DNA from: a virus
Virus record (IMG/VR): IMGVR_UViG_3300028844_002548
Location: 1-30,613 of that record
DNA: 30,613 nt
Strand: one strand, 5' to 3'
A program made the position numbers and the translations under genes. Every line of letters begins with the position of its first letter. Position 1 is the stretch's first letter. Below, in pieces: positions 1-30,613 of this stretch. The notes under the pieces were generated by a model. It was not told where the DNA came from, made no database searches, and was given only the letters and a program-made list of their open reading frames with translations.

Positions 1-49
1 ACAAATTACAGCTATCACTGTATTTCACAGTGGCGGAGATAACTCGTAG
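1..49 (+). CDS. C-terminal end of an upstream virion gene (partial)
   Basis: An open frame enters from the left edge (codons from position 2) and stops at TAG 47-49, giving a tail ending ITAITVFHSGGDNS. It lies immediately before the adaptor gene, where podoviruses usually carry the major capsid or a head decoration gene, and the beta-rich ITAITV ending would suit a capsid protein. Only 15 codons are visible, so the identity is a guess from position; that it is coding is moderately likely because the stop sits 8 nt before the next start and overlaps that gene's ribosome binding site (TAGGAG, 47-52). Confidence 0.5.
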   Translation, partial: QITAITVFHSGGDNS

Positions 50-57
50 GAGTCTAA

Positions 58-999
58 ATGGCCAACACTACTTCGGGCACTACAACGTTTGACAAAACGT
101 TTTCGATCGATGAGATAATTGAAGAGTCTTATAACAGACTAGGTCAGTTTGATATGAGCGGTTATAATTTAAAAACTGCTCGAAGATCGCTAAACATAAT
201 GTTTCAAGAATGGGGTAATAGAGGTCTTCATTTTTGGGAAGTAGCAAATACTAATATTACGTTAGCAACAAATAAAAACGAGTATAGAATTTTTAGAGCG
301 ACATCTGATGGTAATTCTGACGGAGTTACATCTACCTTAACTGCAGCCATAGCTACTACAACTGCAACCGCTGGAATTACAATTGCTTCAAAAGACCGTA
401 TGCCTGATTCTGGCACTATCAATGTAGGATCTGAAAACATTTCTTACACTGGATTTAACAGTTTAGAACTTACTGGAGTAACAAGAGGAGTTAATGGAAC
501 TACTGCAGCAACTCATGCAGACGGAGCCTCAATAACTAACTTTGTTAATCAAGCCACAGAAATTTTAGAATGTTCTTACAGAAATAGTTCTAATGTAGAT
601 TCTCCCTTAGAAAAAATTAACAGATCTCAATTTCAAGCTTTATCAAATAAAACAGCAACAGGTCAACCATCACAATATTTTGTTCAAAGATTCATTGATC
701 ATGTTTTAATAACAATTTATTTAACCCCAAGTTCTACTCAAAATGGAGATGTTATAAATTTTTATTATGAAAAAAGAATTCAAGATGCCGGTGCTTATAG
801 TAATGCAACAGACGTACCATATAGATTTGTACCTTGCATGGTTGCAGGTTTAAGTTATTACTTAGCTATGAAATATGCACAACCAAGAATACAAGAATTA
901 AAATTAATCTACGAGGATGAATTAGCTAGAGCTCTAGAAGAAGATGGATCTTCAGCTAGTGTTTACATTTCTCCTAAAACTTACTTTCCGAGTATATAA
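58..999 (+). CDS. P22 gp4-like head-to-tail adaptor protein with inserted module
   Basis: 313 aa. The N-terminal part (about residues 14-62, with FSIDEIIEESYNRLG and TARRSLNIMFQEWGNRG) is typical of the podovirus adaptor/DNA-stabilisation family represented by P22 gp4, which docks under the portal ring and joins head to tail. The C-terminal part (about 165-313, with GQPSQYF, YYEKRIQDAG and VPYRFVPCMVAGLSYYLAMKY) continues that fold. Between them, residues about 92-162 form a Thr/Ala-rich insert ending in LTGVTRGVNGTTAATHADGAS, which recurs in the next protein. The start is supported by TAGGAG about 6 nt upstream. The downstream gene starts 2 nt after the stop, so they are probably co-translated. 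Family assignment is from recalled family patterns; the adaptor role is moderately certain. Confidence 0.75.
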   Translation: MANTTSGTTTFDKTFSIDEIIEESYNRLGQFDMSGYNLKTARRSLNIMFQEWGNRGLHFWEVANTNITLATNKNEYRIFRATSDGNSDGVTSTLTAAIATTTATAGITIASKDRMPDSGTINVGSENISYTGFNSLELTGVTRGVNGTTAATHADGASITNFVNQATEILECSYRNSSNVDSPLEKINRSQFQALSNKTATGQPSQYFVQRFIDHVLITIYLTPSSTQNGDVINFYYEKRIQDAGAYSNATDVPYRFVPCMVAGLSYYLAMKYAQPRIQELKLIYEDELARALEEDGSSASVYISPKTYFPSI

Positions 1000-1001
1000 T
1001 T

Positions 1002-2498
1002 ATGGGTAACACAGCAAGAGGAAAACATGCATTATTTATTTCAGACCGAAGCGGTTTGCAATATCCCTATAGTGAAATGGTTAAAGAATGGAATGGTGCA
1101 AGAGTACATATTTCAGAGTATGAACCTAAACAACCTCAATTAGAACCAAAACCCTACACTGCTGATCCACAAGGATTACAACATCCAAGACCGGCTAGAT
1201 TAGAATTACCTACTCCAGATTTATTAGAAAAAAATCCTTTTACTACAAACAGTATTCTTATTGATGGTGATCGGACTGCTGTTTATGTTGTAAATCAACC
1301 TAACAGTGGAATATTAGTAAATGATGTAGTGAGGTTAATGAGTATTCAACAACCTTTATTATCCAGCACAACTGCTTTACAAATAAGTATTCAAGAATTA
1401 GAATTATCAACCACCTTAGCTTCCAACATAACTTCTACAGATACTTCTTTGGCTGTAGTTGATAACCTTGGTTTCTATAGAGATGGTGGTTATGTAGTTA
1501 TTGAAAAAATTAATTCTACAAGTGGGCTATATGAAAATGAAGTAGTTCAATATAGAGCATATGATAGCTCTACAAAAATATTATCAGGTTTAGTTCGAGG
1601 AACTAATGCTCCATTTAGAGGAGATACTCCTGCTAACACTATTGCAAGTGCTCACAGTTCAGGAGCCAAGATATTTGGAGCAAGATTAGTTGATTCTTTA
1701 AATACCACAACTTCTCCAAGTGGAGGTCAGCCCCCAACAATTACTAATCAAAACGGTTATAATTTAAAAGAAAATGATGAAGGCTTTTTCTTTATAGATA
1801 TATATGGACCAGGAGGAGGATTGAATTGTCTTGCAGGACCTGTTAATAATAACTTTAAACTAAAACAAAAAATTATAGACTACACAGAAGTATCCAGTAA
1901 CGTTTTTACAGATACTATTTTAAATGGATTTATTGAAGACGCTGAACTTAGAATTTTAAGAGAAGTAGATTCTGATAATAATAGAAGATATGATACAGCA
2001 AACTTAGTTGTTAACACTAGATTTATAGATACACCTCAAAATTTGTTAGTAGTAAGATCTGCTCAAATTGTAGACTCAGATGGAACAGCTTTAGCTGATA
2101 ATAGAGATTTTCTTCAATACAGAGACACTAATTTTATGGCAGAGTTTAATCCTAAAGGAGAGACGGGTGTTCCTAAATACTACAGCTACTGGGATGAAAG
2201 CACTTTAGTTTTTGCTCCAACTCCAGATGCGACCTATACAATTCAAGTAAATTATATCTTGAAAACTCCTGGATTATCGTCTACAAATACTACTACATAC
2301 TTAAGTCAAAAATTTCCCAACGGCTTATTGTATGCTTGCCTAGTTGAGGCTTACGGATTTTTAAAAGGACCCGTTGACATGCTCCAGTTATATGATAAAA
2401 AATACACAGAGGCAGTCAAAGGATTCTCAATTGAACAAATGGGAAGACGAAGACGGGATGAATACCAAGCAGGTGTTCCTCGAATAGGAAAACAATAA
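1002..2498 (+). CDS. Adaptor/connector-type virion protein with degenerate zinc-ribbon-like N-terminus
   Basis: 498 aa. Residues about 6-66 (RGKHALFISDRSGLQYPYSE, then EWNGARVHISEYEPKQPQLE and a DPQGLQHPRP segment) match an N-terminal domain found in phage connector proteins that in many relatives carries CxxC zinc ligands; here those positions are Ser, Ile and other non-ligands. Residues about 137-228 repeat the module seen in the preceding adaptor (LSGLVRGTNAPFRGDT and IASAHSSGA). The C-terminal region (about 310-498, with YYSYWDESTLVFAPTPDATY and LYACLVEAYGFLKGPVDML) resembles adaptor proteins of podoviruses. It ends with a basic GRRRRDEYQ tail. The start has no clear Shine-Dalgarno and lies 2 nt after the previous stop, suggesting translational coupling. 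A head-tail connector or tail-adaptor role is likely; the exact position in the virion is unknown. Confidence 0.7.
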   Translation: MGNTARGKHALFISDRSGLQYPYSEMVKEWNGARVHISEYEPKQPQLEPKPYTADPQGLQHPRPARLELPTPDLLEKNPFTTNSILIDGDRTAVYVVNQPNSGILVNDVVRLMSIQQPLLSSTTALQISIQELELSTTLASNITSTDTSLAVVDNLGFYRDGGYVVIEKINSTSGLYENEVVQYRAYDSSTKILSGLVRGTNAPFRGDTPANTIASAHSSGAKIFGARLVDSLNTTTSPSGGQPPTITNQNGYNLKENDEGFFFIDIYGPGGGLNCLAGPVNNNFKLKQKIIDYTEVSSNVFTDTILNGFIEDAELRILREVDSDNNRRYDTANLVVNTRFIDTPQNLLVVRSAQIVDSDGTALADNRDFLQYRDTNFMAEFNPKGETGVPKYYSYWDESTLVFAPTPDATYTIQVNYILKTPGLSSTNTTTYLSQKFPNGLLYACLVEAYGFLKGPVDMLQLYDKKYTEAVKGFSIEQMGRRRRDEYQAGVPRIGKQ

Positions 2499-2509
2499 GG
2501 AGATAAACT

Positions 2510-2968
2510 ATGGCCATAACACAAGCAATTTGTAATTCATTTAAAAAAGAACTTTTAGATGGAGCAATGAGTTTTAAACAAACAGGTGGTGATACGTACA
2601 AGCTAGCTCTTTACATTTCAACAGCAACTCTAAATTCTGCAACTACTAATTACCCAGGCGATAGCACAGGTGGTCAAGTACCTAATACTGGCCAATACGC
2701 TCAAGGCGGCGGAGCTCTAGTTAATCTAGGAACTTCTATGACTGCAGGTGTAGCAAGATGTAATTTTGGTGATAGATCTTTTACTGGTGTTACATTGACA
2801 GCTAGAGGTGCTTTAATTTATAACACGACAGCAGGAGCAGGGTCTGGTACTACTGATGCGGTTTGTGTTTTAGATTTTGGAGCAGATAAAACAGCTACGT
2901 CAGGTACTTTCACAATTCAGTTTCCAGCGCCAACATCAACAGCAGCGATACTAAGAATATCGGGCTAG
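2510..2968 (+). CDS. Conserved marine-phage virion protein (152 aa)
   Basis: The protein opens with MAITQAICNSFKKELLDGAM, followed by a TYKLALYISTATL strand pair and a Gly/Thr-rich beta region (TARGALIYNTTAG, AVCVLDFGADKTATSGTFT). This pattern is common in small structural proteins located between connector and fibre genes of marine tailed phages, often left as hypothetical. The composition (small, Thr/Gly/Ala-rich, predicted beta, no charged clusters) suits a head or tail surface protein. A strong ribosome binding site (AAGGAG, 8 nt upstream) fixes the start. It lies between the connector and the cupredoxin-like protein, with only short gaps. Its exact role (decoration, tail accessory) cannot be read from sequence. 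Confidence 0.7.
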   Translation: MAITQAICNSFKKELLDGAMSFKQTGGDTYKLALYISTATLNSATTNYPGDSTGGQVPNTGQYAQGGGALVNLGTSMTAGVARCNFGDRSFTGVTLTARGALIYNTTAGAGSGTTDAVCVLDFGADKTATSGTFTIQFPAPTSTAAILRISG

Positions 2969-2987
2969 TAGGAGGTAGGCTCCTATG
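2969..2987 (+). promoter_or_regulatory. Hairpin sequestering the ribosome binding site of the 484-aa gene
   Basis: TAGGAG at 2969-2974 can pair with CTCCTA at 2980-2985 around the 5-nt loop GTAGG. The 5' arm is the Shine-Dalgarno itself and the 3' arm runs into the A of the start codon at 2985. The helix would therefore hide both initiation signals and could dampen or time translation. The hairpin overlaps the preceding gene's last codon and stop, so ribosomes finishing that gene could open it (translational coupling). The pairing is seen directly; its regulatory role is inferred. Confidence 0.45.
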
Positions 2988-4439
2988 GCAAATAAAACTT
3001 ATACGGTTACCGTAGCAAGTGGCGATCTCTATGGAGGTGGCACAGGTAATGTATTTTATTTAGATGGAGCTAGGAATGCAACAGGACCAGGCACGATTGA
3101 CTGGGTTGCAGATGCTACTTTGCGTTTTGAACAAAGTGAAAGTTCTAATAATAATCATCCTTTAATTTTTTCTACTACTACTAGTAAAGATCAGTATTTA
3201 ACTTCTGGTGTAACTTACTATTTAGATGGAGCTGTTACTTATTCTCAATACACAAACACAACTACTTTTAATGCAGCCACCACTCGTTACGTAGAAATAA
3301 CTCCTTCATCATTTACAGATTTTTATTATTTATGTTATGTCCATGGAATTGGTATGGGCGGTATTATGGATATGGTTGTTAATTCATGGGGAGCTCATTC
3401 TTATAATCAAGGCGCTTGGAATCAAAATCAAGACTTAACCATTGTTGTTAGCAACCCTAACAATGTCCCTTGGGGTGGTGATAAATGGGGATTTGGTGAG
3501 TGGAATAATGGCGAAGCTCTATCCATGTCACTTAACAATGACGGTGTTATTGTTACAGGTGAAGTAAATGTAGGTTGGGGTTCGGATACTTGGGGAACAG
3601 AAACTTGGGGAGAATCAGGTAATTTACATCAAGTAACGGGTCTTGCTATGACGATGACCGAAGGTTTAAATGGAGCAATTTTAAACGGCGATTCTAATGT
3701 AATCCCTACAGGAAATCCTTTAACAGTTTCAGCTCCAGCAACAACAGAGGCATTCTCTGCATTTGTTGCAGAACCAACTGGTTTACCAATGGTTACTCAA
3801 TTAAACTTTAATCCAGCTTTTGCACAACCAAATGGAATATCCATGTCCGTTAATTTAGGAACAGTTGTTGCTGATAACATTACTATTGCAGAAGTATCAG
3901 CGAAATCTGCTTCGACGTGGGGTAATTCTAGTTGGGGATTTGGAGTTTATGGTAATCAACCAGTAAACACTCTTGTAATGGCAATGTCTGAAAATTTCTC
4001 AGGTGTTGACCCTGCACCGGATGCAGAAATTACTGGTCAAGCAATGGCTATGTTCTTGTCTGATGTAGAAGTTCATGGAGACGCAACTACTGGAGCTGGA
4101 GATACTACGATGGCTTGGGGAGATGCTACTTGGGGTAACTCGAGATGGAACACTGGTCAGTTTGTAGCCGATCCTGATTATGGTCAAACAATGACCGTAA
4201 CACTAGGTCAAGAAACGGTCGATTTAAATACTCCAGTAGATGTTAATGGATTTTCTTTAACCGCTTCATTAAATTCTGTAGCTGAAGTTATTACCGAAAC
4301 TAAAGTATTTCCTTCAGGAAATGCCTTGACTTTTGACTTAGCTACCGGTACAAATGTATTGATTTGGAACGAAGTCAATACTGGCACAGCACCAGTTGAT
4401 CCTCCGGGATGGCAAGAAGTCGACACAAACGCTGCATAA
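2985..4439 (+). CDS. Virion protein with cupredoxin-like N-terminal domain and WG repeats
   Basis: 484 aa. Residues about 1-133 look like the small beta domain frequent in marine-phage structural proteins with an HPFxFS...YYYCxNHSGMG signature: here NHPLIFSTT (His58) and YYLCYVHGIGMGG (Cys117, His120, Met124). This His + Cys-x2-His-x3-Met set matches the ligand order of type-1 copper proteins. Residues 163-390 carry four Trp/Gly clusters (WGGDKWGFGEW, WGSDTWGTETWG, TWGNSSWGFGVYG, WGDATWGNSRW) separated by beta segments with repeated LxMxMSE/AMAM-type strands, suggesting repeated fibre-like units. No signal peptide or membrane span. The start is set by AGGAGG 2970-2975, which lies in a hairpin. 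Probably a tail or fibre surface protein; copper binding is untested. Confidence 0.65.
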   Translation: MANKTYTVTVASGDLYGGGTGNVFYLDGARNATGPGTIDWVADATLRFEQSESSNNNHPLIFSTTTSKDQYLTSGVTYYLDGAVTYSQYTNTTTFNAATTRYVEITPSSFTDFYYLCYVHGIGMGGIMDMVVNSWGAHSYNQGAWNQNQDLTIVVSNPNNVPWGGDKWGFGEWNNGEALSMSLNNDGVIVTGEVNVGWGSDTWGTETWGESGNLHQVTGLAMTMTEGLNGAILNGDSNVIPTGNPLTVSAPATTEAFSAFVAEPTGLPMVTQLNFNPAFAQPNGISMSVNLGTVVADNITIAEVSAKSASTWGNSSWGFGVYGNQPVNTLVMAMSENFSGVDPAPDAEITGQAMAMFLSDVEVHGDATTGAGDTTMAWGDATWGNSRWNTGQFVADPDYGQTMTVTLGQETVDLNTPVDVNGFSLTASLNSVAEVITETKVFPSGNALTFDLATGTNVLIWNEVNTGTAPVDPPGWQEVDTNAA

Positions 4440-4498
4440 TTTATAGTTTGACACTATAATAAAATTTTAATAAATTAAGTAAATCGGAGTATAAAAAT
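4440..4498 (+). promoter_or_regulatory. Intergenic hairpin and possible promoter
   Basis: A perfect inverted repeat, TTATAGT (4441-4447) and ACTATAA (4453-4459) with loop TTGAC, lies just after the WG-repeat gene. A TTGACA -35-like box (4448-4453) overlaps its loop, followed after 17 nt by the weak -10 candidate TAAATT (4471-4476). The stem is A/T only and lacks a clean T-tract, so a terminator is doubtful. CGGAG at 4485-4489 serves as ribosome binding site for the gene at 4499. The signals are visible; promoter activity is inferred and weakly supported. Confidence 0.35.
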
Positions 4499-5569
4499 AT
4501 GGCGAACTCAACATCAACAAGTTTAAAACTTACTGTTCAGGCTACTGGAGAAAACTCAGGAACTTGGGGACAAATTACAAACACAAACTTATTAATTCTA
4601 GAACAAGCAATCGGTGGTTATGATGCATTGGGTATTACATCCGGCGCAACTTTAACTTTTACAAACGGTGCTTTATCAAACGGTAAAAACCAAGTATTAA
4701 AATTAACAGGTACAATTGGAGGAGCAGTTAATGTTGTTGTTCCAGATTCTGTTGAAAAAACTTACGTCATTGACAATGCTACTTCAGGTGCGTTTACTGT
4801 AACTGTTAAAACTACTTCAGGAACTGGAGTTACTTGGGCAGCAGCAGACAAAGGTACTAAAATGGTTTACTCTGATGGTACTAATGTTGTTGATACAGCA
4901 TTTACAGATTTATCATCTGATTACTCACCACAACTTTCAGCGAATTTAGATACTAATAGTCAAAATATTATTATAGATACAGCTCATGGTATTCTTGATG
5001 AAAACTCTAATGAGCAAATTTCATTTACTACATCTGGATCAGCTGTTAATGAATTTACAATAGCAAATGCAGGAACAGGAAATGCTCCTAATATTTCAGC
5101 AACTGGTGGTGATACTAACATTGATTTAAATCTTACACCAAAAGGTGTTGGTAGAGCGACTTTCAATGGTCAAGGTAAAATTCAAAGTGTTGCAGAAAAA
5201 GTAACTACGACTGCAACTGCAGCTACTGGTACAGTTGCTTACGATGTTCTTACACAAGCAGTTTTAAACTACACAACAGATGCTTCAGGAAACTGGACAT
5301 TAAATATTAGAGGTGATGGATCAAACTCTTTAGATTCAATTATGGATACTGGAGAATCTATTACTATAGCTCACATTGTTAAACAAGGTTCGACAGCTTA
5401 TTACAATTCAGCTGTTCAAGTTGATGGATCAAGTATTACACCAGAATGGCAAGGTGGATCAGCTCCATCTGCAGGAAACATTAACTCATTAGACGTTTAT
5501 ACTTATACAATTATTAAAACTGGATCAGCTACGTTTACAGCGTTAGCTTCTCTAACACAGTTTGCGTAA
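4499..5569 (+). CDS. Tail fibre-type structural protein (356 aa)
   Basis: The N-terminus (STSLKLTVQATGENSGTWGQ followed by TNTNLLILEQAIGGYDAL) is a hallmark of a widespread marine-phage tail-fibre/structural family that often precedes host-recognition fibres. The middle is Thr/Gly/Asn-rich and beta-predicted, with short recurrent elements such as DSVEKTYVIDNATSGAFTVT and TGGDTNIDLNLTPKGVG, the latter a motif recurring in many phage fibre shafts. No cysteine-rich or catalytic motif is seen. The gene has a modest ribosome binding site (CGGAG) and is followed 21 nt later by the glycine-rich fibre, so the two probably build one host-contact structure. Assignment as fibre is confident at the family level; the receptor is unknown. 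Confidence 0.75.
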   Translation: MANSTSTSLKLTVQATGENSGTWGQITNTNLLILEQAIGGYDALGITSGATLTFTNGALSNGKNQVLKLTGTIGGAVNVVVPDSVEKTYVIDNATSGAFTVTVKTTSGTGVTWAAADKGTKMVYSDGTNVVDTAFTDLSSDYSPQLSANLDTNSQNIIIDTAHGILDENSNEQISFTTSGSAVNEFTIANAGTGNAPNISATGGDTNIDLNLTPKGVGRATFNGQGKIQSVAEKVTTTATAATGTVAYDVLTQAVLNYTTDASGNWTLNIRGDGSNSLDSIMDTGESITIAHIVKQGSTAYYNSAVQVDGSSITPEWQGGSAPSAGNINSLDVYTYTIIKTGSATFTALASLTQFA

Positions 5570-5590
5570 TAAATTAGGAGGAGAAAGACT

Positions 5591-6529
5591 ATGCCACTAT
5601 TAGGAACATTTGGAGCAGGATCCGCAGGAGGCTACGGTCAAAGAAAAGGCGGTGTAGCACCTAATCCATTTACAGCAGATTATTTAATGGTCGCTGGAGG
5701 GGGGTCAGGAAGAGGCGGAATCGGCGGCGGAGGCGGAGGCGGCGGATTATTATATTCATATTGTAATTCGTGTGCTGCTGGAATAGGTTTTGATGCCGGA
5801 CTTTACAATATTACAATCGGAGCAGGTGGTTCTGCAGGTGTTGGAACAGACACAACAATAATTTCATGTGGAGCACTTGCATGTATTTCTAAAACAGCAA
5901 CTAGAGGTGGACATGGACAACCATGTAGCCCGGCACTTAGAAATGGAGGATCAGGAGCAGGTGGAGGTCACCAAGGAACTGGAGGTTCTGGAAACACTCC
6001 AGCAGTACCGACTGCATTAGGTGGTCCTCAAGGTAATAATGGCGGCGGAGCAGGTTCAGGAAACTATGCAGCATCTGGCGGCGGAGGTCGAGGTGGAGCT
6101 GGAGTATCTTCTTCAGGACCAGGAGGCGGCGGAGGCTCAGGAGGAGTAGGTATAACAGTAAGCATTGATGGAAGTCCAAGACAATTCTCCGGAGGCGGCG
6201 GAGGCGGAGCATACAATCCAGGAACAGCAGGAGGAGGTTCTCCTTGTGGATCTGGTGGAGCAGGAGTTCCAGGAACAGGCCCAACAACAGCCCCTCCAGC
6301 TAGTAATGGAGCCGAAAACCGAGGTGGTGGCGGTGGAGGAAATGGTGAAGTTGCACCTCCTTCAAATACAGGAAATGGTGGATCAGGTTTTGTTGTTTTA
6401 AGATATCCAAATGCAATAGCCCCATCAATAACAATTGCACCGGGTACAAATGCAACTGCACCTGTACCAGGTTGTCAAACAGCAGCTACATTTACAGTTA
6501 CTGGAACATTTTGTGTGGCGGGTGGTTAA
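5591..6529 (+). CDS. Glycine-rich tail fibre / adhesin with cysteines
   Basis: 312 aa, dominated by Gly from about residue 36 to 265 in GGG blocks interrupted by Ala, Ser, Asn and Pro. The start of the rich region (ADYLMVAGGGSGRGG) and the C-terminal GFVVLRYPNA followed by a short beta domain (about 270-312) match the glycine-rich tail-fibre proteins common in cyanophages and marine metagenomes; glycine-rich repeats of phage adhesins such as those of T4-like gp38 form polyglycine-II sandwiches. Eight Cys are spread through it (YCNSC, SCGALAC, QPCSP, SPCGSG, PGCQT, TFCVA), uncommon for this type. Strong ribosome binding site AGGAGG 8-13 nt before ATG. It lies next to the oxygenase cassette, making it a candidate substrate. 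Likely host-receptor-binding tip. Confidence 0.72.
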   Translation: MPLLGTFGAGSAGGYGQRKGGVAPNPFTADYLMVAGGGSGRGGIGGGGGGGGLLYSYCNSCAAGIGFDAGLYNITIGAGGSAGVGTDTTIISCGALACISKTATRGGHGQPCSPALRNGGSGAGGGHQGTGGSGNTPAVPTALGGPQGNNGGGAGSGNYAASGGGGRGGAGVSSSGPGGGGGSGGVGITVSIDGSPRQFSGGGGGGAYNPGTAGGGSPCGSGGAGVPGTGPTTAPPASNGAENRGGGGGGNGEVAPPSNTGNGGSGFVVLRYPNAIAPSITIAPGTNATAPVPGCQTAATFTVTGTFCVAGG

Positions 6530-6547
6530 AATTAGGAAAAAATAAAT

Positions 6548-7033
6548 ATGGCACATTTTGCAAAATTAGATGAAAACAATACTGTAGAAAAGGTAGTAGC
6601 TGTAGCAAATGATATACCTACTTCAAATGGACCATTAGGAGAAAATGATATGCATGTTGATGGAGAAACATGGTGTCAGAATTTTTTTAAAGGTGGTACT
6701 TGGAAACAGACTTCTTATCATGATAATTTTAGAGGAAGATATGCGGGTATAGGTTTTACTTATGACGCTGAAAAAGATAAATTTATTGAACCTCAACCTC
6801 ATGCATCATGGACATTAGATGCAAATGGTGATTGGCAGGCGCCAATAACTTATCCAACAATTATAGATGATGGTGTTGATCCTAGTGTTTGGCATTATTT
6901 AATTATTTGGAATGAAACAAAATATCAAGCTGATAATAATACAGGCTGGGAGGCAAGAAAATCAAACGATAATGTGGCTTTCTCTGAAAAAGCAGTTTAT
7001 AATTGGAACGGCACAACTTGGGTTTCTGAGTAA
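6548..7033 (+). CDS. Conserved fibre-associated marine-phage protein (161 aa)
   Basis: The protein begins MAHFAKLDENNTVEKVVAV and contains GGTWKQTSYHDNFRGRYAGI and PQPHASWTLD segments. This family (small soluble proteins starting MAHFAKLDxNN, often with WKQTSYN and YPSWTLD) recurs in cyanophages and other marine phages near tail-fibre genes. Its function is not established; a fibre tip, fibre-assembly or virion-surface role is guessed from location. It has many aromatic residues (about ten Trp), no signal peptide and no membrane span. AGGA 14 nt upstream could serve as ribosome binding site. It is the last gene before the accessory cassette and is followed by a 73-nt gap with regulatory-looking repeats. 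Confidence 0.65.
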   Translation: MAHFAKLDENNTVEKVVAVANDIPTSNGPLGENDMHVDGETWCQNFFKGGTWKQTSYHDNFRGRYAGIGFTYDAEKDKFIEPQPHASWTLDANGDWQAPITYPTIIDDGVDPSVWHYLIIWNETKYQADNNTGWEARKSNDNVAFSEKAVYNWNGTTWVSE

Positions 7034-7106
7034 TATTTTTTACTTAACATTGACATTTTCATAATAGATGTTAAAACATGTTCATAAAGATATATGAACT
7101 TTACAG
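7034..7106 (+). promoter_or_regulatory. Possible promoter/operator region before the oxygenase cassette
   Basis: This 73-nt gap holds a TTGACA box (7050-7055), followed after 16 nt by the weak -10 candidate TAAAAC (7072-7077). Overlapping it is an inverted repeat TTAACAT (7044-7050) / ATGTTAA (7068-7074), and a second, TTCATA (7081-7086) / TATGAA (7093-7098), lies 8 nt before the start codon at 7107. No Shine-Dalgarno is visible. The repeats could be an operator or simply structured leader RNA. The elements are visible; the function is inferred. Confidence 0.4.
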
Positions 7107-7739
7107 ATGAATTTATTTAATCATTATTGGTATTTTAAATCAGCAATTCCTGTTAGAATTTGTGATGAAATCATAAAATATGGGAAACAGTTACAAGACC
7201 AGATAGCAGTAACTGGTGGTGTTGATCCTAAAAAATTAAATGAAAAATCAATAAAAGATTTAAAAAAGAAAAGAGATTCTAATATTGTTTGGATGAATGA
7301 TCGTTGGATTTATAAAGAAATACAACCTTATGTTCATAGAGCAAACAGTAATGCGGGTTGGAATTTTAATTGGGATTACTCTGAATCTTGTCAGTTTACA
7401 AAATATGAAAAAGGACAATATTATGATTGGCATTGTGATTCTTGGGATAAACCTTATTTTAATGAAAAAAATCCACAAAATCCAACTAATGGAAAAATAA
7501 GAAAATTATCAGTTACTGTTTCTTTATCAGATCCGAAAGATTATAAAGGTGGTGAATTAGAATTTGATTTTAGAAATTTAGACCCTGATAAAAAACCTAA
7601 TATTAAAAAATGTAAAGAAATTTTACCTAAAGGATCTTTAGTTGTTTTTCCTTCACATGTGTGGCATAGAGTATGTCCAGTTAAAAAAGGATCAAGGTAT
7701 AGTTTAGTAATATGGAATTTAGGATGGCCATTCAAGTAA
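7107..7739 (+). CDS. 2OG-Fe(II) oxygenase, prolyl-4-hydroxylase-like (first of four)
   Basis: 210 aa with a complete double-stranded beta-helix oxygenase signature. The Fe(II) ligands are His109-x-Asp111 (in KYEKGQYYDWHCDS) and the distal His187 (in FPSHVWHRV), and Arg197 (SRYSLVIWN) is the probable 2-oxoglutarate anchor. The order (QFTKYEKGQYYDWHCD, then KLSVTVSLS, GGELEF, KGSLVVFPS) fits prolyl-4-hydroxylase/PKHD-type enzymes, which hydroxylate amino-acid side chains using oxygen and 2-oxoglutarate. Substrate is unknown. The ATG has no clear Shine-Dalgarno; regulatory repeats lie just upstream. The next oxygenase begins inside this gene's end in another frame, so the cassette is probably translated as a unit. 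The base composition is visibly more A+T-rich than the neighbouring structural genes. Confidence 0.85.
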   Translation: MNLFNHYWYFKSAIPVRICDEIIKYGKQLQDQIAVTGGVDPKKLNEKSIKDLKKKRDSNIVWMNDRWIYKEIQPYVHRANSNAGWNFNWDYSESCQFTKYEKGQYYDWHCDSWDKPYFNEKNPQNPTNGKIRKLSVTVSLSDPKDYKGGELEFDFRNLDPDKKPNIKKCKEILPKGSLVVFPSHVWHRVCPVKKGSRYSLVIWNLGWPFK

Positions 7740-8200
7740 TAGATAATTTTTTAGATAAAGAAGTTTTTAATAATATTAAAAATATATTACTAGGAGATAA
7801 TTTTCCTTGGTATTACAATGACTTTATGACAAGAGATCCTGATAATAAATTTTATTTTACACATACTTTTTATAGAGAACCAGGAATTGTCAGTGAGTGG
7901 TTTAATATGTGGCTTCCTGTAATACGAAAATTAGAATGTAAAAGTATTATAAGAATAAAAGCTAATAATTATTGTTGGGTACATAAAACAGAACAAAATG
8001 AATTTCACAGTGATTATCCTTTTAAACATAAAGGATGTTTATTATATATAAATAATAATAATGGTCCTACATATTTTAAAAATAAAAAAGTAGAAGCGAA
8101 AGCAAACAGAGTAGTTTTATTTGATCCAAGTGTTCCTCATGCAAGTAGTTTATGTGATAATCGTAAAAGGAGAGTAACAGTTAATTTTAACTATTTTTAA
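7724..8200 (+). CDS. 2OG-Fe(II) oxygenase, small (second of four)
   Basis: 158 aa from ATG 7724 (MAIQVIDNFLDKEVF); an ATG 12 nt earlier at 7712 would add four residues, but MAIQVIDNF is the more usual family beginning. The metal-binding triad is visible: His95-Ser-Asp97 (NEFHSDYPF) and His139 (SVPHASSL), followed by a basic RKRRVTVNFNYF ending with Arg149/150 as candidate 2-oxoglutarate ligand. This short form, with CLLYINNNNGPTYF between the motifs, is common in marine phages and is annotated as a 2OG-Fe(II) oxygenase of unknown substrate. It overlaps the upstream gene by 16 nt and ends 3 nt before the third oxygenase. Role is inferred from motifs only. Confidence 0.78.
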   Translation: MAIQVIDNFLDKEVFNNIKNILLGDNFPWYYNDFMTRDPDNKFYFTHTFYREPGIVSEWFNMWLPVIRKLECKSIIRIKANNYCWVHKTEQNEFHSDYPFKHKGCLLYINNNNGPTYFKNKKVEAKANRVVLFDPSVPHASSLCDNRKRRVTVNFNYF

Positions 8201-8203
8201 AAT

Positions 8204-8893
8204 ATGAAAATAAAACAAACTTATCCTAAACAATTAATTAGAGAAGAACATTTTAAATGTCCAATATGGTTTGCTGATGAACCTACGTTTGTAAAAAGTT
8301 TAAATAAAGCTTCTGATCCACACATTAAAAAAGCAAAGAAAAATTTAAAAGAAGCTACTGATAAAAGAAATAAAAATTTTGGAGATAGGGGTGATATGGG
8401 TAATGTTTTTCATTCAACATCTTTAGTTAATGATCCTAATTTTAAAGATTTACAAAATTATATAGGTGCAACTTCTCATAATTTATTAATAGAAATGGGA
8501 TTTGATTTAACTGATTATCAAGTTTTTATAACTGAAATGTGGGTTCAAGAATTTGCTAAAAATGGTGCAGGGCATCATTCTTTACATACTCATTGGAACG
8601 GACATATATCGGGTTTTTATTTTTTAAAAGCTTCAGATAAAACATCTATGCCAATGTTTGAAGATCCAAGACCTGGTAATTTAATGAATTTACTTCCTGA
8701 AAAAGATAAAACTAAATTAACTTATGCAAATACACAATTACATTATAAAGTTAAACCAGGTAGAATGATTTTTTTTCCATCGTATATGCCACATCAATTT
8801 ATTGTTGATATGGGTTATGATCCCTTTAGATTTATACATTGGAATTGTCAAGCAATACCAAAAGGAGTAATAAATGTCGTTCAAGAAAAATAA
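8204..8893 (+). CDS. Putative 2OG-Fe(II) oxygenase with HxH motif (third of four)
   Basis: 229 aa. The C-terminal half resembles the 2OG-Fe(II) oxygenase family with an H-x-H..SGxYY signature (Pfam 2OG-FeII_Oxy_5 type): HSLHTHWNGHISGFYFLK contains His128-x-His130, EDPRPGNL lies between, GRMIFFPSYMPHQF supplies the distal His197, and Arg209 (FRFIHWN) is a candidate 2-oxoglutarate anchor. The Asp of the classical HxD triad is replaced by His, as I recall for this family. The N-terminal half (1-100) is Lys-rich and unassigned. No Shine-Dalgarno is visible in front of ATG 8204, 3 nt after the previous stop. It overlaps the fourth oxygenase by 20 nt. Function as an oxygenase is likely, substrate unknown. 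Confidence 0.72.
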   Translation: MKIKQTYPKQLIREEHFKCPIWFADEPTFVKSLNKASDPHIKKAKKNLKEATDKRNKNFGDRGDMGNVFHSTSLVNDPNFKDLQNYIGATSHNLLIEMGFDLTDYQVFITEMWVQEFAKNGAGHHSLHTHWNGHISGFYFLKASDKTSMPMFEDPRPGNLMNLLPEKDKTKLTYANTQLHYKVKPGRMIFFPSYMPHQFIVDMGYDPFRFIHWNCQAIPKGVINVVQEK

Positions 8894-9500
8894 ATATACA
8901 GTATTAAAGAAAGCTATCTCAACAGAACTTGCAGAATTTGTTTACAAATATTTTTTAAATAAAAGAAAAGTTGCAAGATTTTTATTTGATCAAAAATACA
9001 TTTCACCCTTTACAGAATACTGGGGTGTATGGACAGATGAACAAGTTCCAAATACTTATTCTCATTATAGTGATTTAGTTATGGAAACTTTACTTCAACA
9101 AGTAAAACCTGTTATGGAAAAACACACTGGATTAAAATTAAGTGAAACATATTCTTATGCTAGAATATATAAAAAGGGTGATACATTAGCACGTCATAAA
9201 GATAGATATTCTTGTGAAATTTCTACAACATTAAATTTAGGTGGGGATAAATGGCCAATTTATTTAGATCCTACAGGTAAAATTGGTCAAGCAGGTATTA
9301 AGGTAGATTTAAAACCAGGGGATATGTTAATTTATTCTGGTTGTGATTTAGAACATTGGAGAGAAGAATTTACAGGTAAAGACTGTGGACAAGTATTTTT
9401 ACATTACAATAAAGCAGGATCTAAATCTGCTAAAGAAAATTATTTAGATACAAGACCTTTATTAGGTTTACCCGCTTGGTTTAAAAAAAGAAATAAATAA
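8874..9500 (+). CDS. 2OG-Fe(II) oxygenase-like protein (fourth of four)
   Basis: 208 aa. YARIYKKGDTLARHKDRYSC shows the His108-x-Asp110 ligand pair, KVDLKPGDMLIYSGCDLEHW contains the distal His161, and ISTTLNLGGDKWPIYLDPTG fits the core strands. Where classical members have an Arg for 2-oxoglutarate, this one has CGQVFLHYN, so a Gln or His would occupy the position. Such sequences are common in marine bacteria and phages under the 2OG-Fe(II) oxygenase name. A good ribosome binding site (AAGGAG, 7 nt upstream) lies inside the end of the third oxygenase gene. Enzymatic activity is probable, but the missing Arg leaves room for a different co-substrate or loss of activity. Confidence 0.75.
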   Translation: MSFKKNKYTVLKKAISTELAEFVYKYFLNKRKVARFLFDQKYISPFTEYWGVWTDEQVPNTYSHYSDLVMETLLQQVKPVMEKHTGLKLSETYSYARIYKKGDTLARHKDRYSCEISTTLNLGGDKWPIYLDPTGKIGQAGIKVDLKPGDMLIYSGCDLEHWREEFTGKDCGQVFLHYNKAGSKSAKENYLDTRPLLGLPAWFKKRNK

Positions 9501-9509
9501 ATTTAAATT

Positions 9510-9830
9510 GTGAAACAATTTAATGAATATTTAGAAAACTTAAAGTATCCATCTAAAAAAGACACTTGGAATATATCTGGAATTATAAAAGGAAAAAATG
9601 CTTTTTATAAATTTGACACAAGACCTATACAAAAAATTAAAGATGGTGAAATAGGTAAATATGGTTCTTTCAATACCAAAGCAGATAAAATAGTATTTGA
9701 AGCTAAAAAACAATGGATTATTGTAGATGTAGAGGAGCTACATAAATATATAAAAGAAAATAAACTTAAAAAGGTTTATTTACAGGATTTGATATCGAGA
9801 CTAGAATGGAATATAATACTACCAAAATAA
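9510..9830 (+). CDS. Unknown Lys-rich 106-aa protein
   Basis: The frame opens with GTG at 9510 (VKQFNEYLENLKYPSKKDTW) and ends 24 nt before the gp10-like gene. It is rich in Lys, Ile and Tyr, with an IIKGKNAFYKFDTRP segment and an amphipathic C-terminal helix (VDVEELHKYIKENKLKKVYL). I do not recognise the family. It has the same A+T-rich composition as the four oxygenase genes and probably belongs to that cassette, with a weak or absent Shine-Dalgarno. A strong promoter-like sequence lies inside its 3' end and would serve the next gene. No membrane span, signal peptide or metal motif is visible. An ATG in the same frame at 9523 would give a slightly shorter product. Confidence 0.6.
   Translation: MKQFNEYLENLKYPSKKDTWNISGIIKGKNAFYKFDTRPIQKIKDGEIGKYGSFNTKADKIVFEAKKQWIIVDVEELHKYIKENKLKKVYLQDLISRLEWNIILPK
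9789..9817 (+). promoter_or_regulatory. Sigma70-like promoter for the gp10-like gene
   Basis: TTGATA (9789-9794) and a perfect TATAAT (9812-9817) are separated by exactly 17 nt. The predicted start of transcription is near 9824, about 30 nt before ATG 9855. It sits within the 3' end of the unknown 106-aa gene, so it could give the tail genes transcription independent of the accessory cassette. In A+T-rich DNA such matches can arise by chance, but spacing and both boxes are good. Confidence 0.5.
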
Positions 9831-9854
9831 TAAAAACCTTATATATTCAACCCT

Positions 9855-11678
9855 ATGGCATTAAAAAAAGTAGATTTTGCAGCAGGTTTTAATAAACAAA
9901 GTGTACCTTCAGCTCTTCCAGGACAATGGGTAGACGGAGATTTTGTACGTTTTAGATATACCGCTCCTGAAAAAAAACGATATACAGCTATCGGGACTTC
10001 TCAAGGTCTATTCTTATATTATGGTGAAGCTTTTTACGATATTACTCCTTTAGATACTGCAATTACAGGAGCAACATTTGATACTTTTTCTAGTCAAAAC
10101 AATGTTACTGTTAACAAAACTTCTCACGGTTTACAAGTTGGAAGATACGTAACGTTTACAGCAGTTACTCCTCCGACAGGATACTCCGCAACAGATTTTA
10201 CAACAGGTGCTTTTGAAATTTTAACTGTTCCTAATGATAATACTTTTACTATTCAAATGAGAGTTAATGCAAGTGGTGCAGCATCTGCATCTGGTGCAGC
10301 ATCTATTAATCCTTATGTTGAAGTAGGTCCTACTTTTCAAACGTTAGGTTATGGTTGGAGCACTTACTTATGGGGTGATTCAACATGGGGCACTGAACGA
10401 GGAACTAGTAATGTAATTTTAGATCCTGGTAATTGGTCTTTAGATAATTTTGGAGAAGTATTAGTTGCAACTATTTTTAACGGTAAAACATTTACATGGA
10501 ATGCAGGAGCATCTAATCCAAGAACGGTAAGAGCTTCTTTATCAACCGCTAGTTTTTCTACTTCTGCTAATCCAACAGCTAGTCGATTTACATTAGTTTC
10601 AGATAGAGACAGACATTTATTTCATTTTGGAACAGAAACAACTATAGGAGATACGGCTACTCAAGATCCTATGTTTGTAAGATTCTCGGACCAAGAAAAT
10701 TTAAATGAATATTTACCTACAGCTACCAATACTGCAGGAACATTTAGATTAGACACGGGTAATAAAATTAATGCTGCTCTTCAAGGTAAAGATTATGTTT
10801 TTGTACTAACAGATCTTGCAGCCTATGTTATTCAATTTGTTGGTCCACCATTTACTTTTTCTGTAAGACAAGTTGGTACTAACTGTGGATGCATTGCTCA
10901 ACATGCAGCTACCTATGTTAATGGTGCGGTGTATTGGATGTCAGGAGAAGGTGGGTTTTTTATGTATGATGGTACTGTAAAAGCTTTACCATGTTTAGTA
11001 GAAGATTTTGTTTTCACTACTCAAAACGGAAATTTAGGACTTAATTATAATTCTGCCGACACAATTTATTCTGCTCCAAATAGTTTATACACAGAAGTAA
11101 ACTGGTTTTACCCTAAATCAGGATCAGAACAAGTAGACAGATGTGTGACTTATAACTTTCAAGAAAATTGTTGGACTACTTCTTCTTTAGCAAGAACCAC
11201 TTATCAAGATCAAGGTGTGTTTACTTTACCCTACGCAACAGAATACAATGCAACAACAACTCCTGTATTTTCAGAAATATCGGGAATTACAAATACCTAT
11301 GGAGCATCTATTTATTATGCTCACGAGATAGGAACAGATCAGGTTAATAGTTCAGGTACAACTTCTATTGATGCATTTATAAGATCAGGAGACTTTGATA
11401 TTGAAGATGGAGAATTATTTATGTCTATGAGAAGATTTATGCCAGACTATAAATTTTTAGTAGGCAACTCTAAAGTAACTTTATTTATTTCTGATTATCC
11501 TTCTGACCTTCAATCGGGTTCACCACTCGGACCCTTCACAATAACAAGCACCACTGATAAAGTAGATACTAGAGCGAGAGGAAGATTACTATCTTTAAAA
11601 ATAGAAAATGACGCTGCAGGTGAAACTTGGCGTTATGGTAGTTTTAGAATGGATGCACAACCAGATGGAAGGAGATAA
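9855..11678 (+). CDS. P22 gp10-like packaged-DNA stabilisation / tail hub protein
   Basis: 607 aa. The beginning (KVDFAAGFNKQSVPSALPGQ, then WVDGDFVRFRY) and the repeated beta-propeller-like motifs (ASRFTLVSDRDRHLFHFG, FVRFSDQENLNEYLPTATNT, FVLTDLAAYVIQFVGPPFTF, VYWMSGEGGFFMYDG) identify the P22 gp10 family, which extends the tail below the adaptor ring and seals packaged DNA. Two insert-like beta segments (about 80-150, VTVNKTSHGLQVGRYVTFTA; about 165-180, YLWGDSTWGTE) are typical of marine versions. Around residues 38-43 the text goes from PEK directly to KRYTAIGTSQGLF, lacking about 30 residues (usually starting IGGW) found in relatives as I recall them. No Shine-Dalgarno is seen; a promoter lies just upstream. 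The C-terminus GSFRMDAQPDGRR is typical. Confidence 0.82.
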   Translation: MALKKVDFAAGFNKQSVPSALPGQWVDGDFVRFRYTAPEKKRYTAIGTSQGLFLYYGEAFYDITPLDTAITGATFDTFSSQNNVTVNKTSHGLQVGRYVTFTAVTPPTGYSATDFTTGAFEILTVPNDNTFTIQMRVNASGAASASGAASINPYVEVGPTFQTLGYGWSTYLWGDSTWGTERGTSNVILDPGNWSLDNFGEVLVATIFNGKTFTWNAGASNPRTVRASLSTASFSTSANPTASRFTLVSDRDRHLFHFGTETTIGDTATQDPMFVRFSDQENLNEYLPTATNTAGTFRLDTGNKINAALQGKDYVFVLTDLAAYVIQFVGPPFTFSVRQVGTNCGCIAQHAATYVNGAVYWMSGEGGFFMYDGTVKALPCLVEDFVFTTQNGNLGLNYNSADTIYSAPNSLYTEVNWFYPKSGSEQVDRCVTYNFQENCWTTSSLARTTYQDQGVFTLPYATEYNATTTPVFSEISGITNTYGASIYYAHEIGTDQVNSSGTTSIDAFIRSGDFDIEDGELFMSMRRFMPDYKFLVGNSKVTLFISDYPSDLQSGSPLGPFTITSTTDKVDTRARGRLLSLKIENDAAGETWRYGSFRMDAQPDGRR

Positions 11679-11679
11679 C

Positions 11680-11814
11680 ATGCCACTTACTACAAAAGGT
11701 AAAAAAATAATGAAATCAATGAAAAATAGATATGGTAAGAAAAAAGGTAAGGCTGTATTTTATGCTTCAAAGAATAAAGGCAAAATAAAAGGCGTGGATA
11801 AAACTAAAACATAA
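11680..11814 (+). CDS. Small Lys-rich conserved phage protein (44 aa)
   Basis: The product starts MPLTTKGKKIMKSMKNRYGK and continues with VFYASKNKGKIKGVDK; nearly 40% of residues are Lys or Arg. This small basic protein (MPLTxKGKKIMxAMKxxYGxKKGxxVFYAS-NKG) recurs in many marine and other phages and has no assigned function. A nucleic-acid-binding or virion-DNA-associated role is an inference from charge alone. The ATG at 11680 is preceded by a strong GGAAGGAG (11667-11674) inside the end of the gp10-like gene, which favours it over the in-frame ATG at 11608 located deep inside that gene. Its stop TAA overlaps the next start by one base. Confidence 0.7.
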   Translation: MPLTTKGKKIMKSMKNRYGKKKGKAVFYASKNKGKIKGVDKTKT

Positions 11815-11978
11815 TGGCTAAATTAAGTAATTATATACCTGAACCTAAACAAGAATACGATGTAGAAAACCAACGTCAAATTATTGAGTCTGTGACTACT
11901 ATGAAACAACAACTTAATTTTTCTTTTCAAGAAGATTTAAAAAACCAACAAGATGCATTTAATTATTTTTTATCATGA
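11814..11978 (+). CDS. Small Gln/Asn-rich protein (54 aa)
   Basis: The frame begins at ATG 11814 (sharing its A with the previous stop) and ends at TGA 11976-11978, which overlaps the next ATG (11975) in an ATGA junction. Such tight junctions on both sides argue strongly that it is a real, translationally coupled gene. The product opens MAKLSNYIPEPKQEYDVENQ and is predicted helical in the second half (ESVTTMKQQLNFSFQEDLKN). I do not recognise the family. It is the only gene here that clearly uses TGA as stop. It may be a small virion or chaperone protein, judging from its place between the tail hub and another small structural-looking gene. Confidence 0.6.
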   Translation: MAKLSNYIPEPKQEYDVENQRQIIESVTTMKQQLNFSFQEDLKNQQDAFNYFLS

Positions 11979-12310
11979 GTATTTTTTATAAAAGCGAAGT
12001 ATTTGATTTAACTACAACTAACTTAACTACAGTTCTAACTATATCTGTATCTGCGGTAGCTATTGTAAAAACAGTTCAAGCAGTTCACGATACTGCTAGT
12101 GCAGTGGACACGGATTTATTTTTAAAAAAATCAGGAGGCAGTGATGTTATTATTAGTCATGAGGATTTGAATAAAGAGACTGTCGACATGTTAAAAAATA
12201 CCTTGAATTTAGAAGCAGGAGATGTTATAAAGATGCAAGCGGGAACAGCAAATGAAATAACAGGTGTTGTGAGTTACGCGCTTATAAACAGAGAGAATGA
12301 AAATGGATAA
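11975..12310 (+). CDS. Small beta-rich phage protein, probably virion (111 aa)
   Basis: The product (MSIFYKSEVFDLTTTNLTTV, then LTISVSAVAIVKTVQAVHDT) has alternating Thr/Val strands followed by a TDLFLKKSGGSDVIIS hairpin and an EAGDVIKMQAGTANEITGVVSYA ending of sandwich-like appearance. Similar small proteins near tail genes of marine phages are thought to be structural, but I cannot name the family. Translation is probably coupled: its ATG overlaps the stop of the 54-aa gene. It ends with a charged NRENENG tail in which the next gene begins. No enzymatic motif, signal peptide or membrane span is visible. A tail or head surface role is inferred from context. Confidence 0.6.
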   Translation: MSIFYKSEVFDLTTTNLTTVLTISVSAVAIVKTVQAVHDTASAVDTDLFLKKSGGSDVIISHEDLNKETVDMLKNTLNLEAGDVIKMQAGTANEITGVVSYALINRENENG

Positions 12311-12494
12311 AGTAATACCTACAATATATTGTACAACTATAACAACTTATAGAAATACAAAAACAAACGAAGTGTTTAAAGAGAAAGTAGAAGGAGAAAA
12401 TATAGTAACAGATGTTACTGTACAAGTGTCCCCTAAAGGATTAGACATAATGCAGAAAGTGATGAATAGTGATAATAAAAAACCAAAGCCCTAA
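12303..12494 (+). CDS. Unknown small protein (63 aa)
   Basis: The frame is open from ATG 12297 (MKMDKVIPTI) with a second ATG at 12303 (MDKVIPTIYCTTITTYRNTK); GAGAATGAAA at 12293-12302 gives the 12303 start an acceptable ribosome binding site, so I prefer it. The product has a beta-like first half, an EKVEGENIVTDVTVQVSPKG turn and a helix (LDIMQKVMNSDN) with a Lys/Pro tail. The family is unrecognised. It overlaps the preceding gene by 8 nt and the following glycosyltransferase by 26 nt, suggesting coupled translation with both. The role is unknown. Confidence 0.5.
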   Translation: MDKVIPTIYCTTITTYRNTKTNEVFKEKVEGENIVTDVTVQVSPKGLDIMQKVMNSDNKKPKP

Positions 12495-13413
12495 AGGCGG
12501 AACAGAACTACAACTTGGATTTTTAACTAAGCATGTAGATAAAAGTTTATTGGATCAAGTACAGATATGTACAAGCATACCGGGTAAGGTACCTTTAGAT
12601 CCTAATAAAGTAAATATTTTATGGCAAAAAAATTCTTGGGATCAACCTAATCTTTATCCCTGGTTTAAAAATAAAGCTAATCATCATAAGTATGATTGGT
12701 ATGTATTTAATTCGCATTGGAATCATGAAAAATTTAGAATGATGTTTGGTTTACCTCACCATAAATGTATTGTTATTAAAAATGGTATTGAACCTATTGA
12801 AAAATCTAAACCTTATGAAAAAGGAAAACCTATTAAAATCATACACCAAAATACTCCTTGGAGAGGATTGAGTGTATTGCTGGGTGCAATGCAGTTGGTT
12901 AAAAATCCATTGATAAGTTTAGATGTTTATTCTTCAACTGAAATATATGGTAAAGATTTTTATAAAAAAAATGATCACAATTACACAGCACTTTATAAAC
13001 AAGCAGAAGAATTACCTAATGTAAATTATATTGGTTACAAACCAAATGGGTATATTAGAGAACATATAAAAGATTATAATATGTATGTATATCCTAGTAT
13101 TTTTGAAGAAACATCTTGCATATCTTTATTAGAATCTATGGTCGCTGGATTATATTGTATCACTACTAACTACGGAGCTTTATTTGAAACAGGAGCAGAA
13201 TTTCCAATGTATATAGCGTATGACAATAATTACAGAAATTTAGCAGAAAAGTTTGCTTACGGAATAGAAGCTTCTGCAGCAATGTTACATGAACCAACTA
13301 TACAAGAACATTTAACTACTCAATCTAGTTATACTAAAAAATATTATAACTGGAATAAACAAGCTAGTTCTTGGACTAGATTTTTACAAGGAGCAATTAA
13401 TGCAAAAAAGTAA
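12469..13413 (+). CDS. GT4-family (GT-B fold) glycosyltransferase
   Basis: 314 aa from GTG 12469 (VIIKNQSPKGGTELQLGFL). The N-terminal GGTE resembles the nucleotide-sugar-binding entry of GT-B enzymes. The C-terminal domain has KIIHQNTPWRGLSVLLGAMQ, a strand-rich middle, and YVYPSIFEETSCISLLESMV with the E-x7-E signature (Glu214 and Glu222) of GT4 retaining glycosyltransferases, followed by GLYCITTNYGALFET. It would transfer a sugar from a nucleotide sugar to an unknown acceptor. It lacks the membrane segments of cell-envelope glycosyltransferases, so a soluble substrate is likely. The GTG start falls within the preceding gene; no ATG occurs in frame nearby. It is coupled to the next glycosyltransferase by a 14-nt overlap. 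Confidence 0.78.
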   Translation: MIIKNQSPKGGTELQLGFLTKHVDKSLLDQVQICTSIPGKVPLDPNKVNILWQKNSWDQPNLYPWFKNKANHHKYDWYVFNSHWNHEKFRMMFGLPHHKCIVIKNGIEPIEKSKPYEKGKPIKIIHQNTPWRGLSVLLGAMQLVKNPLISLDVYSSTEIYGKDFYKKNDHNYTALYKQAEELPNVNYIGYKPNGYIREHIKDYNMYVYPSIFEETSCISLLESMVAGLYCITTNYGALFETGAEFPMYIAYDNNYRNLAEKFAYGIEASAAMLHEPTIQEHLTTQSSYTKKYYNWNKQASSWTRFLQGAINAKK

Positions 13414-14362
13414 TACGCCCTCGGGCAAAAACAATGAACCCATCTGGTTTGATAAAACAAATTCGAGCCAATCCGTTACCCATAATGAAGACACCTACCA
13501 AACTATAAAAACCAACAAGGTAGATTCTGAAGTCACAGAAATAAATGTAGGAAATGTGTCTCCTTATAAAATTATGGTATGTACACCGTGTCATAGTGAA
13601 GTAACTATGCATTACACGCAAGCTGTTTTAAAATTTCAAATGGCCTGTATGAGAAAAAATATAATGGTGAGTTTTACATTATTGAAATCATCTTTAGTTA
13701 CACAAGGTAGAAACTTATGTGTAGCTAGTATGTTAAACCATGAGGATAACTATACTCATTTATTGTTTATAGATTCTGATATTGATTTTAATTCAGAAAC
13801 TATTTTTAAAATGTTAGAGAAAGACAAAGATATTATTGGTGTTCCTTATCCTATGAAAACATTAGACTGGGATAAAATGTGGAGAAGAATGCATGAAAAA
13901 GAAGATGCAATTGCAGGTCCAAATGATTTAATGCACTCTGGTTATACCTATCCTGTTAAAACAGACAAACCTAATGAAGTCGAAGCTCATGATGGCGTTG
14001 TAGAACTTACCCATATACCAACAGGATGTATGTTAATTAAAAGAAAAGTATTGACAGATTTAATCGAAGCTAATCCAGATCTTGAAATATTTCAAGCAAG
14101 CATCATTAATGGAAAAGAAGTAAAACAACCCAATATGTATAACTTATTTGATACTCTACATGACCCTAAAACTAAACGTTATTTTGGAGAAGACTTTGGA
14201 TTTTGTCAAAGATGGGCCGATATAGGTGGTAAAGTTTATGCTTATATTAATGATTTTATTACTCACGTAGGAGAGTATTCTTATTGTGGCAGATTTAGAG
14301 ATGATCTGTGGCAAGGAAGTAGACCTCTCAAATCGGTTGACGAGCCCAAGAAAATCAAATAA
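13400..14362 (+). CDS. GT-A-type glycosyltransferase with DxD motif
   Basis: 320 aa. Residues about 55-130 carry YKIMVCTPCHSEVTMHYTQA, a SSLVTQGRNLCVASML segment and HLLFIDSDIDF with the Asp125-x-Asp127 metal/nucleotide-sugar motif. IPTGCMLIKRKVL and a C-terminal YFGEDFGFCQRWADIGGKVY segment fit the acceptor-side motifs of GT2/Anp1-like enzymes seen in phages. The first 50 residues are polar, Asn/Thr/Ser-rich and probably disordered. A textbook ribosome binding site (AAGGAG, 13388-13393) inside the preceding gene defines ATG 13400. With its GT4 neighbour it could build a short glycan on a viral or host target; the acceptor is unknown. Confidence 0.75.
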   Translation: MQKSNTPSGKNNEPIWFDKTNSSQSVTHNEDTYQTIKTNKVDSEVTEINVGNVSPYKIMVCTPCHSEVTMHYTQAVLKFQMACMRKNIMVSFTLLKSSLVTQGRNLCVASMLNHEDNYTHLLFIDSDIDFNSETIFKMLEKDKDIIGVPYPMKTLDWDKMWRRMHEKEDAIAGPNDLMHSGYTYPVKTDKPNEVEAHDGVVELTHIPTGCMLIKRKVLTDLIEANPDLEIFQASIINGKEVKQPNMYNLFDTLHDPKTKRYFGEDFGFCQRWADIGGKVYAYINDFITHVGEYSYCGRFRDDLWQGSRPLKSVDEPKKIK

Positions 14363-14364
14363 AG

Positions 14365-14398
14365 TATAATATTTACAGGACTTCTACGCCTGCTAATT
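14365..14398 (+). promoter_or_regulatory. -10-like element and short leader before the GGRIG protein gene
   Basis: A perfect TATAAT stands at 14365-14370, but no matching -35 lies at 16-18 nt; the nearest TTGACG is 22 nt upstream. A small inverted repeat, CAGG (14376-14379) / CCTG (14389-14392), follows. The gene at 14399 has no close Shine-Dalgarno (CAGGA is about 18 nt away). Promoter activity is possible but weakly supported. Confidence 0.25.
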
Positions 14399-16492
14399 AT
14401 GGCGATATCTAGATCTTTAATGAACAGACAACTTTATGCAAACGGCGGAATAATGCAAGTCGCACCTAGGGAAAAGTTTGGTATTGGAAGCTCACTTAAA
14501 AAGTTTGTTAGAAAAATTATACCTAATGAAGTTGCAGATATAGCAGTTAAAGCTGCTCCTTTCGTTGCGCCATTTAATCCTGCAGTAGCCGCAGCTATGG
14601 CAGGAATAGGTAGCTTTGACCAAACAGGCAGTATTGGTGACTCTTTAAAAAGAGGTGCATTAACATATGGTGGTGGTCAGTTAGCAAGATACGCAGGTGG
14701 AGCAGGTTTTCAAGGCAATCCTTTTGCATCAGGTGGTGCGTTTACACCCACTGGTTTTACATCAGGATTTAGTTCCCCTATAGGTACAGACACGGGTCTT
14801 GGTAAATTCTTCTCGAACCGAGGAACTGAAGGTGTTCAAGGTATAAGTGTAGATAGTGGAAGAGCCGGAGATAGTGCAAGTGCTTTATCGAGATCAACAG
14901 CAAATGTTCCAACAGAAGCTTTAGCTAGTGAAGTATCATATGTTCCAGGCGGAACAGAAGCTTTAGCTAGTGAATTATCATATGTTCCTAATGCAACCAA
15001 TGCATTAGTAGACGCTTCCGACATGGCTTTAGTAGGTGATGTTAAACAAGCAGCGTCACAAGAATTTAATTTGTTTAAAACTGCAGCAGAGAAGGTTCAA
15101 AATTTTGATTATAGAGAAGCAGGTAATAAAGCTTTAGAGTTAGGTAAAAAATTTGGTAAAGCTATATATACAGATAAAGACGGTAACTTAGATAAAGCAG
15201 CACTATTAGGAACAATAGCTTTCGCTGGATCCTACGCAGAAGCTAAAGCATTAGCAGCGGACGCTGGAGTAGAGATAACTCCAGAAGAGTATGATGAAGC
15301 AGCTAAAGCAGACAAAAAAGAAGAGTACGCAACTTACTTAACTAATTTCTTTGGTGGTCAAAAAGACGGCGGTAGAATAGGTTATGAATCTGGTGCTAAT
15401 GAAATGATAAAAACACAATTACTGGAGGAGATCATGCCAGATACAAGCACTGAAGAAATGATAATGATTATGACAGAGGATGGACCAAAGATGGTTAAAA
15501 AATCAGACTTTGAAGCAATGTCAGGAATGTTTAGAGATACAACTACAAGTCTTTATGGTGATGCAGCTAAAGGAAGACCTGTTCCAGAATTTGCCAACGG
15601 TGGTAGAATAGGATTAAAGTTTGGTTCTGAACCAGAAGATGCAGAAATAGGTATTATGTCAATTGACGTTGAAGCAGGGGATGACGAAGACGAAGAAGAT
15701 ATGAAGATGGCAGGTATTACATTTAGCTCTGCAGAAAAATCATATTTATTTAAAAAATTAGGTGGTGCTGGTGGATCAGATAGATCTTACACGATGCCGC
15801 AATTATATAGAGTATTAAGTAATCCAGATAGATATGCAGCAGATGCAGTAGTATTAAAAGAAATTGCTATTATGGGTCTAGGTAAAAAAGACGGCGGAAG
15901 AATAGGTCTTAGAGATGGAACAGATGCAATAAGAGATATAGATTTTTTATTAGAAGGACAAGATGAGTTTTCAATGCAAGAATTTGGTAAAAAGGTAAGT
16001 GAATTAAATTCTGCGGAAAGAAAAGAATTAGCTGATAAAATATATAGCTATGAATTAAAATTTAAAAACGGCGGAAGAATAGGTCTTAAAGGCGGATCAG
16101 GTTCTTCTAATAGAGTAGCACAATTAATGTTAACAAGAAGTTCTCTACTTGCTAACGACCCTGATGAAGATGTTTCTTTTATAGATATAGAACTAGAAAG
16201 AGATTTTGGAATTAAAATGAAAGCCGAGGGGGGTATTATGGAAGCTAAAATACCAACAGGCAAGATGAGAAAAAATAATGCAGGTGTAGTTGAGAGAGAC
16301 TACAGAGATGAAGGTGGTTTTGTACCAGTTGGTATCAAAGAAAGAGCTGATGATGTACCCGCTATGTTATCTAAAAATGAATTTGTAATGACTGCTGATG
16401 CGGTACGGGGTATCGGTAATGGCAGCGTTGAAGAAGGATCTAAGAAATTATACAACACAATGAAACAAGCAGAAAAAGTAGGTAAAGCATAA
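14399..16492 (+). CDS. Large internal-virion-type protein with GGRIG repeats (697 aa)
   Basis: Residues 40-75 form a hydrophobic Ala/Val/Pro segment (AAPFVAPFNPAVAAAMAGIG). Four [DN]GGRIG motifs stand at about residues 323, 400, 498 and 557, with variant GGI/GGF motifs near 16, 610 and 640. Between them lie acidic, helical stretches (EEMIMIMTEDGPKMVKKSDF; DDEDEEDMKMAG). The C-terminus (DDVPAMLSKNEFVMTADAVR at 651-670, then GIGNGSVEEGSKKLYNTM) matches a terminal domain common to marine-phage structural proteins near the end of the morphogenesis block. Residues 172-200 contain a short tandem repeat. It leads a run of presumed ejection or core proteins. No enzymatic motif is seen. Function is unknown; a virion interior or tail role is inferred from place and family. 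Confidence 0.65.
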   Translation: MAISRSLMNRQLYANGGIMQVAPREKFGIGSSLKKFVRKIIPNEVADIAVKAAPFVAPFNPAVAAAMAGIGSFDQTGSIGDSLKRGALTYGGGQLARYAGGAGFQGNPFASGGAFTPTGFTSGFSSPIGTDTGLGKFFSNRGTEGVQGISVDSGRAGDSASALSRSTANVPTEALASEVSYVPGGTEALASELSYVPNATNALVDASDMALVGDVKQAASQEFNLFKTAAEKVQNFDYREAGNKALELGKKFGKAIYTDKDGNLDKAALLGTIAFAGSYAEAKALAADAGVEITPEEYDEAAKADKKEEYATYLTNFFGGQKDGGRIGYESGANEMIKTQLLEEIMPDTSTEEMIMIMTEDGPKMVKKSDFEAMSGMFRDTTTSLYGDAAKGRPVPEFANGGRIGLKFGSEPEDAEIGIMSIDVEAGDDEDEEDMKMAGITFSSAEKSYLFKKLGGAGGSDRSYTMPQLYRVLSNPDRYAADAVVLKEIAIMGLGKKDGGRIGLRDGTDAIRDIDFLLEGQDEFSMQEFGKKVSELNSAERKELADKIYSYELKFKNGGRIGLKGGSGSSNRVAQLMLTRSSLLANDPDEDVSFIDIELERDFGIKMKAEGGIMEAKIPTGKMRKNNAGVVERDYRDEGGFVPVGIKERADDVPAMLSKNEFVMTADAVRGIGNGSVEEGSKKLYNTMKQAEKVGKA
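14912..14988 (+). repeat. Tandem duplication inside the 697-aa gene
   Basis: A 35-nt unit (14912-14946) beginning ACAGAAGCTTTAGCTAGTG is repeated 42 nt later (14954-14988) with one substitution. It encodes TEALASEVSYVP followed by TEALASELSYVP, so the reading frame is kept. It looks like a recent in-frame duplication. Confidence 0.85.
15365..16084 (+). repeat. Four dispersed GGRIG-coding repeats
   Basis: Sequences coding for [DN]GGRIG lie at 15365-15382, 15596-15613, 15890-15907 and 16067-16084 (spacing 77, 98 and 59 codons). Nucleotide similarity is strong around GGCGG(T/A)AGAATAGG(T/A). Each is followed by a short polar/glycine segment (YESG, LKFGS, LRDG, LKGGS) and then a new helical block, so the motif delimits units of the protein. 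A related EGGRVKRAIG occurs in the protein encoded at 17441. Confidence 0.8.
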
Positions 16493-17379
16493 TGGCAGCA
16501 ACAGATTATACACAAACAGTAAGACGATCCCCTGCAATAGAAGCAGCTCAAGAAAACTATATAGATTTATTAACGCAACAAGTTGGTAGAGCTCCAGGCT
16601 CTGCCGGTGTACCAACGTTAGCGGAACTTGGACCACAGGTTGCAGGACAAAACGTTTTAACGCAAGCAGCTCAACAACAAGCAGCAACTCAAGCAGGATT
16701 AGGTCAACTATCTTTTGGTGCAGAAGGACAAGTAACAGGTGCAGGTCAAGGCACTGGAGTTGCAGGCTATCAACCTTTCTTGGATCAGGCAGCAGCGTAT
16801 TCAGGTCCACAAGCTTTCCAATCTTTTATGTCACCATACCAACAACAGGTGATTGATACAACTCTTGCAGAGTTTGATACTCAAACAGCTAGAGGTGTAC
16901 CACAACTTGCAGCCAATGCTATTCAAGCAGGTGCTTTCGGTGGTGGTAGAGAAGGTGTGGCTCAAGCTCAGTATGCATCAGACGCTGCACAAAAAAGAGC
17001 ATTGTTACAAGCTCAATTATTAGGTCAAGGTTTCACTCAAGCGAATCAATTAGCACAACAAGGTTTCGAACAACAAAGAAATTTAGCATCATTACAACCA
17101 TCACTCGCTGCGAGTGGTGTACAACAATTAGGTGCAGCGGGTACAGGAAATTTAGCTTATCAACAAGCTTTACTAGATGCGCAACAACAACAAAATCAAT
17201 TAGCATACAATGAACCTTTAAGTAGAATCCAGGCTTTTGGATCAGGGATAGCTAGTCAGGCAAGCGGATCACCTACCACAACACAATCAGTAGGTACAGG
17301 TGGTGGTGCTGGAACAGTTGGACCTTTATCACAAGCTTTATCAGCAGGATTAAGTGCTTATGGTTTGACCATCATTTAG
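16492..17379 (+). CDS. Gln/Ala-rich internal virion protein (295 aa)
   Basis: The sequence is dominated by Gln, Ala and Gly and predicted helical. Residues 113-165 (MSPYQQQVIDTTLAEFDTQT, then AIQAGAFGGGREGVAQAQY) match a motif shared by many podovirus and cyanophage proteins of the internal-core/ejection region. The helical repeat continues with QLLGQGFTQANQLAQQGFEQ. The C-terminus is Gly/Ser/Thr-rich and ends abruptly in AYGLTII. ATG 16492 overlaps the previous stop by one base (TAATG). The probable start of the next gene lies inside its 3' end (ATG 17360). The role is likely virion interior or DNA ejection, inferred from family resemblance and position. Confidence 0.65.
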   Translation: MAATDYTQTVRRSPAIEAAQENYIDLLTQQVGRAPGSAGVPTLAELGPQVAGQNVLTQAAQQQAATQAGLGQLSFGAEGQVTGAGQGTGVAGYQPFLDQAAAYSGPQAFQSFMSPYQQQVIDTTLAEFDTQTARGVPQLAANAIQAGAFGGGREGVAQAQYASDAAQKRALLQAQLLGQGFTQANQLAQQGFEQQRNLASLQPSLAASGVQQLGAAGTGNLAYQQALLDAQQQQNQLAYNEPLSRIQAFGSGIASQASGSPTTTQSVGTGGGAGTVGPLSQALSAGLSAYGLTII

Positions 17380-18844
17380 AAAAGGCGGAGCAACGGGTAT
17401 AGGACAATTAACTCCTAGAGTAAAAGCACAAAGCGGTTTTATGGGAATGAACTTTGGTGTAGGGCAAGGTGACAACACCGGTTATCAAAAATATATGGAA
17501 AAAGTAAGAGCTGATAGAGCTTCAGGACAACCTAGTGGTATTGCTAAAATGTTTTTAGGACCAAGATACACAGATCCTAATTTTGTTTCCCCTTTTTTAA
17601 AACCAGACTCACCTTTCTTTTCTAATAGAACAGGTTTTGAGTTTATGAATTTAGGTGCCCAAAATAATGGCAGCACTACTTTTATGACTAATGCAGGTCC
17701 AAAGGTTGTTGAAGATATTGCAGATATTAAAATAACATCAGACGCTGATGATTTAAAAGATACCGCAGTGACTGGTGTAATAAGACCAGGACGTGGAGTA
17801 TCTTACGGTGTAAAAGAAGCTGAAATAAATACTACAGGTACAGGTACAGGTACAGGTAAAGGTACAGACGATATTTTAACAAGTGAACTTTCTATGAAAG
17901 ATGCAATTAGTGATGAAGTAGATATTCTTAAAGACTTATTAAAAAACACTGGAATGAGCAAAGGTGAAAAAGCTTTACTACTTGCTAAAGCTATTAAAAC
18001 ACCTGGAACAATTGCAGATAAATTAGAAGTAGGTGCTAACGAAGCTCTTAAATATAAAGCAGAAGAAAGAAAACAAGACAAGGCCATAATCTTAACTGCA
18101 TATAAAAATTACAAAGCTACGGAGTTAGCAAACGGTAAAAAAAATGATAAACAAAAACAAGTTGAAACATACGTAACTTTAAAAAGACAAGCAGGAGACA
18201 AACGACCTCAAAGAGAATTAGAACTTGAAGCTATTGAAGTAGTTTACAAACCTAGAACAATAGCTCCCGCTGATGCTAACGTAGAAATAGGTGCAGCAGA
18301 GTTTAGAACATCAGGTGGTGCAACGAGAGTAGGACAACTACAGGCGGACATTGCAAAATATTCAAAAAATTTAAATTTAAAAGGGGCTAAAGAAAAAGTA
18401 GACCAAGCAAAAGCTGAATTAACTTTATTAGCAAAATCTTTAAGTGCGTCAGGAGCAGAAAAATTAATAGATCTTTATGGTCTTAGAGAATATTTACAAG
18501 AGGGTGGCAGAGTTAAAAGAGCCATTGGTACTCCGGAAACAGGAGAGACTGATATAAGTGTAGTAGATGAAAGTATTGTTACTCCTACAGGGACAGAAAA
18601 AATAGAAGCTACTGAAGTAACTGCTGCAGAAAATGTAGACCCTATGCAAGAAGTACCTGTTATGGATTTTTCTACATTAAGAAATAGATTACCAAAAGAA
18701 ATAACAGACGACATTGTACAGCTGTTGGCTAACAGCAAAGAAGCTTTACAAGATTTTTATTATTTAAATAATCAACAAGATGTTAGTCGATTTAATACCA
18801 AGTACGGAGTTAATTTAATATTACCACCATCGGTATTGGCATAG
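17360..18844 (+). CDS. Structural protein (467 aa from ATG 17441) with disrupted upstream start
   Basis: The uninterrupted frame starts at ATG 17441 (MGMNFGVGQGDNTGYQKYME) but has no good ribosome binding site there, and the same frame is coding-like back to 17369 (PSFRKGGATGIGQLTPRVKA). A start at ATG 17360 with AGGA 10 nt upstream would read ATG GTT TGA CCA: codon 3 is a stop. The conserved form probably begins at 17360 and this copy has a nonsense or sequence error; otherwise ATG 17441 is used. Downstream there is a TGTGTGTGKGTDD linker (about 131-143), a Lys-rich helical middle, EGGRVKRAIG (354-363) and a C-terminal domain (408-467, MDFSTLRNRLPKEITDDIVQ) common at the ends of marine-phage virion proteins. 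Residue numbers are from 17441. Function unknown, probably virion-associated. Confidence 0.6.
17834..17857 (+). repeat. ACAGGT x4 microsatellite
   Basis: Four exact copies of ACAGGT in tandem encode an alternating Thr-Gly linker; slippage of one unit would add or remove two codons in frame. It separates the N-terminal part of the 467-aa protein from its helical middle. Confidence 0.9.
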
Positions 18845-18853
18845 GAGGATTCC

Positions 18854-21800
18854 ATGGATTGGAAAGAGCTATCTCAAATTCCAGTGTTTTCAGAATCACA
18901 GGATGTTGCAACAGCCGCTCAAGGTGAAACAACTATTGGTGATTATGCTTTAGATATATTTAGAGCTCCTATTGGAGGTATTAGTGATGCTTTACAAGGT
19001 TTGGTTACATTAGGGGTACTACCTTTTGATATGCTAACCGACAAAGATCTTACAGGAAAGATAGATGCTTTTTTTGATGCCGCCCCTATTTTAAATTTAG
19101 AGGCTAAAACCGGTCTTGGACAAATCGTTCAAACTATAACTCAATTTGGTGTACCTTTAGGTGTTGCATCAAAAATAGGTAGAGCAATTCCTCTTTTACA
19201 AAAAGCAGGACAAACTACAGCGCTTTCAAGTCTTCCAACCGTTGGAGCCAAAGGTGTAGAGATTGCAAGAAGAGCAGGTTACTGGGGAGCGTTAGGTGGA
19301 GCAACGGATATTGCAGTTAGTGTACCAACTAAGAACGTTGTCTTGTCAGACATGCTTGGTATAACGGAAACACCGGATCTTGCATCAGCTACAGGTAAAG
19401 ACTTAGCTGTAGAAAAAATGAAACAAAAATTAAAGTTTGGAGCCGAGGGTGCAGTTATTGGTGGAGGTATTGCAATGTTACCTGTTGCAGGTGCAGTGGG
19501 TAAAAAACTTTTAGGACCTGTCTACAATAAAGTAATTGATCCAGCAGGTAGACAAGTATTTAGACAATTAGATAGCAAAATTTTAAATCCTTTAACTCAA
19601 GTAATAGCAGGTACAGGTAAAGAAGGTACCTTTTTAACTAAAGGTGTAACTAAACTCGGTACGAAAAAAGATATAGCTAAACAAACTATTTACGATAAAT
19701 TAGGTATACCGGATCCAGGACAATGGGCTTTTTTTAATACTAAAGGTGGAACTTTTGGGCAAGCAGTAGCAGGTAAATTAAGTAAGCTACAGGAATATTT
19801 TAGCTCTGCAGGGTTGATGACTAAAGGTTTAAAAACAGAAGGAGACAAAGTAACCGGAAAATTAGAAGCTATCAAAAAAAAATTTGATCGTAGAGATCAA
19901 ATGATTAATACAAAACTTTACAACGTTGTTACTAAATTTAAAACTAATCTATTTGATAAAGCTACTAATAGTCGAGGTTATAGAAACATTACCGATGAGC
20001 TTACTAGAGAACGAAACAAAATAACAGATTACATCATAACTCCTGACAGAAAAGGAGCTGCTGAAAAATTAAAATTAGTAGATCCTTCTGTAAGACAAGA
20101 AGCTAAAGACATTAAACAAATGTTAAAAGAATCCAATATGTTGGTAGGAAATTTATTTGGTAACTCTCCAATTAAATCTTTTAAAGCATTAGCCGGTTTA
20201 AAAATGAATGATGCAGATAATTTCTTTAAACAAAGGTTAGCTTCTTTTAACAACAGTAAATTTGAATTTGACGTCAAAGGACCAATTGCTGCTGGAGCAA
20301 AAAAAGAATTTAGAACAGCTTTTCTTTCAAATCAAAATATGAGAGCAACCGCAGAGGGTTTAGAAAACGTAGGTTATAAAGCTGCCAGACAATTAAAAGA
20401 AAAATTAAAATCTAAAAATCCTAAACTAACAAATAGAGAAAAAGATATTGTTAAAGCGTTAGATAAAAACGTAGAAATTAGAATGAACGCTTTAAAAAGT
20501 GCTGTTATTAATGCCGGATCTAATCCTGAAAAATATTTTAGTTCAATAGGAAGAACAATAGGTAAAGATTTAAAAAAAGATAAAGCTGGAACATATAATG
20601 TAAATGATATTTCTGATGAAATTAGAAAATTTCTATCTACTCCTAAAGGTCAAAAAGAAGCTATTAATGATTTTAGTCCTGTTTTAGACAGCATCATATG
20701 GAACAATAAACAGGTTTATCAAAGACAGTATTTTGATCTTATCGAAGATCAATGGATGAAAAATGGGTTAGTGTTTAAAAATCTTTTAAGTGATGATGCA
20801 GCGTATCAGGCTGTTTTAAATAAGGGAATTGATCCAACGCGTTTAAGAAAAGTTACTGCACGTACCGATGCAGGTATTACTTCAATAGATGATTTGGCTT
20901 TAGACTCTAAATTTTTTAGAAATGAAAAAATTAGAAATCCTAAAGCTAAAGACTTAGAAAGTGAAGATGTTTTTTTAAAAGATGCTGTTGAAGATGTTAA
21001 AAAATTCGATACTTATTATGCTCTTCCTGAAATTGCAAACGCTATACAAGGAGTTAAAAGTAATTTTGATAATTTATTTGACGTTCCTATTTATTCTAAC
21101 TTAATGAAATTTAAAGCAGGTGGTCAAATTTCTAAAACAATTTTCTCACCAATGACTCAAGTAAGAAACGTATCTACCGCATCTTTCTTTCCACTAGCGA
21201 GTGGTTTGATAGGTAGTCGTAGTTCAGTATCGCAAGCATTTAGAGATATATTTGAAGACATATTTCAAAGTGGAAAATTTGATCCTAAAATGTTTGATGA
21301 ATGGCTGGACTCTAGTGTAACTAGAGGAATTATTGATCAAAGTATTCAAGTTAATGAGATGAAACGTTTAGCAGAAAGAGGAGTGAAAGGTCTTTTAAAT
21401 GTAGATGACTTTATGAAAAATCCAACAGTTAAAAAATTTGTTGATGTCTATCAAGGTGGAGATAACATTTGGAAAGTTTACTCTGATAGATTCTATCAAT
21501 CAGCATTGAAACAAGCGTTTGGTGATCCAAAAGCCACACCTGCTAAAGTATTAGATCAAGTTAGAGAATGGTATAAAACTGTAGCCAAAGAAGATTTTAT
21601 AGAGATTAGTTCTATTTCTGGAAAACAAAAAACGGCTCAAGAAGCTATAGAAGAAGTGTCTGCTTATTTAGTGACTAATACTATTCCAACTTATAGTAAG
21701 GTGCCTAAAGCAATACAAACTATAAGAGATTTACCTTTAGGAAATTTCATAGCTTTTCCCGCCGAGATATTAAGAACAGGTGGAAATTTAATTACTTTAG

Positions 21801-23182
21801 GTGCAAGAGAATTAACTAGCACTAATCCTTACATTAGACAAATGGGAGCTCGTAGATTGATTGGAGCAAGCGCAACATTTGGTGGTATAGGCACAGTCAT
21901 TGGTGGAACCGCTCAAGCCATTACAGGAGTAACAGATGAAATGATGCAAAAAGCAAGAAGTTTTGTTCCTCAATATGAAAAAAATGCAACTTTAATTCCA
22001 TTAAGTTCTCCAGATGCAGATGGTGTATTTAAATATTTTAATTTCTCTTACTCTAACCCTTACGATTTTTTAGTTAGACCTATTAATGCTGTTGTTAATG
22101 CTTATGGTAGAGGTGAATTAAATCAGGATAACGCAGGTACAGTTGTTTTAAATGCGCTTATTGGAGATAGACAGAATCCAGGTGCTTTAAGAGAATTTTT
22201 TGCTCCATTTATTGCTGAGTCTATTGGTACAGAAAGATTTACTGATGTTTCTCCTATACTTGGAAGAGGAGGTGAAACTGCAAGTGGTAAAAAAATATAC
22301 AGAGAAACAGATTCAGATGGAGAAATATGGGCTAGAAGTTTAGAGCATATTATAGGTGGGTTAACTCCAGGAGCTTTTAGTTCTGCACAAAAAATATGGC
22401 AAGGAGCTAGTGGACAATTTACAGATTATGGTACTGGAAGAGACACTAGAGATGAAATAGTGGCATTGATGTCTGGTCTAAGAGTACAAGAAATTAAACC
22501 TAAACAAAGTATGCCTTTTGTTATTTCTTCTTACAGAAAAGATGAAAGTAACGTTTCGCAAAAATTTAGTAGTTTAGCTTACTCAACAAATGTTTCCCCC
22601 GAAAGAAAAGTAGCTGCTTACCAAGAGTGGATGAAAAATTCTTTTATATCTCAAAGAAATTTAAAAAATACGATAAACGATGCTTTGGATTTAGGAGTAT
22701 CTACTAATGAAATAAGACAAATATTAACGGATCGTTTAGGAAATAAAAATAGAGTCGAAGCTCTTCTAAGAGGAAGATTTGTAGCTCCTACTCCTAGTTC
22801 ATCTAGATTAGAGTCTTCTATTAAAAGGTTAGAACAAGAAAATTTAAATGCATCTTTAAGCTATGAAATTGCTATGGACCTTGTAAATGATACATGGGAG
22901 TCTTTAAGAAGAGATAATAATGGATTTGATTTAGATTTTGGAGTGGACGCTTTTATTGAAAGCATGAATTTATCTGTAAGTCCAGATTTATTTTCACTAC
23001 AAGAATTACCAGCTAAAGCTTCAAGTTTAGGTGTTCAAGAAACAACTGATACTCCTGCAGTTTTACCCGTTGATCAAAACAAAAATACTGCTATAAATAG
23101 TCAAGTAGTGTCCGCTTCTGTTCCTAACAGAACAAATGCTGGAATATTTCAACAATATTTTCCACGAGGGATATTTAGTTAA
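18854..23182 (+). CDS. Giant internal virion / ejection-type protein (1442 aa)
   Basis: This is the largest gene in the window. The N-terminus (SESQDVATAAQGETTIGDYA, LDIFRAPIGGISDALQG) and the long helical Lys/Asn-rich body resemble the huge internal core proteins of marine podoviruses, comparable in size and position to T7 gp16, which leaves the virion and helps DNA cross the envelope. Two glycine-rich hydrophobic stretches (about 195-220, GAVIGGGIAMLPVAGAVGKK; about 1000-1026, GASATFGGIGTVIGGTAQAI) could insert in membranes. Other recognisable segments are FKAGGQISKTIFSPMTQVRN and PLGNFIAFPAEILRTGGNLI. I see no lytic transglycosylase, peptidase or kinase motif. The start is fixed by AGGAGG 6 nt upstream. 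The ejection role is inferred. Confidence 0.7.
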   Translation: MDWKELSQIPVFSESQDVATAAQGETTIGDYALDIFRAPIGGISDALQGLVTLGVLPFDMLTDKDLTGKIDAFFDAAPILNLEAKTGLGQIVQTITQFGVPLGVASKIGRAIPLLQKAGQTTALSSLPTVGAKGVEIARRAGYWGALGGATDIAVSVPTKNVVLSDMLGITETPDLASATGKDLAVEKMKQKLKFGAEGAVIGGGIAMLPVAGAVGKKLLGPVYNKVIDPAGRQVFRQLDSKILNPLTQVIAGTGKEGTFLTKGVTKLGTKKDIAKQTIYDKLGIPDPGQWAFFNTKGGTFGQAVAGKLSKLQEYFSSAGLMTKGLKTEGDKVTGKLEAIKKKFDRRDQMINTKLYNVVTKFKTNLFDKATNSRGYRNITDELTRERNKITDYIITPDRKGAAEKLKLVDPSVRQEAKDIKQMLKESNMLVGNLFGNSPIKSFKALAGLKMNDADNFFKQRLASFNNSKFEFDVKGPIAAGAKKEFRTAFLSNQNMRATAEGLENVGYKAARQLKEKLKSKNPKLTNREKDIVKALDKNVEIRMNALKSAVINAGSNPEKYFSSIGRTIGKDLKKDKAGTYNVNDISDEIRKFLSTPKGQKEAINDFSPVLDSIIWNNKQVYQRQYFDLIEDQWMKNGLVFKNLLSDDAAYQAVLNKGIDPTRLRKVTARTDAGITSIDDLALDSKFFRNEKIRNPKAKDLESEDVFLKDAVEDVKKFDTYYALPEIANAIQGVKSNFDNLFDVPIYSNLMKFKAGGQISKTIFSPMTQVRNVSTASFFPLASGLIGSRSSVSQAFRDIFEDIFQSGKFDPKMFDEWLDSSVTRGIIDQSIQVNEMKRLAERGVKGLLNVDDFMKNPTVKKFVDVYQGGDNIWKVYSDRFYQSALKQAFGDPKATPAKVLDQVREWYKTVAKEDFIEISSISGKQKTAQEAIEEVSAYLVTNTIPTYSKVPKAIQTIRDLPLGNFIAFPAEILRTGGNLITLGARELTSTNPYIRQMGARRLIGASATFGGIGTVIGGTAQAITGVTDEMMQKARSFVPQYEKNATLIPLSSPDADGVFKYFNFSYSNPYDFLVRPINAVVNAYGRGELNQDNAGTVVLNALIGDRQNPGALREFFAPFIAESIGTERFTDVSPILGRGGETASGKKIYRETDSDGEIWARSLEHIIGGLTPGAFSSAQKIWQGASGQFTDYGTGRDTRDEIVALMSGLRVQEIKPKQSMPFVISSYRKDESNVSQKFSSLAYSTNVSPERKVAAYQEWMKNSFISQRNLKNTINDALDLGVSTNEIRQILTDRLGNKNRVEALLRGRFVAPTPSSSRLESSIKRLEQENLNASLSYEIAMDLVNDTWESLRRDNNGFDLDFGVDAFIESMNLSVSPDLFSLQELPAKASSLGVQETTDTPAVLPVDQNKNTAINSQVVSASVPNRTNAGIFQQYFPRGIFS

Positions 23183-23184
23183 TT

Positions 23185-23919
23185 ATGGCAACTTTAAAAG
23201 AATTATCAGTAGCATCAGGTGTACAGGGAATAGCTCCAGGTAGAACGGTAGGAGAACAAAGAGATGCTGGTATGTATGCCTCTGGTGAGCTTCAATACAA
23301 TGATGTAGCCCCTGCTGATTATGGTTTTACAGGACAGATTCAAGATGGAAGTAAATTTCAAGATCCTTTTTTTTCTGGTCTTCAAAGAGTTACTCAACCA
23401 CTTAGTAATACTTTCAACAAGTATGGACCACAAATTGCTGGAGGAATAATGAGTTTGGCTACAGGAATACCGGGAATAGGTTTTTTAATGGGCGGATTGA
23501 GAAATGCATTTGGCACAGACCCTTACGCACAAAATAGAATTGATATGTATGGTGGTTATGGACAATTTGGACAACAAGATAAATTTGGTTACAATGTAGG
23601 TTCAACTCTTATGAAAAATAATTTTATGGAACCAGGATCTAATTCTTTTAGATCTTACGCGCTAGAAGGATTAGCTAGTTTAGACCAAGCACTCGCAAAC
23701 GATTTTTATTCCGATAACTATGGCTTAACTTTTGAACAAGTTAAAGATATGGTACAAAAGAAAGAAAATCCTTTTGGTCCACAACCTACAAACATCGGGA
23801 CATCAGATTATTATGGAGAAGTAGAACCTAGTGGTAGAGGTACAGGATCTGCAGGACGAGGTGGAGCTTCTCCAGGATCAACAGGACCAGGTGGTTCAGA
23901 TAGTATGGGTAGTTTTTAA
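23185..23919 (+). CDS. Virion-associated protein with hydrophobic segment (244 aa)
   Basis: The start MATLKELSVASGVQGIAPGR is followed by a soluble region, then a hydrophobic glycine-rich stretch at 84-105 (AGGIMSLATGIPGIGFLMGG) resembling the membrane-active segment of small ejection proteins, then Tyr/Gly/Asn-rich sequence and a disordered Gly/Ser/Pro tail (214-244). It lies 2 nt after the giant protein and 1 nt overlaps the small membrane protein, so it belongs to the same transcription unit. I do not recognise a named family. A helper role in ejection or virion assembly is inferred from the hydrophobic segment and position. No good Shine-Dalgarno is visible, so translation probably depends on coupling. 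Confidence 0.6.
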   Translation: MATLKELSVASGVQGIAPGRTVGEQRDAGMYASGELQYNDVAPADYGFTGQIQDGSKFQDPFFSGLQRVTQPLSNTFNKYGPQIAGGIMSLATGIPGIGFLMGGLRNAFGTDPYAQNRIDMYGGYGQFGQQDKFGYNVGSTLMKNNFMEPGSNSFRSYALEGLASLDQALANDFYSDNYGLTFEQVKDMVQKKENPFGPQPTNIGTSDYYGEVEPSGRGTGSAGRGGASPGSTGPGGSDSMGSF

Positions 23920-24095
23920 TGAAAAAATCTGCATTAGAGAAAATAGAATCTCATGAAAAGCTTTGCAGAATTATGCAAAAGCAAACGTTCGAGCAAATAA
24001 AAGAAATGCAAGAAAGAATTAAAAGATTAGAGTATTGGATTGTTGGTGGTATGGGAGCTGTGCTTTTGACCTTAATTATGGATATGAAAATTTAA
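23919..24095 (+). CDS. Small coiled-coil/single-span membrane protein, holin-like (58 aa)
   Basis: The ATG at 23919 overlaps the previous stop (TAATG). Residues 1-38 are charged and helical (KKSALEKIESHEKLCRIMQK, then EQIKEMQERIKRLEYW), and 39-54 form one membrane span (YWIVGGMGAVLLTLIM) with a very short DMKI tail. The layout (heptad-like helix, then a C-terminal span) resembles XhlA-type haemolysin/holin-associated proteins and small phage lysis accessory proteins. No endolysin is visible nearby, so the lysis role is only a suggestion. It is the last gene of the long rightward late block, and its stop shares TTAA with the stop of the opposing gene. Confidence 0.65.
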   Translation: MKKSALEKIESHEKLCRIMQKQTFEQIKEMQERIKRLEYWIVGGMGAVLLTLIMDMKI

Positions 24096-24298
24096 CGACA
24101 CATACATCCAATAAAATTACCACTACCATCATTCATAATATGTAAGTTTAAACTATCTACATAACCAGACAATTTAAGTCTTAAAATATCACACAAAGCA
24201 AAGCAATCAACTTCAGCAGTTATAACAATACCTTCCATAATTTGTTTTGTTACAGGTATTAATTGATACACACCATCATTAAAAATAATTAGATCCAT
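24092..24298 (-). CDS. Unknown small protein (68 aa)
   Basis: The product (MDLIIFNDGVYQLIPVTKQI, then ITAEVDCFALCDILRLKLSG and SLNLHIMNDGSGNFIGCMCR) has four Cys, including a terminal CMC, and no membrane span. I do not recognise the family. Its start overlaps the 3' end of the helicase gene by 10 nt, with GAGAAGAG about 8 nt upstream on the coding strand, so it is probably co-expressed with the helicase. It converges on the late genes, sharing stop bases with the holin-like gene. The length and compact beta/alpha pattern suggest a small soluble early protein. Confidence 0.55.
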   Translation of the reverse strand: MDLIIFNDGVYQLIPVTKQIMEGIVITAEVDCFALCDILRLKLSGYVDSLNLHIMNDGSGNFIGCMCR

Positions 24299-25719
24299 TC
24301 TTTTAACTCTTCTCCCATAACTTCAGATGCAATATTTATTTTTTTACGTAAAGCTTTTACTATACGTTCATCTACAGTTTTTTCGCATATGATATCAATG
24401 TAAGTCATCTTTCTAGTTTGACCTATACGATTTATTCTAGCCTCTGATTGTGTTCTTTTCTCAAGATCATAACCATTAGAATAATAAATCATAACATTAG
24501 CCTCAGTAAGTGTAATACCATAACCACCGGTTTGAGGTGTACCAACTAAGAATCTAACTTTAGATTCAGGATCTTGTATTTCTTTAATAGCTTTGGCTCT
24601 GTCTTCAGTAGACGTGGATCCATAATAAGTCATCACGGAACCCGGATATACCTTTTCAATAGCTTTAACGATGGATTGTATATCATGTCTCCAATGGGCC
24701 CAGATAATAGCTTTACCTTCTACCTCTTCTAGTATGTTCATCAAAGCAGGAATTCTTTCATTCTTAATTATTTTTAAAGTATCATCATCTGCCTTGAAGT
24801 GACCACAAGTAATTTGTTGGAGTCTCATCAACTGAACTAATGCAGTAGAAGTAGTCATCAACTTACCATCCATTTGAGCAAGAGCGACTTGTTTCATTTG
24901 GTCATAAAGTTTTTGTTGTTCTTTACTTAATTGAATAATTCTTTTTTGATAAGTATAATCAGGAAGATCTAAACAATCCTCTTTTAATACACGATCTGAA
25001 AACGTAGTTATTTTTTCTGATAGTTCAGATAGATTTTTATAACCCACTACTATTTGTGCATTGTGTGTAGGTAGTCTCATGGTACTCATGATTGCGTACC
25101 TTGTTCTAAATGCAAGATAAGAAGTAAAATCTAACAACCCTTCATCTAAAAATTCACACTGTTTATATAAATCTAATGGAGACTTTGTAATAGGAGATCC
25201 AGTTAAGATTCTTCTATACTTTGCATGTCTACCTAATGAACAAATATTTTTAGATCTTTTAGCATCAGGATTTTTTATAGTAGTAGACTCATCAATTGCC
25301 ATTAAAGTTCTATGACATCTTAAAAACTTAGCTGCAAACTCTACACCTTTTTCTGTACTGAAAGCATCTACATTCATAATTAATATATGAAGATCCTCAC
25401 CTGTTTCAAATAGAGTATCTAACTTTAATTGTTGTCCTTTATTTATATTGGCTTGCCACAACACCATTTTTTTATCTATGTGGTCCACCATATGGGTAGG
25501 TATCTCTGAGTCGAACCAGTTTTTATAAACACCTTTAGGTGCAATTAAAAGTAGTCCATTAATTTTACCTTTATCATAAAGCATAGATACATTATCTATT
25601 AACACTTTAGATTTACCTGTACCCATTTCCATAAAATAGGCAAAATTTTCTTTATTCCACGATTTTTCTAACGCAGACAATTGATGGTCGTATGGCTTAG
25701 TTTTAAATTTATAGTTCAT
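24289..25719 (-). CDS. SNF2-type superfamily 2 helicase/ATPase
   Basis: 476 aa from ATG 25719 (MNYKFKTKPYDHQLSALEKS); the frame extends to 25818, but the 33 extra residues are hydrophobic and atypical, and AGAAAGAAGA precedes 25719 on the coding strand. Motifs: DHQ Q-motif-like start, EMGTGKSK (Walker A, about 31-38), LLLIAPKGVYKNW (Ia), MAIDESTTIKN (motif II, DEST in place of DEAH), RRILTGSPI (III), KAIIWAHWRHDI (IV), VGTPQTGGYGITLTEANVMI (V) and SEARINRIGQTRK (VI, about 425-437). This order is that of SNF2-like ATPases used by phages in replication or recombination. It is transcribed opposite to the other early genes from the divergent region 25720-25784. Function as a DNA-dependent ATPase is likely; strand unwinding is not assured. 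Confidence 0.88.
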   Translation of the reverse strand: MNYKFKTKPYDHQLSALEKSWNKENFAYFMEMGTGKSKVLIDNVSMLYDKGKINGLLLIAPKGVYKNWFDSEIPTHMVDHIDKKMVLWQANINKGQQLKLDTLFETGEDLHILIMNVDAFSTEKGVEFAAKFLRCHRTLMAIDESTTIKNPDAKRSKNICSLGRHAKYRRILTGSPITKSPLDLYKQCEFLDEGLLDFTSYLAFRTRYAIMSTMRLPTHNAQIVVGYKNLSELSEKITTFSDRVLKEDCLDLPDYTYQKRIIQLSKEQQKLYDQMKQVALAQMDGKLMTTSTALVQLMRLQQITCGHFKADDDTLKIIKNERIPALMNILEEVEGKAIIWAHWRHDIQSIVKAIEKVYPGSVMTYYGSTSTEDRAKAIKEIQDPESKVRFLVGTPQTGGYGITLTEANVMIYYSNGYDLEKRTQSEARINRIGQTRKMTYIDIICEKTVDERIVKALRKKINIASEVMGEELKEWI

Positions 25720-25736
25720 AATAATTCTTCTTTCTG

Positions 25737-25772
25737 TTGACAGTGGTACCATAACCCTATAGTAGATGTCAA
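25737..25772 (+). promoter_or_regulatory. Sigma70-like promoter within a divergent intergenic region
   Basis: TTGACA (25737-25742), a 16-nt spacer and TATAGT (25759-25764) form a near-consensus promoter aimed at the gene starting 25785, with transcription starting around 25771. The reverse complement of TTGACA (TGTCAA) lies at 25767-25772, so two -35-like hexamers face each other; the minus-strand one lacks a convincing -10. AGGA at 25775-25778 is the ribosome binding site of the rightward gene. The helicase promoter on the other strand is not clear. Confidence 0.6.
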
Positions 25773-25784
25773 TAGGAAAGTTAT

Positions 25785-26177
25785 ATGGGATTAACAACAT
25801 TAAATACAATACCAACACAAAACCATCAATCGGTTGTGTATATTATCCAAGAATTACCAGGAACCAAAATAGGTGCACCTAAATTTAATATTATGGGAGC
25901 TCAAAAGTTTGGTACCTTAAAAACTTTATTACCAGAACATTCACAAATTATATTATCTCCAGGGCCCTTAATTTTTAAATTAAGAAAACTGTTAGATAAA
26001 TATACCCCCAAAGATTATTTACTACTTACAGGTGACCCTGCAATCATAGGTGTAGCTTGTTCAATTGTGGCAGATAAAACTGGGGGAAAATTTAATTTAC
26101 TTAAATGGGATAGACAAGAAAAGACTTATTATCCAATAGAAATAAATTTATATGAACAAGGAAAGATTGAAGAATAA
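25785..26177 (+). CDS. Conserved phage early protein of unknown function (130 aa)
   Basis: The protein contains VVYIIQELPGTKIGAPKFNI, MGAQKFGTLKTLLPEHSQII, SPGPLIFKLRKLLDKYTP, DYLLLTGDPAIIGVACSI and KFNLLKWDRQEKTYYPIEIN, a pattern conserved in many marine and other phages directly beside replication genes. No function is established as far as I know; the compact alpha/beta pattern with LLTGDP suggests a small soluble protein. Members usually begin at the YIIQE segment, so the first 17 residues may be an extension; GTG 25836 is an alternative start, but the good promoter and AGGA ribosome binding site favour ATG 25785. It is the first gene of the rightward early unit. Confidence 0.7.
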   Translation: MGLTTLNTIPTQNHQSVVYIIQELPGTKIGAPKFNIMGAQKFGTLKTLLPEHSQIILSPGPLIFKLRKLLDKYTPKDYLLLTGDPAIIGVACSIVADKTGGKFNLLKWDRQEKTYYPIEINLYEQGKIEE

Positions 26178-26179
26178 AC

Positions 26180-26207
26180 TTGACATAGGATATTATGACA
26201 TTATATT
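26180..26207 (+). promoter_or_regulatory. Strong sigma70-like promoter for the replication genes
   Basis: A perfect TTGACA (26180-26185), 16-nt spacer and TATATT (26202-26207) lie in the 66-nt gap between the first early gene and the replication block. Transcription would begin near 26213. GAAAGG (26229-26234) is the ribosome binding site for ATG 26244. A second TGACAT copy at 26196-26201 makes a direct repeat with the -35 region. Confidence 0.6.
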
Positions 26208-26243
26208 AACAGAATCATTAACTACTACGAAAGGTAAAAAGAC

Positions 26244-26792
26244 ATGAGTATAAACTTAGAAGAAGACAAAGTCGATTCGTTAGCAAACACGAATGACATG
26301 AAAGAACTATCAGAACAAGTCATTAAGTTAAGGACTATGGAAGATAAGTTCGCTGCAAAAGAAGAAGAATTAAAAAAACTAAAAAATGATATGGATGTTT
26401 TATCTGGGGACGTTATACCCACGATGATGACAGAAATGAATATATCTAAATTTAGTTTATCAGATGGGGCTGGCGTAGAAGTCAAACCCGTCTATGGTGC
26501 TTCTATTCCTAAAGCAAAACAGGAAGAAGCATTTAACTGGCTTCGTAAAAATGACTTGGGGGATCTTATTAAAAATGAGGTCACCGTTTCCTTTGGTCGT
26601 AACGAAGATAACAAGGCTGCAGAATATGCTGTCCTTGCACAAGGTCATGGATATCAACCTTCCCAGAAGTTAAAGGTTGAGCCTATGACACTTAAAGCAT
26701 TGGTTCGTGAGCGTCTCGAGGCTGGGAAAGAGATGCCCACGGATCTATTTAACGTGTTCGCAGGAAGCCGAACCAAAATAACAAGGAAATAG
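26244..26792 (+). CDS. Conserved phage early protein with coiled coil (182 aa)
   Basis: Residues about 20-55 form a coiled coil (LSEQVIKLRTMEDKFAAKEE, then ELKKLKNDMDVLSG). The rest has GDVIPTMMTEMNISKFSLSD, YGASIPKAKQEEAFNWLRKN, DLGDLIKNEVTVSFGRNEDN and a C-terminal FNVFAGSRTKITRK. The SIPKAK...AFxWLR...DLIKxEVTVSFG pattern is conserved in early proteins of many T7-like and other phages, usually next to the ssDNA-binding-like protein as here; its function is not established. The base composition is less A+T-rich than that of the oxygenase cassette. It is followed 4 nt later by the next gene, so the two are probably partners in DNA metabolism. Confidence 0.68.
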   Translation: MSINLEEDKVDSLANTNDMKELSEQVIKLRTMEDKFAAKEEELKKLKNDMDVLSGDVIPTMMTEMNISKFSLSDGAGVEVKPVYGASIPKAKQEEAFNWLRKNDLGDLIKNEVTVSFGRNEDNKAAEYAVLAQGHGYQPSQKLKVEPMTLKALVRERLEAGKEMPTDLFNVFAGSRTKITRK

Positions 26793-26796
26793 AAAC

Positions 26797-27576
26797 ATGA
26801 ACAAAGAACCAACAATAAAGAAAAATGGTGCATTGGCTACAAACGTAGTGTTTGAAGCTGATGCAAACGTGCTAACTGGAACGGTAGGTCAAGATGATCT
26901 TGCATTACCTTTCCTTAAAATACTTGGACAGTTATCTCCTGAAGTAAACAAGAGAGACGGTAAGTATGTTGAAGGTGCAGAACCTGGAATGATTTATAAT
27001 TCAGTAACAGGTGAACTCTTCAACGGTGAAAAAGGAGTCCCAGTGATTCCGTGTTACTACAAACTCGAGTATGTTGAGTGGAAAGATAGAGGAAAAGATG
27101 GATCTGGTGCGCCAGTAAATATCTATCCTTCATCAAGTGACATTATGACTAAGACAACAAGAGGTGGAGACTTCAAAGATAGATTGCCAAACGGAAATTA
27201 TATCGAGAAGACTGCACAACATTTTGTGTTAGTTAATAGTTCTTCACCAACTACTGCGTTAATTGCTATGAAGTCTACTCAATTAAAAATTAGTAGAAAA
27301 TGGAATAGCATGATGCAAAGTATAAAGATGCAAGGTAAGAACGGGATGTTCACACCGGCATCTTTTAGCCATCTTTATCAACTAAAAACCGTGCAACAGT
27401 CTAACGACAAAGGTACATGGTTTGGTTGGGAGGTGAGCAAAATAGGTCCAATCGAAGATGCTGCATTGTATCAACAAGCTAGAAGTTTTTCTGAAAGCAT
27501 TTCAAAAGGAGATGTTCAAGTTAAACATGGTGAGGAAGATACTGCTAAGTCTAAAGACGGATCAGCTCACTATTAA
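26797..27576 (+). CDS. Putative phage ssDNA-binding protein (259 aa)
   Basis: A DDLALPFLKILGQLSPEVNK start, then GAEPGMIYNSVTGELFNGEK, VPVIPCYYKLEYVEWKDRG and LKISRKWNSMMQSIKMQG, match a phage family commonly found before primases and helicases and often annotated as ssDNA-binding or recombination-associated. An acidic, flexible C-terminus (KHGEEDTAKSKDGS) is reminiscent of ssDNA-binding proteins that use an acidic tail for partner contacts. I see no classical bacterial OB-fold SSB signature, so the biochemical role is uncertain. AAGGAA lies 9 nt before the ATG. A structured leader follows it before the primase, making it a candidate RNA- or DNA-binding regulator of that leader (speculative). 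Confidence 0.55.
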   Translation: MNKEPTIKKNGALATNVVFEADANVLTGTVGQDDLALPFLKILGQLSPEVNKRDGKYVEGAEPGMIYNSVTGELFNGEKGVPVIPCYYKLEYVEWKDRGKDGSGAPVNIYPSSSDIMTKTTRGGDFKDRLPNGNYIEKTAQHFVLVNSSSPTTALIAMKSTQLKISRKWNSMMQSIKMQGKNGMFTPASFSHLYQLKTVQQSNDKGTWFGWEVSKIGPIEDAALYQQARSFSESISKGDVQVKHGEEDTAKSKDGSAHY

Positions 27577-27648
27577 TATTCCCCTCCGGGAATGGTTGCA
27601 ACAGAGGTGGCGAAGCGAGAGTAGAGCCACCTCTACTAAAGAGGAAAG
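27577..27648 (+). promoter_or_regulatory. Structured leader with alternative pairing before the primase gene
   Basis: Three overlapping pairings are visible. ATTCCC (27578-27583) pairs with GGGAAT (27588-27593). AGAGGTGGC (27603-27611) pairs perfectly over 9 bp with GCCACCTCT (27626-27634). CCTCT (27630-27634), part of that second stem, can instead pair with AGAGG (27640-27644), which is the Shine-Dalgarno of the primase ATG at 27649. The 9-bp helix and the SD-blocking helix are mutually exclusive, the arrangement of a translational switch. The region is clearly richer in G+C than its surroundings and lacks a T-tract, so it is not an ordinary terminator. No known riboswitch class was recognised. 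Confidence 0.5.
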
Positions 27649-29271
27649 ATGGAAAATAAATTTATAGAAATATTCACAGGTCTTAAACGAGACTATGGTT
27701 ATGCAGATATAAACTCTGCATACAAAGATCCTTCTACAGGTAAACTTAAATTAAAATATGGTTGGGCAGCAAAAGAATTATTAGAGTCTGATTATTTAGA
27801 TCATCTTACAGGTAAAAAATCTATTGGTATACAACCTTGTAATGATGAAGGGCTCGCAAAGTTTGGAGCAATTGATATCGACTCTGATGAATATGATAAC
27901 TTTGATCTTCGAAAATATTTAGAAATTATTGATAAGAAAAACATTCCAGTCGTACCTGTTAAATCTAAAAGTGGTGGACTTCATATATATGTATTCTTTA
28001 AAGAACCAGTCAAAGCAAGTTTTGTTAGAAATTTTTTAGATAAATTATTATTTACATTTGATTTAAAAGCATCAACAGAAATATTTCCTAAACAAACACA
28101 ACTAGGTATTGGATCAGATCAAAAACCTATTAATGGTAACTTCATTAATCTACCTTACTACAACCGTAATGAAAGAGTTGGTGTTAATTTAGATGGTAGT
28201 GAGTTTACTTTTGAGCAATTTATAAAAGTCGTCGAGGCTAACACAAAGACTAAAGAAGATCTAGAAGAATTCGCCAATGAATTAATCCGACTCGAACTTA
28301 CAGGTGGTGCCGATGAATTTATAGATGGTCCAGTATGTTTGCAAAGATTATCAAAATCTAAACTGGATGATTACAGAGACAGATTTATTTATAACTATAT
28401 GGTGTTTGCTAAAAAGAAATACCCTGACAATTGGGAAGAAAAACTTTTAGAGGGTGCAAGAAATTATATTGTCTACGATAATATTTGGGGGGATGAAAAA
28501 GTAAAACAAAAAATTAAAGCTTATAAAAAAGATACTGCAGGCCATACTTGTTCAGAGGAACCTATTAATAGTATGTGTGTTAAATCAGAATGTTTAAAAA
28601 GAAAGTTTGGTGTAGCTTCTGATAAGGTTAAAAAGTTTCCAACATTATCTGCATTAATTAAAATAGATTATTCTCCAGACCCAGAGTTTAGATTTACTGT
28701 ACATTACAATGACAAAGTAGAAGGTGAAACGACTCAACAAATAATTGCGAGAGATGTAAATTATATCATGGACCAAGAAAAACTTAGACGATTAATTGGA
28801 GCACATACACCTATTCCACCACCAAGGATCAAAGGTGATGATATGCAAACTGTTTTGGATGTTTTATGGCAAGGAATGAAAACAGAGAAAGCTCCTCCAG
28901 GTACATCACCAAAAGAAGTATTACATAAACATTTAGAAGATTATATTCACGGTGTTCCAGCAGTAAGTGATGCTGCATTTAGAAGTGGTAGCACATTAAT
29001 TGATACTGATGGCTTTGCTTATTTTGTATTTGATCCCTTTTATAATTTTTTAAAAAATAAAGAATGGAAAGCTAAGATAGATAGAACAGGACAAATGCTA
29101 ATGGATTTTTTTGATGCCGAACTTAGACATCCTAAAAGATATCCTAAGAAAACAACTGAAAAAAAATCTAACAACCCTGTTAGATGTATAAAAGTTTCTA
29201 TGAAATATTTTGACAAAGAAGAAAATGAAATAGAAATTATACCGATGAAGAGTAAAAAAGATATTCTTTAA
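27649..29271 (+). CDS. Archaeo-eukaryotic-type (AEP) primase / primase-polymerase
   Basis: 540 aa. The catalytic core is visible: FGAIDIDSDEY (Asp76-x-Asp78), KSKSGGLHIYVFF (the sGGxH motif with His112) and EIFPKQTQLGIGSDQKPING with Glu144/Lys148 in the third-motif region, then NFINLPYYN. Residues about 228-315 hold four Cys (Cys230 in GPVCLQRL; Cys301, Cys310 and Cys315 in HTCSEEPINSMCVKSEC), a likely metal or iron-sulfur centre comparable to that of PriL-type regions. A C-terminal region (about 450-540, FAYFVFDPFYNFLKNKEWKA) is shared by phage primases lacking a fused helicase. It would lay primers for phage DNA replication with the neighbouring helicases and ssDNA-binding-like protein. The leader may regulate it through its ribosome binding site (AGAGGAAAG). 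Confidence 0.82.
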   Translation: MENKFIEIFTGLKRDYGYADINSAYKDPSTGKLKLKYGWAAKELLESDYLDHLTGKKSIGIQPCNDEGLAKFGAIDIDSDEYDNFDLRKYLEIIDKKNIPVVPVKSKSGGLHIYVFFKEPVKASFVRNFLDKLLFTFDLKASTEIFPKQTQLGIGSDQKPINGNFINLPYYNRNERVGVNLDGSEFTFEQFIKVVEANTKTKEDLEEFANELIRLELTGGADEFIDGPVCLQRLSKSKLDDYRDRFIYNYMVFAKKKYPDNWEEKLLEGARNYIVYDNIWGDEKVKQKIKAYKKDTAGHTCSEEPINSMCVKSECLKRKFGVASDKVKKFPTLSALIKIDYSPDPEFRFTVHYNDKVEGETTQQIIARDVNYIMDQEKLRRLIGAHTPIPPPRIKGDDMQTVLDVLWQGMKTEKAPPGTSPKEVLHKHLEDYIHGVPAVSDAAFRSGSTLIDTDGFAYFVFDPFYNFLKNKEWKAKIDRTGQMLMDFFDAELRHPKRYPKKTTEKKSNNPVRCIKVSMKYFDKEENEIEIIPMKSKKDIL

Positions 29272-30613
29272 TGACAAAAGTTACAAAGATATATGGCCCT
29301 CCAGGTACAGGGAAGACAGAGAAATTAATTCGAAGAGCCATGGCTTACATAAGAGTAGGTACTCCAGTAAGTAAAATAGGTTATTTTGCATTTACTCGTA
29401 AAGCAGCGCATGAAGCAAGAGATAGAATGCTTAAGAAAAATCCTGAGTATAAAAAAAAACAACTGAGATATTTTCAAACACTACACTCTTTAGCTTTTCA
29501 TAGTTTAGGACTAAGAGAAGAAAACGTTATGCAGGATTATCATTACAATGATCTTGGAAAAGAATTAAGTATTAGAGTCAACGCTAAAAAAGATGCAGAT
29601 GCTTCACCTTACCTAACTTGTGATAACGAATACTTTCAAATTATTTTAAAAGCAAAAGAAAAAAATATTCCAGTATGGGATGAGTATTGCACAGGAGAAC
29701 ATTCAACAAATGTGAAACCTGATTTATTAAAACATATTGAGGCAAATTACAATCACTACAAACATCCAGACATAAATAACTTAGTAGACTTTACAGATAT
29801 GATCCATGATATTGTACAGCAACCAAATAAAATTCCAGATTTTGATGTGGTGTTTATTGATGAAGCTCAGGATCTATCCCCAATACAATGGAAACTATAT
29901 GACATACTAAAATCTAAATCAAAAAATATTTATCTTGCAGGAGATGATGACCAAGCAATTTATGGTTGGGCCGGTGCAGATGTTGACAGATTTATTAAAG
30001 AACCCGCTACAGAAAAAGTATTATCAAGATCACGGAGAATTCCAAGAGCAGTACAGGATGTATCAGAAATTATTACGGCACGAATAGAAGGACTTAGAGC
30101 AACTAAAAATTATTTACCAAGAGATGAAGAAGGATTGTGTAGTAAAATCAATAGCTTAGAGAATCTTGACTTATTTAGTCAGGATTGGTTGATATTAACC
30201 CGAACGTTATCCAGGGCCAAAGAAATATGTGATCTTTTAAAAGTAAAAGGTTTATACTATGAAAATAAACATCAAAAAAGTTACAACACTAAATTATACA
30301 AAGCAATTATTAATCATAGTAAATGGTTAAATGGTGAAGACGTATTGGATAGCGCCCTAGAAGATATTAAAGAATACATGGGTAATAGAGAACTTAAAAA
30401 AGATTTAAAATGGTTTGAGTGTTTTGATAATGCACCCGCTGATGAAAAAATTTATATAAGATTAATGTTGTCAAATAAAGAAAGATTAAGTGATGAAGCA
30501 CGAATCAAAGTATCTACTATTCACGCAGCCAAAGGTGGTGAATGTGAGAACGTAATTTTAGTATTAGATAATGCTAAAAAAATAAGAGAAGCTACTACTA
30601 AAAGTATAATAAA
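29271..30613 (+). CDS. UvrD/Rep-like superfamily 1 DNA helicase (partial, runs off window)
   Basis: The frame from ATG 29271 (overlapping the primase stop, TAATG) is open to the window end, about 447 codons. Motifs: IYGPPGTGKTEKL (Walker A, 7-19), GYFAFTRKAAHEARDRM (Ia), FQTLHSLAFHSLG (Ib/Ic-like), DVVFIDEAQDLSPIQW (Walker B, 192-207), YLAGDDDQAIYGWAGA (motif III, 221-236), SRSRRIPRAVQ (IV) and STIHAAKGGECENVILVLD (V). These are the signatures of the UvrD/Rep/PcrA type of 3'-5' DNA helicase. Motif VI is beyond the edge. It is probably coupled to the primase and serves as replicative or repair helicase. Compared with bacterial UvrD, the insertion (2A/2B) regions appear short so far. Confidence 0.88.
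   Translation, partial: MTKVTKIYGPPGTGKTEKLIRRAMAYIRVGTPVSKIGYFAFTRKAAHEARDRMLKKNPEYKKKQLRYFQTLHSLAFHSLGLREENVMQDYHYNDLGKELSIRVNAKKDADASPYLTCDNEYFQIILKAKEKNIPVWDEYCTGEHSTNVKPDLLKHIEANYNHYKHPDINNLVDFTDMIHDIVQQPNKIPDFDVVFIDEAQDLSPIQWKLYDILKSKSKNIYLAGDDDQAIYGWAGADVDRFIKEPATEKVLSRSRRIPRAVQDVSEIITARIEGLRATKNYLPRDEEGLCSKINSLENLDLFSQDWLILTRTLSRAKEICDLLKVKGLYYENKHQKSYNTKLYKAIINHSKWLNGEDVLDSALEDIKEYMGNRELKKDLKWFECFDNAPADEKIYIRLMLSNKERLSDEARIKVSTIHAAKGGECENVILVLDNAKKIREATTKSII

Follow-up and report, generated by a model that had tools for sequence, protein, structure and literature searches.

In the 30,613-nucleotide stretch of DNA from a marine phage, a pelagiphage, analysed here at full length (IMG/VR record IMGVR_UViG_3300028844_002548; hereafter the window), four consecutive genes of the 2-oxoglutarate (2OG)/Fe(II) double-stranded beta-helix (DSBH) superfamily span positions 7107-9500, all on the plus strand. 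Together they form a discrete, recombining cassette, with a core of OxA, OxC and OxD and with OxB and other members optional, that accompanies a gene for a Gly-rich, tail-adhesin-like protein. It is almost certain that OxA, OxB and OxC are 2OG/Fe(II) oxygenases, and very probable that OxD is an oxygenase of the same superfamily. That these four non-heme Fe(II) oxygenases oxidise side chains of the Gly-rich tail adhesin is our preferred explanation, offered with somewhat more doubt than confidence; the adhesin as substrate is a weaker step than the identity of the enzymes. The clustering of such oxygenases is already known, because co-located 2OG genes and a 'ferrochelatase' have been published for HTVC023P-type phages (Wittmers et al. 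2022, PMC9599517). We have not found the Gly-rich neighbour (Gly_rich_2) described, and in the part of the literature covered no paper tying these oxygenases to tail adhesins was found.

Layout and composition of the cassette

The cassette comprises OxA (7107..7739, 210 aa; 2OG-FeII_Oxy_3, PHROG 61), OxB (7712..8200, 162 aa; PHROG 274), OxC (8204..8893, 229 aa; 2OG-FeII_Oxy_5 type) and OxD (8874..9500, 208 aa; PHROG 2954). The original prediction described four adjacent genes that overlap or nearly touch and are richer in A+T than their flanks, and both observations hold: among the open reading frames there are two overlaps, of 28 and 20 nt, and one gap of 3 nt, while the GC content in 1-kb windows is 25-29% over the block versus 33-49% upstream, and part of this contrast reflects the biased use of Gly codons in the gene upstream. 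Shine-Dalgarno sites, said to be mostly missing, are indeed absent from three of the four genes, but OxD is preceded by a clear AGGAG (8863..8867, plus strand). The four proteins are mutually dissimilar, with a best all-against-all BLASTP match of E=0.015, and tandem duplication is rejected for this lack of significant pairwise similarity. Profile-profile comparison nevertheless relates its members (OxA-OxB, 6e-17; OxA-OxC, 1e-14; OxA-OxD, 1.5e-7). Pfam matches, structural models and pairwise dissimilarity thus agree with the earlier view of four distinct 2OG-type enzymes assembled within a tail module.

Upstream of the cassette lie the Gly-rich gene (5591..6529, plus strand; 33% Gly, Gly_rich_2 domain PF21722 at 3.5e-8), whose product we propose as the substrate, and n4 (6548..7033, plus strand), encoding a small PHROG 7759 protein (phrog_7759, 3.8e-37). 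Domain, composition and position suggest that the former encodes a tail-adhesin-like protein. No convincing Pfam or PDB relative was found for n4; in its family, a Gly-rich ORF lies within 200 bp upstream in 144 of 188 complete members, and it is a possible partner or chaperone of the adhesin. On the downstream side, the 106-aa n5 (9510..9830, plus strand) is the last gene of the block in the nearest relatives (contigs L151, L019, L131 and L136), and a PHROG 3287 virion structural protein (9855..11678, plus strand; phrog_3287, 1.3e-71) borders the cassette.

Identification of the four enzymes

The assignment of OxA and OxC rests on Pfam matches above the curated cut-offs. OxA matches PF13640 (1.1e-17; 65.2 bits versus a cut-off of 27) and phrog_61 (2.7e-39), its metal triad H109/D111/H187 and 2OG-binding R197 are each conserved in at least 97% of 99 sequences, and phmmer aligns it with structures of the PKHD-type hydroxylase PiuC. 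OxC matches PF13759 (1.5e-13; 51.4 bits versus a cut-off of 27), with its HxH (H128/H130), H197 and R209 each conserved in at least 97% of 87 sequences. The HTH...H motif noted originally for OxC is present, and it does not represent a degraded HxD, since HxH is common to the solved relatives 3bvc and 2rg4, both matched by phmmer with this motif aligned.

For OxB, the best Pfam match (PF13640 at 0.01) falls below the cut-off, whereas 20 of 48 family members match PF13640, the best of them at 8.7e-7. Residues H99, D101, N132, H143 and R154 are invariant in the 48 sequences, and the AlphaFold2 model (pLDDT 94.4) is a predicted DSBH fold with HxD...H (H99/D101/H143) and the Arg R154; its best Foldseek matches are Dictyostelium PHD and PHD2. 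The label 'DNA endonuclease V' carried by PHROG 274 is not supported. No endonuclease was detected in a Pfam search of the 48 members, in which 2OG and hydroxylase families were the commonest matches, or among the top 50 fold matches, which are almost all prolyl hydroxylases. With no match to pyrimidine-dimer glycosylase/endonuclease V in fold or profiles, T4 endonuclease V (DenV) is rejected as the identity of OxB.

OxD itself has no Pfam match. Its AlphaFold2 model (pLDDT 95.0) is most similar to the Pseudomonas putida prolyl-4-hydroxylase structures 4j25 and 4iw3 and places H108, D110 and H161 as an HxD...H site in a predicted DSBH; in 46 sequences H108 and D110 are invariant and H161 is at least 90% conserved. 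Accordingly, both members whose fold could be doubted, OxB and OxD, are modelled as double-stranded beta-helices, as expected from the original prediction. An anchoring Arg or Lys about 9-12 residues past the distal His was not found in OxD, and a near-invariant Q173 lies near the usual Arg position. The use of 2OG by OxD is therefore putative.

The label 'ferrochelatase', attached to PHROG 2954 in public records, is likewise not supported. The ferrochelatase Pfam family was matched by none of the 46 OxD family members at E-values up to 0.1, a PDB profile search with OxD gave no ferrochelatase, and no chelatase appeared among the top 50 fold matches; this identity is therefore rejected on fold and profiles. 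Matches to OxD in bacterial assemblies comprise five loci titled Pelagibacter, Dehalococcoidia or Maricaulis (MAGs or single cells). They are probably phage DNA within those assemblies, because at least one (L333) has the same neighbours as the phage cassette, and no cellular context is gained from them.

The cassette and its Gly-rich neighbour in other phages

Among IMG/VR relatives the core A-C-D is nearly always contiguous and OxB is optional. The loci holding both ends have the order OxA-OxC-OxD in 106 cases and OxA-OxB-OxC-OxD in 36, in keeping with the earlier expectation that related phages would keep the genes together. In 124 of 145 loci the ORF that directly precedes OxA is Gly-rich, and all 78 loci with enough sequence have a Gly-rich ORF no more than 3.5 kb from OxA. 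The PHROG 3287 structural gene directly follows OxD in 102 of 131. Owing to their common ancestry, these loci do not give independent synteny counts. Where relatives match at the nucleotide level, the matching part often runs from about 7040-7107 to 9485, and n4 then lies on the other side. The closely related contig L151 carries a fifth oxygenase between OxB and OxC and a stop codon in OxA. Such single gains and losses, together with the optional OxB, do not bear out the multistep modification pathway originally envisaged; on this evidence, several modifications made in parallel on one target are at least as likely as an obligate series of steps.

The same genes recur in cultured pelagiphages, with A-C-D contiguous in HTVC023P and the order B-A-C-D in 023Pt_psg01, and oxygenase runs of five to nine genes are found in HTVC008M, Mosig and cyanomyophages. 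A Gly_rich_2 gene adjoins the run, in several arrangements, in pelagi-podophages, pelagimyophages and cyanomyophages: it lies on the opposite strand 1.1 kb from OxD in HTVC008M, 1.3 kb from the run in Mosig, and next to the run in S-SM1, S-RSM4, S-RIM44, S-CREM1 and Sf-FP1. In the last three, tryptophan halogenases also stand beside the run, sometimes between it and Gly_rich_2. The distance from Gly_rich_2 to an OxD homologue is below 9 kb in seven of eight large genomes, a result not reached in any of 100,000 random rotations, with a threshold that was picked after the data were seen; a log-distance version of the test is weaker (p=0.017).

Phages without Gly_rich_2 (HTVC010P, 011P, 019P, 026P and CRP-212) are also without 2OG-FeII_Oxy_3. 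The association is not universal. HTVC103P has Gly_rich_2 and no 2OG-FeII_Oxy_3, Melnitz-3 has several Gly_rich_2 genes with oxygenases elsewhere in the genome, and S-SCSM1 and P-SSM2 carry the two at separate sites. Conversely, S-T4, S-H9-2 and P-SSM7 carry OxD homologues without Gly_rich_2, and OxB homologues are often far from any adhesin.

A shuffle test on the Gly-rich proteins revealed no enrichment of collagen-like X-Pro-Gly (1663 PG observed versus 1777 expected), which speaks against a collagen-type prolyl-4-hydroxylase substrate of X-Pro-Gly repeats. The motifs PPQG and QGN are strongly over-represented in these proteins, and this may reflect domain homology alone.

Possible functions of the cassette

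Under the preferred explanation, the oxygenases would be made late, together with the tail proteins, and would hydroxylate or otherwise oxidise adhesin side chains, perhaps Pro or Asn, prior to virion assembly. A division of residues or sites among the enzymes would account for members being added or dropped singly, and the likely benefit would be a receptor-binding surface that is diversified or stabilised. The top Foldseek matches of the OxB and OxD models are mostly enzymes that hydroxylate prolines in proteins (P. putida P4H with EF-Tu, PHD2 and Dictyostelium PHD). Against modification of the adhesin we count Gly_rich_2 genes without an adjacent cassette, OxD homologues without Gly_rich_2, the lack of X-Pro-Gly enrichment, and the missing Arg of OxD. 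Across lineages, swappable oxygenases, in some cases with halogenases and glycosyltransferases, might decorate the phage's own Gly-rich receptor-binding adhesin and so vary the host-facing surface enzyme by enzyme; we regard this as possible though doubtful.

Abundant ocean phages commonly carry 2OG oxygenases as accessory genes, and the repeated tie of these enzymes to one Gly-rich tail protein provides a concrete candidate substrate in phages already in culture. If adhesin modification is correct, many 'auxiliary metabolic genes' would instead have to be regarded as genes for virion modification.

An unlikely alternative, proposed for a cyanophage gene cluster (PMC7824862), is that the cassette oxidises a small molecule or glycan and, with halogenases, glycosyltransferases or carbamoyltransferases, helps to make or decorate a secondary metabolite or a surface polysaccharide. 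The halogenases of S-RIM44, S-CREM1 and Sf-FP1 fit this proposal, as does a glycosyltransferase downstream in the window (12469-13413) and in relatives. However, scaffold-building enzymes (NRPS, PKS or peptide synthetase) were not found in the block, no halogenase adjoins the pelagi-podophage cassettes examined, and the constant partners are tail-type genes.

Action on host small molecules, or consumption of 2-oxoglutarate that shifts the nitrogen or energy status of SAR11 or cyanobacteria, is unlikely. Sullivan et al. 2010 (PMC3037559) suggested a role in host metabolism for cyanophages, and marine phages have many 2OG-FeII oxygenases, but a drain on 2OG would take one enzyme rather than four to nine different ones. 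Host metabolism also leaves unexplained why several dissimilar enzymes are encoded contiguously within the tail module, next to one and the same adhesin family in separate lineages.

The ends of tail modules tend toward variable regions, and the Gly-rich gene might merely share such an end with oxygenases that act in parallel on several other virion or host surface proteins; the PHROG 3287 structural gene borders the cassette as well. We consider this reading improbable, since both the strand of the Gly-rich gene and its place in the gene order around the run vary, which favours a specific tie over one inherited arrangement.

AlkB- or TET-like repair or modification of nucleic acids, implied by the 'endonuclease V' label and proposed for Syn9 homologues (reviewed in PMC2984593), is very unlikely. 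A profile match of OxD to the Naegleria Tet-like dioxygenase (E=0.29) is not significant, so TET-like kinship is rejected; in fold the models come closest to prolyl and small-molecule hydroxylases and not to AlkB, no endonuclease family was matched, and the genes sit among tail rather than replication genes. Readings as DNA repair, nitrogen control or heme partnership draw in part on the 'endonuclease V' and 'ferrochelatase' labels, neither of which is supported by the predicted folds. The heme or iron partnership, with OxD as a ferrochelatase working with the oxygenases, follows the public annotation and the 'partner-AMG' interpretation in PMC9599517 and is scarcely credible given the hydroxylase-like HxD...H fold of OxD, the absence of ferrochelatase matches in its family and its profile homology to OxA.

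Relation to known systems

The T2/S16/PP01 gp38 tail-fibre adhesin, a polyglycine II sandwich, is a Gly-rich receptor-binding tip protein of the type that the neighbour of the cassette resembles by composition, and the portion of PMC12892980 consulted notes no oxygenases alongside gp38. The P. putida P4H and PHD2 provide the solved folds closest to OxD and OxB and share the HxD...H metal site, at 9-18% identity and Foldseek TM-scores of about 0.5-0.7, with OxD lacking their conserved Arg. The eight co-located 2OG auxiliary metabolic genes (AMGs) of HTVC023P-type pelagiphages (PMC9599517) belong to the same phage group and gene families as those in the window and are similarly co-located. That account treats the 'ferrochelatase' as a partner in heme chemistry, with oxygenases nearby but not adjacent, whereas in the window the gene so labelled encodes a further oxygenase, contiguous with the others, and a Gly-rich tail gene is the constant neighbour. 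The T4-like cyanophages S-SM1, S-CREM1, S-RIM44 and S-RSM4 likewise have OxB- and OxD-family members beside Gly_rich_2, in runs longer than that of the window (roughly seven to nine oxygenase-like genes). Their phage family and hosts differ, and some of the runs add a JmjC-like member and tryptophan halogenases.

Four-gene cassette and the identity of OxB and OxD

The oxygenase genes that the original prediction had placed side by side were all present in the window on the + strand: OxA (7107-7739), OxB (7712-8200), OxC (8204-8893) and OxD (8874-9500). As predicted, they overlap or almost touch, are richer in A+T (25-29% GC versus 33-49% upstream) and mostly lack Shine-Dalgarno sites, which are absent from three of the four genes, the exception being OxD with AGGAG. 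OxA and OxC matched 2OG oxygenase PHROGs (phrog_61 and phrog_81, respectively), OxB matched phrog_274, labelled 'DNA endonuclease V', and OxD matched phrog_2954, labelled 'ferrochelatase'. In Pfam, OxB fell under the cut-off and OxD had no match at all.

In alignments drawn from fetched contigs, H108/D110 were invariant and H161 near-invariant in OxD (46 sequences), and H99/D101, H143 and R154 were invariant in OxB (48 sequences); OxD carries Gln in place of the expected 2OG-binding Arg. The AlphaFold2 models (pLDDT 95.0 for OxD and 94.4 for OxB) were compared with the PDB using Foldseek, and both matched 2OG hydroxylases by fold, in line with the original prediction. The top matches were a Pseudomonas putida prolyl-4-hydroxylase for OxD and a Dictyostelium prolyl hydroxylase for OxB, with PHD2 and further 2OG enzymes ranking next. 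Since TM-scores were moderate (about 0.5-0.7) and identities low, these matches settle the fold and superfamily of OxB and OxD but not the substrate. Neither protein matched a ferrochelatase or endonuclease family, and with a prolyl hydroxylase-like fold both labels were rejected. 'Hyp. with ferrochetalase domain' and denV labels are found in Sullivan et al. 2010 (PMC3037559), and later records also carry labels of these types.

Conservation and modularity of the cassette

Using OxD, OxC and OxB as queries, we fetched IMG/VR loci, and of those with both ends, 106 had the order OxA-OxC-OxD and 36 the order OxA-OxB-OxC-OxD, counts that are not independent, the contigs being related, and that may include paralogues, which the profiles behind the labels also catch. 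The expectation that related phages keep these genes together also held in cultured or complete relatives, with the order A-C-D in HTVC023P and HTVC033P, B-A-C-D in 023Pt_psg01, and runs of five to six oxygenase genes in HTVC008M and Mosig and about eight in S-SM1. Nucleotide matches to several relatives covered 7040-9485 as one unit, and n4, a small PHROG 7759 protein gene (6548-7033, between the glycine-rich gene and OxA), shifts from upstream to downstream. In L151, a contig sharing about 90-97% identity with the window, a fifth, PF13640 oxygenase lies between OxB and OxC (L151:3603-4100), and an in-frame stop shortens OxA to 134 aa (L151:2506-2910). Thus the cassette is modular and recombining.

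The L151 structural gene downstream of n5 (the 106-aa protein gene at 9510-9830 in the window) looks like another version. The first half of PHROG 3531 matches OxD and the second half OxA, and both families have matches inside open frames of about 400-455 aa in S-T4 (W10:9319-10467) and S-SCSM1 (W15:216923-218263); in some cyanophages, the two domain types appear to be fused into one polypeptide. MAGs and one single-cell genome (L333-L336), bearing the titles Pelagibacter, Dehalococcoidia and Maricaulis, contain OxD homologues that are probably phage DNA within those assemblies.

In HTVC023P-type phages, Wittmers et al. 2022 (PMC9599517) describe 'ferrochelatase' co-located with eight non-orthologous 2OG AMGs and interpret the two kinds of gene as functionally related partners, so the cluster itself is known; our analysis adds the corrected OxB and OxD identities and the tie to a putative adhesin.

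Association with a glycine-rich adhesin-like gene

Upstream of OxA lies a gene for a tail-adhesin-like protein (5591-6529) with 33% Gly and a Gly_rich_2 domain. Of 145 loci, 124 had a glycine-rich ORF directly upstream of OxA; where enough sequence was available (78 loci), one always lay within 3.5 kb, against a background of 166 such ORFs among 1144 complete ORFs. The sole Gly_rich_2 match adjoins the oxygenase run in HTVC008M, Mosig, S-SM1 and S-RSM4 (genomes of 141-194 kb), on the opposite strand in HTVC008M. Tryptophan halogenases separate the two in S-RIM44 (L339:1-2041), S-CREM1 (L341:1-6 and upstream) and Sf-FP1 (L345:562-2118); the S-CREM1 run includes a JmjC-like protein. In a rotation test, none of 100,000 trials reached 7/8 within 9 kb, a threshold picked after the data were seen and with related cyanophages that are not independent samples; a log-distance variant gave p=0.017. 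Gly_rich_2 and oxygenases are both present but apart in S-SCSM1 and P-SSM2, Gly_rich_2 occurs without an adjoining run in Melnitz-3 and HTVC103P, and OxD occurs without Gly_rich_2 in S-T4, S-H9-2 and P-SSM7. PF13640 was likewise missing from five marine phages that have no Gly_rich_2.

Earlier suggestions for such enzymes include DNA repair for Syn9 (reviewed in PMC2984593), 2OG modulation (Sullivan et al. 2010) and, in a jumbo-phage survey (PMC7824862), polysaccharide decoration or a secondary metabolite for a cyanophage cluster that combines halogenase with 2OG enzymes; in the portions of this literature consulted, a tail adhesin was not proposed as substrate. Given the similarity in fold to protein hydroxylases and the recurrence of this adjacency, the most economical reading, with substrate, residue and effect as we infer them, is that the cassette enzymes would oxidise residues of the glycine-rich adhesin late in infection. 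Recognition of collagen-type X-Pro-Gly was not supported. As a group 1 glycosyltransferase gene (12469-13413) lies downstream of the cassette in the window and also follows it in some relatives, hydroxylation and then glycosylation is a conceivable candidate sequence of steps.

This gene and that of a PHROG 1574 protein (13400-14362) lie downstream of the structural gene, a position kept in several relatives. The only long reverse-strand gene of the window, of SNF2/helicase type (24289-25818, minus strand), coincides with a sign change in GC skew.
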